Positions 1 through 64,000 of a DNA stretch of 64,000 nt are shown one piece after another. The DNA lies in assembly GCF_003586445.1 (NCBI RefSeq), contig NZ_CP030028.1:4292501-4356500 (forward strand), read 5' to 3'. The stretch's first letter is position 1, and every line of letters begins with the position of its first letter. The DNA comes from Bacillus sp. Y1. GTDB lineage: Bacteria > Bacillota > Bacilli > Bacillales > Cytobacillaceae. The notes under the pieces were generated by a model, which was not told the DNA's origin, did no database searches, and saw nothing but the letters and a program-made list of their open reading frames with translations. The translations under genes and the position numbers were made by a program.

Positions 1-141
1 GAGGTGAATAAATTTATTGCTTATAAAGAAAATGGGATGCTAAGAAGCACAAAAATTGTTGCCGATGCACTCATTGACTTGCTTCTTACTGAAGAGATTG
101 AAAACGGAAAAATTTATAGCGTAAATAATCTACTAAAGTAG
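1..141 (+). CDS. C-terminal fragment of a short-chain dehydrogenase-like protein (partial)
   Basis: An open frame enters from the left edge and ends with TAG at 139-141, giving 46 residues. The tail reads STKIVADALIDLLL followed by EEIENGKIYSV. This 'VA..L..LL....ENGK..D/SV' pattern is typical of the last helix and strand of short-chain dehydrogenases/reductases such as the YueD type. The catalytic Tyr-Lys and the Rossmann motif lie outside the window, so function cannot be confirmed. A strong hairpin follows directly. Family assignment is inference from a short tail. Confidence 0.5.
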   Translation, partial: EVNKFIAYKENGMLRSTKIVADALIDLLLTEEIENGKIYSVNNLLK

Positions 142-166
142 CTTCCATTTCCTGAAGCTACTTTTT
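135..166. terminator. Bidirectional intrinsic terminator
   Basis: GTAGCTTC at 138-145 pairs with GAAGCTAC at 154-161, flanked by AAA on one side and TTTTTT on the other. It serves the leftmost plus-strand gene and the convergent acetyltransferase gene. Confidence 0.85.
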
Positions 167-1023
167 TATGCTTGACTTGTAACTGGATGCTTAAAATAAT
201 GCGGCAACTCCAAAGGGGAAGTCGTTTTTACAAACAGTACATCATCGTTTGAATCTATTGGATGAACTCTGTAATTCTCAGGTTGGTCAGGTGTAAAATG
301 AAGATACACGTTTTCCCCTAATGCAGATAATGCTTGGATTTGCTCGTCTAATGCTACTCTTTTACTAATACAATCAAATAGATGAATATCGTTTTCGATC
401 ACTTTATAGATAAGAATGGATTCACATGATTCATCGTAATAAAGATTGTTTGAGAACACATGAAGGAAATGAAAAAAATTGATTCCCTTTGTATGTATAC
501 TTGAAAATGTTTGTGATAGTGGCTTTCTATTGGTACTGTAATCTTCGAGTAAATGAAGATCATTTTCTAGATTTATCTTTCTAAGCGTTTGGTTATGTTG
601 TTTTGTTGAGAGTTTTTTGCTGAAAAGATACTCTATTCTTCGACTAAATCCGAATTTCGGATAAAACTCCAGAACCATGTGGTTCGCAAATAAATAATAG
701 AGGTCTACCTGTTTGTCATAATCCTCAAATACTTTTTGTAAAAGAGTCTTTGATAAACCTTGGTTTCGAAATTGGACGTCCGTCATAACCGTGCCAATCT
801 GTACGGCTTTTTTCAATTTTCCATTAATAAGAAGAGTTAGTACATTCACGGACACATTGGCAATTACCTTGTCATTTACGACAAACGAATACGGAATATA
901 GCTTTCATTCCAGTAGCCTCTTGTATACCATTCTTCAAACTGAATACCAAAAGTCGAAGATGCAAGTTCATTAAAACTGTGCCGAAGTGTTATTTGGTCT
1001 TTGTAATTCTTTACGAATTCCAT
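166..1023 (-). CDS. GNAT-family N-acetyltransferase
   Basis: A 285-residue protein. Its N-terminal half has the GNAT fold signature: strand VQIGTVMTDVQFRNQGLSKTL carries the acetyl-CoA pyrophosphate loop (RNQGLS, about residues 87-92), followed by YYLFANHMVLEFYPKFGF, the usual beta5-alpha4 segment. The C-terminal half (from about residue 150) is a separate domain without recognised motifs, so the substrate is unknown. The ATG at 1023 is preceded by GGAGAAAG at good spacing. The gene stands alone and converges on the SDR-like gene. Confidence 0.75.
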   Translation of the reverse strand: MEFVKNYKDQITLRHSFNELASSTFGIQFEEWYTRGYWNESYIPYSFVVNDKVIANVSVNVLTLLINGKLKKAVQIGTVMTDVQFRNQGLSKTLLQKVFEDYDKQVDLYYLFANHMVLEFYPKFGFSRRIEYLFSKKLSTKQHNQTLRKINLENDLHLLEDYSTNRKPLSQTFSSIHTKGINFFHFLHVFSNNLYYDESCESILIYKVIENDIHLFDCISKRVALDEQIQALSALGENVYLHFTPDQPENYRVHPIDSNDDVLFVKTTSPLELPHYFKHPVTSQA

Positions 1024-1136
1024 ATACTTTCTCCAATAATTAAGGTTTTTTTAAAAAAAAATTTTTCCTTCACATGTATAAAATGGTAACACACTGTCGA
1101 GAATATTAGTACAAGTGTAATTCCCCCTTTTTCTTT

Positions 1137-1165
1137 GGCCTCCCAATAGTGGAGGTCTTTTTCTT
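1137..1165 (+). terminator. Plus-strand intrinsic terminator with no gene upstream
   Basis: GGCCTCC at 1137-1143 pairs with GGAGGTC at 1151-1157 and is followed by TTTTTCTTTTTC. It lies in the gap between two divergent genes, so it ends no annotated plus-strand gene. It could end a leader or small RNA ahead of the small gene at 1234. Confidence 0.5.
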
Positions 1166-1233
1166 TTTCATGGTTGAAGGAAGCCGTTGTGAGCCAAACT
1201 AACATCGAAGGTATTTTGAAAGGAGCTCATAAC

Positions 1234-1368
1234 ATGACTAAAAAGTATAATAAAGGCAGTAAAAACCAAAATTCTGCTAAAAACCATGGCGTCTTACACG
1301 GAAGTGGCGACAATAGCAAAGGAAACAAACGTAATAAGGATCAGAACGATAAGACCGATCTTGATTAA
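1234..1368 (+). CDS. Small hydrophilic protein, possibly a minor acid-soluble spore protein
   Basis: Start chosen at ATG 1234 because AAAGGAG sits about 8 nt upstream. An upstream in-frame ATG at 1174 lacks a ribosome-binding site. The 44-residue product begins MTKKYNKGSKNQNSAKN and is rich in Lys, Asn, Gly, Ser and Asp with almost no hydrophobic residues. That composition and length resemble the minor small acid-soluble spore proteins of Bacillus, but no specific family was recognised. A terminator follows at once. Real gene likely; function tentative. Confidence 0.55.
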   Translation: MTKKYNKGSKNQNSAKNHGVLHGSGDNSKGNKRNKDQNDKTDLD

Positions 1369-1376
1369 TGAATTGA

Positions 1377-1414
1377 AAAAAGGTGCTGAATATTGCTTCA
1401 GCACCTATCTTTTT
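1377..1414. terminator. Bidirectional intrinsic terminator
   Basis: AGGTGCTGAA at 1381-1390 pairs with TTCAGCACCT at 1397-1406, with A-rich and T-rich flanks. It overlaps the stop codon of the convergent minus-strand gene. Confidence 0.85.
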
Positions 1415-1629
1415 GGATTGATTTTTATTGCTGGTGTTTCATACATAACATAAGTGGGAAGAGGATCAGCCGTTTGATCATGGGAAAAGGCCTTCTCAAT
1501 TTCTAAATTTGCTCTCGTCGCTTCCGTATCACCAGGACTTGAAGAGTGAACATCACTATCCTCAAGTCTTTCTGTTAGCTCAATATTTGCATCATTAATG
1601 GCGGCAACTTCGTTTTCTTTATTTTGCAA
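1405..1629 (-). CDS. Small hypothetical protein
   Basis: A 74-residue acidic, hydrophilic protein; no family recognised. The frame extends to GTG 1638, but that codon lies inside the ribosome-binding site. AAGAGGTG (1636-1643, minus strand) is spaced 6 nt from TTG 1629, so TTG 1629 is the better start. The N-terminal half is Glu/Asn-rich and may be helical (AINDANIELTERLEDSD). The C-terminus is proline-containing (DPLPTYVMYETPAIKI). No membrane segment or cysteine is seen. It is expressed alone. Confidence 0.55.
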   Translation of the reverse strand: MQNKENEVAAINDANIELTERLEDSDVHSSSPGDTEATRANLEIEKAFSHDQTADPLPTYVMYETPAIKINPKR

Positions 1630-1693
1630 TTCACTCACCTCTTATATAGTATCTTTCCACTCTCCTTTCTTATCCGTTGTTTATTTTCTACTA

Positions 1694-1721
1694 AAAACCC
1701 CGCCAACCATGGCGGGGTTCC
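1694..1721 (-). terminator. Intrinsic terminator of the marR-MMPL operon
   Basis: AACCCCGCC at 1696-1704 pairs with GGCGGGGTT at 1711-1719. Read on the minus strand it is followed by a T run. It lies just after the MMPL transporter stop. Confidence 0.85.
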
Positions 1722-1727
1722 CACAAT

Positions 1728-4700
1728 CTAATTTATTTTTTCCCGTAAGAACGGCCACCAGTTGGCTTTTCCAAAGGTTCTTACCATGACCGGGATAAAT
1801 AATGGAAGAATCACAAGGGCATATAGGAATAATCCTACTAACACGATGGATGCGATTTGTAGTAAGGATAGCATTCCTGAAGGCATCATCGCAGCAAAGG
1901 TTCCACCTAGGATGACAGCTGCTGAAATGATCACCGTACCCATTTTTTTCATTGATTCAAGCATGGCTTCACGAATGGATAGATCCTTATATTCATTAAA
2001 ACGGTCCATTAAGAAGATACTATAATCTACTCCGAGTGCGATTAAGATAACAAAGCCGAAGAATGGTACGGCCCAGCTAATTCCTGTATAACCTAGGAGG
2101 TTAACAAATATCGCTTCATTAATTCCCATAGATGTGTAGAACGTTAAAATCAACGATGCAATGATATACGCTGGCATGATCATTGAACGGAACAGAATGA
2201 CTAAGATGATGGTTATCCCTACTAACATCAGCACAACAGTACGAGAATAATCTTCTCCTGAAATGGCATCAAGGTCAGCATTTGTTCTTGTCACTCCACC
2301 AACGGCAACCACGGCATTTTCAAGCTTCGTATTCGCTGTGGCACTCTTTACTGCTTCATTTAGTTTATCCACTTGATTGATGGCCTCATTGGAGTAAGGG
2401 TTAGCTTCAAGAATAACATCAATCGTCATTACTTTACGATCATTAGACATATATGTGTCTAACACCTGAACAAAATCTTCACTTTCAAGGACCTCAGGTG
2501 GTAGATAGAACGCACCATTCTCGTTTTCAGAAAGACCTTTAATATAGTCTTGAGCCGAGCCTAATCCATCTGAAATTTGATTTAAGCCATCCACACTTTG
2601 GTTCAAGCCATCTGTTAGTTGACCTAATTGACCGCCTAATTCACCAAAGCCATCTGCAAGCTGCTGTTGACCGTCACGAATTCCAGCTAAGCCAGAAGTT
2701 AGCTTTGGCATATTATCAACAATTTGCCCTTGACCGTTTGCAAGCTGATTGAGGCCAGCAAGCTGTTTGTCAATTCCAACGATAAACTGCTCTAAACCAG
2801 AAACGATTCTTTGTTGGTTCTCATTAATTACTGCAAATCCAGCATTAGCCTCAGCCATGCCACTAGCTACTCCAGCTAATTGTGGCTGAACCGTTTGAAC
2901 CGTCCCCTTTAATCTTTGATAAGATTCATCCATTTGTAACGCAGGATAACTCGTTTCTAAAGCGGCAAAATACTGTTCAGTAGAAGCAAGAGCGGCAGAA
3001 AGCTCGTTTAAGCCAGCTCCCATTTGTCCATACGCACCAGCAAGCTTCTTGTACTCCGCTAAAAGCTGCTCAGCACCAGACTTCATGTTTCCGAGCTCTG
3101 TTTTGATTTGTGCAGAACCTGCTGCTCCTTGACGAATACCATCTTCAATTTTTGCTAAGTTTGTTTGAATTTCAGTTAATCCTGACTGAACCTGCGATGT
3201 TCCCGTTACGAGCTCCCCGATCCCAGCAGTTGCCTGTTCAAGTTGTGGAGCCGAACTCTCAAGACCAACACTTGCTTCCTTTAGACCTGAACTTATTTGA
3301 TCGAGACCTTCTTTTCCTTCTCCAAGTCCTTCCTGTAACGTGTCGGCTTGCTTCGCGATTAAAAAGTCTTCGATCGGTTCACCCGTTGGTCGTGTAACCG
3401 ATCGAACGGTGTCTACTAGTGGTACGCGCGCTAACTGCTTACTGATTTCTTCCACTAGATTAATATATTCCATTGAGTCCATTGCCTCGTCATTTTTTAA
3501 AACGATTTGAGTCGGCATGGATTCACCTGGCCCAAAGCTATCAGCAATCGCATTAAAGGCACGAATAGAATTGACATCTCCACTTATTTCTTCAAGAGAA
3601 TTATAAGAAAGCTTACTATCGTATGTGACCAAAAACGGTACACAAACGGCCGCTACAATAAGAAGGGCCAACACTGGCCGTTTAAGAGAAAATTGACCAA
3701 CTACACCCCAGAATTTGCTTTCTCCGTGCTCAGCCGTACTTTTTGAAGGCCAAAAGATTTTTCCGCCAAGTACAGCCATAAAAAACGGAACAATCGTAAA
3801 TAAGGCTAGTATTAATAGTGCAACCCCAACGGCAACTGCTGCCGCTGATTGGTAAAGCACAAACTTTGAAAATCCAATTGCAGCAAATCCAATCATGACA
3901 GCTAAACCACTAAAAAACACGGTACGACCTGCATTTTTGTAAGTTGCAACAATAGCATCTGCACGATTTTCATGATGTGTTAATTCTTCCTTGTATCGGC
4001 TTAGAAGAAGAATACAATAGTCGGTTCCGATTCCGAAAAGTATAGCTACAAGGAAAATTTGCGTGTAGCTCGAAATCGGGAAGTCTACTTTATCTACTAA
4101 GATGGATACTATCGATTGTGCTGCTAAATAGGAGAACCCAACCGTCAACAATGGGATGATCGGTGCTACCACCGAACGGAATACGAGTAACAATACCACT
4201 AAGATGAAAACAACGGTTATTCCTTCTGTCTTTTTCAGCCCTTCTTGCGAGCTTGTCATCAAGTCTTCATTAATTAACCAATTACTCGTGTAATCGTGGT
4301 CGACCTTCACGTCCTCGATCGTTTCATAAAGGGCTTCACTTAGTTCTTTCGGTTCACGATCCTTCCACTCAATGGTTAACGATGTAAGAATCGCTTTTTC
4401 ATCCTTTGAGACAAGCTGTTCTTCTAGAACATCCTCATTAAAATGAGTCAGAATTTCTGTAATCCCAAGCTCTTCTTTTTTGTTTTCAAGTGCCCGAATC
4501 GCTTTTTCAGCCTCTTGTATTTCTTTATCCGTTAATTTTTCCTCACTATGAAAAACGAGGGCGACCTGCGTATCATCTCCTCCGCCTTCCTGTTCTTGGA
4601 CGTTTTCCATAATGTCAGAGGCTAATGAAGAGGAATATCCTTCCGGAACATCAATTTGTCCCTTCTCACGAACAAGATCGGCCATGTTGGGAGCAAGCAT

Positions 4701-4769
4701 GAACAGTCCAACAATTAGAGCAATCCATGCCACTAACACTAACCACTTATTTTTAATAATCGCATACAT
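1728..4769 (-). CDS. MMPL/RND-superfamily membrane transporter (YdfJ-like)
   Basis: A 1013-residue membrane protein of the MMPL branch of RND transporters, expected to move lipids or hydrophobic or toxic compounds across the membrane using the proton gradient. It has an N-terminal membrane helix (residues 8-26), then two blocks of five to six helices, each with the family signature: LFGIGTDYCILLLSRYKEE in the first and LIALGVDYSIFLMDRFNEY in the second. Between the blocks lies an unusually long extracytoplasmic region (about residues 470-740). It is full of GL/LxxGxxQL-type repeats predicted to be helical or coiled coil, as in Pip/YhgE-like proteins. It follows the MarR gene by 3 nt and is probably repressed by it. 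Substrate unknown. Confidence 0.85.
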   Translation of the reverse strand: MYAIIKNKWLVLVAWIALIVGLFMLAPNMADLVREKGQIDVPEGYSSSLASDIMENVQEQEGGGDDTQVALVFHSEEKLTDKEIQEAEKAIRALENKKEELGITEILTHFNEDVLEEQLVSKDEKAILTSLTIEWKDREPKELSEALYETIEDVKVDHDYTSNWLINEDLMTSSQEGLKKTEGITVVFILVVLLLVFRSVVAPIIPLLTVGFSYLAAQSIVSILVDKVDFPISSYTQIFLVAILFGIGTDYCILLLSRYKEELTHHENRADAIVATYKNAGRTVFFSGLAVMIGFAAIGFSKFVLYQSAAAVAVGVALLILALFTIVPFFMAVLGGKIFWPSKSTAEHGESKFWGVVGQFSLKRPVLALLIVAAVCVPFLVTYDSKLSYNSLEEISGDVNSIRAFNAIADSFGPGESMPTQIVLKNDEAMDSMEYINLVEEISKQLARVPLVDTVRSVTRPTGEPIEDFLIAKQADTLQEGLGEGKEGLDQISSGLKEASVGLESSAPQLEQATAGIGELVTGTSQVQSGLTEIQTNLAKIEDGIRQGAAGSAQIKTELGNMKSGAEQLLAEYKKLAGAYGQMGAGLNELSAALASTEQYFAALETSYPALQMDESYQRLKGTVQTVQPQLAGVASGMAEANAGFAVINENQQRIVSGLEQFIVGIDKQLAGLNQLANGQGQIVDNMPKLTSGLAGIRDGQQQLADGFGELGGQLGQLTDGLNQSVDGLNQISDGLGSAQDYIKGLSENENGAFYLPPEVLESEDFVQVLDTYMSNDRKVMTIDVILEANPYSNEAINQVDKLNEAVKSATANTKLENAVVAVGGVTRTNADLDAISGEDYSRTVVLMLVGITIILVILFRSMIMPAYIIASLILTFYTSMGINEAIFVNLLGYTGISWAVPFFGFVILIALGVDYSIFLMDRFNEYKDLSIREAMLESMKKMGTVIISAAVILGGTFAAMMPSGMLSLLQIASIVLVGLFLYALVILPLFIPVMVRTFGKANWWPFLREKIN

Positions 4770-4772
4770 GGG

Positions 4773-5234
4773 CTAATCCTCCAGTTGATTCTTCTTTGTT
4801 TCTAAAAGTACGTCATGCAATTTTTCGTATGACTTGATAAACATTTCTATTTCGTGTTGGTCGAATTTCGTGATAATCGACTCCACCAGTTTATGGATTC
4901 TAGCTTCCGTTTCTAAATAAAGCTCATTGCCTTTATCCGTTAACGTTAAGTACACCACTCGACGATCATTTTCATCTCTCGTTCTCTTTATAAAGCCCTT
5001 CGTCCATAATCGAGTAATAATGGCAGTGATCGCACTCTTTTTTACAGAGAAAACGTCGGCAAGCTCTGACGATGTACAAGAATGATTTTGATAGATGTAG
5101 CGCAACATATAATGCTGCTCACTTGTTAGATCACAATCAAGCTGCTCCTTTACAAGTGCTTCCCCTATCTTGTTAACAGAAAAAGATAGAGAAATATATT
5201 TATTCACAACTTCTTTAATACGCTGGTCTGGCAA
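4773..5234 (-). CDS. MarR-family transcriptional regulator
   Basis: A 153-residue winged-helix regulator. The core (residues 38-110) shows the MarR recognition region SSELADVFSVKKSAITAIITRL and the wing RTRDENDRRVVYLTLTDKG. The start is TTG 5234, about 11 nt after GGAGGTG. An ATG between them opens a different, short frame, and an in-frame stop excludes a longer protein. It is the first gene of an operon with the MMPL transporter and is likely its local repressor, released by a ligand that the transporter exports (inference). Confidence 0.85.
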   Translation of the reverse strand: MPDQRIKEVVNKYISLSFSVNKIGEALVKEQLDCDLTSEQHYMLRYIYQNHSCTSSELADVFSVKKSAITAIITRLWTKGFIKRTRDENDRRVVYLTLTDKGNELYLETEARIHKLVESIITKFDQHEIEMFIKSYEKLHDVLLETKKNQLED

Positions 5235-5272
5235 TGTAGCATGTCACCTCCAAAAAAATAGTTTCATCATTT

Positions 5273-5296
5273 AATTGTTCAACTGTTTAACTATCC
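5273..5296 (-). promoter_or_regulatory. Candidate MarR operator (direct repeats)
   Basis: Three 8-nt steps, AATTGTTC, AACTGTTT and AACTATCC, run head to tail at 5273-5280, 5281-5288 and 5289-5296, about 40-60 nt upstream of the marR start. They may form the regulator binding site or a -35 region. Direct repeats rather than a clean palindrome make this tentative. Confidence 0.3.
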
Positions 5297-5335
5297 ACTC
5301 GATTATCATAAGGGAGACCAATAATTGTGTCAATC

Positions 5336-5366
5336 AAAAAAACGAACCAATAAAATTGGCTCGCTA
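5336..5366 (-). terminator. Intrinsic terminator after aroD
   Basis: CGAACCAAT at 5343-5351 pairs, with one wobble, with ATTGGCTCG at 5355-5363. On the minus strand a T run follows. Confidence 0.7.
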
Positions 5367-6140
5367 CTTTTGTAAGCTATGATGAATGACTTCTAGTGTT
5401 CGTTTAAGATCGGTTACTTCTACTTGTCCTGGTGCTGATGCTTTCTTTAACGCTCCGAATGTAACGCTTGATCCAAACACTTCACCGGATAGGCGACTAA
5501 TGGCGCCTTGCCCTGCCATAGACATGGTGATAATCGGAGTATCTGGATGCTTTTCTTGCATCTCAACAGTAGCTTCCAACAGTGCTAGCACATCTCTAGC
5601 AGAGGTCGGCATCACTGCTATTTTTGGAATATCTCCTCCTAGCTTCTTACCACGATTAAGAATTTCCACCATTTTATCCTTAGAAGGTGTAGAGGCAAAA
5701 TTATGGCTAGAAAGGATCCCTAATCGACCATTCTCATGAATGATAGAGAGAATCTGATCAATATCCTCATCTCGATGTCGCAGCTCAATATCTACTAAAT
5801 CTACCATACCTGACTTCGCTGCCGCTTCATTCAAGTCGAAATAATAGGAAGGATGAATTTCCTTTTCCCCACCCTCTTCTAGGCTTCGAAATGTAAAAAC
5901 AAGAGGAAGCTCTTTCAAACGCTGATGGATAGTTGATAGTGCAGTCATCACCTTACTGAGGTCTTCACTATCATTGAAAAAGTCTACCCGCCATTCAACC
6001 ATATCGACAAAATTCCTATTTAATTGAATAAGATCTGCCTCTGCTAAAAGGTCTGACTCTGTTCTCCCTGTCATAGGTACACAAATCTTCGGTGTTCCTA
6101 CGCCAATACGAATATTTTTTACCGTAATGAAATTCGCCAA
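5364..6140 (-). CDS. aroD: Type I 3-dehydroquinate dehydratase
   Basis: This enzyme dehydrates 3-dehydroquinate to 3-dehydroshikimate in the shikimate pathway through a Schiff-base lysine. The 258-residue length fits the type I family. Active-site residues are visible: E49 in VEWRVDFF, H146 in SSHNFAS and K173 in IPKIAVMP, equivalent to the known Glu-His-Lys set. The family tail GAISRLSGEVFGSSVTFG is present. The start is TTG 6140, 8 nt after GGAGGG; no ATG is suitably placed. The gene is a single unit between terminators, not part of a larger aro operon. Confidence 0.93.
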   Translation of the reverse strand: MANFITVKNIRIGVGTPKICVPMTGRTESDLLAEADLIQLNRNFVDMVEWRVDFFNDSEDLSKVMTALSTIHQRLKELPLVFTFRSLEEGGEKEIHPSYYFDLNEAAAKSGMVDLVDIELRHRDEDIDQILSIIHENGRLGILSSHNFASTPSKDKMVEILNRGKKLGGDIPKIAVMPTSARDVLALLEATVEMQEKHPDTPIITMSMAGQGAISRLSGEVFGSSVTFGALKKASAPGQVEVTDLKRTLEVIHHSLQK

Positions 6141-6202
6141 GCTACGATCCCTCCATTCTTACCCTCTACTTTATCCTACAACTGCTCTTCATGACCACAA
6201 AA

Positions 6203-6236
6203 AAATAGGATACTCTACAAAAAAGAGTACCCTTTT
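6203..6236 (-). terminator. Intrinsic terminator after cobA
   Basis: GGATACTCT at 6208-6216 pairs with AGAGTACCC at 6224-6232. On the minus strand it is followed by a T run. It closes the cobQ-cobA unit. Confidence 0.8.
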
Positions 6237-6248
6237 ATCATACATTCC

Positions 6249-7031
6249 TTACCCCATTGCCATAGCTAGCGCTTCAGCGTGATTTTCTTCAAACCAATGA
6301 ATCTTCTCTCTCATTTGAACAACCTCTCCCACTAGAATAATAGAAGGGTGAGATATTTGGTGCTTACTCACAATCTCTTCAATTGTTTCCAACGTTCCTG
6401 TCACGGTTCTTTGAACAGAGGTCGTCCCCCAATGAATGACTGCGACCGGTGTTGTAGCCTTTTTCCCATGAATCATTAAGTTCTTACAAATATTTGAAAG
6501 ATTGTTTACGCCCATATAAAAAGCAATCGTATCAATCCCTTTAGCAAGAGCCTCCCAATTCAAAAATTCACTTCCTTTTTCCACACGTCCATGTGCCGTT
6601 ACCATCGCAAAAGAGGTGGCAAAATCACGGTGTGTGACAGGAATACCTGCATAAGCTGAAGCTGCGATTCCTGCTGTTACTCCAGGAACTACTTCAAAAG
6701 GGATCCCATGTCTTGCTAAAAATTCTGCTTCCTCCCCTCCTCGACCAAATACAAACGGATCGCCCCCCTTCAACCTTGTTACAATTTTCCCTTTCATTGC
6801 CTGGTCCACAAGCATTTGATTGATTTCATCTTGAATCAAATGGTGTTTCCCTGGTCTTTTCCCACTATAAATCAGTTCGCAGTCTTCTTTCGCATGTTTC
6901 AGTAAATCTTTATTCACTAACCGATCATAGGAAATAACATCAGCATTTTGAATGCATTCTAGCCCATACAAAGTTAGCAATTTCGGGTCACCAGGACCTG
7001 CTCCAACAAGATATACCTTTCCTTTTTTCAT
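6249..7031 (-). CDS. cobA: Uroporphyrinogen-III C-methyltransferase (SUMT)
   Basis: Adds two methyl groups from S-adenosylmethionine to uroporphyrinogen III to make precorrin-2, the branch point to siroheme and cobalamin. The 260-residue protein has the full family signature: N-terminal VYLVGAGPGDPKLLT, GGDPFVFGRGGEE near residue 88, VPGVTAGIAASAYAGIPVTHR near 117 and the GTTSVQ/GTL region near 205. The start ATG 7031 overlaps the cobQ stop by 4 nt (ATGA) and has GGAGGG at 6 nt, so the two are translationally coupled. No cobalt-insertion or ring-contraction genes lie nearby, so it may serve siroheme rather than B12. Confidence 0.93.
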   Translation of the reverse strand: MKKGKVYLVGAGPGDPKLLTLYGLECIQNADVISYDRLVNKDLLKHAKEDCELIYSGKRPGKHHLIQDEINQMLVDQAMKGKIVTRLKGGDPFVFGRGGEEAEFLARHGIPFEVVPGVTAGIAASAYAGIPVTHRDFATSFAMVTAHGRVEKGSEFLNWEALAKGIDTIAFYMGVNNLSNICKNLMIHGKKATTPVAVIHWGTTSVQRTVTGTLETIEEIVSKHQISHPSIILVGEVVQMREKIHWFEENHAEALAMAMG

Positions 7032-8572
7032 CGAGTTCCCTCCATCGCTGTTTCAATTTCTAAACGTATCTTCTTTTCGTAATACTCTCGCATCTTTTCT
7101 TCTATAAATGAAAGATTGATATGTTCTTTTACGTGATCCGCTAGCTGATCATACGCTTTCTCACGTTGGGAGCGAAACGAAACTCGGTCATGTTTTTCTT
7201 CTAGCCCCTTAACTTTCCGAATTTGATTAATAATCGCTGCACGATACGAGTCATTATCAAAGATTCCATGAAAGTACGTTCCTATAATTTGTTGATTTTC
7301 ACTTATGACTCCATCGATGGTGGTACCATGAGTAATTAATGGTGTACATGGCTTTAAAAACGTCGTTACTCCCATATGAATTTCGTATCCTTCCACATCA
7401 TGAGTTTGCTCATTTATTTGAATGGTCCCTTCTGATAGGGTGGTCGTTTTCTCAGATGTGATGGTTGTATAGATTGGCAATAGTTTTAAGCCGTCTTCAA
7501 TCGTTACCTGGGATTCAATGCCTTCTGGATCCTCGACAATGGCTCCCAGCATTTGGTAGCCTCCACAAATTCCAAACACCATCGTTTTCCCATTTTTCGT
7601 GAGCTTTTGAATTTCTTCATACAATCCGGATTGCTTAAGAAATATCAAATCCTCAATGGTATTTTTACTGCCAGGCAAAATAAGCAGATCAGGATTTTGA
7701 AGCTGCTCCTTGCTGCTGACAAGACGCACATGGCAGTCTGCTTCTGATAAGAACGGGTCAATATCTGTGAAATTTGAAATTTTAGGAAATTGAATCACTG
7801 CGATATCTATTTCTTTCTCTAAATTTCTTTCTGTACTGTATAGCTTTAAGGCAACGGAGTCCTCTGCATCCACCTTCACGGTCGTATAAGGAACGACCCC
7901 AAGAACAGGCACCCCAGTATACTCGGTAAACCAATCAAGACCCGGTTCGAGTAAGCTTACATCTCCCCGGAACTTATTGATAATCACCCCTATCACTCGG
8001 TCCCGATCACTCTCTTCGATTAACTGAAGCGTTCCTACTAAGCTTGCAAACACTCCACCACGCTCAATGTCACCTACTAGGATGACAGGTGATTCGGTCA
8101 TGTTCGCGACCCTCATATTTACCAATTCACGATCATTTAGATTGATTTCGGCTGGACTTCCCGCTCCCTCAATCACAATTCGCTCAAACTGTTGATCGAG
8201 TCTCTCATACGCTTCTTTAATTAAGGTTAGCCCTTGTTGGAAGAAATCTTGCCGATAAGCTCCAGCTTGCATATTTTTATACGGCTTCCCATGAACAACG
8301 ATCTGTGCCTCGTAGTCCCTCGATGGTTTGATTAAAATCGGATTCATATCCGTTGTCGCTATTGTTCGTGCGGCTTCGGCCTGAACTCCTTGAGCTCTCC
8401 CAATCTCCTTACCATCCAACGTAATATAAGAGTTTAACGCCATATTTTGAGATTTAAATGGTGCTGTTTTATAGCCCATATCTGAAAAAATTCGGCAAAG
8501 CGCTGTTGATATCACGCTTTTTCCTGCATCTGAATGTGTTCCTTGAATCATAATGGATTGTGCTCTACGCAT
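7028..8572 (-). CDS. cobQ: Cobyric acid synthase, glutamine-hydrolysing
   Basis: Amidates four carboxylates of adenosylcobyrinic acid diamide (also called CbiP). The 514-residue length is typical. The N-terminal dethiobiotin-synthetase-like domain has the ATP loop GTHSDAGKSVISTALCR (residues 11-27) and the PAEINLND loop. The C-terminal class I glutamine amidotransferase domain has the nucleophile cysteine in FGICGGYQMLG and the histidine in GTYFHGIFDN. It is separated from the upstream cobC by a terminator, so it probably has its own promoter in the 8573-8770 gap. It may amidate salvaged incomplete corrinoids, since the early corrin ring genes are absent here. Confidence 0.93.
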   Translation of the reverse strand: MRRAQSIMIQGTHSDAGKSVISTALCRIFSDMGYKTAPFKSQNMALNSYITLDGKEIGRAQGVQAEAARTIATTDMNPILIKPSRDYEAQIVVHGKPYKNMQAGAYRQDFFQQGLTLIKEAYERLDQQFERIVIEGAGSPAEINLNDRELVNMRVANMTESPVILVGDIERGGVFASLVGTLQLIEESDRDRVIGVIINKFRGDVSLLEPGLDWFTEYTGVPVLGVVPYTTVKVDAEDSVALKLYSTERNLEKEIDIAVIQFPKISNFTDIDPFLSEADCHVRLVSSKEQLQNPDLLILPGSKNTIEDLIFLKQSGLYEEIQKLTKNGKTMVFGICGGYQMLGAIVEDPEGIESQVTIEDGLKLLPIYTTITSEKTTTLSEGTIQINEQTHDVEGYEIHMGVTTFLKPCTPLITHGTTIDGVISENQQIIGTYFHGIFDNDSYRAAIINQIRKVKGLEEKHDRVSFRSQREKAYDQLADHVKEHINLSFIEEKMREYYEKKIRLEIETAMEGTR

Positions 8573-8692
8573 TGTTGTACCCCCTACATCATGAAATAAA
8601 AGTATTCTTCCATTTAAAACGATTCTTCCATTTTCCTTCAGTCACGTACAGCAAGCTGTAAGAATATCTTCCATAATGCATTACTCCATCGA

Positions 8693-8735
8693 TAAAAATG
8701 GCACCAGGATTGCTTATAAAAAAACCTGGTGCCTA
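8693..8735 (-). terminator. Intrinsic terminator after cobC
   Basis: GGCACCAGG at 8701-8709 pairs with CCTGGTGCC at 8726-8734. On the minus strand ATTTTTAT follows. It separates the riboswitch-led operon from cobQ-cobA. Confidence 0.8.
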
Positions 8736-8770
8736 TATGTCTCCTATAAAGTTTTACTTAGATGATTATA

Positions 8771-9391
8771 TTATTGAACGGTTACTAGTGAGAGATGTTC
8801 TACACTCCCCTCAACCAGGAGCTTTCTCTCCCCTTTTTCCAGCCGGATCAAGGTTAAACTCGTTCCTTCACTGATAGGACCAGACCAGAAATTTTTTAAT
8901 GAAAGATTTTTCACTATTGATAAAAAAGCCATGATGGCTACCCCATGAGTGACAATTAGCACTCTCCCTTCTACATACGTTCTTTCTATTTCCTGTAGAA
9001 AATCTTCTACTCTAGTAATTACGTCTGTAAAAGTTTCCCCTCCATCGTTGTCATATCGCTCTGGAGCATTCCAATAATGATCATACTCCGATGGAAACTC
9101 ACGATGAATTTCGTCATCCGTTTTTCCCTGCCATTTTCCTAGATGAATTTCCATTAAACGCGGATCTGTTGTCATGTTTGTTTCATTTGGCCGGATAAGC
9201 TTCGCGGTGGTATAAGCCCTTCCACTGGGAGAAGAGATCACCTCATCAAAAGGGGTATCAGCTAAGTACTCTCTTAACCGTTTAGCATCCTCCACTCCTT
9301 TTTTTGTTAGGGAGGAATCCAGTCTGCCTTGCATTCGCTTTTGTACATTCCATATAGTTTGTCCATGCCTAGCAATATATAAATCCACCAT
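8771..9391 (-). CDS. cobC: Histidine phosphatase, probable alpha-ribazole phosphatase
   Basis: A histidine phosphatase (phosphoglycerate-mutase-like) that would remove the 5' phosphate from alpha-ribazole phosphate, or from cobalamin phosphate, in nucleotide-loop assembly. The phosphohistidine motif ARHGQT is at residues 7-12, followed by MQGRLDSSLTKKG. The second histidine is in LIVTHGVAIM near residue 150. A GTG at 9400 extends the frame by three codons but overlaps the Shine-Dalgarno. ATG 9391 has GGGAG 8 nt upstream and is preferred (206 residues). The function comes from its place directly after cblS; such phosphatases are hard to distinguish by sequence alone. Confidence 0.8.
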   Translation of the reverse strand: MVDLYIARHGQTIWNVQKRMQGRLDSSLTKKGVEDAKRLREYLADTPFDEVISSPSGRAYTTAKLIRPNETNMTTDPRLMEIHLGKWQGKTDDEIHREFPSEYDHYWNAPERYDNDGGETFTDVITRVEDFLQEIERTYVEGRVLIVTHGVAIMAFLSIVKNLSLKNFWSGPISEGTSLTLIRLEKGERKLLVEGSVEHLSLVTVQ

Positions 9392-9413
9392 AATGGTCAC
9401 TCCCTATTAAATG

Positions 9414-10124
9414 TCAAAAAGTTAATTCATGATAATAAGGTCCTGAAAGTTCCTTTACCGTATCCTCTTTATTAGCAGGAAATGTGATCAAAAAGCAGGT
9501 AGATGGTCCAGATGTTTTTTCTACATTGATTTCACCGTTTACTTCTTCTTTAAGAAACGTTCGGTTTGAAAATAGTTGATTCAATTCATAAAGTATCCCT
9601 TTTGACCCAACAGGTAATAAGATCGCTTCGGCTAGTTTTGAGAGCTCCTTCACTAACCGTAATGGAGCTACTTCTGTTTCCAGCTCTATTACCTCATTTC
9701 CAACAAGAGGAAGACCAATAACCGCCACTTTCGTATCTTTTAGAAAGGGAGTTGCACTCAAGGGAACCTGGCTTACTCTTTTTCCTAATACCGATAACCC
9801 GACGGCAGATTGAACAAGTGAAAAGTTACTTTCGGTGCTTCCATTGATCGGAATGTCTGGTACATCAAGTTCAAATAGACCTCTCGTAATTCCCTTTACG
9901 AGTCCTTCCCACGCATCCTCTCCACAGAAATTTTGAAGAATCACTGCTTCGGGAATAGCCCCCGCCGAGTAGCATTCCATCGCTGCCACACGAAAGGTAT
10001 AATAACCAACGATATCGTAAGGAACCTGTACCGCATCGAGCTTTTTTAATCCGATCGCCCCACTATTATCAGAAGCTACCACAAGGGTTTCTTTTCCCAT
10101 TTTAAGTAATTGGACATCTCTCAT
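9414..10124 (-). CDS. cblS: Probable alpha-ribazole kinase CblS
   Basis: A 236-residue protein resembling the N-terminal part of AIR-synthase/PurM-like ATP-binding enzymes: VASDNSGAIGLKKLDAV, YYTFRVAAMECYSAGAIPEAV and INGSTESNFSLVQSAVG. In Listeria and Geobacillus such proteins (CblS) phosphorylate alpha-ribazole to alpha-ribazole phosphate, allowing salvage of the lower ligand without CobT. It overlaps cblT by 4 nt and is followed by cobC, a context that strongly supports this role. No separate cobT is seen nearby. Confidence 0.75.
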   Translation of the reverse strand: MRDVQLLKMGKETLVVASDNSGAIGLKKLDAVQVPYDIVGYYTFRVAAMECYSAGAIPEAVILQNFCGEDAWEGLVKGITRGLFELDVPDIPINGSTESNFSLVQSAVGLSVLGKRVSQVPLSATPFLKDTKVAVIGLPLVGNEVIELETEVAPLRLVKELSKLAEAILLPVGSKGILYELNQLFSNRTFLKEEVNGEINVEKTSGPSTCFLITFPANKEDTVKELSGPYYHELTF

Positions 10125-10612
10125 TTTTGAAATTTCCCCGCTGCTACTGGTTTCATTATGCTAGCTAATCGAGGAGCAACGATCAAAGCTAAAACGGTAT
10201 TAAGGACAGATGCAATTAGTAAAGATGGAACCATACTAATATAAAATGCTTTTGAAATTAAAAAGATAAATGGCAGTGGAGCTGCAAAGGTATTACCTAG
10301 CACGAATAAAATAGATGCCGTCCACTTGCTTCCTTTTTGATAAAGATAAGCAAATACCCATGCAAGCATTGCCATTTCAATTGCGATTAAGAAATGCATA
10401 GGTCCAAGAGGCATTCCTCCAATTAACGCAGATACCATATGTCCTAATCCACCGACGATCGCCCCAGGGATTCCTCCTAAAAGCGCGGCCGCAACGATTG
10501 CTGGAAACGAATCAAGCGCGACACTTCCGATAATTGCTGGAATTTTTATCCCACCACCTACAACTGTTAAAGCGATAAATACGGCCATCCAAGTTACTTT
10601 TGCCACCTTCAT
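10121..10612 (-). CDS. cblT: Alpha-ribazole transporter CblT (ECF S-component type)
   Basis: A 163-residue integral membrane protein with about five hydrophobic segments, of the substrate-binding (S) subunit type used by energy-coupling-factor importers. Typical features are the N-terminal WMAVFIALTVVGG segment and the small-residue loop LGGIPGAIVGGLGH. The start is ATG 10612 with GGAGG 7 nt upstream; the GTG at 10642 lies before the Shine-Dalgarno. Paired with cblS it fits the described CblT-CblS alpha-ribazole salvage module. The energising ECF A/A'/T subunits would be encoded elsewhere. Confidence 0.75.
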   Translation of the reverse strand: MKVAKVTWMAVFIALTVVGGGIKIPAIIGSVALDSFPAIVAAALLGGIPGAIVGGLGHMVSALIGGMPLGPMHFLIAIEMAMLAWVFAYLYQKGSKWTASILFVLGNTFAAPLPFIFLISKAFYISMVPSLLIASVLNTVLALIVAPRLASIMKPVAAGKFQK

Positions 10613-10638
10613 TTTTTCTTCCTCCTTTTGGATTGTAA

Positions 10639-11079
10639 TCACTTAATGCGTTGACCAATTCCGTACCAGATATGATCCACTCGATCACATAATTGGACCG
10701 TATCCTGAAACGTCCACCCCGCATCATCGCGCCATTTTCGATCCATTTTTTCAACAGGTACAATCCCTCTTGTAATATCTGAACCAATAATTACGACCTT
10801 TCTCTTCCAACCTTTCTTTTCCCAACGATCCCATTTCAATAGTGCCTCTTTCCATATGCTTCTGACAGTATCGGATTCATGTTGAAGCGATAGCTCCCTG
10901 ATCCAGTACTCGATTCCTTCAACCACTACTAAGGAGACAACAGAATCTTCGTTAAGCCAGTCATAATACGAGCATTCATAAGCCTTTATCCAACTTTCTC
11001 CTGAATACTGACACATATCGTAATGGCTACGTACCCACTCGGCTTTTCCGTTACACGCCCCTCCCATCACGAAATGCAA
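10639..11079 (-). CDS. Short, divergent CobU-like nucleotide-binding protein
   Basis: A second CobU-family member directly behind the true cobU. About 146 residues with a P-loop-like start FVMGGACNGKAEW; CobU has GGxRSGKS, so the serine/threonine after the lysine is replaced by alanine. The tail SDITRGIVPVEKMDRKWRDDAG matches the CobU 'NEVGxGIVPxxxxxRxFRD.G' region. The middle, including the guanylylated-histidine region, is poorly conserved and the protein is shorter than CobU (180-200). Start taken as TTG 11079, 9 nt after GGAGG; GTG 11088 and ATG 11085 lie too close to the ribosome-binding site. It overlaps cobU. Activity uncertain. Confidence 0.65.
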   Translation of the reverse strand: MHFVMGGACNGKAEWVRSHYDMCQYSGESWIKAYECSYYDWLNEDSVVSLVVVEGIEYWIRELSLQHESDTVRSIWKEALLKWDRWEKKGWKRKVVIIGSDITRGIVPVEKMDRKWRDDAGWTFQDTVQLCDRVDHIWYGIGQRIK

Positions 11080-11659
11080 CGTCATCACCCTCCTTTTTCA
11101 TACAAATTGGAACTCCTGCTTCAACGAGATACGCTTCCTTTGCCATTGCAACGACCTGTTGATTTAGCCTGCCAAGGATCTTTGCATACACAAGAACAAG
11201 GTCGCTTGAGCGTATCGGTTCATTCAAGATTTCATTACTAACGACGATGAGGGTATGACAATTTTTCTGTATCGAAAGGATCCCCTCAATGATCGAATTC
11301 TTGATCTCTTCATGAAAAGAAGGGTCCATCAGCCTCTCCTCGGTTTGAAACAAACGATTGTTTAATAGATTGGTTAGGCAATCAAAAAGCACAATATCAT
11401 TCGGCTGAAAAACAGTTGAGAGGTTATGTAAAAAATAGGGCTCCTCCCACGTTTCCCAGTGTTGCTCCCCTTCATTTCTTTGCTGTTGATGCCTTTTAAT
11501 TCGGTCCTTCATTTCTGCATCAAAAGCAACTCCAGAAGCAATGTAATGGAGATTTCCGTGAGTTTTCATTGTGAGCTCCATGGCCGTTTTCTCAGCAAAA
11601 CTGCTTTTTCCACTTCTAACACCACCACTGATAAATATCAGCTGTCCACCTTCCGCCAT
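11051..11659 (-). CDS. cobU: Adenosylcobinamide kinase / adenosylcobinamide-phosphate guanylyltransferase
   Basis: Phosphorylates adenosylcobinamide and transfers GMP to it, activating the corrinoid for attachment of the lower ligand. The 202-residue protein has the P-loop FISGGVRSGKSSFAE (residues 9-23), RIKRHQQQR with the histidine expected to be guanylylated, and DCLTNLLNN and VVSNEILNEPI, matching the CobU signature 'D(C)LT...(V)SNE'. The start ATG 11659 overlaps the end of cobD by 22 nt and has GAGGTG about 8 nt upstream. Confidence 0.92.
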   Translation of the reverse strand: MAEGGQLIFISGGVRSGKSSFAEKTAMELTMKTHGNLHYIASGVAFDAEMKDRIKRHQQQRNEGEQHWETWEEPYFLHNLSTVFQPNDIVLFDCLTNLLNNRLFQTEERLMDPSFHEEIKNSIIEGILSIQKNCHTLIVVSNEILNEPIRSSDLVLVYAKILGRLNQQVVAMAKEAYLVEAGVPICMKKEGDDVAFRDGRGV

Positions 11660-12717
11660 TCACTCATCACCTCTAATAACCTTTCGTGCTCAGTTGGCCC
11701 CTTAACCGCCAGTCGCAGCCACTTTCCGTCAAGTCCAGGAAAATTCATCGTATGTCGTGGAATCATCCCCTTCTCCATCAAAAAAAGAAAAAATGGAAAT
11801 TGGTCGGAGACTTTCGTATCTTTTAGCAAATAAAAGTTTACAGTTGATGGGGAATAAGAGAACTCCTGTTCACGATAAAAAGTCTGTAGCCTCTCCCGCT
11901 CCTGTTTTATCAATTGAATGGTTTGTTCTACATAGTCACTTTCTGACAAACACCATTCACCCACCTTCATAGCTATCGCATTCACACTCCAATGCGGTTT
12001 GCTTACCCTAATCTTTGCTAGCAGGGCTTCATTGGCAATTAAGTATCCCAGGCGGATTCCTGGAATGCTGAACATTTTTGTCATGGAACGAAGAATGATC
12101 ATATTTCCGCCATGTTGGAGACAGGAAACGGTTGATTCATACCCTTCTATAAAGTCGTAAAAGGCTTCATCGACGATGAGAAAGGTTTCGTATTTGGCAC
12201 ATTCACGAGCAAGAAGCTCAATTGTTTGTTTCGGAAAAAACATTCCCGTTGGATTGTTTGGATTGCACAGAAATACAGCGTCTACTTCACGTAAGTTCAC
12301 TAGTAATTCATTTAAACGTAATTCCCAGCTTTCTACATCCATCAAGTGATAGCGCACCTCACATTGATTCACTCGGCATGCTTCTTCGTATTCGGAAAAT
12401 GCTGGTTGTACGATGAGCACTTTTTTACCAGTGAGCAGTCGTCCGACCAAAGAAATAAGCTCCGCCCCTCCGTTACCAACTAAGATTTGCTCTTTTCTTA
12501 CTCCTTCTTTCTTTTCAAGCAAACCTGTTAGTCTTTCTGCCGTTGGATCCGGGTAATCAGATACAAGCGGTAACAGCTCATTCCACCTGTCTTTTACTAT
12601 GGCTGGTGGACCAAGCGGGTTAATATTGGCACTAAAGTCAATCACTGATTCAGGCATTTCAAGATGAAGTGCTTCATATAAAAATTGAGGATTAGATCCG
12701 TGCGTAGGCCACTTCAA
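11638..12717 (-). CDS. cobD: PLP-dependent threonine-phosphate decarboxylase (or histidinol-phosphate aminotransferase-like)
   Basis: A fold-type I aminotransferase-like enzyme that in cobalamin synthesis makes (R)-1-amino-2-propanol phosphate from threonine phosphate. The 359-residue protein has HGSNPQFL near the N-terminus, the CobD hallmark DFSANINPLGPP, CNPNNPTGMF and the PLP lysine in RSMTKMFSIPGIRLGYL. The start is TTG 12717, 7 nt after GGAGGG, and overlaps cbiB. Histidinol-phosphate aminotransferase is a close relative, but DFSANINPLGPP and the operon favour CobD. Confidence 0.88.
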   Translation of the reverse strand: MKWPTHGSNPQFLYEALHLEMPESVIDFSANINPLGPPAIVKDRWNELLPLVSDYPDPTAERLTGLLEKKEGVRKEQILVGNGGAELISLVGRLLTGKKVLIVQPAFSEYEEACRVNQCEVRYHLMDVESWELRLNELLVNLREVDAVFLCNPNNPTGMFFPKQTIELLARECAKYETFLIVDEAFYDFIEGYESTVSCLQHGGNMIILRSMTKMFSIPGIRLGYLIANEALLAKIRVSKPHWSVNAIAMKVGEWCLSESDYVEQTIQLIKQERERLQTFYREQEFSYSPSTVNFYLLKDTKVSDQFPFFLFLMEKGMIPRHTMNFPGLDGKWLRLAVKGPTEHERLLEVMSEWRKVDS

Positions 12718-13657
12718 CGATCATCCCTCCAATCCATAATAAAAGTAAAAATGTGAGTACCGTTCGAGTTAAAATGCCATTGGTTTGTAAAATATGCTCT
12801 CCCGTAACAGGAAAATAGGGTTCTCCCATTTTTGCTCGATCGGAGCGAATGCCCTTGTAATAATTGATTCCTCCCAGTTGAATCCCAAGTAAGGCAGCCA
12901 CAGCTGCTTCTCCCCATCCACTGTTTGGGCTCGGATGTTTTTTTGCATCACGAAGAACGATTTTTGCTGACTCTTTTACCGAGGATCGGACAGGCTTATT
13001 GCTAAAGAGCATACAGATGGAGGTTAGGCGACTTGGTATCAAATTTAACCAATCATCAAGCTTCGCCGATGCCCAGCCAAACTCCATGTATTGATCATTT
13101 TTATAACCCACCATCGAATCGCAAGTATTGACCGCACGATACAGCATCGCGAGAGGTGCACCACCGAGTAACGCCCAAAATAAGGGAGCAGTTACTCCAT
13201 CACTTGTATTTTCTGCGACCGTTTCAATTGTCGCGCGAACCACACCCTGTTCATCAAGTTGATCCGTGTCACGACCAACAATATACGATAGCTTGTGACG
13301 AGCTTCCACGATATCTCCCTTTTTTAACGGACCATACACCGTCATCGCTGCTTCCTTTAAGCTTTTTTGAGCAATCGTCGTCCAAATGATCACAGCTTCA
13401 ACCATTATTCCGACCATGAAATGAACATGATAAGCTAACATCGTAATTAGGATCGTAATCCCCACGACGAGCAGGAGAAGCGTAACCACCATGGCGACTC
13501 CCTTCCATTTTTTCCGCGTCCCTTTATTCCACTTTTTCTCGAGCTTATAAATCATTGTTCCGATCCACTTCACCGGATGTGGCCAATCGATAGGATCCCC
13601 GAGAAGTAAATCGATAAAATAAGCAATTGTCATTGCCAATAAATGTTGAAAAAACAT
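12692..13657 (-). CDS. cbiB: Adenosylcobinamide-phosphate synthase CbiB
   Basis: Membrane enzyme that joins the aminopropanol (phosphate) arm to adenosylcobyric acid. The 321-residue protein has several membrane segments and the family motifs FIDLLLGDPIDWPHPVKWIG (residues 11-30), NTSDGVTAPLFW, RAVNTCDSMVGYKN and HPSPNSGWGEAAVAALLG. Start chosen at ATG 13657 because GGGGAGGG lies 7 nt upstream. The frame runs further up, but only through riboswitch sequence. It is the first gene of the B12-riboswitch operon. Confidence 0.93.
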   Translation of the reverse strand: MFFQHLLAMTIAYFIDLLLGDPIDWPHPVKWIGTMIYKLEKKWNKGTRKKWKGVAMVVTLLLLVVGITILITMLAYHVHFMVGIMVEAVIIWTTIAQKSLKEAAMTVYGPLKKGDIVEARHKLSYIVGRDTDQLDEQGVVRATIETVAENTSDGVTAPLFWALLGGAPLAMLYRAVNTCDSMVGYKNDQYMEFGWASAKLDDWLNLIPSRLTSICMLFSNKPVRSSVKESAKIVLRDAKKHPSPNSGWGEAAVAALLGIQLGGINYYKGIRSDRAKMGEPYFPVTGEHILQTNGILTRTVLTFLLLLWIGGMIVEVAYARI

Positions 13658-13679
13658 GGTAAACCCTCCCCAGACAAAA

Positions 13680-13715
13680 TAAAAACATCTCCACATAGAA
13701 ATGGAGATGTTGGAA
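13680..13715 (-). terminator. Expression-platform terminator of the cobalamin riboswitch
   Basis: AACATCTCCA at 13684-13693 pairs with TGGAGATGTT at 13702-13711. On the minus strand TTTTATTTT follows. It lies between the B12 aptamer and the cbiB ribosome-binding site, where a riboswitch-controlled terminator is expected. Confidence 0.8.
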
Positions 13716-13771
13716 TAAGCTTCTTCCTTATGTAAGAAACCGACCACACCACCTATCCTCGTAGGTACACG

Positions 13772-13932
13772 GTGTCAAGATATAGTCAGGTTTCCTGGCT
13801 CATGGTCATTGCTTTCTGTACCTTCCCATGCAATTCTTTATTGCACAGTGGTTTTTACAGTATGCTCCCATTTACAGTGGCGGGACCGCGTTGGACTTTC
13901 ACCAACTTCCCTAGACTTCTAAAAAGAAGTAC
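13772..13932 (-). promoter_or_regulatory. Cobalamin (B12) riboswitch aptamer
   Basis: On the minus strand the leader carries the conserved landmarks of the cobalamin aptamer: GGGAAGTTGGTGAAAGTCC, then GCGGTCCCGCCACTGTAA, and finally the B12 box AGCCAGGAAACCTGAC (around 13785-13800). It lies 120-270 nt upstream of cbiB, followed by a terminator. Adenosylcobalamin binding should shut off the cbiB-to-cobC operon. The 567-nt gap 13658-14224 holds this element, its terminator and the ilvD upstream region. Confidence 0.92.
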
Positions 13933-14162
13933 GCCTATTCTTGCTCATATATACTTTTCTTATCTTAATACTAATCTTGTAAAAAGGGAATGACAAGGCA
14001 ATGACGGACATTAATTTTTCATTGTGACAAATTGGAACACCTTCCTACAATCACTATAAAAATATTAAAAAGTAACAAAATAGTACGAATGAGGGTAACT
14101 TTAAAAATCTACCAAATGATAGTTTTGTCATCTTTCTTTACAATTCTCCATCTATTTGTTAA

Positions 14163-14177
14163 AATTTTTTAATAATT
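14163..14177 (+). promoter_or_regulatory. Candidate CodY box upstream of ilvD
   Basis: AATTTTTTAATAATT resembles the CodY consensus AATTTTCWGAAAATT with three mismatches. It lies about 50 nt upstream of the ilvD start. CodY control of branched-chain amino acid genes is established in Bacillus; the AT-rich setting makes a chance match possible. Confidence 0.35.
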
Positions 14178-14224
14178 TAAAACATTAACACCATTGGTTT
14201 TTGATAGATTGGGAGGGAATTATT

Positions 14225-15898
14225 TTGGCAGAATTAAGAAGTAATATGATAAAAAAGGGATTTGATCGTGCACCACACCGAAGCCTTTTGCGTGCGGCTG
14301 GGGTAAAAGAAGAGGATTTTGGTAAGCCGTTTATCGCCGTAGTCAATTCATACATTGATATTGTGCCAGGACATGTGCACTTACAAGAGTTTGGAAAAAT
14401 TGTAAAAGATGCCATCCGAGAAGCGGGCGGAGTTCCATTCGAAATGAACACAATTGGTGTGGATGATGGAATTGCGATGGGTCATATCGGCATGCGCTAC
14501 TCACTTCCAAGCCGTGAAATTATTGCTGATTCAGTTGAAACAGTAGTAGCTGCTCACTGGTTTGATGGAATGGTTTGTATCCCGAACTGTGACAAAATCA
14601 CACCGGGAATGTTAATGGCATCACTTCGTTTAAATATCCCTACTGTTTTCGTAAGTGGTGGACCAATGAAGGCGGGAGTAACAAGCGATGGTAAAAAGAT
14701 CTCACTTTCTTCTGTATTTGAAGGCGTTGGTGCATACCAAGCTGGAAAACTTGATGACAAGGGACTATTAGAATTAGAACAGTTCGGCTGTCCGACATGT
14801 GGATCTTGTTCAGGTATGTTTACAGCAAACTCGATGAACTGTTTAGCAGAAGCGCTTGGATTGGCTCTTCCTGGTAATGGAACAATTTTAGCTGTAGCGC
14901 CTGAGCGTAGAGATTTCGTTAGGAAATCAGCAACACAGTTAATGGAACTTATTGAAAAGGATATTAAGCCTCGTGATATCGTTACAGAAAAAGCAATCGA
15001 TAACGCGTTTGCCCTTGATATGGCATTAGGTGGATCTTCCAATACGGTTCTTCACACATTGGCATTAGCTCATGAAGCAGAAATCGATTATCCAATCGGA
15101 AGAATTAATGAAGTAGCAGCTCGTGTTCCTCACTTGTCTAAGCTTGCTCCTGCTTCTGATGTATTTATTGAAGATTTGCATGAAGCGGGTGGAGTTTCTG
15201 CGGTTCTAAACGAATTATCTAAGAAAGAAGGAGCTCTTCACTTAGATACATTAACGGTGACAGGGAAAACACTCGGTGAAAATATTGCTGGATGTGATGT
15301 AAAGAACTATGATGTAATTCATTCCATTGAAAACCCACATAGCGAAAAGGGTGGCCTAGCTGTATTGTTTGGTAACCTTGCTCCAGACGGTGCCATCATT
15401 AAAACTGGTGGAATCACTGGTGGAAATCGCCATGAAGGACCGGCTGTTGTATTTGATTCACAAGACGAAGCCCTTCACGGCATTGCAAACGGAAAGGTAA
15501 AAGAAGGCGATGTAGTAGTTATCCGTTACGAAGGACCTAAAGGTGGACCTGGTATGCCTGAAATGCTTGCCCCTACTTCTCAAATCATGGGAATGGGACT
15601 TGGCGCGAAGGTTGCTCTTGTAACAGATGGACGCTTCTCTGGTGCTTCGCGTGGATTGTCTATCGGTCATGCATCACCGGAAGCTGCTGAAGGTGGACCA
15701 TTAGCGTTTATCCAAAATGGAGATCAAATTATAATCGATGTTGACGCTCGTTCCATGGACGTTGTTTTATCTGACGAAGAATGGGCAGAGCGTAAAGCAA
15801 ACTGGAAAGGCTTTGAACCAAAGGTGAAAAAGGGTTACCTAGCTCGTTATTCGAAGCTTGTAACATCTGCTAGCACCGGTGGAGTTATGAAAATCTAA
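14225..15898 (+). CDS. ilvD: Dihydroxy-acid dehydratase
   Basis: Fe-S enzyme that dehydrates 2,3-dihydroxy-isovalerate and 2,3-dihydroxy-3-methylvalerate in valine, isoleucine and leucine synthesis. The 557-residue protein starts [20 protein letters not shown], nearly as in B. subtilis IlvD. Cluster-ligand cysteines are in [12 protein letters not shown] and [20 protein letters not shown]; the signature [17 protein letters not shown] region and GRFSGASRG are present. The frame opens at TTG 14201, but GGGAGGG is spaced 8 nt from TTG 14225, which also matches homologues. It is a stand-alone gene here, unlike operons that include ilvBNC-leu. Confidence 0.95.
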
Positions 15899-15911
15899 TT
15901 TTACTCAATGG

Positions 15912-15945
15912 CACCCATTCACTTTTTGTGGATGGGTGTTTTTAT
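15912..15945 (+). terminator. Intrinsic terminator after ilvD
   Basis: CACCCAT at 15912-15918 pairs with ATGGGTG at 15932-15938, extended by TTCAC/GTGG, and is followed by TTTTTATC. Confidence 0.85.
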
Positions 15946-16022
15946 CTTTTTTTAAAATTTTTTCCGCTTACAGCCTCAGTTATGTAAGCGTTCCCCATAC
16001 ATCCTTCTACCAAAAACAGCTG

Positions 16023-16052
16023 TTGACACTTCTCACCTATTAGATTTATGAT
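16023..16052 (+). promoter_or_regulatory. Sigma-A promoter for the met riboswitch leader
   Basis: TTGACA at 16023-16028, an 18-nt spacer and TATGAT at 16047-16052 form a near-consensus vegetative promoter about 30 nt upstream of the SAM aptamer. Confidence 0.7.
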
Positions 16053-16080
16053 TCATGTAACAAATTTAATAAGACCTTTT

Positions 16081-16185
16081 ACTTATCAAGAGCGACCGAG
16101 GGATTAGGCCCTATGACGTCCGGCAACCTCCATTTCATGGAAAGGTGCCACTTCCTACAGAATGATTCCATTCTGAAAGATAAGT
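16081..16185 (+). promoter_or_regulatory. SAM-I (S-box) riboswitch
   Basis: The leader shows the S-box landmarks: ACTTATCAAGAG at the start, GGATTAGGCCC, the conserved CCGGCAACC, GGTGCCA, and a closing GATAAGT (16179-16185) pairing with ACTTATC (16081-16087). A terminator follows at 16201. S-adenosylmethionine binding should stop transcription of metNIQ. Confidence 0.95.
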
Positions 16186-16200
16186 CGTATATATAACGAT

Positions 16201-16231
16201 GCCTCTTTCTGATTGGAAAGAGGCATTTTTG
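16201..16231 (+). terminator. Riboswitch-controlled terminator
   Basis: GCCTCTTTC at 16201-16209 pairs with GAAAGAGGC at 16216-16224, followed by ATTTTT. It is the expression platform of the S-box. Confidence 0.9.
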
Positions 16232-16259
16232 TATTTTTATAGTTTAAGGGGTGACAGAG

Positions 16260-17273
16260 ATGATCGAAGTAAAAGATTTGGTGAAAGTCTACCAAACGAA
16301 AAAAGGTGAAGTAACCGGTGTGGACCATGTGTCACTTACCGTGAATAAAGGCGAGATTTTTGGAATTGTTGGCTATAGTGGTGCGGGCAAAAGTTCTTTG
16401 TTACGCTGTCTGAATTTATTAGAGGCTCCGACTTCAGGCGAAATTAAGATCGATAGTGTTTCCCTTACTTCTCTTGGGAAAAAGGAGCTTCGGAGCGCTC
16501 GTCAAAAAATCGGGATGATCTTCCAACACTTCTATCTCGTAAGCTCAAAGACTGTTTTTGAAAACGTAGCATTTGCTCTAAAAGCGGCTCATAAATCAAA
16601 AGCAGAAATTGATGTACGAGTAACAGAGCTACTTGAAATGGTCGGTTTGTCCGATAAGCGTGATGTGTATCCGTCTCAGCTAAGTGGTGGACAAAAACAA
16701 CGTGTAGGGATTGCGAGAGCATTAGCGAATAACCCCTCCGTTCTCCTTTGTGATGAAGCTACCTCTGCCCTAGACCCGAGCACGACCAAATCAATTTTAT
16801 CTTTGTTAAAAAAGATTAACCAAGAGCTAGGGTTAACGATTGTACTGATCACACATGAGATGGAAGTCGTAAAAGAGATTTGTGATCGAATGGCTGTTAT
16901 GCAGGACGGTCGAATAGTTGAGGAAGGGCAAGTGTATGATTTGTTCTCAAATCCAACAAACGAACTTACGAAGGAATTCATTAATACAATTCTTCAATTT
17001 GATTTACCAGAACACTTACTAACTTCAAGCAAAGGAAAGATTGTGAAGATCCATTTCCGTGGGCCGATTGCAGAGGAGTCAGTGATTTCAGATGCGCTAC
17101 AGAATTTCCAAGTGAAGGGCAATATTTTACACGGCAAAATCGAGTACATAAAAGAGACCCCTCTAGGGATTTTCATTATGGAGCTTACTGGAGATCATGC
17201 TGAAGTAGAAAAAGCCCTGCAGTACATTACATCTCGAACAGAAAGTTTGGAGGTGATCAGAGATGCCGCTTGA
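16260..17273 (+). CDS. metN: Methionine ABC transporter ATP-binding protein
   Basis: ATPase of the MetNIQ importer for methionine. In the 337-residue protein, Walker A is GYSGAGKSS (residues 38-46), the signature LSGGQKQR, Walker B VLLCDEATSALDP and the H-loop ITHE. The C-terminal 90 residues form the NIL domain that senses methionine (HFRGPIAEESVISDALQNF). A GTG at 16251 is in frame, but AAGGGG is spaced 8 nt from ATG 16260. It is the first gene behind the SAM riboswitch and overlaps metI. Confidence 0.95.
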   Translation: MIEVKDLVKVYQTKKGEVTGVDHVSLTVNKGEIFGIVGYSGAGKSSLLRCLNLLEAPTSGEIKIDSVSLTSLGKKELRSARQKIGMIFQHFYLVSSKTVFENVAFALKAAHKSKAEIDVRVTELLEMVGLSDKRDVYPSQLSGGQKQRVGIARALANNPSVLLCDEATSALDPSTTKSILSLLKKINQELGLTIVLITHEMEVVKEICDRMAVMQDGRIVEEGQVYDLFSNPTNELTKEFINTILQFDLPEHLLTSSKGKIVKIHFRGPIAEESVISDALQNFQVKGNILHGKIEYIKETPLGIFIMELTGDHAEVEKALQYITSRTESLEVIRDAA

Positions 17274-17928
17274 TAGCTTGATAGAGTTGCTACCTGATTT
17301 AAACAAAGCCTTTTTTGAAACGATTTATATGGTGGGAATATCGATTGTGGTAGCCATGATTGTCGGCTTGCCTGTGGGAGTACTATTGTTTGTTACCGAC
17401 CGCGGATTATTTTTAGAGAATTCCCTATTTAATCAGATTGTGGGATTTTTAGTGAACATGATTCGCTCGGTTCCGTTTATTATCTTACTCATTGCCCTTT
17501 TGCCATTGGCAGACTTGATCGCTGGATCAACAATCGGGCCAACTGCCGCTTCAGTTTCACTCTCAGTAGCTGCGATTCCTTTCTTTGCAAGGTTAGTAGA
17601 ACAGTCACTGCGTGAGATTGATAAGGGAGTCATTGAAGCAGCGGTCGCGGTCGGGGCCTCCCCGTGGATGATTATCAAGGAGGTTCTTCTGCCAGAAGCA
17701 AAACCAGGGATTATCCAAGGCGTGACCATTACGATTATTAGTTTAGTCGCTTACTCAGCGATGGCTGGTATCGTAGGTGGAGGCGGTGTTGGAGATCTAG
17801 CCATCCGGTTCGGGTACTACCGATACGACAACACGGTCATGATTACCACCGTTATCATCCTAATCTGCTTAGTCCAGCTCATCCAATTTTTTGGTGACCG
17901 ACTAGCAAAAGCAGTAAACAAAAGATAA
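17263..17928 (+). CDS. metI: Methionine ABC transporter permease
   Basis: The 221-residue integral membrane subunit with five predicted helices. The EAA loop that contacts MetN is visible as EAAVAVGASPWMIIKEVLLPEA. Typical MetI motifs are NMIRSVPFIILLIALLPL and YSAMAGIVGGGGVGDLAIRFGY. ATG 17263 has GGAGGTG 7 nt upstream and overlaps the end of metN by 11 nt. Confidence 0.95.
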   Translation: MPLDSLIELLPDLNKAFFETIYMVGISIVVAMIVGLPVGVLLFVTDRGLFLENSLFNQIVGFLVNMIRSVPFIILLIALLPLADLIAGSTIGPTAASVSLSVAAIPFFARLVEQSLREIDKGVIEAAVAVGASPWMIIKEVLLPEAKPGIIQGVTITIISLVAYSAMAGIVGGGGVGDLAIRFGYYRYDNTVMITTVIILICLVQLIQFFGDRLAKAVNKR

Positions 17929-18025
17929 ATCACATGTAAGCACTGTCCACTCTAGACGGACAATAATGCACCAACTGTCCACGAAGGGTGACAGACACCA
18001 TAAAACTATTGGGGGAATATTTACG

Positions 18026-18868
18026 ATGAGAAAGTTATTTTTGAGTTTTGTAATTTTGATTTCTATTGCTGCTCTTGCAGCTTGCGGTGGAAGTTCTGAG
18101 GAAGCTTCTTCTTCTGAGGAAAGTGCGACTACGAAAAAAGAAGTGAAAATTGGAGCAACATCTGGTCCATACAGCGACATGGTATCAAACGCGATTAAGC
18201 CGTTATTAGAGGAAAAAGGCTATGAAGTAGAAGTAGTAGAATTCAGTGACTATGTTCAACCAAACCTTGCGTTATCAAAAGGTGACCTTGATGCAAACCT
18301 ATTCCAGCACAAAATCTACATGGAAAACTTTGCAAAAGAAAATAAGATTGAACTTTCTGATGTGATTTCAGTACCAACCGCACCAATGGGAATCTACTCT
18401 AAGACGTTTACTTCTATCGATGAGATCGCTGATGGCGCTGCTATTGCGATTCCTAATGACCCAACAAACGCAGCAAGAGCTTTCTTAATTTTAGAAGACC
18501 TCGGTTTAATTAAATTAAATGCTGATGCTGACCCATTAACCGTTTCTGAAAAAGACGTAGAAAACAATGTAAAAAATCTTGTATTCCAACCAATTGAAGC
18601 AGCTCAGCTTCCACGTGCGGTTGACAGCGTGGACCTTGCTGCTGTACCAGGAAACTTCGCTTTAGCGGCAAAAATGGACTTACTTGACGCATTGCAACTT
18701 GAAAACATGCCTGATCAATACCGCAACCGTGTGGTAGTAGATACAAAGAATATTGATAGTCAATTTGCGAAAGCCCTGAAGGAAGTCGTAGAATCGGAAG
18801 AATTTGAAGCTATTATCGATGAAGATTTCCAAGGCTTCGGAAAACCGGAATGGATGGTAAATCGCTAA
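18026..18868 (+). CDS. metQ: Methionine-binding lipoprotein
   Basis: A 280-residue substrate-binding lipoprotein of the NlpA/MetQ family. The signal peptide ends in the lipobox LAAC (cysteine about residue 19), followed by a Ser/Glu linker. The body has KIGATSGPYSDMV, ANLFQHKIYMENF and the family end segment VPGNFALAAKM. The frame starts at 17966, but GGGGGA is spaced 9 nt from ATG 18026, which begins a proper signal peptide. A terminator follows. Confidence 0.95.
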   Translation: MRKLFLSFVILISIAALAACGGSSEEASSSEESATTKKEVKIGATSGPYSDMVSNAIKPLLEEKGYEVEVVEFSDYVQPNLALSKGDLDANLFQHKIYMENFAKENKIELSDVISVPTAPMGIYSKTFTSIDEIADGAAIAIPNDPTNAARAFLILEDLGLIKLNADADPLTVSEKDVENNVKNLVFQPIEAAQLPRAVDSVDLAAVPGNFALAAKMDLLDALQLENMPDQYRNRVVVDTKNIDSQFAKALKEVVESEEFEAIIDEDFQGFGKPEWMVNR

Positions 18869-18879
18869 TTGGAGAACAC

Positions 18880-18912
18880 AAAAACAACGCCGTTTTTCCG
18901 GCGTTGTTTTTA
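18880..18912 (+). terminator. Intrinsic terminator after metQ
   Basis: AACAACGCCG at 18883-18892 pairs with CGGCGTTGTT at 18899-18908, followed by a T run. Confidence 0.9.
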
Positions 18913-18931
18913 ATAGAAAGGATTGAGGACA

Positions 18932-20017
18932 GTGACAAAATTAGAAGTGCGTGGCGCTCCCTCCTATTATGCTTGTTATGATGGTTCGTTAAACGACTTA
19001 GAAAATTTACTTCTCTCCAATTCAATTAATCATTGCTTAGTGATTCATGGAGAAGAATCTTGGAAATCAGCTTCATCCTATATACCAGAAATAACCAATG
19101 TAGAACTTACCTTTGTTCCCTATCATGGTGAGTGCTCATTACATGAAGTACAAAGAATCTCAACGATAGCCAATGGCACAAGTATCGACGCTATTATTGG
19201 AATAGGAGGAGGAAAAGTACTAGATCTTACAAAGGCAGTGGCACACGAAACAAACACGGAAGCCATTCTCATTCCGACACTTGCCTCCACCTGCTCTGCT
19301 TGGACACCATTGAGTGTGTTTTATACAGACAAAGGTGAATTCACTCATTACACCATTTTTCCGAAAAGCACACTTATTGTTTTAATTGAACCTAGTATTA
19401 TTCTTCATTCACCGGTTAAGTATGTCCGAGCAGGAATTGCAGACACATTAGCCAAATGGTACGAAGCCGATGTGTTAGTACGTGAATTACAAGATTTACC
19501 GCTACCTGTAAAAATTGCCCATCAAAGTGCAAGACTATGTCAGATTGTTTTACTAGAACATAGCCAAGCAGCATTAGAAGCGATGGAAGAAAAAACATCG
19601 TCTCCAGCTTTTCTTCAAGTAATTGAAGCAATCATCGTAGCAGGTGGTTTGGTCGGTGGCTTCGGAGACCGTTACGGGAGAATCGCTGCTGCCCACTCAG
19701 TACATAATGGACTAACAGTTGCTCCGGAAACTCATCATCTTCTTCACGGTGAAAAGGTAGCATACGGCATTCTTGTTCAGCTTGTACTCGAGGGAAATTT
19801 AGAGGAGGTTGCCTCTCTTCTTTCTTTTTATAAATCCCTAAAGCTTCCTATTTTACTAAGGGATCTTGGATTATATAACTCTGAAAAAATTACGCCTATC
19901 GCCGAGAGAACAGTAGCAGCTGGAGAGTCTATTCATTACTTAGAGAAAAAACTTACTTCAGACGATATAAAAACAGCAATTCTCACACTAGAAGCATTTG
20001 TTCATCCCCTTGTTTAA
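18932..20017 (+). CDS. Iron-type alcohol dehydrogenase family (glycerol / hydroxycarboxylate dehydrogenase-like)
   Basis: A 361-residue NAD(P)-dependent, metal-containing dehydrogenase of the GldA-like branch. The dinucleotide motif GIGGGKVLDLTKAVA sits near residue 90. Metal ligands are the aspartate in AGIADTLAKWYEAD and histidines in AAAHSVHNGL and HHLLHGEKVAYG. The substrate is not evident; E. coli HcxA (YbdH) is a similar 2-oxoacid-reducing member. Start GTG 18932 was chosen with AAAGGA about 9 nt upstream; TTG 18923 is the alternative. The gene starts about 20 nt after the metQ terminator. Confidence 0.8.
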   Translation: MTKLEVRGAPSYYACYDGSLNDLENLLLSNSINHCLVIHGEESWKSASSYIPEITNVELTFVPYHGECSLHEVQRISTIANGTSIDAIIGIGGGKVLDLTKAVAHETNTEAILIPTLASTCSAWTPLSVFYTDKGEFTHYTIFPKSTLIVLIEPSIILHSPVKYVRAGIADTLAKWYEADVLVRELQDLPLPVKIAHQSARLCQIVLLEHSQAALEAMEEKTSSPAFLQVIEAIIVAGGLVGGFGDRYGRIAAAHSVHNGLTVAPETHHLLHGEKVAYGILVQLVLEGNLEEVASLLSFYKSLKLPILLRDLGLYNSEKITPIAERTVAAGESIHYLEKKLTSDDIKTAILTLEAFVHPLV

Positions 20018-20039
20018 CAGGACAACGGGGATTTTTTTC
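20004..20039 (+). terminator. Intrinsic terminator overlapping the dehydrogenase stop codon
   Basis: ATCCCCTTGT at 20004-20013 pairs with ACAACGGGGAT at 20022-20032 with one bulged C, followed by TTTTTTT. The stem begins inside the coding sequence. Confidence 0.75.
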
Positions 20040-20195
20040 AAGGGAATTGTATCCAAATCGAACTATTTTATTCAATGTTCACAAAATGTTACCAACTATT
20101 ATTATCAAATTTTAGTACCTAGTAATATATATCACATCATTCTCCCATACTACATGCTAGAATCTAATGGAGATTAAAAGAAATGGGTGATAATC

Positions 20196-21158
20196 ATGAA
20201 TTTTCCTCAGTTAAAAATCGGACATATGCTTCCGAAAGCTCCGATCATTCAAGGTGGCATGGGTGTAGGAATTTCCCTTAGCAAGCTTGCATCTGCTGTT
20301 GCAAATGCAGGTGGAATTGGCATAATTTCGGGTACAGGGATTTCCGTTGAAGAAATGAGAAACCATATTCGTCAAGCTAGAGCGCTTGTGAAGAAGGATG
20401 CAGGATATATTGGTGTAAATGTGTTATTTGCAATGAATGACTTTGCAGAGAAAATGAAGGCGGCACTTGAAGAAAAGGTCGATTTTATTATTTCAGGTGC
20501 AGGGATTTCAAGGGATATGTATGCATGGGGCAAGAAAGCAGGTATTCCAGTTCTTTCAATTGTGTCCTCAGCGAAGCTTGCGAAAATGTCGGAGCGCCTT
20601 GGTGCAGCGGCAGTTGTTGTGGAAGGACATGAAGCGGGTGGACATCTTGGGACCGAACGTCCATTATTTGATATTCTTCCTGAAGTTGTGGAGGCCGTAT
20701 CGATCCCGGTTATCGCAGCGGGCGGAATCATGACAGGAGCAGACATTGCCAAGGCGTTCAGCATGGGAGCTTCTGGAGTACAAATGGGAACTCGGTTTGT
20801 TGCGAGTGAGGAATGTGATGCACCACTTTCCTTTAAGCAGAAATACGTCGAAGCGACGAAGGAAGATACACTGCTCGTCAAAACGACAGTTGGTCTTCAT
20901 GGTCGAGCGATTGCGAATCATTTTACAGACTTACTCACTACTTCTGAAAAGCTAAAAATTACGAAATGTAGAGATTGCTTGAAAAATTGCTCGTATCGCT
21001 TCTGTACCCTTGATTCCCTTTTAAAATCAATGGCCGGCGATGTTGAAAATGGACTTGTCTTTGCAGGAGCACGAGTTCATGAAATCAAAGAGATTCTTCC
21101 TGTTAAAAAAATCTTTGAAAATCTAACAAACGAGTATCGTGTAGCGATTAGTAAATAA
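20196..21158 (+). CDS. Nitronate monooxygenase / FabK-like FMN enzyme
   Basis: A 320-residue FMN-dependent TIM-barrel protein of the 2-nitropropane dioxygenase family (nitronate monooxygenase or enoyl-ACP reductase II). Motifs: PIIQGGMGVGIS at the N-terminus, VVEGHEAGGHLG near residue 150 with the family histidine, IPVIAAGGIMTG and GASGVQMGTRFVASEE for FMN phosphate binding. A cysteine-rich stretch near the C-terminus (C258, C261, C265, C270) could bind a metal or Fe-S cluster. ATG 20196 is preferred over GTG 20187. Confidence 0.8.
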   Translation: MNFPQLKIGHMLPKAPIIQGGMGVGISLSKLASAVANAGGIGIISGTGISVEEMRNHIRQARALVKKDAGYIGVNVLFAMNDFAEKMKAALEEKVDFIISGAGISRDMYAWGKKAGIPVLSIVSSAKLAKMSERLGAAAVVVEGHEAGGHLGTERPLFDILPEVVEAVSIPVIAAGGIMTGADIAKAFSMGASGVQMGTRFVASEECDAPLSFKQKYVEATKEDTLLVKTTVGLHGRAIANHFTDLLTTSEKLKITKCRDCLKNCSYRFCTLDSLLKSMAGDVENGLVFAGARVHEIKEILPVKKIFENLTNEYRVAISK

Positions 21159-21204
21159 AAAACACAGAGGGTTAGCATAAGTGGCTAACCCTCTGTGTTT
21201 TTTT
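21157..21204 (+). terminator. Strong intrinsic terminator
   Basis: AACACAGAGGGTTAGC at 21161-21176 pairs perfectly with 21184-21199, flanked by A and T runs. Confidence 0.9.
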
Positions 21205-21270
21205 GCTGTACTTATCTGACCAGATGGGTTTGGTTTTGGTGGATGGCTCTTGTTAATTAGCTCGTATAAT

Positions 21271-21540
21271 ACTTTTATGACAGATGCTCTTCCTTTTTCA
21301 TACCTCACACGTCATAACATTCACTTTATGACTTCTTCCCTTCCTTTTCTCATGCCTCTCACGTCATAACACTCACTTTATGACCTCTCCTCTTCCTTTT
21401 CCCATGCCTCTCACGTCATAACACTTACTTTATGACCTCTCCTCTTCCTTTTCCCATGCCTCTCACGTCATAACACTTACTTTATGACCTCTCCTCTTCC
21501 TTTTCCCATGCCTCTCACGTCATAACACTCATTTTATGCC
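21271..21540. repeat. 52-bp tandem repeat array with internal inverted repeat
   Basis: The string ACGTCATAAC recurs at 21309, 21361, 21413, 21465 and 21517, exactly 52 bp apart, with a degenerate extra half unit before it (from about 21271). Internal units are nearly identical; the outer ones have a few substitutions. Each unit holds GTCATAA and, 7-8 nt later, TTATGAC, a small inverted repeat, followed by a pyrimidine-rich tract (CCTCTCCTCTTCC). The period is not a multiple of 3 and no frame stays open, so it is not coding. It fills most of the 481-nt gap between two convergent genes. Function unknown. Confidence 0.9.
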
Positions 21541-21595
21541 CCGAGCAACCGCTTATTCTATACCCCAAAGAGTCATAACCCCCGCTCAACCCAAA

Positions 21596-21627
21596 CAAAA
21601 AAATACCCCGACCAAAGCCGGGGCATG
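21596..21627 (-). terminator. Intrinsic terminator after copA
   Basis: TACCCCG around 21604-21610 pairs with CGGGGCA around 21619-21625. On the minus strand a TTTTTTT run follows. Confidence 0.85.
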
Positions 21628-21639
21628 CATACTTTATTG

Positions 21640-24057
21640 TTAAAGCTTCACTCGCTGTAACCGTAATGCATTTAACACAACTGATACAGAGCTGAAGGCC
21701 ATGGCTGCTCCCGCTAGCCACGGAGCTAAGAAACCAAGTGCTGCAATCGGAATGCCTAGTGTGTTGTAGGCGAATGCCCAAAATAGATTTTGCTTGATAT
21801 TTGTGATCGTCTTTTTGCTCATAAAGATGGCGTCTGCAATGCTGTTTAAGTCACCTCGGATGAGCGTAATGTCCGCTGCTTCCATCGCTACATCGGTACC
21901 TGTTCCAATCGCCATACCGATATCTGCGATTGCCAAAGCTGGAGCATCGTTGATTCCATCGCCAACCATCGCAACTTTCTTTCCAGCTGCCTGCAGCTTT
22001 TTCACTTCCTCTGCTTTTCCTTCTGGAAGCACTTCGGCAATGACGCGATCTACTCCTGCTTCTTTTGCGATTGTTTGAGCGGTTTGCTCATTGTCACCAG
22101 TAATCATGATGACTTCAAGTCCCATATCCTTCAAGCGTGCGATGGCTGAACGTGACGTTACTTTAATTGTATCAGCAACTGCAACGATACCTGCAAAAGC
22201 GCCATCAACCGCTACTAGCATCGCTGTTTTCCCTTCTTTTTCAAAAGAAACCATGTTTTCAAGGACCATTTCTTCTACATTAATTTCATACTTCTTCATC
22301 AAACGACGAGTGCCTACTAACACCTCTTTTTCAGCGACCATAGCCTTAATTCCGAAACCAGGTATCGCTTCAAACTGAGACACATCGACGAGCGCACTTC
22401 CTTTTTCCTTAATTCCTTCTACAATCGCTTGCGCAAGAGGGTGCTCAGATTGCTTCTCAGCAGAACCGACCAATGTTAAGAATTCTTCTTCATTCATGGA
22501 AGTTACTACATCCGTTAATACCGGCTTTCCATTGGTAATCGTACCTGTTTTATCAAGAATGACTGTTTGAATGCGGTGTGTCATTTCTAAGTGCTCTCCG
22601 CCTTTAAAAAGAATACCGAATTCTGCTGCACGACCAGATCCTGCCATGATTGAAGTAGGTGTAGCGAGACCAAGTGCACAAGGACAAGCAATTACTAAAA
22701 CGGCAATCAATTTTTCTAATGCTTCTGGGAAGTCACCAGGTGCCACCCAGAAAAACCATACAAGGAATGTTACAACGGCAATTCCGACTACGATCGGGAC
22801 AAAAATGCCTGAAATAGAATCAGCCAAGCGTTGAATCGGTGCCTTTGATCCTTGTGCTTCCTCTACCACCTTAATGATTTGCGCAAGAACTGTGTCCTTC
22901 CCGACTTTCGTTGCTTGCACTTTTAAAAATCCATTTTTATTAAGAGTTGCTCCAATGACCACATCACCAACTGTTTTATCAACTGGAACACTTTCACCTG
23001 TCAGCATGCTCTCATCAAGTGCGGACTGTCCTTCTAAAATGACTCCATCCACAGGAATCTTTTCCCCAGGCTTAACCAGCAACACATCGCCAGCAATTAC
23101 CTGCTCTAACGGAATTTCTACTTCTTCTCCATCACGAACAACAAGAGCTGTTTTTGCTTGAAGCCCCATGAGCTTTTTGATCGCTTCAGAAGAGCGACCT
23201 TTTGCTTTTACTTCAAACAATTTTCCTAATATGATTAAGGTGATTAAAACTGCACTCGTTTCAAAATACAATCCGACTCCGTGTGCGTTGTGGCCAATGG
23301 TTCCAATGGCAATATACACACTGTAGAAATAAGCAGCAGATGTGCCGAGCGCAACAAGTACATCCATGTTCGCACTTTTGTTTCGAAGTGCTTTATAGGC
23401 ACCCACATAAAACTGCTTACCGATGAAAAATTGGACTGGTGTCGCTAACGCCATTTGTACCCATGGATTCATGAACGCTTCGGGAACATATAAAAAGGAG
23501 GTAAACGTAAAGTGCCCTGCCATTGCCCACAAAAGTGGAAGAGATAAGATTAAAGAGAAAATAAACTTTCCTTGTTGCTTCTCTATTTCCTTTAAACGGT
23601 GATCGACTGTTTCCTTTTCATTTTCATCGGATTTTACTGTTGCCCCGTATCCGAGCTTTTCTATTTTTTGAATCATATCCGTAACAGATACAGACGCTGG
23701 ATTGTATTCAACAGAAGCTTTTTCAAGAGCGAGGTTCACGTTGGCACCAACGACACCGTCAAGTTTGTTTAAGCCTTTCTCAATGCGAGTGGCACAAGCT
23801 GCACACGTCATGCCTGTCACGTTTAGCTCTGCTTTTTCAGTAATGACGTCATATCCAAGGGCACGAATTTTCTCTTGAATGTTAACTGGCCCTATTACAG
23901 CGGCATCAAACTTTACTGTCGCTTTTTCTAAAGCTAAATTTACATTTGCATCCGTGACTCCATCCATTTTTTTTAGACCTTTTTCAATGCGAGTAGAACA
24001 CGCAGCACAAGTCATACCGGTAATCTGAAATTGACTTTCTAGTACTTTTTCACTCAT
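21640..24057 (-). CDS. copA: Copper-exporting P1B-type ATPase
   Basis: An 805-residue Cu(I) efflux ATPase. It has two N-terminal metal-binding HMA domains, each with GMTCAAC (first pair C17/C20, second near residue 85), then eight membrane segments with the CPC motif in [13 protein letters not shown], the phosphorylation site [18 protein letters not shown] and [22 protein letters not shown] lies 8 nt before ATG 24057. It is third in a csoR-copZ-copA cluster but has its own CsoR-like operator, and copZ is followed by a hairpin, so copA may be separately transcribed. Confidence 0.96.
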
Positions 24058-24070
24058 ATGAAAAACTCCT

Positions 24071-24089
24071 TATACCTATATAGGGTATA
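24071..24089 (-). promoter_or_regulatory. CsoR operator in front of copA
   Basis: TATACCTATATAGGGTATA is an interrupted palindrome matching the known CsoR boxes (TATACCCN...GGGTATA type). It lies between copZ and copA, 14 nt upstream of the copA start. Confidence 0.75.
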
Positions 24090-24096
24090 TTTTTTT

Positions 24097-24128
24097 GAAA
24101 AGAGGACGTGCTATTTCTAGCACGTTGT
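24097..24128 (-). terminator. Hairpin/terminator after copZ
   Basis: ACGTGCTA at 24106-24113 pairs with TAGCACGT at 24118-24125. On the minus strand CCTCTTTTC follows. It may separate copZ and copA transcript levels. Confidence 0.6.
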
Positions 24129-24133
24129 CTTTT

Positions 24134-24340
24134 TTATTTTACATCATAACCTTGATCATCAATTGTTTCTTTGATTGTATCTAATGATACTTTGTCAGCA
24201 TCAAACTCTACAGCAACTGATTTGTTTTCTAGGTCAACCTTTACAGCTGCAACCCCTGCTAATTTCCCAACGCTACCTTCTACTGCTTTTACGCAGTGTC
24301 CGCATGACATACCTTCTACTTGTAATGTAACTTTTTCCAT
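24134..24340 (-). CDS. copZ: Copper chaperone CopZ
   Basis: A 68-residue single HMA domain that carries Cu(I) to CopA. The metal-binding motif GMSCGHC gives C13 and C16. Start at ATG 24340, with AAGGAG 9 nt upstream; the TTG 24349 extension lies too close to the ribosome-binding site. Located between csoR and copA. Confidence 0.95.
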   Translation of the reverse strand: MEKVTLQVEGMSCGHCVKAVEGSVGKLAGVAAVKVDLENKSVAVEFDADKVSLDTIKETIDDQGYDVK

Positions 24341-24353
24341 GATTAACAACTCC

Positions 24354-24686
24354 TTATTTTTTCATTAATTTTTGAATCGTTACGAGTACCTCATCTAATA
24401 CTTCTACATCGCCCTCTTGCAGACGATCAACCACACAGCCCTTTAAATGGCCTTCTAGCAATATTTTTGCGACACTGTTTAAAGCTGATTGTGTGGCTGA
24501 AATTTGTGTAATGACATCGTCACAGTATGTGTCTTTTTCAATTAGTCCCTTGATTCCACGAATTTGACCTTCAATCCGGTTTAATCGTGTGACAAGATTG
24601 CTTTTCACTTTATCTGAATGATGACTTTTCCGATCACTGCTATGGCAGCTTTCCTCTTCATGTAGCAAAGAATCATCTGGATTCAT
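24354..24686 (-). CDS. csoR: Copper-sensing repressor CsoR
   Basis: A 110-residue all-helical repressor that releases DNA on binding Cu(I). The ligand triad is complete: C55 (TYCDD), H80 and C84 (EGHLKGC). The core RLNRIEGQIRGIKGLIE is typical. The N-terminal 25 residues are extra, rich in His, Ser and Asp (HEEESCHSSDRKSHH), and may offer additional metal ligands. First gene of the cluster, with an operator-like site upstream. Confidence 0.95.
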   Translation of the reverse strand: MNPDDSLLHEEESCHSSDRKSHHSDKVKSNLVTRLNRIEGQIRGIKGLIEKDTYCDDVITQISATQSALNSVAKILLEGHLKGCVVDRLQEGDVEVLDEVLVTIQKLMKK

Positions 24687-24717
24687 ATGACTCCCTCCTT
24701 TTATGATTTGATTATAG

Positions 24718-24736
24718 CATACCCCTGTATAGTATG
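24718..24736 (-). promoter_or_regulatory. CsoR operator in front of csoR
   Basis: CATACCCCTGTATAGTATG is an interrupted palindrome similar to the copA site (CATAC...GTATG arms), 32 nt upstream of the csoR start. It suggests autoregulation. Confidence 0.65.
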
Positions 24737-24789
24737 TAAATGAAAAATAAAAGAAATATATGGATATTTTTTGAACATATTCTCTATAT

Positions 24790-24814
24790 GAAAAAGGCTC
24801 CCCAAAAGGAAGCC
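24790..24814 (-). terminator. Intrinsic terminator after cadA
   Basis: GGCTCC at 24796-24801 pairs with GGAAGCC at 24808-24814 with one bulge. On the minus strand TTTTT follows. Confidence 0.65.
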
Positions 24815-26953
24815 CTATGATTCATCTTTCACCCGAAGCAATCGTAGGCTGTTCAGCGTCACAATTAACGTGGCTCCCATATCCGCAAAGATGGCAATCC
24901 ATAATGTGAGCCAACCTGGAACGACTAATAATAGCGCCAACAGCTTAATACCAAGTGAGAAAGTGATATTTTGTTTAATAATATTTAATGCTTTTCTACT
25001 TAACTTTACAGTGAACGGAAGCTTTCTCAAATCATCAGCCATAAGCGCAATATCCGCTGTTTCAAGGGCTGTATCCGTTCCTGCTCCTCCCATCGCAATA
25101 CCAACAGAAGAAGCTGCTAAGGCAGGTGCATCATTTACACCATCACCGACCATAGCTACCCGTTGATAAGTGGCGCGTAATTCTTTAATGTATGAAAGCT
25201 TTTCTTGCGGGAGAAGATTCGCTTTTACCTCATTTACTCCTGCCTTCTGTCCAATCGCCTTGGCCGTACCTTCATTGTCTCCTGTAAGCATAATGGTCTT
25301 TTGCAGTCCGAGTGAGTGAAGCTGTTGTACCACGCCTTTTGTTTCTTCTCGAATCTCATCGGCCACTGCCACAATTGCAAGGAAATCTTCAGATGAACAA
25401 ACAGCCATCACCGTTTTTCCTTGTTCCTCAAGCCTAGTAATTTGTTCACGATAGACAGCTGTTATGCCACCCTCCAACTGTTCATGAATAAAACTTGGAC
25501 TTCCCACATAATACTTCGTCCCCGCAATTTTTCCTTCGATTCCTTTTCCTGTTACTGAGGTAAAATCCTTCAGTTCTAAATGGTCATAATTCAATTCCCA
25601 TTGATCTGCCTTTTTTAAAATAGCAGAGGCAAGTGGATGCTGAGAGACCTTTTCTAGTGCTGATATAATGGAAAATGTCTCGTTGGCAGGAATGTTCGGA
25701 GCGGTTTCATAGTCGGTGACTACCGGAATGCCCTTTGTTAACGTGCCAGTTTTATCAAAAGCAATCGCCTTAATGGCTCCCATTTCCTCTAGATGAATTC
25801 CACCTTTGATTAAAACGCCCCTTTTCGCTGCATTTCCAATGGCTGTTACGATAGCAACAGGTGTGGAAATAACGAGAGCACACGGACAACCAACTACTAA
25901 CACGGCTAAGCCTTGGTATACCCACTCATTCCACTCTAAGCCGAACAATAGCGGTGGGACAACCGCTACTCCGAGGGCAAATAGCATAATGATTGGTGTG
26001 TAATACTTTGCAAAGCGGTCAACAAATGCCTGTGATGGGGCTCTTTCCGCTTGCGCTTCTTCAACCAAATGGATGATTTTCGCAATCGTCGTATCTTCTA
26101 CATGCTTTGTCACCTTTACCTCAAGGAAGCCTTCTTCATTCAGGGTCCCAGCGTAAACTTCATCGTTCACTCCCTTTGCAACAGGTACGGACTCCCCAGT
26201 AATGGCTGCCTGATTGATGGATGACATGCCTTTTACGATGATCCCATCCATAGCTAATTTTTGGCCAGGCTTTACAAGTAGAACATCATTAATTTGAATG
26301 TCTTCTACGTCAATGACCATCTCTTGAAGTCCACGCCGTATCATTGCTTCTTTTGGAGCGATATCCATAAGTGAGCGAATCGATTGGCGAGCTTTATCCA
26401 TCGAATACGATTCAAGCACTTCACTAATCGCAAACAGAATAACAACGGTTGCCCCTTCACCCCATTCACCGATAATGGCAGCTCCAATAACCGCAATGGT
26501 CATGAGTGTTTTCATATCAAACTCGAGGCGGAAGAGATTTTTGAATCCTGTCCTGAAGAGGCGGTAGCCTCCTAAGATCATGGAGGACGCATAAGCTCCC
26601 ATCGATGCAAAGGATTCTTCCCCACGGATTTCACCAAATATCCATCCTATTAGCAATAGCACAAAGGAAGCAAGAACCATCGCATGCCTTTTTAGAAATG
26701 GCTCCTTCGCCTCTTGAATACGAGCCTTTTCAGGTTGAACCTTTATCCCGTCGAATGCACCGGCTTTTTCAATTTCTTCTATCGTTGCCTCACCAAACAC
26801 GGTTAGTTTGGCAGCACCAAAGTTTATATTTGCATCAAAAACACCATCCAGGTGCTTTACGTTCGTTTCGAACTTTTTGGCACAGCTGGCTCAAGAAAGC
26901 CCTTGAACGCGATATACTTGCTTACTATTCATCATTGCAGTTGAATTATCCAC
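24815..26953 (-). CDS. cadA: Cadmium/zinc P1B-type ATPase with in-frame TGA in the HMA CxxC motif
   Basis: Cd(II)/Zn(II)/Pb(II) efflux ATPase. The intact part has CPC in [27 protein letters not shown] and [16 protein letters not shown]. Start taken as GTG 26953: GGAGGTG is 7 nt upstream and it overlaps the cadC stop, as in homologous operons. From there the frame reads YRVQGLS, then TGA (codon 21, 26891-26893), then [20 protein letters not shown] thus falls exactly where the first cysteine of the GxxCxxC metal site belongs (TGC to TGA). The open part after it (from GTG 26800, codon 52) has no ribosome-binding site. Options: selenocysteine, UGA read-through, a disabling mutation, or a sequencing error. 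Everything downstream is intact (712 codons in all). Confidence 0.8.
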
Positions 26954-27314
26954 GTAATGCCACCTCCTTTTGATGGGTAAAGGCGATGTTAACGAGTTGT
27001 TTAACATGCTCATCGTCTAAGGCATAATAGACCAGTTTTCCTTCTTTTCGGTAGGTGGCAAGACCAAGGTTTCGAAGGAGTCGAAGATGGTGCGAAGCGG
27101 TAGCAACCGTGCATCCAACTATATTAGCCACATCGCATACGCAAAGCTCCTCTTCCACACTTAGCGAATAAGCAATTTTCACACGCGTGTCATCCGCTAA
27201 TGCTTTAAAAAGCTTCGAGACCTCCATTGTGTTTTGCATATTAAGCTCATTTTTTACTTTCGTAACCTTCTCCTCATCAAAACAGGTGACCTCACATACA
27301 TCCTCTTTCGCCAT
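26946..27314 (-). CDS. cadC: Cadmium-responsive ArsR/SmtB-family repressor CadC
   Basis: A 122-residue winged-helix repressor, the same length as S. aureus CadC. All known metal ligands align by number: C7, C11, C58 and C60 for the Cd/Pb site and D101, H103, H114 and E117 for the Zn site. The DNA-recognition helix is in ATASHHLRLLRNLG. Start at ATG 27314 with GGGGAAG upstream; ATG 27332 falls inside the operator palindrome. Its stop overlaps the cadA GTG start by 8 nt. Confidence 0.95.
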   Translation of the reverse strand: MAKEDVCEVTCFDEEKVTKVKNELNMQNTMEVSKLFKALADDTRVKIAYSLSVEEELCVCDVANIVGCTVATASHHLRLLRNLGLATYRKEGKLVYYALDDEHVKQLVNIAFTHQKEVALRG

Positions 27315-27330
27315 TACACTTCCCCATTTC

Positions 27331-27350
27331 ATTCAAACATTCTTTTGAAT
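27331..27350 (-). promoter_or_regulatory. CadC-type operator
   Basis: ATTCAAACATTCTTTTGAAT is an inverted repeat (ATTCAAA/TTTGAAT arms) of the ArsR/SmtB type, 16-36 nt upstream of the cadC start. Confidence 0.65.
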
Positions 27351-27401
27351 ATTATAGCATATGAGATGAAATGATAGTTGTGACAAATCTAGAGATAATG
27401 G

Positions 27402-27428
27402 AAAAAGAGGACAATTTAGCTGTCCTCC
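27402..27428 (-). terminator. Intrinsic terminator after the MFS gene
   Basis: GAGGACA at 27407-27413 pairs with TGTCCTC at 27421-27427, with TTTTT following on the minus strand. Confidence 0.8.
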
Positions 27429-27434
27429 TACCTA

Positions 27435-28763
27435 TTATTCCGTTGTAGGCTTTTTTCGGAAAAAGATTTCTGGTTCAAAACGGTGTAGAGGATGTGTTCG
27501 ATTCTGCGCTGGTTCTGGCGATATTCTTGGAGCCACCTCTGGCCTTTTCTGATCCAGAGCCGCCCTGATTAAAGACTCCGTTAACGGTCTCCACCTTCTT
27601 AATACCATCACTAGAAAAAAGATAACAAGTCCAGTAATCGCAAAGACAATCGAAGGAGAGGCATTGTTCACACCGCCTGCCTCTAATAGTCGGCCACCCA
27701 TTGTTTTTCCTCCCGCTTCCCCTAATCCATACACCACATTTGAAAATGCAAAAAATAAACTAATCAGCTCTGGTTTGGAAAGCTGAGAAATCGCGCTATC
27801 CACCGTTGGCAAAATCATCATTTCACCAATCACAAAGATGGCTCCACTTAATATAAATAGGAAAAATCCGTTTGAGAAAAACAACGATGATATTCCTGCC
27901 GTAATAAATAATACGCCTACTCCTAGTGCTGAGATTGGATTCATTTTTGTAATAAACCGTTTGGTTATCAAGCCTTGCAGGGTGATAACGATAAAACTGT
28001 TGATCGTCCATATTAAAGAGATATTTTTAGGGTTATCCAACACGACTGTTGCACGCAGTGGCAGTGCAAGTGAAAACTGCGCATACAGTGCCCAAATCAG
28101 AACGGTTATTACACTAAAAATGATAAATGGCCGATGCTTTAACGCTTCCCCATATGCCCCTAATGGCAGTGATGGACAAGGGATGTCACCGCAATTTTTC
28201 GGAAGTAAGAGCCAACTCACTAAAGCCAACCCTACATAAATAGCAGCCGCGATAAAGAAGATCATTCTTGAGGCTTCAGCTAAAAGAAAAAAAATTACAA
28301 GGCCACTTGTACCTGTCCCTACATTGGCCGCAATCCCACGAAGAGAAAAAGCAGTTGTTTGATTTCCACTTGAAGAAGCGAATGCTGCAATCGCTGCCTT
28401 CGTGGAGGGAGCGTTTAATCCATTGCCAAGGCCCATAATGGCTGCCGAAACCAGAAGAAACAGGTAATCGGTAAATATGCCAAAGCTCATTACTCCACCT
28501 GCTGTAATCAGGGCACCCAAGCCGATGATAAAACGTCGCCCTATTCGGTCTGCAAGAACTCCTCCTGTAATACTTCCAAATTGAAAAGCAATGGCTATCG
28601 TTGCTAAGATCGTCCCAATCTGTACCAAGGTTATTTCTGTTTCAGTTGTTAGTATGATAGGAAGCATAGGCATCACAAGATAGGAACCTAAGTGTGCAAG
28701 CAATACTCCTAACAAAAGAATTTGCAACGGGCGATCAAGTTTTCTGTATTCCATTAATCCCAC
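27435..28763 (-). CDS. MFS transporter, probable drug/metabolite exporter
   Basis: A 442-residue major facilitator protein with 12 predicted membrane helices and the MFS signature GGVLADRIGRRFIIGLG between helices 2 and 3. Substrate not identifiable. Start taken as GTG 28763 (AAGGGTG 8 nt upstream); ATG 28754 is an alternative. The frame extends upstream through a terminator hairpin, which is clearly non-coding. The C-terminus has a 40-residue soluble tail rich in Arg, Pro and Glu. No regulator is adjacent; it is flanked by terminators. Confidence 0.8.
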   Translation of the reverse strand: MGLMEYRKLDRPLQILLLGVLLAHLGSYLVMPMLPIILTTETEITLVQIGTILATIAIAFQFGSITGGVLADRIGRRFIIGLGALITAGGVMSFGIFTDYLFLLVSAAIMGLGNGLNAPSTKAAIAAFASSSGNQTTAFSLRGIAANVGTGTSGLVIFFLLAEASRMIFFIAAAIYVGLALVSWLLLPKNCGDIPCPSLPLGAYGEALKHRPFIIFSVITVLIWALYAQFSLALPLRATVVLDNPKNISLIWTINSFIVITLQGLITKRFITKMNPISALGVGVLFITAGISSLFFSNGFFLFILSGAIFVIGEMMILPTVDSAISQLSKPELISLFFAFSNVVYGLGEAGGKTMGGRLLEAGGVNNASPSIVFAITGLVIFFLVMVLRRWRPLTESLIRAALDQKRPEVAPRISPEPAQNRTHPLHRFEPEIFFRKKPTTE

Positions 28764-28829
28764 TTTGAATACACCCTTCCAGCGTTCAACATTTCTTTTC
28801 CTACTTTTCCCCATTACACACGATTTATG

Positions 28830-28876
28830 AAAAAAGCCTGTTGCCCCCATCGTTAAATGGGAGCAACAGGCTTTCA
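28830..28876. terminator. Strong intrinsic terminator of the aldo/keto reductase gene
   Basis: AAAGCCTGTTGC at 28833-28844 pairs with GCAACAGGCTTT at 28863-28874, with CCCAT/ATGGG pairing inside and a T run on the minus strand. Confidence 0.9.
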
Positions 28877-28880
28877 AGCA

Positions 28881-29873
28881 TTAACTTTTTAGGATATCTT
28901 CAATTCGTTGTAATTCTTCTGTGGTAAATTCCAAATGATTGAGTGCGGCAACGTTATCTTCGATTTGGCTAACCTTACTCGCTCCTATTAATGCAGATGT
29001 TACTCTTCCTCCGCGAAGGACCCACGCAAGAGCCATTTGAGCAAGGCTTTGTCCTCGTTCAGCAGCAAGGGCATTTAATTTTTGCACTTGACTGATTACT
29101 TCCTCAGTCACTTGGTTCGCTCCTAATGCCCCCGTCACTTTCACTGCTCTTGAATCACTAGGTAGACCTGTTAGGTACTTATTGGTTAATAAGCCTTGAG
29201 CGAGTGGGCAAAAAGCAATCGACCCTACTCCATTTTCCTGAAGAACATCCTGAAGTCCATTTTCGATCCAACGGTTAAGCATTGAATAGCTTGGTTGGTG
29301 AATAACCATCGGCGTACCTAGACGATTTAATATGCTGATTGCGTCAGCAGTTTGTTCTGCACTATAGTTGGAGATTCCTACATATAATGCCTTTCCTTGG
29401 CGGACCATTAAATCGAGTGCACCCATTGTTTCTTCAAGAGGGGTATTAGGATCAGGTCTGTGTGAATAGAAAATATCTACATAATCTAACCCCATTCGTT
29501 TTAAGCTTTGATCAAGGCTAGCCATCAAATACTTTTTCGATCCCCAGTTTCCGTATGGTCCTGGCCACATATAATAGCCTGCCTTTGAAGAAATAATCAT
29601 TTCATCCCGATAAGGGGCAAAATCGGTTTTTAGCATCTGACCAAACATCTCTTCAGCGGAACCTGCTGGTGGTCCATAGTTGTTTGCTAAGTCAAAATGT
29701 GTAATGCCCAAATCAAATGCTCTTCTAAGCATTGCACGGCCATTTTCAAATGTATCAACCCCGCCAAAGTTATGCCATAATCCAAGAGAGATGGCTGGGA
29801 GTAATAAACCAGATCGGCCGCTTCGATTGTATCTCATTGACTCATATCGATTTTCTGCTGCATGATACACCAT
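28881..29873 (-). CDS. Aldo/keto reductase, YghZ/Gpr-type
   Basis: A 330-residue NADPH-dependent aldo/keto reductase close to E. coli YghZ (L-glyceraldehyde-3-phosphate reductase), whose N-terminal block LSLGLWHNFG, ITHFDLANNYGPP and MWPGPYG it shares. Catalytic tetrad: Asp in HFDLANNY, Tyr in NNYGPP, Lys in SSKAGY and His in YSHRPD. A role in methylglyoxal/aldehyde detoxification is plausible. ATG 29873 has GAGG at 7 nt. It lies just downstream of an iron-type alcohol dehydrogenase (24-nt gap), so the two are likely co-transcribed. Confidence 0.88.
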   Translation of the reverse strand: MVYHAAENRYESMRYNRSGRSGLLLPAISLGLWHNFGGVDTFENGRAMLRRAFDLGITHFDLANNYGPPAGSAEEMFGQMLKTDFAPYRDEMIISSKAGYYMWPGPYGNWGSKKYLMASLDQSLKRMGLDYVDIFYSHRPDPNTPLEETMGALDLMVRQGKALYVGISNYSAEQTADAISILNRLGTPMVIHQPSYSMLNRWIENGLQDVLQENGVGSIAFCPLAQGLLTNKYLTGLPSDSRAVKVTGALGANQVTEEVISQVQKLNALAAERGQSLAQMALAWVLRGGRVTSALIGASKVSQIEDNVAALNHLEFTTEELQRIEDILKS

Positions 29874-29896
29874 TTATTGTCCTCTTTTCTCTCCCT

Positions 29897-31060
29897 TTAT
29901 AGTGATGCTCGATAAATCTCTACGATATCTTCTTTTGTTAAATTATTAAATACTCCTAAGGAACCTTTTGCATATGCTTTGTCAGCCATAAGCTCAAGAT
30001 TTTCATCACCAATCCCATAATCTGCTAGTCTTGAAGGAGCGCCAATTGAATTCCAGAATTGACGTAAAGCCTCAATTCCTTCTAATGCCACTTCTCGTTC
30101 GGATTTTCCATCTGGAACAATATCAAATACTCTTGTAGCAAATTGAACAAAGCGTCCTACATTTTCATCAAGCACATGCTTCATCCAATTTGGGAATAAA
30201 ATCGCTAGTCCCCCTCCGTGCGGGATATCGTATACGGCGGAAACAGCATGCTCGATATCATGAGTCGACCATTCTCCTTGCGTTCCCATACCAAGCGATT
30301 TATTTAAAGCAATCGTACCCGTATATAGAATCGTTTCACGTAAGTCATAGTCCTCTAAGTTCTCAATTAATTGAGGAGCTGTTTCGATTACCGTCTTTAG
30401 CAATGATTCACAGAAGCGATCCTGTAAGTGTGTATTCTTCACATGATGGAAATACTGCTCAAAAACGTGAGACATGATGTCAACCATACCATAAACCGTT
30501 TGATCCTTTGGAACAGAGTATGTATAAACAGGATCTAAAATAGAAAATTCAGGGTAGCTTACCGTGCTACTCCATCCAATTTTTTCTTGCGTGTCCCAAT
30601 TCGTAATAACCGAGTTATTATTCATCTCGGAACCTGTTGCAGCTAATGTTAAGATTGCTCCAAACGGTAACGCTTCCATTGCTTTAGCATTTCCTTTGAT
30701 AATATCCCATACATCCCCTTGGTAAGGAACCCCCACAGCAATTGCCTTTACACAATCAAGGACACTTCCACCTCCCACTGCAAGAATAAAATCTACATGA
30801 TTCTCCCTAGCCATATTGATACCTTTTTGCACTGAAGACAACCTTGGGTTCGGTTCTACTCCACTAAGTTCAAACACTTCGGCGGATAAAGAAGCTAGAA
30901 TCGTCTGTACTTCCTCATATAAACCATTTCGTTTAATACTTCCTCCCCCATATACAAGGAGCACCTTTGAACCATACTTAGGAAGCTCATTCCGTAATTC
31001 TTCGATTTGCCCTTTTCCAAAGATTAATTTCGTTGGATTTCGATAAGAAAAATTCTTCAT
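29897..31060 (-). CDS. Iron-containing alcohol dehydrogenase, NADH-dependent butanol dehydrogenase-like (YugJ-type)
   Basis: A 387-residue group III alcohol dehydrogenase resembling B. subtilis YugJ/YugK. The cofactor motif [13 protein letters not shown] is near residue 98, with [13 protein letters not shown] after it. Metal ligands: Asp in [12 protein letters not shown], then His in the same segment, His in [12 protein letters not shown] and His in [14 protein letters not shown] 31060 has GGGAGA at good spacing. First gene of a two-gene unit with the aldo/keto reductase. An operator-like site for the GntR regulator lies upstream. Confidence 0.9.
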
Positions 31061-31126
31061 AAATATCTCTCCCTTTTTTATATTCTTTTTCCATTATAAA
31101 ACAAATAAATATATATGTTTACTTTT

Positions 31127-31142
31127 AAATGTATATACTTTT
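31127..31142 (-). promoter_or_regulatory. Candidate GntR/HutC operator upstream of the alcohol dehydrogenase
   Basis: AAATGTATATACTTTT is close to the perfect palindrome AAATGTATAGACATTT found in front of the gntR gene at 45410. It lies about 65 nt upstream of the dehydrogenase start. Confidence 0.35.
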
Positions 31143-31196
31143 ATTTTTTAGTAAAAAAATAAAGACTAGATAAACTAATCTCCATTTTATAGCTAC

Positions 31197-32090
31197 CTAA
31201 TGTCTTTGAAGGAAGTGATACAATGCACCAATTAAATTCGAATCATTTCCAAATTGACACTTTTCAACCTTGATTGACAAACGATGTACATCTGTTTTCA
31301 TTTGACTTAGCTTTTCATTAATACGATTCACCAAATCTTCACGACTACTAATGGCACCACCGATTAATATTTTCTCCGGATCAATCGCATACTGTAAGTT
31401 AAGTATCCCGACGGCTAGACGCTTGATAAACTTTTCAATTTCATCATTAACTTCTTCATCGCCTTCGTCTGCTAATTCAAATACTTTTTTACCATTCAAA
31501 GTACTTGGATCCATTCCTTTTCGTTTCGCCACTAGCCTCACTAAAGCACCGGTTGCTCCTAATGCACTCCAGCTCTCTCCTAATGGTTGATTAAGGTAAT
31601 CCTCCATAATCATAAAGCCAAATTCTCCACCGTGAAGATGATGGCCATGTCTAATTTTTTTATCTATTACAAGTGCACCACCGATCCCTGTTCCTATTAC
31701 AATACAAATATAATCGCGAACATCCTTCGCTGCACCAATCCAGCCTTCAGCTAATCCAGCACAGTTCGCATCATTTTCAAGCTCGACGGTTAGTCCTGTT
31801 TGCTTCTCAAGAATTTCCTTTATATTTGGACCATGAATGAAAGGAATCGCACTAGCCCCTTCAATATGTCCCTTCTCAACATTGACAGCCCCCGGCATGC
31901 TAAGAGCTATCCCCTTGATTTCTTGTTTTTGCTGAAATTCTTTTACGAGAGAATCAATAACACGAATAAACTCATCTAATCCCTCACGTGGAGTAGGAAC
32001 AGATGCTTTTTCTATAAATTCACCAACTTCATTCATTAGTGAATATTTTATTGCAGAGCCACCAACATCAAATACTGCAAAGTAGTTCAA
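31197..32090 (-). CDS. ROK-family sugar kinase, probable beta-glucoside kinase
   Basis: A 297-residue ROK kinase. ATP motif FDVGGSAIKYSLM at the N-terminus, catalytic Asp in ELENDANCAGLAEGW, VIGTGIGGALVID and HGGEFGFM. The zinc motif CxCGxxGCxE of glucokinases and NagC is absent, as in the beta-glucoside kinases (BglK) of Listeria and Klebsiella. As last gene of the ABC operon, next to phospho-beta-glucosidase genes, it likely phosphorylates imported cello-oligosaccharides (inference). Start TTG 32090, 8 nt after GGAGGG. Confidence 0.82.
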   Translation of the reverse strand: MNYFAVFDVGGSAIKYSLMNEVGEFIEKASVPTPREGLDEFIRVIDSLVKEFQQKQEIKGIALSMPGAVNVEKGHIEGASAIPFIHGPNIKEILEKQTGLTVELENDANCAGLAEGWIGAAKDVRDYICIVIGTGIGGALVIDKKIRHGHHLHGGEFGFMIMEDYLNQPLGESWSALGATGALVRLVAKRKGMDPSTLNGKKVFELADEGDEEVNDEIEKFIKRLAVGILNLQYAIDPEKILIGGAISSREDLVNRINEKLSQMKTDVHRLSIKVEKCQFGNDSNLIGALYHFLQRH

Positions 32091-32121
32091 ATCACATTCC
32101 CTCCATAATCCCTTGAATCGA

Positions 32122-33138
32122 TCAGTCTTTTGTACCGCATGATTCTCTTATAATAAGCTCAGAGTCAATCAATACTGGCTTTAGTCCAGTTTTCCCGTTA
32201 ATTAAATCATTCAACATATAAGCTGATAATTTACCAAATTTCTCTTTATCCTGTTTTACAGTCGTGAGTTTTGGTTCACTGTAGCGGCATGCAGCAATAT
32301 CATCACAACCAATAAGACGGATATCTTGTGGTACACGTAAACCTTCCTCTTTTATCGCTCTTAATGCCCCAAGTGCCATGAGGTCGGAGGCGGCAAATAT
32401 TGCCTCAGGATAAGGCTTTTTTGCTAAAATTTTCTTCATCGCAAGATAACCGCTCTCCTCATGAAAATCCCCATATTGAATCCACTCTTCCCTTACATCA
32501 AGTCCGAATTGATTCATTGCATCTATAAACCCTTTTTTTCTAAGGTTTGAAATCATTGAGTCACGCATACCACCGATATACCCAATCTCTCTGACAGAGT
32601 GTAAATATAAGTGTTCAACCACTTTTCGTGACAAATTAACATTATCAGTCATTAAGTAACTTACCTTTGTACCACTTAGTTCTATATCAATACCCATACA
32701 AGGGATATCTGCTTTCGCAAGTTCGTGGACAGCCTCTTCTACTTCTTCCCCAGCGATGACTAAGCAGCCATCCAGATGGAAATGTTTGCACCTTGCAATA
32801 TAGCTTCCATTATCTTGACGGAATTGTTCATTTGAAAACATCAGGATGTCGTAACCTAACAGACCAATATTCTTCTTAAATGAAGAAATAACTTCATTGA
32901 AGTAAGGATGAGTCATATCAACATTTACTTTTCCTGCATAGATTAACCCGATTAAGTTTGATCGTTTCGTTGCAAGTGACCTAGCTGAGAAATTGGGTTC
33001 ATACCCCTTTTCATTGATGATATCCATTACTTTTCTTTTTGTTTTCTCACTAATCCCACCATAATTATTGAGCACTTTAGAAACGGTACCTGATGAAACA
33101 CCAGCTAATTCTGCAATATCCTTTATTGTAAGACTCAT
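32122..33138 (-). CDS. LacI-family transcriptional regulator
   Basis: A 338-residue LacI/GalR regulator. N-terminal helix-turn-helix TIKDIAELAGVSSGTVSKVL (residues 4-23) and hinge PNFSARSLATKRS, then a periplasmic-binding-protein-like sugar domain ending SELIIRESC. Start at ATG 33138, 6 nt after AAGGG; the extra seven codons upstream would precede the conserved start. It lies within the sugar ABC operon and probably represses it and the divergent cellulase through the GGAAACCG-type palindromes at 36.5-36.8 kb. Confidence 0.92.
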   Translation of the reverse strand: MSLTIKDIAELAGVSSGTVSKVLNNYGGISEKTKRKVMDIINEKGYEPNFSARSLATKRSNLIGLIYAGKVNVDMTHPYFNEVISSFKKNIGLLGYDILMFSNEQFRQDNGSYIARCKHFHLDGCLVIAGEEVEEAVHELAKADIPCMGIDIELSGTKVSYLMTDNVNLSRKVVEHLYLHSVREIGYIGGMRDSMISNLRKKGFIDAMNQFGLDVREEWIQYGDFHEESGYLAMKKILAKKPYPEAIFAASDLMALGALRAIKEEGLRVPQDIRLIGCDDIAACRYSEPKLTTVKQDKEKFGKLSAYMLNDLINGKTGLKPVLIDSELIIRESCGTKD

Positions 33139-33230
33139 GTTAATCCCTTCTACTTCCATTTGATTATGTTTGTCTATGTTAGATTACTAGTAGTTAGGAT
33201 ACGAATCAATATGAAGGAAATAAAAAAAGA

Positions 33231-34064
33231 TTATTTTACTGATCCTTCCGTAATACTTGAAATGAACAAACGATTAAATAGTAAGAAAATAATGAGAAGC
33301 GGTGCGGTTGCCCAGAATACCCCTGACATGATCATCCCAAAGTCAATATTATGTGTATTGCTCAAGTTAGCTAACGCTACTTGTATCGTATAGTTTTCTG
33401 GATCTCTTAGAACAGTGAACTGCCATAAGAATTCTCCCCATACAGCCGTAAACACGATGATTCCTAGAGTAGCGAATGCAGGGAGAATGATCGGTAATAC
33501 AATACTTCGGTAAATTTTAAAATTTGAACAACCGTCAAGCTTTGCAGCCTCAATCAATTCGTCGGGAACAGCTTCACTTACATACTGTCTCATTAAGAAA
33601 ATACCCAACGGATTTAAGAAAAATAGGACCATTACTCCAGGCAGAGTATCTAATAGACCAGCCTTAGAAATTAGGAAGTATTGTGGAATTAAACCTAGTT
33701 GAGGCGGAATAATCATCGTAACCAGTATTGCCACAAACAATGCATTTCTTCCTGGAAACTTAAACTTCGCAAAGGCAAATCCAGCAAGAGAACTAATTAT
33801 TAGAACAACAATCGTTACAATCGAACAGATAATGAATGAATTCCACATCGCATGGAAGAAATCAATTTGACTTAGAACTTTCTTAAAGTTATCCACTAAT
33901 AAATTTCCTGGTGTGATTGTCGGTGGAATGGAATTATATGCCGAGCTTGGCCTTGTAGCCATGACAAACATCCAATAGAAAGGAAACAAAGAAAGTAACG
34001 AAGCAACGGCTAAAAAGAGATACATAAAAAGTTTTCCCGTGAAGAATTTCTTTTTATTACTCAT
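33231..34064 (-). CDS. Carbohydrate ABC transporter permease, MalG type
   Basis: A 277-residue membrane subunit of a CUT1 sugar importer with six predicted helices. The EAA loop is ELIEAAKLDGCSNFKIYRSIVLPIILPA. Helix 1 begins LFMYLFLAVASLLSLFPFYWMF. The start ATG overlaps the stop of the upstream permease by 4 nt, with GGAGGG at 7 nt. No cognate ATPase gene is in the operon, so a shared MsmX-type ATPase is expected, as in other Bacillus CUT1 importers. Confidence 0.93.
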   Translation of the reverse strand: MSNKKKFFTGKLFMYLFLAVASLLSLFPFYWMFVMATRPSSAYNSIPPTITPGNLLVDNFKKVLSQIDFFHAMWNSFIICSIVTIVVLIISSLAGFAFAKFKFPGRNALFVAILVTMIIPPQLGLIPQYFLISKAGLLDTLPGVMVLFFLNPLGIFLMRQYVSEAVPDELIEAAKLDGCSNFKIYRSIVLPIILPAFATLGIIVFTAVWGEFLWQFTVLRDPENYTIQVALANLSNTHNIDFGMIMSGVFWATAPLLIIFLLFNRLFISSITEGSVK

Positions 34065-35011
34065 TTTGCAGCCCTCCTTTTTCCACGACCATATCCAGAC
34101 GTTAATAAAGTATTAATAGTTGCAAAGGTTGCAATAATCACTAGTAAAATAACAGCAGTAGCAGATGCTGTGCCGAAAGATTGTAGCTTAAATGCATCAC
34201 GGTAAAGGTACATTACTACTGTCATGGCTTCATCTCTCGTAAAAGCAGACGTACCTAAGAAAACAGTTGGCTCAGAGAATAACTGTAAAGCCCCTACTGT
34301 AGAGAAAAATACTGTGAGAAGAATGAAAGGCTTGAGCATTGGCATTGTTATATAACGGAGCTGTTGGAATTTGTTGGCCCCGTCAATTGTTGCCGCTTCG
34401 TACAGGTCATTAGGAATACTTTGAATTCCTGCTAGATAGATAATGGTGTTATAACCAACCCATCTCCAGAAAACCATGATGGAAATAGCAATTTTCGTCC
34501 CCCATTCAGAAGTTCCCCAGTTTACAGGATCAAACCCAAATACCCCCAACACATAGTTTGCTAATGAAGTTTCATGGTTACTAAAAAGCACACTAAATAT
34601 AAGAGCTACAGCTACCATTGAAGTAATGTATGGCATGAAGATAGTGACTCTAAAGAAATTTTTAAAACGGAGGAAAGCCTGATTTAGTAAAAAGGCTAAA
34701 ATAATCCCTATTACCAATTGTGGGGCTGTTCCCATTAATCCCATGACAATTGTGTTATAAACAGACTTCCAAAACAGAGGATCATTTAACACTACTTTAA
34801 AGTTAGCTAGACCAACAAATGTCGCTGGACTAAAACCATTCCATTTTTGAAAAGCTAACACGGTACTAAATAAGGCTGGGTAAAGCCCGATCACCGCAAA
34901 AATAATGAAGAAGGGTGCAATGTATAAATAGCCCGAAATCATATCCTTCTTGGCTTCTGAAAGATACTTTTTGTTCTTTTCCTTCTTCCCACTTTGTGTA
35001 ATAGAATTCAT
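34061..35011 (-). CDS. Carbohydrate ABC transporter permease, MalF type
   Basis: A 316-residue CUT1 membrane subunit with six helices; EAA loop DLYEAATIDGANKFQQLRYITMPMLKP. Partner of the MalG-type permease. Start at ATG 35011, 7 nt after GAGG; the GTG 35017 extension overlaps the ribosome-binding site. A hairpin lies between it and the upstream binding-protein gene. Confidence 0.93.
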   Translation of the reverse strand: MNSITQSGKKEKNKKYLSEAKKDMISGYLYIAPFFIIFAVIGLYPALFSTVLAFQKWNGFSPATFVGLANFKVVLNDPLFWKSVYNTIVMGLMGTAPQLVIGIILAFLLNQAFLRFKNFFRVTIFMPYITSMVAVALIFSVLFSNHETSLANYVLGVFGFDPVNWGTSEWGTKIAISIMVFWRWVGYNTIIYLAGIQSIPNDLYEAATIDGANKFQQLRYITMPMLKPFILLTVFFSTVGALQLFSEPTVFLGTSAFTRDEAMTVVMYLYRDAFKLQSFGTASATAVILLVIIATFATINTLLTSGYGRGKRRAAK

Positions 35012-35039
35012 TTGCACGCCTCTTTTCTATCGTAAAGTA

Positions 35040-35068
35040 GGATATGGTGCCAAACGGCCACCATATCC
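35040..35068 (-). terminator. Intra-operon hairpin after the binding-protein gene
   Basis: GGATATGGTG at 35040-35049 pairs perfectly with CACCATATCC at 35059-35068, with further pairing inside. There is no T run, so it more likely protects the binding-protein mRNA or attenuates than fully terminates. That is common where the binding protein is needed in excess. Confidence 0.65.
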
Positions 35069-35093
35069 AAGGTAAGACTATAAAACTTTTACA

Positions 35094-36389
35094 TTATCTT
35101 GCTACTAAATCCTTCGCACGTTTCACGGCTTCTTTCCACTCTTTCTCTGGATCAGCACCATCTTGAACGTTCTTAAGTCCATTGATTACCTCTTGGTGAA
35201 CTGGGAAGTACTTTTCACCTTTGTAAACAGCACCTTGAATGTCTTGTGCTGCCTCAGCAAATACACTAGAAGTTACTTGACCACCAAAGAACTCATCTTC
35301 GTTTGCTTTGAATTCTTCCATATCATAAACAGATGGAGCAGATGGGAATAATCCTTTACTTTGGAATGATTTTAGTTGGTTCTCAGGAGATACTAACCAT
35401 TCAACAAAATCATACGCTTCTTCAGCATGTTTCGTTTCTTTAGGTATAGAAATGTATGATCCACCCCAGTTAGCGGCAAATTCAGTTGGTAACGTAGCAA
35501 CTTTCCATTTTCCTACCGCATCAGGAGCATTTCCTTCCATCCATCCTTTTAACCAACCAGCACCGAGCTCAGCAGCGAATTCACCAGTGTTCACTGCATT
35601 GGACCACTCTGGAGTCCACATATCAAATTTACCAACAATTCCTAATTCATTCAGCTTTACCGCATAGTCAAAAGCTTTTTTCACAGCATTGCCTTCTTCT
35701 TCTAAGAGAAGTTCACCTTTTGGATTCAAGTACGTTTCTTCTGAAGCATCTAGGTATGCACGATAGGCCATTTCAATGCTATCTACAAATGGCTTTCCAG
35801 TCTTTTCCTTCACTTGTAAACCAGCCTTTTGGAATGCTTCTGGAGAATTAATCAAGGCAGCCACCTCAGCTGGGTCAGTTGGCAGACCAGCTGCTTCAAA
35901 TATATCTGTACGATAGTACAAGCCTTTTGGACCAATATCTGTAGGAAGACCGAACAAGAAGTCACCTTCTGCATTTTCTCCACCCTGCCATTTCCAGTCT
36001 AAGTATTGGTCTTGAACATCTTTCGCCCCTAAATCATATAAATTATTGAAACGATCTTGTGCCACTTTGAAGCGGTCAAACTGATCTACTTCTAACATTG
36101 CGATGTCCGGCGCACCGCTACCAGCAGATAGTGATGTAAATAATGCATCATGATGTTCAGCAGTTTCAGATGATTTTACTTTTATTTTTACGTTAGGATG
36201 TTCTTTTTCATATTCTTTCGCTAGTTCCTCATAACCGGTTGCACCAAAAGCCCAGAAGCTTAATTCAACCTTTTTATCCCCGCTTTCTCCTGAAGAACTA
36301 TCTTCACTTCCACTACAAGCAGCAAGAGAAAGTGCAAGAGCTGACGACAATCCCAAAGCAAATAATTTTTTCATACCTTTCCATTTCAT
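35094..36389 (-). CDS. Sugar-binding lipoprotein of CUT1 ABC transporter
   Basis: A 431-residue family 1 extracellular solute-binding protein. Signal peptide with lipobox LAAC (cysteine near residue 25), Ser/Glu-rich linker, then KVELSFWAFGATGYEELAKEYE typical of oligosaccharide-binding proteins. ATG 36389 has GGGGGT 8 nt upstream. First gene of binding protein-permease-permease-LacI-ROK. Next to a secreted cellulase, so cello-oligosaccharides are the likely ligand (inference). Confidence 0.92.
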   Translation of the reverse strand: MKWKGMKKLFALGLSSALALSLAACSGSEDSSSGESGDKKVELSFWAFGATGYEELAKEYEKEHPNVKIKVKSSETAEHHDALFTSLSAGSGAPDIAMLEVDQFDRFKVAQDRFNNLYDLGAKDVQDQYLDWKWQGGENAEGDFLFGLPTDIGPKGLYYRTDIFEAAGLPTDPAEVAALINSPEAFQKAGLQVKEKTGKPFVDSIEMAYRAYLDASEETYLNPKGELLLEEEGNAVKKAFDYAVKLNELGIVGKFDMWTPEWSNAVNTGEFAAELGAGWLKGWMEGNAPDAVGKWKVATLPTEFAANWGGSYISIPKETKHAEEAYDFVEWLVSPENQLKSFQSKGLFPSAPSVYDMEEFKANEDEFFGGQVTSSVFAEAAQDIQGAVYKGEKYFPVHQEVINGLKNVQDGADPEKEWKEAVKRAKDLVAR

Positions 36390-36491
36390 GTAAAATTACC
36401 CCCATTGTTTTGGTTTATGAATCAATGAAACTGCTAAATGAAAGAAAATGTAGCTCCATCCCTCCTTATTGATTTCAACATGCCACACTAC

Positions 36492-36504
36492 GAAAACGGT
36501 TTCC
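36492..36504. promoter_or_regulatory. LacI-type operator O1
   Basis: GAAAACGGTTTCC (reverse complement GGAAACCGTTTTC) is a palindrome GAAAnCGnTTTC centred on CG, about 100 nt upstream of the binding-protein gene. It resembles LacI/GalR-family operators. The 429-nt divergent gap 36390-36818 holds three such sites and a cre-like box. Confidence 0.6.
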
Positions 36505-36597
36505 GTTATGGCGATAAAAAAAGATGTTTTACCTAATAGAAATCGCTTACAGTCGTTAGTATACGGTTTTAAAAACACAAAATCAACATTTTTTTGT

Positions 36598-36609
36598 AAA
36601 ACGGTTTCC
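36598..36609. promoter_or_regulatory. LacI-type operator O2
   Basis: AAAACGGTTTCC repeats 12 of 13 positions of O1, 106 nt away, in the middle of the divergent intergenic region. Confidence 0.55.
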
Positions 36610-36686
36610 TAAAATCTAAGAAAATATTTTTCAAATCAATTACTTTTTACTTATTCTATTCCAATGAATACATGTTATAATGCTTT

Positions 36687-36701
36687 TTGTAAGCGTTTTA
36701 T
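36687..36701. promoter_or_regulatory. Candidate cre (CcpA) box
   Basis: TTGTAAGCGTTTTAT fits the cre consensus WTGNAANCGNWNNCW with one mismatch. It lies in the region where the cellulase promoter is expected, suggesting glucose repression. Confidence 0.45.
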
Positions 36702-36774
36702 AGGAAAATTTAGTAGAATTAGCTACTAAAAGAGGAGGGGATCAGAGAATCTCACTTTTAACCACTTTGTTTTT

Positions 36775-36788
36775 GGAAACCGCTTTCC
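36775..36788. promoter_or_regulatory. LacI-type operator O3
   Basis: GGAAACCGCTTTCC, arms GGAAA/TTTCC around CCGC, lies 31 nt upstream of the cellulase start, a position suited to blocking transcription. Same core as O1 and O2. Confidence 0.6.
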
Positions 36789-36818
36789 TAACTATTAATA
36801 CCATGAGGAGGAAGAACA

Positions 36819-39140
36819 TTGAGGAAAACATTACGAAAACAACTTACAGTAATCTTAACGATAATCGCTTTATTAGCTTCATTTTTGCCTAGTTCTGTAG
36901 GGGCTGCAGAATCAGATTATGATAATCTAATTGTTGATCCTTCAAAAAAACCTTCAGTGGCAGGAGCATTACAAGTTCTTGATATTAACGGTGTAAAAAC
37001 ACTATGTGACTCACAAGGAAATCCAATTCAATTAAGAGGAATGAGTACGCACGGTTTACAATGGTTTCCTCAGATACTTAATAACAATGCCTTTGAAGCC
37101 CTTTCAGATGATTGGGGAGCTAACGTCGTTCGTTTAGCTATGTATGTTGGTGAAGAAGGCTATGCTATTAATCCTGATGTGATTAAGCAAAGAGTGATTG
37201 ACGGTATCAACTACGCGATTGCGAATGATATGTACGTGATTGTTGACTGGCATGTACATATGCCTGGAGATCCAAATGCAGATGTATATAAAGGTGCAAT
37301 GAATTTCTTTGATGAAATCTCTTCTTTATATCCAAATAACCCAAATATTATATATGAAGTAGCAAATGAGCCAAGCAGCAACGCTCCAGGTGTAACAAAC
37401 GATGCTGCTGGATGGCAAGCGGTAAAATCATACGCAGAGCCTATTATCCAGTTGCTACGTCAAAAAGGTAATGAAAATATCGTAATTGTCGGAAGTCCAA
37501 ACTGGAGCCAACGTCCAGATTTAGCAGCTGACAATCCAATTCAAGATCAAAACACCGTTTACACGGTTCACTTTTATACAGGTAGCCATGCCCCTGCTGC
37601 TGATAGCTCGAATAGAGAGAATGTTATGAGCAATGCACGATATGCTTTAGAACATGGTGTTGCTGTGTTTGCTTCTGAGTGGGGAACAAGTGAGGCAAAT
37701 GGAAATAATGGACCTTATTTAGACGAAGCAGATCAATGGATTAACTTCTTAAACTCTAACAATATTAGCTGGGTAAACTGGTCTTTAACAAATAAAAATG
37801 AAACCTCCGCTGCCTTCCTCCCTTTTATTATGGGGAAACATGATGCAACGAGTCTAGACCCAGGTGAGGACCAGGTTTGGGCAGCAAACGAACTTTCAGT
37901 TTCTGGTGAGTATGTTCGTGCTCGTATTAAGGGCATTTCTTATCAACCAATTGATCGAACGGAAAGAGAAGAATTCACGACCAATGTATGGGATTTTAAC
38001 GATGGAACCACTCAAGGGTTAGGAATTAATGGTGGAAGCCCGATACAAGATGTTACTGTGAACAATGTTAACAACACTTTAGAGCTTGGGAATCTACAAG
38101 CTAGCACAGATGTTTCTGAAGGTAACTATTGGGCAAATGTTCGTATTTCAGCAGACTCTTCAACTGCTCGTCCAGATATCTATGGAGCTGAGAAACTTAC
38201 AATGGATGTTATTGTTGATCAGCCAACAACAGTCTCTATCGCTGCTATTCCTCAAAGCGCAAGTGTTGGCTGGGCAAATCCTACCCGTGCCATCCAAGTA
38301 ACAGAAGATGACTTTGTGTTACAGCAAGACGGGAAATATAAATCCGTTCTATCCATCTCAAAAGCTGATTCTCCTACTCTCGAACAAATTGCTACTAGCT
38401 TAGAAGATAGTACATTAACAAATGTTATTTTATTTGTTGGATCAGCTAATGGTGGAAAGGTTTCTCTAGATAATATTTCCGTTACTGGTAATCGTGCGGT
38501 TGCCGAACAACCAGTCGTTCACGATCCTATTGGTACAGCAGTGCTACCTTCCGATTTTGAAGACCTAACTCGTCAAGGTTGGAAATGGGATGCAGGTTCA
38601 GGAGTAAAAACAGCATTAACGGTTCAAGAAGCTAATGGTTCGAAAGCTCTATCTTGGGACGTAGCCTATCCTGAAGTTAAACCAGTCGATGCTTGGGCTT
38701 CAGCACCTCGTCTTGTAATTGGAGATATCAATGCAACACGTGGGGAAAACAATTACTTTGTGTTTGATTTATACCTTGATCCAGTTCGTGCAAGTATGGG
38801 TTCACTATCTGTTAACTTAGCATTTGCACCACCTAGCCTAGGTTACTGGGCACAAGCTACCGAAACAGTCGACATCGATTTAACCGCACTAGATCCAGCA
38901 ACTAAAACAGCAGATGGATTGTATCACTATAAAGTTGTATTTGATATGAACCTGATTAGAGACGGTAAAGTAATTGCTCCAGATACGGTACTTCGCGATA
39001 TTACAATCGTAGTCGCAGATCAAAAGAGTGACTTTGCTGGGAACATGTACGTAGATAATATTCAGTTTTCAAATCAAGATCCAAGAATTGAGTATAAGAA
39101 AAACGGGAAACCAGTGAAACCAAAGAAACCAAAGAAGTAA
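36819..39140 (+). CDS. Secreted GH5 endo-beta-1,4-glucanase with CBM17/CBM28-like modules
   Basis: A 773-residue exported cellulase of the alkaline Bacillus type. Signal peptide of about 29 residues ([12 protein letters not shown]). The GH5 catalytic domain (about 45-360) has [13 protein letters not shown], acid/base E184 in YEVANEPSS and nucleophile E287 in [12 protein letters not shown]. Two beta-sandwich carbohydrate-binding modules follow (about 385-565 and 575-760), as in cellulases with CBM17 and CBM28. The last residues are a lysine/proline tail ([10 protein letters not shown]). Start TTG 36819, 7 nt after GGAGG. Divergent from the sugar ABC operon and probably co-regulated with it. 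Confidence 0.93.
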
Positions 39141-39149
39141 AATAACCAT

Positions 39150-39189
39150 AAGAAAAGGAACATGGGTCTAATCTCATGTTCCTTTTTCT
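39150..39189. terminator. Bidirectional intrinsic terminator
   Basis: AAAAGGAACATG at 39153-39164 pairs with CATGTTCCTTTT at 39175-39186. It ends both the cellulase gene and the convergent MFS gene. Confidence 0.85.
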
Positions 39190-39196
39190 ATCATCC

Positions 39197-40447
39197 TTAT
39201 AAACTTGGAGCATTTGACGGTGCAGGAGGATGTAGTTTCCTTTCCTTCCCATATAGAACCATAAAGAAACAAGCAAGCCCAGCAAATAGAGTATATACCG
39301 TAATCATATGATCGTAATTAATGACCTCTGAAATAAGACCAAACAGTAGATAACCGACCGTTGATCCAATCTGTGTGGTATTCATATATAGCGTAGTTGC
39401 TGTTCCTGGAGCTTCCTGCATAAAGTCTTGGAAATAGGAAATGGCAATCCCAGAGGTTATGGAAACTTGCGCAGCACTCAAGATTTGCAATGGATATATT
39501 TGCCATGGTTCTGTAACAAATCCAAATAAAAAGAAATAAGCAAAAGCGGTAACAAAGCCCATTTTGACAAGCAGAGATACATCCATTCTTGTTGCAAGTA
39601 AGCCAAGACCAATCATCATTGGAACCTCAAAAATAGGAGGAACACTGAATATTAAGCCAACATCCATTTCTGTTCCATTTAATACCTTCGTAACAAATTG
39701 GGGAACATTTAACATATGAATAGAAGTAGCCGCTGAGAGTAATAAAGCCGCAGCTAAGTTAGCAAAAATATGGGGCTTTGAGATTGATTTCTTTACTGAA
39801 AGAGACTCCTGATTTACTACCTTCTGTTTTGCCACATCTTTTAGGAGAAAGACACTTGTTAAAAAGGCTAGTAAATAGCCTGTTGCAACAAATAAAAATA
39901 AACCTTTAAAATCAATTAAAACCAGTAGCCATGCCCCTAAAGCAGGGCCTACTGTCCACGCCAGGGCAAAAAACATTCGGAAAATATTCATAATAAAAGG
40001 AGTATGCTCAGAAGGAATAGCCGCCTCTTTTAGTGCATCTCTTGCATAAGCCCATAATTGAGGTACAGCAGCTGCCGAAGCCCCCAAGAGAAAGAAAGCA
40101 ACCAGCGACAAAGCAATATAATTTCGTAAAAAAGCAAATAATGCATATCCTATGATACCAGCAAAAGTTGTAATTATTAGTAACTTTCTTCGACTCAACT
40201 TCGTATCGGAATACTTTGCAACTGAACTACTAATTGTTACCCCACCTAGTGCAAGGATCGTCATAAAGACACCAAATCCTGCATTGCTCATTCCTACCTC
40301 ATCAATCCCAAAGAGCGATGAAAAAGGAATAAAAAACGAGGTAGAAAATCCTAAGATGGTATTAATTAAAAACAAAATTGGAAACGATGGAATATTCCAA
40401 ATGAATACTACTTTTTCTTTAAACGCGGAAATAAAATTCTTTTTCAT
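39197..40447 (-). CDS. MFS transporter, sugar efflux (SET) type
   Basis: A 416-residue, 12-helix major facilitator protein. Its arrangement and motifs (RDALKEAAIPSEHTPFIMNIFRM, YMNTTQIGSTVGYLLFGLI) resemble SetA-like sugar efflux transporters. It follows a GH1 gene on the same strand, so it may export excess glucose or glucosides (inference). The ribosome-binding site is weak (AGGA 11 nt upstream of ATG 40447). A long imperfect hairpin separates it from the GH1 gene. Confidence 0.75.
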   Translation of the reverse strand: MKKNFISAFKEKVVFIWNIPSFPILFLINTILGFSTSFFIPFSSLFGIDEVGMSNAGFGVFMTILALGGVTISSSVAKYSDTKLSRRKLLIITTFAGIIGYALFAFLRNYIALSLVAFFLLGASAAAVPQLWAYARDALKEAAIPSEHTPFIMNIFRMFFALAWTVGPALGAWLLVLIDFKGLFLFVATGYLLAFLTSVFLLKDVAKQKVVNQESLSVKKSISKPHIFANLAAALLLSAATSIHMLNVPQFVTKVLNGTEMDVGLIFSVPPIFEVPMMIGLGLLATRMDVSLLVKMGFVTAFAYFFLFGFVTEPWQIYPLQILSAAQVSITSGIAISYFQDFMQEAPGTATTLYMNTTQIGSTVGYLLFGLISEVINYDHMITVYTLFAGLACFFMVLYGKERKLHPPAPSNAPSL

Positions 40448-40485
40448 AACTTCATCAATCCTATCTTTTGGATTCTAGAAATTGT

Positions 40486-40543
40486 AAAAGATAAATAAGG
40501 AAAGTGAAGATCAACAATTGATGATTTCCACTTCCTTATCTTT
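40486..40543 (-). terminator. Long imperfect hairpin between GH1 and MFS genes
   Basis: AAAGATAAATAAGGAAAGTG pairs with CACTTCCTTATCTTT across a central loop, with small mismatches. On the minus strand TTATCTTTT follows, so it can act as a leaky terminator. Confidence 0.5.
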
Positions 40544-40547
40544 ACAG

Positions 40548-41921
<1,374 letters not shown>

Positions 41922-41987
41922 CTATTCCCCCTCAGAACCCCAGGCTGTGTGTAGTTTCTATAGATTTTATTATATGCCTTTCCAGTT

Positions 41988-42003
41988 AATTGTCTATACT
42001 TTT
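41988..42003 (-). promoter_or_regulatory. Candidate GntR/HutC operator upstream of the GH1 gene
   Basis: AATTGTCTATACTTTT matches, in reverse, the gntR autoregulatory palindrome AAATGTCTATACATTT at 14 of 16 positions. A half site TATATACAATT follows at about 42015-42025. Confidence 0.5.
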
Positions 42004-42042
42004 AATTTATATTATATATACAATTAACATATTATCATCCAC

Positions 42043-42066
42043 AAAAAACCTGCCAATAGACAGGTT
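42043..42066 (-). terminator. Intrinsic terminator after the hydroxyacid dehydrogenase
   Basis: AACCTG at 42047-42052 pairs with CAGGTT at 42061-42066, with TTTTTT following on the minus strand. Confidence 0.75.
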
Positions 42067-42071
42067 CAATT

Positions 42072-43034
42072 CTAGACAACCACATGTTTTGGTGTCTGTT
42101 TATTTAAAGCTAACAAAAGGTTTTCTACTGCTAGATTGGCCATTCTTAATCTTGTTTGAATACTAGCACTACCTATATGGGGAAGAGTAACGACATTCGG
42201 GAGGGTTAACAACGGATGATCGAGTGGAACGGGTTCCTGCTCAAATACATCTAACCCCGCTCCCCAAATCTTACCTGCTAATAATGCGTCGTACAAATCT
42301 ACCTCATTAACAATCCCACCACGTGCGGTGTTGATTAAGATAGCTGTATTTTTCATCCATGCTAACTCTTTAGCACTAATCATATTTTTTGTTTCCGGAC
42401 TGTAGGGTGTCATAATACATACATAGTCAGAATCCTTTAATAACTGATCTAATTCTACATACTTCATTTGATATGTTTCCTCAAGCTCAGGTTTTTGAGA
42501 ACGATTATAATAGAGAATATTCATATCAAATCCTCTTGCTCTCTTAGCTAATGAAGCCCCAATTCTTCCCATCCCGATAATACCTATCGTGGCGCCATAA
42601 ATATCCTGCCCGGTTAACTGCATAGGAGACCATGTTTTCCAGTCTCCTCTCCTTAAATAGTTTGATGACTCTACTACTCTTCTAGCGGTGGCCATAAGTA
42701 AGGCATATGTTAAATCCGCAGTTGTTTCTGTTAAAACGCCTGGAGTATTTGTTACAGTAATCCCCTTATCTTTTGCAGCTTGAATATCAATATTATTGTA
42801 ACCGACCGCCATATTACTAATAACCTTTAAGCGTTTAGCCCGTTCTAACAATGCTTGGTCAATGGTATCTGTTAATAAACAAAACAGACCATCAGCTTCT
42901 TCAATTTCTTTTTCTAAAACCGCCCTAGGTATTGGAATATCTGTTTCATTCCATATCTGTATCTCACAACTTTCACTTATTCTATCAATAATTTCAATAG
43001 GCATACTCCTCGTGATCAACACTCTTGGTTTCAA
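42072..43034 (-). CDS. D-isomer-specific 2-hydroxyacid dehydrogenase (glyoxylate/2-ketogluconate reductase-like)
   Basis: A 320-residue NAD(P)-dependent dehydrogenase resembling B. subtilis YvcT and GhrB. Rossmann motif IGIIGMGRIGASLAKRARGF near residue 150, catalytic Arg in NTARGGIVNE, Glu in DVFEQEPVP and His in LPHIGSAS. Start TTG 43034, 7 nt after AGGAGG. It follows the GH1 gene on the same strand, but a terminator separates them. Substrate not provable. Confidence 0.85.
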   Translation of the reverse strand: MKPRVLITRSMPIEIIDRISESCEIQIWNETDIPIPRAVLEKEIEEADGLFCLLTDTIDQALLERAKRLKVISNMAVGYNNIDIQAAKDKGITVTNTPGVLTETTADLTYALLMATARRVVESSNYLRRGDWKTWSPMQLTGQDIYGATIGIIGMGRIGASLAKRARGFDMNILYYNRSQKPELEETYQMKYVELDQLLKDSDYVCIMTPYSPETKNMISAKELAWMKNTAILINTARGGIVNEVDLYDALLAGKIWGAGLDVFEQEPVPLDHPLLTLPNVVTLPHIGSASIQTRLRMANLAVENLLLALNKQTPKHVVV

Positions 43035-43074
43035 GTGATCGCCTCCTAGTCTTAATAAGAATTCCCCATTTTAA

Positions 43075-43106
43075 TAAAAAATCCTTCACAATACATGTGA
43101 AGGATC
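43075..43106 (-). terminator. Intrinsic terminator after the second GH1 gene
   Basis: ATCCTTCAC at 43081-43089 pairs with GTGAAGGAT at 43097-43105, with TTTTTTATT on the minus strand. Confidence 0.85.
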
Positions 43107-43114
43107 CCCGAATA

Positions 43115-44572
<1,458 letters not shown>

Positions 44573-44588
44573 CTAGTAAGTGAAATAA

Positions 44589-45323
44589 TTACCTTTTAAT
44601 ACTAACCGTTGAAAATTCAAACTTATCATAACGATGTCTTGAAAACGAATATTCAAAAGGAACCCCGTTATTTAAATAAACAACCTGCTCTACTTCTAAT
44701 ACAGGATCATCCTTTTGACAACGCAAATGCAATTGATCCATTTGATTTGACTTACACGCTCGTATCTTTTTATGAGTCCCCGCCACAGTAAGCTCTAGGG
44801 TATCTGTAATATAGCTATATATCGATGCATGCAATATTTTTTCATTAATTCCTGGAATTAAGGGAGTCGGCATATACGTATGCTCAATTACATACGGTTC
44901 GCCCTCCACTGTTCGCAATCGAATAATGTCGTAAATAGGGGTATCAAGATCAATGGAGAGATGCGAAGCAATTTCTTCGGTTGGAAACTTCACTTCAAAT
45001 TGTAGTACTTTGCTCGTAATCTCTTGGCCTTTTCCTTTTAACAAGTGAGATAAACCTTGAGAGTCATTACCCACGACATTTACTTTATTCGTTTGTATAG
45101 CAGATTTAACTATAAACGTTCCATGCCCGCGTTTTCGATAAAGATATCCTTCCATTACTAGAATATCTAGAGCTCGCTTCATCGTCATTCGACTGCACCC
45201 AAATTGATTAGCTAATGTGATTTCATCAGGAATCGGCTGATCGGTTGAATAAAATCCATCAATTACTCTTTTCCTCATTTCATCCGATATTTGTTGGTAT
45301 TTAATCAATAAGTTCACCGCCAT
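44589..45323 (-). CDS. GntR/HutC-family regulator of beta-glucoside genes
   Basis: A 244-residue regulator. N-terminal winged helix with PDEITLANQFGCSRMTMKRALDIL and wing YRKRGHGTFI, then a UTRA ligand-binding domain (about 95-235; IYDIIRLRTVEGEPYVIEHTYMP). Similar in layout to GmuR/BglR-type regulators that bind phospho-sugars. A Shine-Dalgarno for ATG 45323 is not obvious; TTG 45308 (MIKYQQIS) with GGCGGTG upstream is an alternative start. First gene of the unit with GH1. Confidence 0.88.
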   Translation of the reverse strand: MAVNLLIKYQQISDEMRKRVIDGFYSTDQPIPDEITLANQFGCSRMTMKRALDILVMEGYLYRKRGHGTFIVKSAIQTNKVNVVGNDSQGLSHLLKGKGQEITSKVLQFEVKFPTEEIASHLSIDLDTPIYDIIRLRTVEGEPYVIEHTYMPTPLIPGINEKILHASIYSYITDTLELTVAGTHKKIRACKSNQMDQLHLRCQKDDPVLEVEQVVYLNNGVPFEYSFSRHRYDKFEFSTVSIKR

Positions 45324-45409
45324 ATTTTGTCTAACTTGATCTCTGTTAAAAAGATCGCCAAGTGATCATCTTTTTATTACATATAATATAATTATAATCA
45401 TTTATTTTT

Positions 45410-45425
45410 AAATGTATAGACATTT
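45410..45425 (-). promoter_or_regulatory. GntR autoregulatory operator
   Basis: AAATGTATAGACATTT is a perfect palindrome (6-bp arms, 4-bp centre) about 87 nt upstream of gntR. Similar sites occur at 41988 and 31127. Confidence 0.6.
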
Positions 45426-45500
45426 ATTACGAAACACTAACTTAAAGGGCATAACCTTGGGTGTTACCCTAATCACTGTCCTTCTTTCTATTAAAACATA

Positions 45501-45538
45501 AGAAAACTCGCTTCACCAATAAGGGAGCGAGTTTTCTT
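45501..45538 (-). terminator. Intrinsic terminator after the drug exporter gene
   Basis: AAAACTCGCT at 45503-45512 pairs with AGCGAGTTTT at 45526-45535. Confidence 0.85.
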
Positions 45539-45548
45539 ATATCAATTA

Positions 45549-46748
45549 TTATACCTTTTCAGGTGTGCCCAATTTCGGGTGCTTCGATGAGCGTTTCACC
45601 CATATCATTGTTGTCATTAATGTAAATAATAATAATATTAACCCTAATACAAATGGATAAATGATATTCACATCATATAGTAATCCAGCAAGTGTTGGTC
45701 CAAGAATATTCCCGATACTCATATACGCGTTGTTCATCCCCATTGCAAAACCTTGTTCACGACCAGCAAGCTTTGAGATCAGGGTGTTTAACACTGGACG
45801 TAGTATAGAAGTTGCTAAGAAGATAATTAAAGTAATACCAAAGAACAGCACATAGCTTGAAGCAAAGATTGATAGCAAAAATCCTACTGTAGCAACTCCT
45901 AAGAAGATATTTAGGACTTTTTCTTCCCCAAGGTTTACCACCAATCGATCAACAACAAACAATTGAACAATCGTACTGATGATTCCTGTCGCTGTAATCA
46001 TCAAAGCAATTTCCTGAGGAGTCGCACCGAACTCATTATCAACAAACAATCCTAGTACTGATTCATAGGACATTAATCCAAAGCTCATAACGAGGGTAAT
46101 CACTAAAGGAATAAAATAAGGCATCTTCACTGATCGACCAAGCTTTTTCACCATCGATTCATCATCATAATGAATTCCTTCTGCTTGTTCCTGTTGGCTT
46201 TCTTTAAGAACAATGATTGAAAATATGACTGCTACTAGCGAAACAATCGCTGATATTAAGAACGGTACTTTTAATCCGTATTCCGTTAAAAAGCCACCAA
46301 TCCCTGGTCCAATCACAATTCCAAGTGACATAGCAGCTGAGATCAAACTGTTTCCTTTGGCACGCTGCTCCATCGTTGTAATGTCTGCAACATACGCAAA
46401 TATGGCAGGTACAAGAAGGGCTGCTCCAATTCCACCGATTACCCGTGAAAAATATAACCACCAAATGGTATCAACTGCATAAAAAATAAACATCGATGCT
46501 GTTAATCCAACTAGTCCGTAAATAATCATTTTTCTTCGACCGTATTGATCCGTCCATTTTCCGGCAATCGGTGAGAAAATAAGCTGTGCTCCAGCAAAAA
46601 TCGCTATCATTAGACCGGCTGCTGTTCCTCCCTGTCCAATCGATTGCAAATATGCAGGCAAAATTGGGATAATAATACCGAAGCTCCCAATTGCTATAAA
46701 CATATTAATCATAAGTACAATTAACTTTTTCCTTTGTTCCGCGCTCAC
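45549..46748 (-). CDS. MFS drug exporter, NorA/Bmr/Blt-like
   Basis: A 399-residue, 12-helix DHA1-type exporter. Motif A GKWTDQYGRRKMIIYGL lies after helix 2 and motif C-like LGIVIGPGIGGFL in helix 5, the antiporter signature of multidrug exporters. Start is GTG 46748 just after GGAGGTG. Stand-alone gene without an adjacent regulator. Substrate unknown. Confidence 0.82.
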   Translation of the reverse strand: MSAEQRKKLIVLMINMFIAIGSFGIIIPILPAYLQSIGQGGTAAGLMIAIFAGAQLIFSPIAGKWTDQYGRRKMIIYGLVGLTASMFIFYAVDTIWWLYFSRVIGGIGAALLVPAIFAYVADITTMEQRAKGNSLISAAMSLGIVIGPGIGGFLTEYGLKVPFLISAIVSLVAVIFSIIVLKESQQEQAEGIHYDDESMVKKLGRSVKMPYFIPLVITLVMSFGLMSYESVLGLFVDNEFGATPQEIALMITATGIISTIVQLFVVDRLVVNLGEEKVLNIFLGVATVGFLLSIFASSYVLFFGITLIIFLATSILRPVLNTLISKLAGREQGFAMGMNNAYMSIGNILGPTLAGLLYDVNIIYPFVLGLILLLFTLMTTMIWVKRSSKHPKLGTPEKV

Positions 46749-46873
46749 GTGAGCACCTCCATCCCCCTGCGAGAAGTAGGTAAACCATTTATCTCTCGCC
46801 TCAAATCACCTAAGTATACCACCAAACATTCTTAAAAATGTACGATAAAAACCGACTTTACTAAAATTTAACC

Positions 46874-46912
46874 AAAAAAAACTGTAAACATTCGCTGTTT
46901 ACAGTTTTTTAT
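46874..46912 (-). terminator. Intrinsic terminator after nagP
   Basis: AAAAACTGTAAAC at 46877-46889 pairs with GTTTACAGTTTTT at 46897-46909. Confidence 0.9.
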
Positions 46913-46930
46913 GTCAATATTCATTTATAT

Positions 46931-48379
46931 TTACTTGTTCTTACGAATTTTATCAACCTCATCGGCAACGAACTGCACTTGGGTTCCGACGATGACTTGA
47001 ATACTGTTTTGCCCGACAATATTGATCCCTGGAATGCCTGTTGATTTAATTTTCGCTTGGTCAACAGCTCCCATATCTTTAACCTCTACGCGAAGACGAG
47101 TGACGCAATTGTCTACTGAAGTGACATTGGCATCTCCACCTAAGCCTTCATAAATGACAGCTGCCATTTGTGCGAACTTGTCATGACCAGTCGAAACAGC
47201 TTCTCCTGTTTCCTCTGTTTCTTCTTCACGACCAGGAGTCATTAAATTGAACTTTGTGATTAAGAAACGGAATAAGAAATAATAAATAGCAGCAAATACT
47301 AAGCCTTGCACAAGAAGCATATACGGTTGGTTAGCGAGTGGCAATCTTGAGCTTAATACAAAGTCAACGAAACCAGCACTAAAGCCAAATCCTGCTGTCC
47401 AGTGGAAAAGAGATGCCACAGCTAGAGAAATTCCTGTTAACACCGCGTGAACCACATATAACATTGGTGCAACGAACATAAATGCGAATTCTAACGGTTC
47501 TGTTACTCCAGTAAAGAATGAAGCAAATCCTGCTGCAAGCATTAAGGAAGCTACTTGCTTTTTACGAGCGGTTTTCGCTGTATGGTACATCGCAAGTGCC
47601 GCTGCCGGTAAACCAAACATCATGACAGGGAAGAAACCAGCTTGGTACATACCTGTTGTTCCTTTTGTTCCATTTCCAGACCAGAAGTTACCGATATCGT
47701 TAATGCCAGCCACATCAAACCAGAATACAGAGTTAAGCGCGTGGTGTAACCCCGTAGGAATTAATAATCGGTTAAAGAAGCCATACAATCCTGCTCCAAT
47801 AAAATCAAGCTTACTGAACGCTGTACCAAATGAAACCAATCCAGTGAAAATAACTGGCCATGCAAAGAAAAGAACTAATGATACCACTAACATAGACACA
47901 GCAGTCATAATAGGTACGAGACGTTTTCCACTAAAGAAGGCAAGGGCATCTGGCAGCTTTACATGACTAAAACGATTGTAGGCAAACGCTGCTACTAACC
48001 CTGATAAAATACCAATAAATTGATTTCCGATTTTTCCAAACGCAGCATTTACCTCAGCTGGATCAATCCCTTGAAGCATGGCCACAGCGTTCGTTGAAAG
48101 TAATGTCGTAACAACCAAATACGCAACGAGACCACTTAGGGCTGCAGATCCATCTTTATCCTTAGACATTCCTAGGGCAACCCCAACCGCAAAGAGAATG
48201 GCCATATTATCAATGATGGATCCTCCTGCTTTAATCAGAAACGCTGCGACTGGACTACCTGCACCCCAGCCAGATGGGTCTATCCAATAACCAATCCCCA
48301 TCAGAATAGCTGCTGCTGGTAAAACGGCCACAGGAAGCATAAGTGAACGACCAATTTTTTGTAAATACTTCATCACCAT
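46931..48379 (-). CDS. nagP: N-acetylglucosamine PTS transporter, EIICB
   Basis: A 482-residue phosphotransferase permease that imports and phosphorylates GlcNAc. The EIIC domain (1-365) starts YLQKIGRSLMLPVAVLPAAA and has TGVTEPLEFAFMF. The C-terminal EIIB domain (about 400-482) carries the phospho-cysteine in NCVTRLRVEV. A linker rich in Glu/Thr joins them. It lacks its own EIIA and would use EIIA-Glc. Last gene of the nag operon; GGAGGG is 7 nt before ATG 48379. Confidence 0.93.
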   Translation of the reverse strand: MVMKYLQKIGRSLMLPVAVLPAAAILMGIGYWIDPSGWGAGSPVAAFLIKAGGSIIDNMAILFAVGVALGMSKDKDGSAALSGLVAYLVVTTLLSTNAVAMLQGIDPAEVNAAFGKIGNQFIGILSGLVAAFAYNRFSHVKLPDALAFFSGKRLVPIMTAVSMLVVSLVLFFAWPVIFTGLVSFGTAFSKLDFIGAGLYGFFNRLLIPTGLHHALNSVFWFDVAGINDIGNFWSGNGTKGTTGMYQAGFFPVMMFGLPAAALAMYHTAKTARKKQVASLMLAAGFASFFTGVTEPLEFAFMFVAPMLYVVHAVLTGISLAVASLFHWTAGFGFSAGFVDFVLSSRLPLANQPYMLLVQGLVFAAIYYFLFRFLITKFNLMTPGREEETEETGEAVSTGHDKFAQMAAVIYEGLGGDANVTSVDNCVTRLRVEVKDMGAVDQAKIKSTGIPGINIVGQNSIQVIVGTQVQFVADEVDKIRKNK

Positions 48380-48411
48380 TTTGTTTCCCTCCTCTTTCTC
48401 CTCAATAAAAG

Positions 48412-49161
48412 TTATTTATATAAATTTGTTACTAACATAGGGATTCTTTCTTTGTAGCGATCAATTAATTGTTGATTATGCGAACCAGCATCGTTGGCAT
48501 TATTGCTTAAAAACACTGGGGGCTCTTTTCCCTCTTCAAGCATCATCTGAACGGTTTCAGCCATGATCGCATTCACGATCGTCATACCAATAATAGAAGA
48601 ACCGGAGCTAAACCCACTTGCACTCTTAGGATGATGCAAAAGGGTGTCACCTATCTCAATGTGATTATCAATGGTCAAATCAGCGATCTCAAACAAGTAC
48701 TTTCCACTTTCATGCCTAGAAGCTTGTGTGGCTGCATAACGAGGGGAAGTAATCGCAATGACATACGCACCCCTCTCCCTCGCAATTTCAGCCACTTCAA
48801 TCGGAACGGGATTTCTTCCAGAAGTAGAAGCCACGATAATGATATCACCTGCTAAAATATTGCTAGAAGATAGATGCTCTTTTGCTAGACCACTCTTTTT
48901 TTCTAGATTGGATGATTCAACTGCTCCTTTGTGCAGCATCAAATCTTCTATGAGAATCGGGCTAATCGGAGCGAGTCCACCTGCGCGGTAAAAGAGTTCT
49001 TCTGCGAGCATATGGGAGTGTCCAGAGCCAAACACATGGATGATGCCATCATTTTGAATACATCGAGCAATCTCATGAGCCGCTTCTCTCATTTTCCCCT
49101 GTTCCTCATTTTCAACCTCATCGAGTAAGTCTCTCAGTTTTTGAAAATACTCTTTCATCAT
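48412..49161 (-). CDS. SIS-domain protein, UPF0309 type (putative sugar phosphate isomerase)
   Basis: A 249-residue SIS (sugar isomerase) fold protein. Sugar-phosphate-binding motifs are HVFGSGHSHMLAEEL near residue 43 and IIVASTSGRNPVPIEVA near residue 109. A conserved HLLHHPKSASGFSSGSSI-like stretch (TLLHHPKSASGFSSGSS) is typical of UPF0309. Activity uncharacterised. Its place between nagR and nagP suggests a role with amino-sugar phosphates, perhaps MurNAc- or GlcNAc-derived. GGAGGTG precedes ATG 49161. Confidence 0.8.
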   Translation of the reverse strand: MMKEYFQKLRDLLDEVENEEQGKMREAAHEIARCIQNDGIIHVFGSGHSHMLAEELFYRAGGLAPISPILIEDLMLHKGAVESSNLEKKSGLAKEHLSSSNILAGDIIIVASTSGRNPVPIEVAEIARERGAYVIAITSPRYAATQASRHESGKYLFEIADLTIDNHIEIGDTLLHHPKSASGFSSGSSIIGMTIVNAIMAETVQMMLEEGKEPPVFLSNNANDAGSHNQQLIDRYKERIPMLVTNLYK

Positions 49162-49179
49162 GTTCTCCCACCTCCCCTT

Positions 49180-49902
49180 TTATCTCTTCATGTCGATCAT
49201 AAACTTGTAGCGATCTGCCCGGTAAGAGGACTTCACCACTTCAATGGGGGTTTCATCTTCAAGATATGTGTTTCTCTGAATCAGCATGATTGGTGCACCC
49301 TCTTTAATGCTTAAATACTCTGATTCAATTTGATTCGCCACCGAAGATTCAATAATTTGTCTTGCATGATCAATTTTAAAGCCTAACGTACCCTCGATAT
49401 ACTCATACAACGAACGATTCACAATCTCTTTTGTCAGGCCCTTTACCTTGTCTGCGGATATATAGGTAGTTTCAAGTGCCATTGGCACCTGGTCAGCCAG
49501 ACGGATTCGTTTGATTTCGTACACAGGACTACTTTCCTCAATTGAAAGATATTTTGCGATACGAACAGGTGCTGGAATGACTTCGAAGTTTATCAGCTGA
49601 CTACCCGGTTCCAAGCCCCTGGCTCTCATATCTTCAGTAAAGCTTGTTAGCCCTTGCAATCCTTGCTCTACCTTTCTTTCTGCTACAAAGGTACCCTTCC
49701 CTTGGAGTCGATATAAGTACCCGTCATTTACTAACTTCGTGAATGCTTGGCGAACCGTCATTCGACTAATTTGGTAGGTTTCCGCATATTCCCGCTCCGG
49801 TGGTAGGGCATCTCCAGGCTTCAAATCCCCTTTTTCAATTTGGTCCTTTATCAGCTCCTCCAGCTGATAATAGATAGGAATAGGCGAGTTTTTATTAATC
49901 AT
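49180..49902 (-). CDS. nagR: GntR/HutC-family repressor of GlcNAc use
   Basis: A 240-residue regulator close to B. subtilis NagR (YvoA). Winged helix PPEREYAETYQISRMTVRQAF and wing YRLQGKGTFVAE; UTRA domain with YEIKRIRLADQVPMALETTY, which binds GlcN-6-P or GlcNAc-6-P. It overlaps nagB by 8 nt. A NagR-type operator lies in front of nagA. Confidence 0.93.
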   Translation of the reverse strand: MINKNSPIPIYYQLEELIKDQIEKGDLKPGDALPPEREYAETYQISRMTVRQAFTKLVNDGYLYRLQGKGTFVAERKVEQGLQGLTSFTEDMRARGLEPGSQLINFEVIPAPVRIAKYLSIEESSPVYEIKRIRLADQVPMALETTYISADKVKGLTKEIVNRSLYEYIEGTLGFKIDHARQIIESSVANQIESEYLSIKEGAPIMLIQRNTYLEDETPIEVVKSSYRADRYKFMIDMKR

Positions 49903-50644
49903 ACGTAACTTCCTTTTTCTTTAAATTTCCAATCGCAGCTTCATCTGCAATTATAGTGACAGAAGGATGTTGCTTTAAGATAGACGCAGGAAACTGCTCG
50001 GTCACATCTCCCGATAATAGTTTGGCTAACGCATCATGCTTATGCTCACCTGATATTAGTAAGAGAATTTCCTTGCTCTTCATAATCGAAGCAATCCCCA
50101 TGGTGACGGCCTTTTTCGGCACGTCCTCCATTTTCTCAAAATAGATGGAGTTTGCTTCTCTAGTTGACTCGGCTAATTCCACCACATGTGTATACGATTC
50201 AAAAGAAGCACCCGGTTCATTAAAACCAATATGACCGTTAGACCCGATTCCCAATAACTGAAGATCGATTCCGCCTTTTGCTATAATTTGCTCATCGTAA
50301 TTTTGACACTCTTGCTCAAGATCTACCGCTGTTCCGTTTGGCACAAAGGTATTTTCCAGATCAATATCAATATGATTAAAAAAATGATCATTCATATAGT
50401 AACGGTAGCTATTCGGATTCTGTCCTGTTAACCCAATATATTCGTCCAAGTTAAAGCTCACAACTTGTTTGTAAGATGTTTTTCCATGCTTATAATCCTC
50501 AATCAGCTTTTCATACGTCCCTAGTGGTGTTCCCCCAGTTGCTAATCCAAGCGTAATGTTTGGATTAGCTCGGACCTTATCACTGATATAACTTGCTGCC
50601 AGTTCACACATATGCTCATAGTTTTTCACTTCAATTAGTTTCAT
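49895..50644 (-). CDS. nagB: Glucosamine-6-phosphate deaminase
   Basis: Converts glucosamine-6-phosphate to fructose-6-phosphate and ammonia. The 249-residue protein has LATGGTPLGTYE, the catalytic Asp in FNLDEYIGL and the His in GIGSNGHIGFNEPG. Short form without the E. coli C-terminal extension. ATG 50644 (AAAGGA 7 nt upstream) is preferred over ATG 50647, which abuts the nagA stop. Confidence 0.95.
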   Translation of the reverse strand: MKLIEVKNYEHMCELAASYISDKVRANPNITLGLATGGTPLGTYEKLIEDYKHGKTSYKQVVSFNLDEYIGLTGQNPNSYRYYMNDHFFNHIDIDLENTFVPNGTAVDLEQECQNYDEQIIAKGGIDLQLLGIGSNGHIGFNEPGASFESYTHVVELAESTREANSIYFEKMEDVPKKAVTMGIASIMKSKEILLLISGEHKHDALAKLLSGDVTEQFPASILKQHPSVTIIADEAAIGNLKKKEVTYD

Positions 50645-50647
50645 CAT

Positions 50648-51838
50648 CTATTCCTTTCTCTGAAATGCAATCGATCCACGACAAACCGTCAATTCCACTT
50701 CCTGGTCTTCATCTAAAATAACAAAGTCAGCATCCTTTCCAACGGTAATGCTTCCTTTTCTGTCGTATACGTTTAATTGCTTTGCAGGGTTAATCGATGC
50801 CATATGCACAACATCCTCAAGCGTACAATTCGTGTATGTGATCATATTTTTCACAGCACGTTTCGTTTCTAATATACTACCTGCAAGTGTTCCATCTGAA
50901 AGCGTCGCCATTTCATTGTTCACATACACATCTTGACCACCAAGTTCATACACTCCATTTTTCAGGCATTTTGCTCTCATGGAGTCTGTGATTAAGATCA
51001 GACCATGCTTCTTCTTTTGCTGAAAAGCAAATCGGACCATTTCTGGATGAACGTGAATACCATCCACTATCAACTCGGCCTTTAACTCTTCTAATAAAAG
51101 CGCTGCTCCAGCCACACCTGGCTCCCGATGGTGCAACCCTCTCATTTGATTAAAAAGATGGGTAACATGAGTGGAACCTACTTCTACTGCTTGCTTTACT
51201 TCTTCAAAGGTTGCATCTGAATGACCAATGGAGGCAATAATATGGTGGTCACTTAAATATTTGATAAGCTCCAATCCACCAGGAAGCTCGGAAGCAAGTG
51301 TAACAAGTTTTATCGTATCTTTTGAAAGGGCTTGCCATTTTTTAAACAGCTCGGTATTTGGATGCAGCATATGTTCCACTGGCTGCGCTCCAGCTTTGTC
51401 AGGATTCACAAATGGACCTTCGAGATGGATACCTAGAATTTCTGCTTGGGTCGTTGCTTGATTGTTTCTGATATATTCGCCAGCGGCTTCTAAGGCACTT
51501 TCAATTTTTTCATGAGACTGTGTCATGGTTGTGGCGAGGAAGCTTGTTGTTCCTTCACGTGGAAGAGAAGTTGCCATCGTATATAAGGCATCCTCAGTAG
51601 CATCCATGACATCTGCACCATTGGCTCCGTGAATATGCACATCGATAAAGCCAGGGAGAAGATTAAAATGAGGAGGAAGTTCAATAACTTCGAATCCACT
51701 TTCGTCAGGTAGCATCTCGAGTGATCCTACTTCTACTATTTTTTGATTACTAGTCTTAATATAACCGCTTTCAATAATTCCCTGTTCTGAAAACACTCTC
51801 ATCCCTTTTAATAAAAGGGGTGAATGAGAAGAATTCAT
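50648..51838 (-). CDS. nagA: N-acetylglucosamine-6-phosphate deacetylase
   Basis: Removes acetate from GlcNAc-6-P. The 396-residue amidohydrolase has LLPGFIDVHIHGANGADVMD, HLEGPFVNPDKAGAQ, SIGHSDATFEEV and the catalytic Asp in LITDSMRAKC. The frame extends 15 codons further up, but AAGG is spaced 8 nt from ATG 51838 and the extension is basic and unconserved-looking. First gene of the nag operon. Confidence 0.95.
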   Translation of the reverse strand: MNSSHSPLLLKGMRVFSEQGIIESGYIKTSNQKIVEVGSLEMLPDESGFEVIELPPHFNLLPGFIDVHIHGANGADVMDATEDALYTMATSLPREGTTSFLATTMTQSHEKIESALEAAGEYIRNNQATTQAEILGIHLEGPFVNPDKAGAQPVEHMLHPNTELFKKWQALSKDTIKLVTLASELPGGLELIKYLSDHHIIASIGHSDATFEEVKQAVEVGSTHVTHLFNQMRGLHHREPGVAGAALLLEELKAELIVDGIHVHPEMVRFAFQQKKKHGLILITDSMRAKCLKNGVYELGGQDVYVNNEMATLSDGTLAGSILETKRAVKNMITYTNCTLEDVVHMASINPAKQLNVYDRKGSITVGKDADFVILDEDQEVELTVCRGSIAFQRKE

Positions 51839-51899
51839 CCTCTCTACCTTCTTTCTTATAGACCTTTTTTGCATGTTCATCATATCACTCTATACATAT

Positions 51900-51915
51900 A
51901 GTTGTCTAGACCAAT
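51900..51915 (-). promoter_or_regulatory. NagR operator (dre site)
   Basis: AGTTGTCTAGACCAAT (minus strand ATTGGTCTAGACAACT) is a near-palindrome like the dre sites bound by NagR in Bacillus. It lies about 62 nt upstream of nagA. Confidence 0.75.
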
Positions 51916-51967
51916 TTTTATGACAAAATTTCAAAAGAAAAAGAGAATAACGATAAGTTACCCTCTC

Positions 51968-52702
51968 TTAAAGAAAATTCTCCATTTTTTGTTGAATCGG
52001 TTTTATATAATTTTTTGAGATTTGTGCAGCATGTTCGTAATTGTCAAAAGAAACCAGATAGCTTTGTCCTGAGGGTCTAATCTTATACACCATGGAAAGA
52101 TTAATAATAAAGGAACGATGAGACTGAAAAAATCGATCATCTAAATAGCTCTGTAAATCTTCCAAAGTATCATTGGTCGAGATCTGCTCATTTATCAAAT
52201 GAATAACCGTTTTTCTATCCTGTTTTTCAATAAAAATAATTTCCTCTAGAGGAACAAAATATTGTGATCCACTACTCTTTATTGGTATCCTTTTTGAACG
52301 TGCGAACTGATTTTGTGTTGTTTGATTAGACAAAGTTCTATGTGCTGTTTCTAATACATCATATAGACGTTCCTTTTTTATCGGCTTTACGATATAATCC
52401 ATTGCTTTAAGTCCAAATGCCTCTAAAGCAAAATGATCATAAGCAGTTGTAAAGACAAATTTTAAATCTGGCTTTACTTTTATAATCTCAGTTACAGCTT
52501 CAATTCCAGACTTCTTCGGCATATCAATATCAAGAAAGATTAAGTCTGTTTGGACAGTAAACACCTTCTCAATAAAGTCCTCTCCATCTACTGCTTCTTC
52601 AACTACTTCAAAGGAGGAGTGAACAAGTGGAATTAGTTTTCTCATTAGTTTTCGAAATTCCGGCTTATCCTCTGCGATTAACACGCGATGCTTGTTACTC
52701 AT
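51968..52702 (-). CDS. LytTR-family response regulator
   Basis: A 244-residue response regulator. Receiver domain 1-125 with phospho-acceptor D58 in LIFLDIDMP; acidic pocket IAEDKPE; KPIKKE lysine. LytTR DNA-binding domain about 140-240 (FVPLEEIIFIEKQDRKTVIH, FFQSHRSFIINL). ATG 52702 has GGAGGGG upstream. It lies downstream of the histidine kinase but after a terminator. A weak hairpin at about 51940-51968 may end it. Confidence 0.9.
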   Translation of the reverse strand: MSNKHRVLIAEDKPEFRKLMRKLIPLVHSSFEVVEEAVDGEDFIEKVFTVQTDLIFLDIDMPKKSGIEAVTEIIKVKPDLKFVFTTAYDHFALEAFGLKAMDYIVKPIKKERLYDVLETAHRTLSNQTTQNQFARSKRIPIKSSGSQYFVPLEEIIFIEKQDRKTVIHLINEQISTNDTLEDLQSYLDDRFFQSHRSFIINLSMVYKIRPSGQSYLVSFDNYEHAAQISKNYIKPIQQKMENFL

Positions 52703-52759
52703 ATCATTCCCCTCCTATACCATAATCACTTTCTCTATTATAATACTTTTTTCCAAAAG

Positions 52760-52792
52760 GAAAAACAGCGTATTACTCCTACGCTGTTTCCC
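52760..52792 (-). terminator. Intrinsic terminator after the histidine kinase
   Basis: AAACAGCGT at 52763-52771 pairs with ACGCTGTTT at 52781-52789, with a T run on the minus strand. Confidence 0.85.
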
Positions 52793-52808
52793 ACTACATA
52801 GTAGATCT

Positions 52809-55340
52809 TTATTTGCTCTCAATAGAATCTTCAAATAAAGGTAATTCTATCGAGAAGGAACTTCCCTCTCCTTCTACACTACTAACTTCAATTGCGCCTT
52901 TCATAAGGTCAATTAGCTGCTTACATACCGTTAAACCGATACCTGTTCCCTCAATGTTGATATTGGTTGGTACCCGATAAAAAGGTTCGAATATCGTTTC
53001 TAACATGGATTCACTGATGCCAACCCCTGTATCTGTTATCGTGATACGAACCTTATCTACCACTTGAGCACATTGTATACTAATTTTCCCTTCATCTTTA
53101 TTGTATTTTACTGCATTATATAACAGATTTAGCAACACCTGTTTGAGGCGTGTACGATCAGCAAGGATGAGTGTTTCTTTTGAAATATCATACCTACTTT
53201 CAATAGAAATACGTCGAGCGGTAGCTAAGGGTGATGATAAGCTTATTACCTCTCTTAAAATAGCCTCTACTCGAATCGGCTCTATTTGAACTGAGTAGCT
53301 ACCTGATTCTATTTGCGATAAATCAAGCACATCATTGATAAGTGTTAGTAGATGTTCTCCTGCCTTAATAATCTCTTCCACACTCTCTCTTTGTGATTCA
53401 GTAAGTGGCTCTGATTCATCAATTTCAAGTAATTGACTAAATCCTAGAATAGCATTCATAGGTGTACGTAATTCGTGACTCATACTTGATAAAAATTCTG
53501 ATTTAGCCTTGCTTGCTTTTTCCGCTTCTTCCTTTGCCTGAATTAAGCTTTTCTCCATTTCCTTCCTAACATTAATATCTCTTGCTGTGAATGAAACGGT
53601 ACCCTGGAATTCGCCATTTTCTAAAATGGGCGAAAATCTTCCTTGAAACCATCTTCCTTTTCCGTCTATGATAAGTTCGTATTCAAACGTAATTGGCTTT
53701 TCTTCCTTTGTTACTTTTAAAAGTGCTGCTTGTAACTGTATTGAATATTTTTCCTCCATAAGTTCAGAGACATTTTTTCCTACTATATCTTTGCTTGGAA
53801 ATAATAAATTATTTTTCTCATCATTCGTCCAGATGTTTAGGACTTTTCCATTTAAATCAAACTTAAGAATCACATCATCAATGGAGTATACAAGTGCTCT
53901 TAAATCAGCTTCGCGCTGCTTTAACTCCTCTTGTGTAACTCTTAGTCGCCTTGTTGTGTCTCCGAATTTCGCTCCCATTTTTGATAGTTCATTGGCTGTT
54001 TCCTCTAATTCAAGGACTGAGAACTCTGGAGCCTTCTGATAATAATTACCTCCACCAATCTCTTTAACCATCTTATTCATTCGAAACAAGGGCTTTGAAA
54101 TATTTAAACTCATTCTTCTCGAGTTTTTATATAACACAGCAAAGAAAAGCATATAAAAGAGGATAAGCCCCGCGATCATATATGCACCTATTTTTACAAG
54201 TTGCTTATTCATTGCGTTTACATTTTCAAAGATATGGTCCTCTTGAACAACTACAAAGAGTTTCCAACCTGTTTCAGGAATCGTAGACCAAGAAACCAAT
54301 TGATTTGTATTATTTAAATGAATCAGTTCCAGTCCATTTTCTGCTTCTTGCACACACTTACTTAATTTCTTCAATTCATCACGTTTGTGTATATTATATT
54401 TTTCGGGCTTAAACGTATCCTCATAAATAGCCGTTGAATAAGAATGTTCTTTTAACTCATTTAGTCCCCATGTTTCCTCCCCTTGTTCGGGTAGTGCAAG
54501 GATCGTCCCATCTTCCCCAACCAGTACTCCATAGCCATTCCAAGGAATGTCTAGATCTAGTACTTCTGTTACGATTGTATCAATCGTCATATCAATTCCT
54601 ACCACGCCTTCAAGGAAATCCCCCTTATAAACAGGGGCAATTGCCGATGCCATCCATCCATGACCAGCGGGATCTAAATAGGCATCTGTCCAAACAACTT
54701 TTCTATCAGGATTATGCTCTTCGTCTGCTTCGTAATAAAAGTTGTAGGTTGGAATATTCATATGCGGCGCATATTGCTCCAACACATCAAAATACGGGTA
54801 GATGATATTTAGTGAATCGAAAGTATTAAAATAGAGCGATGCAGCTAAAGGTTCAGACTCTTTGATATGTCTCATTAAATATTGAGTTGCTAAAAGCTGA
54901 TTCACCTTTTTCCGTTCCTTTTCTCCCACTGGTTTATATCCACTATAAAAGATGGCTGCTCCGTCGTCATTTCGATTTTTCGTTGAGTAATAAACACCAT
55001 CTTTAGAGTAAGCCAAACGGCTGATATCCTCATCATCTAATGTATGATCCGTTTCTAATGCAAGGCTCACTTCTTTCTGATAGAGGGCCGTTGCATTAGA
55101 AATACTTAAAATTTTATTATGAATGATTTGCCCTTGTTGTAGTGAGAACTGTGAGAGTTCCTCCTCAACTTCCGTTTTTAAAAGATTAGTCATCTCCCTT
55201 TTCGACCAATCATTTGATAAAAAATAAATTCCTATAAACGCTAACTCTACAACCACTAAAGGGATTAATGCCGTTTTTAAAAAGGCTTTCCAAATCCATT
55301 TCATTAACGGTTGTTTTTGCACCTGCTTTTTATCACTCAC
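52809..55340 (-). CDS. Membrane sensor histidine kinase (extracellular sensor - PAS - HisKA - HATPase)
   Basis: An 843-residue kinase. Helix 1 at about 15-40; a large extracellular sensor of the double-CACHE type (about 45-370; GMASAIAPVYKGDFLEGVVGIDMTID is the typical CACHE end); helix 2 at about 380-402; HAMP-like linker; PAS domain about 475-600 (YSIDDVILKFDLNGKVLNIW). H622 in SSMSHELRTPMNAILGF is the phospho site; N box LLNLLYNAVKYN, DTGVGI and GTGIGL. Start GTG 55340, 8 nt after GGTGG, overlapping the end of the HD-GYP gene. The preceding TTG/GTG codons lie inside that gene. Confidence 0.9.
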   Translation of the reverse strand: MSDKKQVQKQPLMKWIWKAFLKTALIPLVVVELAFIGIYFLSNDWSKREMTNLLKTEVEEELSQFSLQQGQIIHNKILSISNATALYQKEVSLALETDHTLDDEDISRLAYSKDGVYYSTKNRNDDGAAIFYSGYKPVGEKERKKVNQLLATQYLMRHIKESEPLAASLYFNTFDSLNIIYPYFDVLEQYAPHMNIPTYNFYYEADEEHNPDRKVVWTDAYLDPAGHGWMASAIAPVYKGDFLEGVVGIDMTIDTIVTEVLDLDIPWNGYGVLVGEDGTILALPEQGEETWGLNELKEHSYSTAIYEDTFKPEKYNIHKRDELKKLSKCVQEAENGLELIHLNNTNQLVSWSTIPETGWKLFVVVQEDHIFENVNAMNKQLVKIGAYMIAGLILFYMLFFAVLYKNSRRMSLNISKPLFRMNKMVKEIGGGNYYQKAPEFSVLELEETANELSKMGAKFGDTTRRLRVTQEELKQREADLRALVYSIDDVILKFDLNGKVLNIWTNDEKNNLLFPSKDIVGKNVSELMEEKYSIQLQAALLKVTKEEKPITFEYELIIDGKGRWFQGRFSPILENGEFQGTVSFTARDINVRKEMEKSLIQAKEEAEKASKAKSEFLSSMSHELRTPMNAILGFSQLLEIDESEPLTESQRESVEEIIKAGEHLLTLINDVLDLSQIESGSYSVQIEPIRVEAILREVISLSSPLATARRISIESRYDISKETLILADRTRLKQVLLNLLYNAVKYNKDEGKISIQCAQVVDKVRITITDTGVGISESMLETIFEPFYRVPTNINIEGTGIGLTVCKQLIDLMKGAIEVSSVEGEGSSFSIELPLFEDSIESK

Positions 55341-56418
55341 CCATGCAACCACCTTTATCCATATCAACAGAGTTATCAACTACATCTTTAATCCTTGGAA
55401 GGATAGAGAGAAATACGTTTACAATTTGAGGATCAAAATGCTCCCCGGATCCTTTTTTTATCTCGGCAACAGCTTCCTCAAACGACCACGGTCTTTTATA
55501 TGGCCGTTTGGATAAAAGCGCATCAAATACATCGCAAATAGCAACCAATCTACCTGCGAATGGGATCGCTTCACCTTTTAGTCCATGGGGATAGCCAGTC
55601 CCATTCCATTTTTCATGGTGACTCATCGCGATCACCTCAGCGAGTTTTAACACGTTTGATGATCCACCACCAGATAGTAAATCTGCTCCTTTAGTGGTGT
55701 GAGTCTTCATCAACACCCATTCTTCATTCAATAAAGGACCCTTTTTTAATAGGATGCTATCTGGAATAGCAATTTTCCCAATATCATGCATCGTGCTCGC
55801 ATCTTTAAGTAACTCTACTTCCTTTGGTAAAAAACCTATTTCTTTTGCTAGCTCCCCAACCAACATACTCATCCGAGCCAAATGGAGTCCTGTTTCATTA
55901 TCGCGATAGGTTGCCACGAGACCTAGCTTACGAATCAATTCGCGCTTTGCCTCTTCAAGTTGATTCGTTCTCTCTTTCACCTGTTCCTCTAGCTGTTCAT
56001 TGTATAATTTTGCTTTCTTATGCAATAGCCTGACTTCAAGCATATTTTTCACTCGTAGGAAGACTTCCTCAAAATGAAATGGTTTTCCAATAAAATCTCT
56101 AGCACCAAGCTCAAGTGCCTTTTTAAAACTTTCATGATCATTTAGCGCAGTTATGACGATAATCGGTAGATAGTCCTCCGTCCCTCTCTCATTGAGTCTT
56201 TCCATAATTTCAAATCCATTCACATATGGCATATGCAAATCTAGTAAAATAACATCTGGCTGTTCTTTATTGTAGATGTTCTCTACCTGCCTCGAATCTG
56301 TTGTATGGATAATATCTACATAACCATCAATCATTAAAATTCTTTCAAGTAATTTTACATTCGCCATCTTATCATCAACAATTAGTATCTTCCCAGCTCT
56401 TTGTTCTTGGTCTATCAT
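55333..56418 (-). CDS. REC-HD-GYP response regulator, putative c-di-GMP phosphodiesterase
   Basis: A 361-residue protein. Receiver domain 10-130 with D60 in VILLDLHMP; coiled-coil linker about 135-165; HD-GYP domain about 165-345 with H211-D212 in STMHDIGKIAIPD and GYP at 275-277 in WNGTGYPHGL, both intact, so c-di-GMP hydrolysis is expected. ATG 56418 with GGGTG 9 nt upstream is preferred to GTG 56430. It overlaps the histidine kinase start, so the kinase is its likely partner. Confidence 0.9.
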   Translation of the reverse strand: MIDQEQRAGKILIVDDKMANVKLLERILMIDGYVDIIHTTDSRQVENIYNKEQPDVILLDLHMPYVNGFEIMERLNERGTEDYLPIIVITALNDHESFKKALELGARDFIGKPFHFEEVFLRVKNMLEVRLLHKKAKLYNEQLEEQVKERTNQLEEAKRELIRKLGLVATYRDNETGLHLARMSMLVGELAKEIGFLPKEVELLKDASTMHDIGKIAIPDSILLKKGPLLNEEWVLMKTHTTKGADLLSGGGSSNVLKLAEVIAMSHHEKWNGTGYPHGLKGEAIPFAGRLVAICDVFDALLSKRPYKRPWSFEEAVAEIKKGSGEHFDPQIVNVFLSILPRIKDVVDNSVDMDKGGCMGE

Positions 56419-56571
56419 TTTAACGCTCACCCTACTACTTTAAGTTAGTACTTACAATATAAGAGCCTGATTACCTAGTCAAATAGACATAATTCCTTTT
56501 AACTATCTATTCGAGCTATATAGAACAGTTTTATATCTTTTTAGACCGTATATCAATCCTTTTACTACAAG

Positions 56572-56602
56572 AAAAAAACTGCTGATTCTCCAGCAGTTTT
56601 AC
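56572..56602 (-). terminator. Intrinsic terminator after the polyferredoxin gene
   Basis: AAACTGCTG at 56576-56584 pairs with CAGCAGTTT at 56591-56599. Confidence 0.85.
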
Positions 56603-56606
56603 ATTT

Positions 56607-57956
56607 TTACACGCGATGACTCATCGGTAGTGAAAATAAATAAATATTGATTATACCTAGTAAAAGCATTAATCCATAGTAAGGCATCATCGCTTTAAAA
56701 CTAGCCTTTTTCCCCATTTTATATGCCGTATAGGTAGAACCTAAAAATCCAATTGTAATAATGAGGTATTGAAGCATTTGAACCGTAGATGTAGTCGCCA
56801 AGCTTAAGTCCCCACTTGTTACTTCTTTCCCGATAAAGGCTAGCGAATTATACCAAATCGCTTTTCCTTCTGTGATAATATGGAACAAATTATGTCCAAG
56901 ATGCCCTGCAAGATCAAGCGGAATAAAGGCATAACCAAACAAGATAAAGTTTTTCTTAATTGAATTGGGCATACCTAGCATGGTTGCTAGCTTGGCTGCA
57001 CCTAATAATAGTAAAATCGGAAGCGCCATTGAGATGATGAAGGCAATCGTAAAATTGACAACATAATTAGAGGTACCCGTTACAATAGATATTGTTTCGA
57101 GAATTTGTCCCCATATTTCAAGCATCGTGATGTTCTGCACAAAGACAATCCCCATGATAACAGCTGCCAGTGAGGCATGCTCAAGCTTTGGATTTTTGAG
57201 GGTCCAAAGCTCTTTTGTTGGAACACGAACATGTAACTTGATTGAATCATTCGGGCAATTTTTCACACAGTTTCCGCAAATATTACATTCCGCACTCGAA
57301 TCCATGGTACGAACGAATTGAAACATCGGACACCCTTCCGCTTGTTCACTCCCCTTGAAGCAGCTTTGTGTCTTGCACGTTCTGCAAATTTCTGCTGTTC
57401 CTCTTAGTTCTAACGCTCCTGATCGAGAGTAATTCCCAGCTAATCCTCCTAAAAAACAAAGCGTTTTACAAAACGTTCTTCGCTCATAAAAGACGGATGT
57501 GGCAACCACCATTGTGACGAGTAAAAGTAGCAAATACCCTGATCCACGAGGTGACTCCACAATTCCCCATACATGATCGCTATAGGTAATGGCAATGAAG
57601 AATAAGTCGATTAACCATATTCCATATTTTCTTAAAAACTTCGGCATGGGTCTCTCACTGCCTACCATTTTACGAATGATATCACTTAGCTTTCCAAATG
57701 GACAGATGGCGCACCAAAATCGACCCAAGGCTATAAATAAGATCGGAATAATCGGCCACCATAGCACCCATGTCATCGTTGTTCCAAAGTTTCGATGTGG
57801 ATTCACCGTCCCTGCTACTAACTCAAACACGATAACAGAGAAGAAAACTAACACGATCCATTGAAAAATGCCTGGATACCATTTGCTTTTGATAAACTTC
57901 TTAATTACCGGAATCGACAATAAATCGATAGAAGATTTCTTATTTGTTAATGCCAT
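56607..57956 (-). CDS. NapH/YccM-like membrane polyferredoxin
   Basis: A 449-residue membrane protein with about eight to ten helices and cysteine clusters facing the cytoplasm: WCAICPFGKLSD near residue 81 and CKTLCFLGG near 163 (the CxxxCP-type pairs of NapH/NosR/CcoG relatives), CRTCKTQSC near 190 and a ferredoxin motif CNICGNCVKNCPND near 220. It should carry electrons across or at the membrane. Its stop lies at 56607 and its start overlaps the His-rich gene by 17 nt (GGGAGG upstream). The electron acceptor is unknown; related proteins serve nitrate reductase, copper oxidase assembly or iron uptake (FtrD). Confidence 0.8.
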   Translation of the reverse strand: MALTNKKSSIDLLSIPVIKKFIKSKWYPGIFQWIVLVFFSVIVFELVAGTVNPHRNFGTTMTWVLWWPIIPILFIALGRFWCAICPFGKLSDIIRKMVGSERPMPKFLRKYGIWLIDLFFIAITYSDHVWGIVESPRGSGYLLLLLVTMVVATSVFYERRTFCKTLCFLGGLAGNYSRSGALELRGTAEICRTCKTQSCFKGSEQAEGCPMFQFVRTMDSSAECNICGNCVKNCPNDSIKLHVRVPTKELWTLKNPKLEHASLAAVIMGIVFVQNITMLEIWGQILETISIVTGTSNYVVNFTIAFIISMALPILLLLGAAKLATMLGMPNSIKKNFILFGYAFIPLDLAGHLGHNLFHIITEGKAIWYNSLAFIGKEVTSGDLSLATTSTVQMLQYLIITIGFLGSTYTAYKMGKKASFKAMMPYYGLMLLLGIINIYLFSLPMSHRV

Positions 57957-58422
57957 GTTTGTTTCCTCCCTTTCTAACTTTGTTCCAAATACCCATTAGA
58001 AGGAATCCGGCATTTACTGATGCAAAACTCGATAATACGATGTAGTTAGGACCTGTCTCTTCTCCGGTGAACGTACCATGTCCACCCTCTTCGTCATGGG
58101 AGCTGGAGTCAACGTGGCCATCTTCATCAATTGTGGTTTCAGAATGATTTTGGCTGGTATGATTGGATGTCGCATCTGTTTCATGAGAGTCGTGTGAACT
58201 TGAGCCCTCACTCTCATGAGTACTTTCTTCTACCTCTTGAGAATCATGAGAGTCCGTTACTCCCTCTTCGGTGTCTGAATGATCATGCTCGTTAGTGGAG
58301 AAGTCTTTTAGGTAGTTTTCTGCCTCTTGTTCCTCACCTTCACCTTCATGTGCAAGTACCGCTGTATGGGTGGTGAAAAATAGGAACAACAATGCTATAA
58401 GAGCGGATTTCCATTGCTTCAT
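57940..58422 (-). CDS. Exported His/Asp/Glu/Ser-rich protein with C-terminal membrane anchor
   Basis: A 160-residue protein; no family recognised. Signal peptide 1-24 (ALIALLFLFFTTHTAVLA), then about 95 residues of low-complexity acidic sequence with many histidines (HDHSD, SHDSHE, HGTF) and no cysteine, ending in a membrane segment (YIVLSSFASVNAGFLLMGIW) and a basic tail. Composition suggests extracytoplasmic metal binding (Zn, Cu or Fe). It overlaps the polyferredoxin start, so the two are coupled. GGAGGT precedes ATG 58422. Confidence 0.75.
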   Translation of the reverse strand: MKQWKSALIALLFLFFTTHTAVLAHEGEGEEQEAENYLKDFSTNEHDHSDTEEGVTDSHDSQEVEESTHESEGSSSHDSHETDATSNHTSQNHSETTIDEDGHVDSSSHDEEGGHGTFTGEETGPNYIVLSSFASVNAGFLLMGIWNKVRKGGNKHGINK

Positions 58423-58614
58423 ATAATATATTACCTCCGAAAGAATTTGATTGAGTACTTAGCTAAAATGTAATCGGAGGATATGCAGAATTTATGTAGA
58501 TTGTTTGTAGAATTTGAGAACTGTAGATGTGGTTTATCACTCTGGCTGATGAGGTTGGTGCAACTTTTTCGATTCGACATACTTTTAGACACGCTTCGAC
58601 AACTACTGCACATA

Positions 58615-58648
58615 ATAAAAGGAGCCCTACCACAGTAGGAGCTCCTGG
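58615..58648 (-). terminator. Intrinsic terminator after the YczE-like gene
   Basis: GGAGCCCTAC at 58621-58630 pairs with GTAGGAGCTCC at 58635-58645 with one wobble, and TTTTATT follows on the minus strand. Confidence 0.8.
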
Positions 58649-58656
58649 CAATCTAA

Positions 58657-59259
58657 TTATATTTTTTCATAGATGAGAGTAGAGTAGCGCGTACAAATTT
58701 GAATGAGTGGTCCAATCATTAACATTATAATCACAGTTCCTAAACCAATCGGTCCGCCAACAATCCAAGCGAAAGCTAAGCCAATCCCCTCTAAAATGGT
58801 TCGAGATACATTTAGCGTAATATGAAATCTCTCACTTATAATAAGCATCGTACCATCATACGGCATGGTTGGAAATTTAGAAGTTAAATAGATTCCGATT
58901 CCAATACCCGTAAGAACGATTCCAGCTAGGAAGGCACCCCATTGCATTGTCCATGCAGCCTCTCCGAGTTGTACATTCTTCAAAGTAACACCCATTTGAA
59001 AATCAATAATTACTCCCCATAAAAATACCGTAATTACTGATTCAAACTGAATTCGCTTCTTTGATAAGATGGAATTGAACACTAAATAAAACGCCTGGAT
59101 GAGCATAACCCAAATTCCAACGGTAAGGCCTAATTTATTAACAATTCCCACAAAAAATGCATCCCAAGGTCCTGCTCCTACACCGGACTTAATAATTAAG
59201 CCTACTCCTAAACACGCGATCACTAACCCAATAAAAAAGAAGGATGTTTTCTTTAACAT
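58657..59259 (-). CDS. YczE/YitT-like integral membrane protein
   Basis: A 200-residue protein with five predicted membrane helices. Family-typical stretches are GVGLIIKSGVGAGPWDAFFVG and LTSKFPTMPYDGTMLIIS (YczE family, function unknown; in B. subtilis YczE affects antibiotic production). Start at ATG 59259, 8 nt after GGAGG; the upstream ATG 59274 lies inside the ribosome-binding site. Single gene. Confidence 0.8.
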   Translation of the reverse strand: MLKKTSFFFIGLVIACLGVGLIIKSGVGAGPWDAFFVGIVNKLGLTVGIWVMLIQAFYLVFNSILSKKRIQFESVITVFLWGVIIDFQMGVTLKNVQLGEAAWTMQWGAFLAGIVLTGIGIGIYLTSKFPTMPYDGTMLIISERFHITLNVSRTILEGIGLAFAWIVGGPIGLGTVIIMLMIGPLIQICTRYSTLIYEKI

Positions 59260-59333
59260 CACTGGTTCCTCCATAACCTGCTCTCATCCGTCATTATCCG
59301 GTGTAGAAAGAGGTATATTAATTTTTTCCATAG

Positions 59334-59370
59334 GAAATGCTCTGGAACGATATGCCCCAGAGCATTCTCT
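59334..59370 (-). terminator. Hairpin after the GH4 gene
   Basis: AATGCTCTGG at 59336-59345 pairs with CCAGAGCATT at 59357-59366. The T run on the minus strand is short (TTTCC), so termination may be incomplete. Confidence 0.65.
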
Positions 59371-59379
59371 ATCGTGCTT

Positions 59380-60708
59380 TTATGCTTCGACTTTCGTGAA
59401 GAATTGTGGTAAGTGCTCTTTGTGAGCTTCTAACATTTCATCAACGATTTGCTTAGCAAGCTTATCAGATTGCACAAGCGGGTTAATCGTTAATGCAAGA
59501 ACGGCTTTCTTGTAGTCTCCTGTTACTGCTGCTTCTGCTGCCACTCTTTCAAAAGACTTGATTTGTTGTACAAGTCCTCTTACTGCTACTGGAAGGTCTC
59601 CTACAGCGATTGGCTTAGGACCCTCTTTTGTAATGATACAGTTTACTTCTACAGCTGAGTCATCTTCAATGCTAGCGATCGCTCCGTTGTTACGAGTGTT
59701 TACTGGTTGGATATCACGCTTGTCATTGTAGATTGAGTTGATTAAGTTACATGCTGCGTCACTGTAGTATGCTCCGCCACGCTTTTCTAATTGTGGTGGC
59801 TTGATGTCTAAGTTTGGATCTTTGTATAGTTCGAATAGGTCTTTTTCAAGAGCTTGAACTACTTCTGCACGTGTTCCTTCTGCTGCTGCTTTTTCATGTT
59901 CTTCTTGAAGCATTTCACCTGTTTTATAGTAATAACGGTGGTATCCACATGGAATAACCCCTACACCTTTGATGAAGTCAGGCTCCCATGATAGACCTGA
60001 AATGTTCTTCATTGTCATTGCATTTTCTGGATCAGCCATTGCTTCAATTACTTGATCCATTACACTTACACCATCAAGATATACATTTAGTCCGTATACC
60101 ATGTGGTTTAGACCAGCGAAGTCAACATGTACGCGCTCAGGCTCAACTTTCAATGCTTTTGCAATTCCCATTCTCATACCGATTGGAACATTACATAGGC
60201 CCACTACTTTTTTAATATTACTGTGGCGTAGAACCGCTTCTGTTACCATACCAGCTGGATTTGTGAAGTTGATTAACCATGCGTTCGGGCAAAGCTCTTC
60301 AATATCCTTACAAATATCAAGGATGATAGGAATCGTACGAAGACCTTTGAATAGTCCACCAGGGCCGTTTGTTTCTTGACCAATTACGTTATATTTTAAA
60401 GGAATTCTTTCGTCTTTCGCACGAGCGTCAAGTAGACCTACACGGAATTGAGTCGTAACGAAATCTGCACCCTTTAACGCTTCTCTTCTATCTAAAGTTA
60501 AGTGAATCTCCATTGGAACACCAGCTTTAGCAACCATACGCTTTGCAAGATTTCCAACGATTTCTAATTTTTCTTTCCCAGCTTCTATATCAACTAACCA
60601 AAGTTCTCTAACAGGTAGCTCTTCATATCTTTTAATAAATCCTTCGATTAATTCTGGAGTATAACTTGAACCTCCGCCAATAGTGACGATCTTAATACCT
60701 TTACTCAT
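59380..60708 (-). CDS. licH: GH4 6-phospho-beta-glucosidase (LicH/CelF type)
   Basis: NAD- and metal-dependent GH4 hydrolase of cellobiose-6-phosphate and related sugars. The 442-residue protein has N-terminal dinucleotide motif [50 protein letters not shown] and the metal/catalytic region [15 protein letters not shown] with FAGLNHM. GGAGG is 7 nt before ATG 60708. Divergent from an RpiR regulator; no PTS genes are adjacent, unlike the lic operon of B. subtilis. Confidence 0.92.
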
Positions 60709-60781
60709 TGTTCATCCTCCTAAATAAGTACTGATTTACTAACACCTATTTTAGAGGGAAAAGGAACTTTTGAATATAGTT

Positions 60782-60796
60782 TTGGAAGCGTTTGAT
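60782..60796 (-). promoter_or_regulatory. Candidate cre (CcpA) box upstream of GH4 gene
   Basis: TTGGAAGCGTTTGAT fits WTGNAANCGNWNNCW with one mismatch, 74 nt upstream of the GH4 start in the divergent promoter region. Confidence 0.45.
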
Positions 60797-60905
60797 TTGT
60801 TTCACACGAAAAGGCATTTGTTCCATAAAAATAACACTGTGTTTCTCTCTTAGTGTATAATAATAAAAGTGAAAAAAAGCGGGAACATGTAAGGGAGAGA
60901 AGGCT

Positions 60906-61661
60906 TTGTTTACGAATGAAGTAATTGCAACATTCAACGAACTAGAGATGCTACTTTACAACTACATAACACAAAATAAAGAGAAAGTGGTATACATGCG
61001 TATCCGCGATCTAGCAGATGAAACCCATGTATCCACCTCAACGATCATGCGTTTTTGCAGGAAATTAAATTGTGATGGATTTTCGGAATTTAAAGTAAAA
61101 CTAAAGCTATTAATTGATGAAAAAAATGAGCCAAGCATAAAAAGCAGCCAGCATGTGTTAGCAGAGTTTTTTGAACGAACGCAAAATGAAAAATTCACTT
61201 CGAAATTAGAGGAAGCTGCAGAGGTAATTGCCAACGCAGATAGCGTAATTTTTATCGGGATTGGTAGTTCAGGGATTCTTGCCGAGTACGGAGCAAGATA
61301 TTTTTCAAGTTTAGGGAAGTTCTCCATGTATATTAAAGATCCATTTATGCCGATTCACGCAAACTTGAATAATAGTATAACCATTGCCCTTTCTGTTTCA
61401 GGTGAAGGGAACTACACCATCTCTCATATCCACCAGTTAAAAGGAAAAGGAAGCAAAATTATAAGCATTACCAACAATCGTCAATCCACAATTGCCAAAC
61501 TAGCTGATGTGAATATTTCTTATTACGTCTCTGAAGAATTTGTAGACCACTCAAATGTAACAACACAAATTCCAGTAATCTATATATTAGAAGAAACTGC
61601 TCGACTTGTATATGAGTTGGGTAGGAAGAAGAACTACGAAGAAACCCCTCCTATGCAATAA
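60906..61661 (+). CDS. RpiR-family transcriptional regulator
   Basis: A 251-residue regulator. N-terminal HTH_6 domain (about 1-75; RDLADETHVSTSTIMRFCRKL) and C-terminal SIS domain (about 105-235; VIFIGIGSSGILAEYGARYF, SVSGEGNYTI) that binds sugar phosphates. Start TTG 60906 with GGGAG 9 nt upstream. Divergent from the GH4 gene, which it likely controls in response to a phospho-beta-glucoside or product. Confidence 0.9.
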   Translation: MFTNEVIATFNELEMLLYNYITQNKEKVVYMRIRDLADETHVSTSTIMRFCRKLNCDGFSEFKVKLKLLIDEKNEPSIKSSQHVLAEFFERTQNEKFTSKLEEAAEVIANADSVIFIGIGSSGILAEYGARYFSSLGKFSMYIKDPFMPIHANLNNSITIALSVSGEGNYTISHIHQLKGKGSKIISITNNRQSTIAKLADVNISYYVSEEFVDHSNVTTQIPVIYILEETARLVYELGRKKNYEETPPMQ

Positions 61662-61673
61662 ATTACCATAGAA

Positions 61674-61705
61674 GAGCTCCGAGCCAAAAGCTCGGAGCGT
61701 ATTTT
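61674..61705 (+). terminator. Intrinsic terminator after the RpiR gene
   Basis: GCTCCGAGC at 61676-61684 pairs with GCTCGGAGC at 61690-61698, followed by ATTTTAT. Confidence 0.8.
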
Positions 61706-61926
61706 ATATTATCTTCTTAAAGTAAAGTCCCCTCCATTAGAACTTCAACTAAAATGTGTAATAATCCCTCTTGGATAAACACACGAATTAAATTTATTAC
61801 CATTTCGAACATATTACGTACTATTCTCTTTTTCTGCCAAAATTTCTTGTATACAGAATTTTCAATATGTTAAAGTTGAAGAGATTGAAAGAAAATAAAG
61901 ACAAATAAAGCAACTGAGGTGAAAAC

Positions 61927-62496
61927 TTGAATAGCAATATGAACCAATTATTTGAAAAGCAAAAGAGTGCTCATGTGCTGTATCCCTATAATGGAATAGA
62001 GGAATACATTAAACAAGTTGTGAGCTTTATTCAACACGGGATTTCGGTGGGAGAATACGTTATTCTTATAGAAAATGACCGTGTCTACCCAATTATACAA
62101 AAAGAACTGAGCAAACGGTTAAATAAGGACCAATTGGAGTTTGTTCATCGTGTAAACAACTACGATTTCTATTATTCAAGTGGAAGCTACCATCCACCAG
62201 CCATAACTGAGTATTTTAATAAAATGGTACAGCCATATGTAGAAAATAAAATTTCATTTCGATCATGGGCTCATGTTGAGTGGGCCAGTATGAAAGATCC
62301 GCTTCATTTGATAGAGGACTTTGAGAAAATTGTAGACGAAGCTGTAAATACAATTTCTTTTCCATTAATTTGTGCATATGCAGGAGAGAGAATGCCAGAT
62401 TACCTTACTACTATGTTGATGGAAACCCATCCATATGTTCTATTAAAAGATGATATCATTATCTCCGAACAATACCAGCCAATAAAGGATCTCTAA
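61927..62496 (+). CDS. Stand-alone MEDS-domain protein
   Basis: A 189-residue soluble protein consisting of a MEDS (DcmR-type sensory) domain: HVLYPYNGIEEYIKQVVSFIQHGISVGEYVILIEN at its start is typical (residues 16-50), with RSWAHVEWA and CAYAGERMP further on. MEDS domains are thought to sense small molecules, usually fused to kinases or regulators; here no output domain is present. Start TTG 61927 after GAGGTG; ATG 61939 is a weaker alternative. Confidence 0.78.
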   Translation: MNSNMNQLFEKQKSAHVLYPYNGIEEYIKQVVSFIQHGISVGEYVILIENDRVYPIIQKELSKRLNKDQLEFVHRVNNYDFYYSSGSYHPPAITEYFNKMVQPYVENKISFRSWAHVEWASMKDPLHLIEDFEKIVDEAVNTISFPLICAYAGERMPDYLTTMLMETHPYVLLKDDIIISEQYQPIKDL

Positions 62497-62536
62497 AAAA
62501 AAGATGGTTAATCATCTTGGATCAACCATCTTTAAT
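62497..62536. terminator. Bidirectional intrinsic terminator
   Basis: AAAGATGGTT at 62500-62509 pairs with AACCATCTTT at 62524-62533. Confidence 0.85.
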
Positions 62537-62555
62537 ATCATAAGACAATTGCTAT

Positions 62556-63383
62556 TTAGCTTTTTATGACTTTACGATTATTTAGAGATTGAACTGGACG
62601 ATGATCGTCAGGGAAAATCTGTCGAAATGCTTCAATTTGTTCTTTTGACATTTCAATCGGCATTTCAAAAATGGTCCATTTTACCTCTTCTGTACAAGGT
62701 GGGGTTGTTAATGAACCCTCATAGTGAAACGCAGTTTGATCTACAGGTAGCAAAGCTTTTAAATCAACTGGCTCATTAATGGCGATATCTTTGTCTGTTT
62801 TTTCATTCGGTAGGATATCCCATATAGTTGCTAAACTATTATTTTCTTCACCTTCCTGAATCATCACTCCAAGGACAGCAATCTTTCCATCTGCATCTTT
62901 ATGTACAAGGTGAAGCTCCATTTCATAATTTTCACCGTTAAATTCATGCTCACTTGGAGTATGGAAATGGAATTGAGCAAGCTTGTATTCCTTCCCCTCA
63001 ATAAGAATGTTGCTACTGCCACTAGCAGCATTTGCCTGTACAGTATGGCCATTGTTAATGAGCGAAAATGACGTTGGCTCATAATTGATTTGAAGGTCTC
63101 CTTCAACCTCTTCAGTTTCAACTTGCGAAAATTCAATGTTAATTGGCGATTGTTCACTACCATTTACACAGGCTATGTTAGCGGGATCTAATTCCCCCCA
63201 GTGCTCGGGGCTGGTTTCCCCCTCGTATGACCAATGAGCAGAATCATTTTCAGTTGCTTTAGTGTTCTTATCAGTTACCTGCTCCTCTTTTGATTGGGTA
63301 GTTGTTATAGTCTGTTGTGAACAAGCTCCTACTGCAGAAATTAACATCATAGCTAAAATTGGATAAACGAGTATCTTTTTCAT
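62556..63383 (-). CDS. Alpha-type carbonic anhydrase lipoprotein
   Basis: Extracytoplasmic enzyme that interconverts CO2 and bicarbonate. The 275-residue protein has a signal peptide with lipobox VGAC, then a Thr/Glu/Lys linker. The alpha-CA core shows HWSYEGETSPEHWGEL, GSEQSPINI, zinc histidines in QFHFHTPSEH and ELHLVH, and TTPPCTEEVKW. The two core cysteines (ACVNG, PPCTE) would form the usual disulfide. ATG 63383 with GGGGAAAG 8 nt upstream is preferred to 63401. Plausible benefit for an alkaliphile. Confidence 0.92.
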   Translation of the reverse strand: MKKILVYPILAMMLISAVGACSQQTITTTQSKEEQVTDKNTKATENDSAHWSYEGETSPEHWGELDPANIACVNGSEQSPINIEFSQVETEEVEGDLQINYEPTSFSLINNGHTVQANAASGSSNILIEGKEYKLAQFHFHTPSEHEFNGENYEMELHLVHKDADGKIAVLGVMIQEGEENNSLATIWDILPNEKTDKDIAINEPVDLKALLPVDQTAFHYEGSLTTPPCTEEVKWTIFEMPIEMSKEQIEAFRQIFPDDHRPVQSLNNRKVIKS

Positions 63384-63591
63384 ATCTGTGTCTTTCCCCA
63401 TTTCTGTTTTCTAAAGAAACTATACAAATAAGATACTAAATATCCAATAAAATACATATACCCAATTTCTAGGTGTACCGCTTACATTATTACAATTGGG
63501 TGAATTTTACTATCTAAACTTTTAATGGAAGTCTCCGTTACTTAAAGAAGAGTGATGCAATCCTATTAAAATGTTCTAAATTATTTTTGCG

Positions 63592-63622
63592 TAAAAAAAC
63601 CGTAGAGATTCTCTACAGTTCT
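63592..63622 (-). terminator. Intrinsic terminator after the right-edge gene
   Basis: GTAGAG at 63602-63607 pairs with CTCTAC at 63611-63616, extended by AAC/GTT, with TTTTTTT on the minus strand. Confidence 0.75.
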
Positions 63623-63650
63623 TATCACTTCATTATAACTAATTAAATAG

Positions 63651-64000
63651 CTAGAAGATGTTAGGTCCAAAAATTCGTAATTGCGAAGCTCCCTTTTTAC
63701 GAACCTGTTCACGGGAACTTGAATCATCATTTATGGTTTTTCTCATCTTACTTTTACCACCAGTAAGCTCCTCCATTTTTTTTACTGCTGTTTCAAATTC
63801 TGATTGGGACAGTTGTTTTGTTGCAAGAAGGGAACATAATACGGCGTAAGCAATAGGTCTTGTATCTACATCAATATTCACATGTACATCGACATCTGAA
63901 TTACCGCTATGTCCAATGCTCGCCTGATTACTATCTAAATCTGAACTCCCCTTATTACGAAACTGGTAGACATTCCTCTTGCTATTCCATTCTGGATTTT
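63651..64000 (-). CDS. C-terminal part of an unrecognised protein (partial)
   Basis: The frame is open from the right edge to the stop at 63651 (about 115 residues), so the true start lies outside the window; GTG 63881 is only an internal codon. The N-terminal visible part is Asn/Ser/Asp-rich (GSSDLDSNQASIGHSGNSDVD). It is followed by VHVNIDVDTRPIAYAVLCSLLA and a helical stretch LSQSEFETAVKKMEELTGG, ending with a basic tail. No family recognised; one cysteine and no clear membrane segment. Confidence 0.6.
   Translation of the reverse strand, partial: NPEWNSKRNVYQFRNKGSSDLDSNQASIGHSGNSDVDVHVNIDVDTRPIAYAVLCSLLATKQLSQSEFETAVKKMEELTGGKSKMRKTINDDSSSREQVRKKGASQLRIFGPNIF

Follow-up and report, generated by a model that had tools for sequence, protein, structure and literature searches.

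A Predicted Selenocysteine-Containing Heavy-Metal ATPase, CadA (UxxC), in Bacillus sp. Y1 and Its Relatives among the Bacillaceae

Introduction

The cadA gene of Bacillus sp. Y1 carries an in-frame TGA exactly where the codon for the first metal-binding cysteine of a heavy-metal P1B ATPase is expected. The question is whether the gene is broken, whether the UGA is read through as an ordinary amino acid, or whether it is decoded as selenocysteine (Sec). The locus lies within a 64,000-nt stretch of contig NZ_CP030028.1 (positions 4,292,501 to 4,356,500), called the window below, and coordinates refer to this window. A preliminary description had left the choice between a UxxC heavy-metal ATPase and a recent nonsense mutation. 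Taken as a whole, the data are best explained by a Sec-containing U-x-x-C Zn/Cd/Pb P1B efflux ATPase, the UGA of which is decoded by SelB (probability about 0.93).

Results

The cadA gene (24815..26953, reverse strand, TGA codon 21 taken as selenocysteine) was delimited from its frame and profile matches. Its GTG start (26953-26951) overlaps the end (26946) of cadC (26946..27332, reverse strand), which encodes an ArsR/SmtB metalloregulator (NF033788, 94.6 bits, cut-off 55). A ribosome-binding site GGAGGTG (26961..26967, reverse strand), located by sequence inspection, lies 7 nt ahead of the GTG. Codon 21 is TGA (26891..26893, reverse strand), a predicted selenocysteine codon judging by the frame and the codons of relatives, and the frame is open to the stop at 24815. 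The start, the cadC overlap and the position of the TGA agree with those given earlier.

The frame 3' of the TGA matches the cadmium-family model TIGR01512 (530.5 bits, cut-off 313.5) and TIGR01525 (604 bits, cut-off 346.25); the copper model TIGR01511 is narrowly over its cut-off (403.6 vs 397). Zn/Cd P1B ATPases are marked by a membrane CPC motif and by Asp in the last helix. CadA has both, namely GCPCAL and FADMGAT, the latter aligned to LADTGAT of ZntA. The architecture of ZntA (PDB 4umv) is shared, since a Cys orthologue (L022) aligns with it over residues 8-707 (451 bits); this alignment places an HMA-type N-terminal metal-binding domain at approximately 26741..26917 (reverse strand). 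The motif within it (TGA-GCC-AGC-TGT, 26882..26893, reverse strand) has its TGA aligned with Cys59 in the CAAC motif of ZntA. Thus, the CxxC of the CadA/ZntA N-terminal domain is UxxC by codon here, and Cys stands at this site in relatives only. Directly downstream of cadA are a csoR-like gene, copZ and copA (21640-24686); the HMA motifs of CopZ and CopA contain ordinary Cys.

The 661-aa frame 3' of the TGA was used as the query, and the best 80 of 580 confirmed relatives in named genomes were compared, so that the sample is biased to close relatives. The nearest are Robertmurraya korlensis genomes (90-93% identity). The first-Cys codon of the motif is TGA in 47 of these 80 and TGC or TGT in 33, which is the pattern sought in selenoprotein genes, an in-frame UGA where homologues have Cys; TAA, TAG or TGG at this codon was found in none of the 80. 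The TGA loci come from Robertmurraya, Neobacillus, Cytobacillus, Peribacillus, Mesobacillus, Litchfieldia, Rossellomorea, Fictibacillus and Bacillus methanolicus, whose strain PB1 supplies L064.

A motif scan of 130 loci (L022-L151, some genomes being represented more than once) gave 95 TGA and 49 Cys genes with an in-frame ATPase and 3 more Cys-type matches in which CPC is lacking. Neither TAA nor TAG was seen at the site; L116, the sole locus missed by the scan, also has TGA. Among five same-genus genomes, that of Bacillus sp. Y1 included, four have TGA (L102, L103, L104, L106) and one has TGC (L105). A TGA-specific motif pattern was run on the 193 genomes (25 genera) of the same GTDB family; it matched 153 of them, in 20 genera, whereas the reversed pattern, used as a control, matched one. 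The pattern missed TGA-cadA in G120, G135 and G019 (L116), and made a stray match in G147, the cadA of which has TGC (L174). Alignment with cadA of close relatives, which the preliminary description had proposed, has thus revealed a TGA common to dozens of species and to four of the five same-genus genomes. The in-frame TGA is real and far above chance, and cadA is not a broken gene.

The machinery for reading such a codon is present. The genome of Bacillus sp. Y1 (one contig, 5.03 Mb) contains selA (560 bits), selB (383 bits), tRNA-Sec (selC; 58.9 bits, gathering score 47, also called by ARAGORN) and selD (G000:C1:2744310-2745236, L018; 402 bits), each of which scores above its curated cut-off. 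All four genes named earlier as the ones to search for were therefore found, and the host has SelA, SelB, SelC and SelD, as is required of a host of selenoproteins. The selD gene has an in-frame TGA of its own before GCKIGPEDL. This TGA is followed by a stable predicted stem-loop (-16.3 kcal/mol), which is unlike the cadA element.

TGA-cadA and the machinery tend to occur together. A selB over the cut-off occurs in 43 of 44 TGA-cadA genomes vs 9 of 31 Cys genomes (p = 8e-11), counted on 78 of the best 80 loci in 75 genomes, three pairs of loci sharing one genome each. L031 lies in a genome counted as TGA that has a Cys copy too. Among the nine selB-containing Cys genomes, Cytobacillus oceanisediminis 2691 (L069) has a TGA copy too (same plasmid, L157), so its entry in the count leans against the selenocysteine reading. 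In the 193 family genomes, which the 75 probably overlap, selA and the TGA pattern occur together in 149, selA without the pattern in 23, the pattern without selA in 4 and neither in 17 (Fisher p = 3e-10, relatedness ignored). Five of the 23 were inspected: the three genomes missed by the pattern (G120, G135, G019) have TGA-cadA, G095 has no cadA match at 1e-180, and in G062 the motif was not found in the best match (53% identity). Of the four with the pattern alone, G147 is the stray match, and G204, G206 and G212 have true TGA-cadA (L173, L172 and L175, respectively). TGA-cadA thus occurs beside no over-cut-off selA in these three genomes, and beside no over-cut-off selB in the genome of L066, which is probably the same genome as G206 (3,783 of 3,783 bases identical). 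The G212 assembly is 81% complete, and G204 carries the mobile cad block described below. Both G204 and G206 carry Cys copies besides TGA-cadA.

The TGA opens a 66-nt element with two tandem hairpins (26828..26893, reverse strand; covariance model R1). Hairpin 1 (26861..26873, reverse strand) is GTTCG-AAA-CGAAC in the window and is separated from the TGA by 17 nt; its family form has 4 bp and a 5-nt loop starting GA. Hairpin 2 (26839..26857, reverse strand), recognized in the aligned TGA genes, has 7 bp and the loop UGGAU. In family coordinates (TGA = 0-2), GUUC-loop-GAAC spans 20-32, and the 7-bp UGGAU stem spans 36-54. The small hairpin reported earlier is therefore correct in its position and its 17-nt gap; it is the first of two, hairpin 2 having been missed.

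Both hairpins lie over coding sequence, so codon choice was tested, the expectation being taken from the codons that these genes use for the same amino acids at other places. In 81 unique TGA genes, G or C fills the four closing third positions of hairpin 1 in 96-98% vs 27-32% expected, and third-position G/C changes little on thinning to 78 and 55 representatives. The same positions in 41 unique Cys genes are G or C in 20-39% vs 19-34% expected. They are raised, weakly, at one of the four, position 20 (39% of 41 vs 19% expected; 62% vs 24% after thinning). Synonymous-identity excess in the 78 TGA representatives is 0.32 over hairpin 1 and 0.45 over hairpin 2, the more strongly conserved of the two, vs 0.06 over codons +40 to +99 and 0.23 over codons +1 to +5; the corresponding values in 27 Cys representatives are 0.06, 0.03, 0.10 and 0.07. 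A synonymous C at 26885 (third position of codon +2) is kept in 96-97% of TGA genes; it falls outside both hairpins and is explained by neither.

Base pairing is kept as well. In 56 aligned TGA sequences, 98.5% of 616 tandem-hairpin cells are paired, and two-sided (compensatory) changes occur at 4 pairs, in 17 cells vs 2.3 in shuffles, slid controls giving at most 5. Codon choice and covariation, each with its controls, thus point to an RNA element conserved immediately 3' of the UGA, as is characteristic of selenoprotein genes. An alternative long stem (CCAG/CUGG and GUGC/GCAC with hairpin 1) is the better fold in the window (-14.0 vs -12.1 kcal/mol for the tandem element), and 6 of its 8 outer pairs hold in at least 50 of the 56 sequences. 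It is nevertheless disfavoured: 79.9% of the cells of its outer helix are paired with zero two-sided changes, and it does not account for the conserved third positions in the 3' arm of hairpin 2.

The only match of model R1 in the genome of Bacillus sp. Y1 is cadA (90.8 bits, the window being among the training sequences of the model). Since selD is not matched there, R1 carries no information on other selenoproteins. At E <= 0.001, R1 matched 123 of 397 genomes of the order; Cys genes may account for the weaker matches (about 30-50 bits), and all ten loci fetched with R1 (L160-L169, that of Bacillus sp. Y1 included) have TGA. A search of 26700-26980 against Rfam gave no SECIS match, only three matches below the gathering score that are unrelated by name.

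The published constraints of the bSECIS model are a loop of 3-9 nt, a stem of 4-16 bp, G in the first two loop positions, a spacing of 16-37 and an energy of -7.5 kcal/mol or lower (PMC13188914). Hairpin 1 fits in stem, G and spacing (21 nt) when taken as 4 bp with a 5-nt loop starting GA; with the 5 bp possible in the window, G is absent from its loop. Hairpin 2 fits in its stem and G[G/U] loop and lies 40 nt from the UGA, over the usual range. Neither hairpin alone is a textbook bSECIS. The element resembles bSECIS in part, with a stem-loop directly 3' of the UGA, G in the first two loop positions (in hairpin 1 when taken as 4 bp) and an energy below -7.5 kcal/mol, and differs in being two tandem hairpins with the G[G/U] loop 40 nt away. 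Hairpin 2 could contact SelB, and hairpin 1 could bring it close to the UGA.

A tree of the part 3' of the TGA, made by a quick method from 94 sequences (67 TGA and 27 Cys, thinned from 81 and 41), requires at least 5 changes between TGA and Cys vs 23.7 in shuffles. Two Cys cases look like reversions from TGA. One is L022, which falls inside Robertmurraya in a selB-positive genome; it has TGC, two broken pairs in hairpin 2 and an intact hairpin 1. The other is L174 of G147, a genome with no selA over the cut-off, which has TGC and retains most hairpin letters; G147 stands outside the tree, so that the direction of change there is presumed. The G147 match also holds a TAA, and the gene may be shortened.

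In several genomes, TGA-cadA is part of a block of about 5.3 kb that encodes a Cad-family cadmium transporter, CadC, CadA, a methyltransferase, a MerR regulator and a zf_CopZ protein. Six genomes of five genera (L152-L154, L117, L118, L173) share the block at 98-99.98% identity over 5.0-5.3 kb, and it is a probable mobile cadmium island carrying the predicted selenoprotein. In G116, the block (L152:5269-10376) adjoins genes with integrase-core, Mu-transposase and AAA/TniB domains (11304-13452). The presence of L173 in G204, which lacks selA, indicates that mobile copies can reach hosts presumably unable to read the TGA. Relatives were also found in 385 plasmid records at 1e-150; among the four of these inspected, two Cytobacillus copies have TGA and two Paenibacillus copies have Cys. 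The annotated coding regions of the Cytobacillus copies (L156:2848-4983, WP_252222689.1; L157:2842-4977, WP_082919471.1) span the TGA, which suggests that the annotation pipeline already recodes it. In G023, cadA may be split into two pieces far apart (C1:2623592-2624638 and 3860608-3861636, query residues 1-349 and 318-660).

Discussion

Under the standard code, a frame of 661 aa begins at GTG 26800, and pumps of this kind can usually transport without their N-terminal metal-binding domain. Both points would accord with a recent nonsense mutation, which either disabled cadA or left a shortened pump without this domain made from an internal start. This earlier alternative is now highly improbable in view of the TGA in dozens of species, with no TAA or TAG seen, the conserved SECIS-like signal and the Sec genes. 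Purifying selection acts on both sides of the TGA in 81 genes (pN 0.20 and pS 0.74 for codons -10 to -1; pN 0.11 and pS 0.67 for codons +19 to +30). Internal starts are not conserved: GTG 26800 occurs in 6 and ATG 26680 in 3 of the 81 genes, and the best start position within the first 89 codons reaches 27%. Together with the selection around the TGA, this strongly disfavours a leader-only or shortened-pump reading. A sequencing error at 26891-26893 would need a single base to turn a Cys codon into TGA; it is the least probable explanation of all, as the same TGA recurs in other species and in three further same-genus genomes.

UGA read-through occurs in Bacillus, and the codon could in principle be read by near-cognate tRNA-Trp without selenocysteine. 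In the best 80 of 580 relatives, however, it exchanges with Cys codons only and never with TGG, which argues against tryptophan, and neither the co-occurrence with selA and selB nor the conserved hairpins would be expected; such read-through is very unlikely. A further reading, compatible with a Sec-containing CadA, puts control before chemistry: the early UGA would serve as a selenium gate, Sec at the metal site being incidental. With the UGA as early as codon 21, termination wastes little, and the dispensability of the surrounding domain would fit too. However, in the genes examined, which were screened at this one site of the leader, the UGA coincides exactly with the metal-binding Cys, and a genome of this genus that contains selB has the Cys form (L022). 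The gate is thus an unlikely, though not negligible, account of the codon.

The Sec-containing efflux ATPase proposed in the Introduction would function as follows. Cd, Zn or Pb would relieve repression by CadC and give a cadCA message, on which ribosomes starting at the GTG would reach the UGA at codon 21. The tandem hairpin immediately 3' of it would recruit SelB with Sec-tRNA-Sec, which would insert selenocysteine and allow translation through the ATPase; when selenium is absent, most ribosomes would terminate having made 20 residues. A selenolate and a thiolate would then hold the metal at the N-terminal site, and the selenolate could bind Cd, Pb or Hg in a softer and tighter manner than a thiolate. 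Decoding of UGA 21 as Sec by SelB is the well-supported part of this mechanism. Conservation of the TGA and the hairpins, the presence of the Sec machinery and its co-occurrence with TGA-cadA come directly from the computations; from these we infer that Sec is incorporated and serves as a ligand, that CadC is the regulator and that the pump has the metal specificity given. The UxxC reading of the preliminary description has accordingly gained support from the Sec genes, the TGA of relatives and the SECIS-like signal, the protein itself still being a predicted one. The combination that was to speak against it, a genome without Sec genes together with TGC in all close relatives, was not encountered.

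The type of protein has precedents. A "cation-transporting ATPase E1-E2, UxxC" is listed as a predicted selenoprotein (PMC13188914, PMC9312934), the GOS survey having yielded a single gene (PMC2398784) and a count of 2016 giving 32 genes from 25 organisms (PMC5029168); Bacillaceae may be among these 25. CadA shares with this type (example ABB15669.1) a heavy-metal P-type ATPase, TIGR01525 and UxxC, and by the latter two it is a putative member. Unlike Cys CadA/ZntA, it has a UGA codon, with recoding hairpins, in place of the first metal-binding Cys. UxxU_metal_bind (NF041115) and the MerT/CopZ fusion selenoprotein (NF045683) have in common with it, by name, Sec in an HMA-like motif; by name they are not P-type ATPases, and the cadA frame is matched by neither. 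Both matched the nearby Cys protein CopZ, and NF041115 also matched CopA.

By term counts, the main text of PMC13188914 contains none of 'bacill', 'Firmicutes' and 'Bacillota'. A search of the open-licence literature yielded no paper on a selenoprotein CadA in Bacillaceae; nor was a description found there of how widely the gene occurs in this family, of its tandem-hairpin signal, of exchange between Sec and Cys or of the almost identical copies in different genera. The UxxC ATPase type is thus already known as a predicted selenoprotein, and what is found here is a well-supported and unusually broad clade of it.

A wider picture may be put forward tentatively, as something possible rather than probable: a Bacillaceae-wide selenium-gated pump, in which the tandem hairpin puts Sec in a metal sensor site and resistance needs both metal and selenium. 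Its gene would move on plasmids and cad islands between genera, work only in hosts with Sec machinery and revert to Cys on loss of it.

In practical terms, cadmium-resistance genes with an in-frame TGA can pass for truncated or broken genes. A redox role is presumed for most prokaryotic selenoprotein families (PMC9312934), and the details of Sec as a metal ligand in transporters are called open in a 2026 review (PMC13188914). In contrast to the usual redox role, Sec in CadA would be a transporter metal ligand. As the clade is large and culturable, with natural Sec/Cys pairs, the question of why a metal site uses selenium becomes testable.
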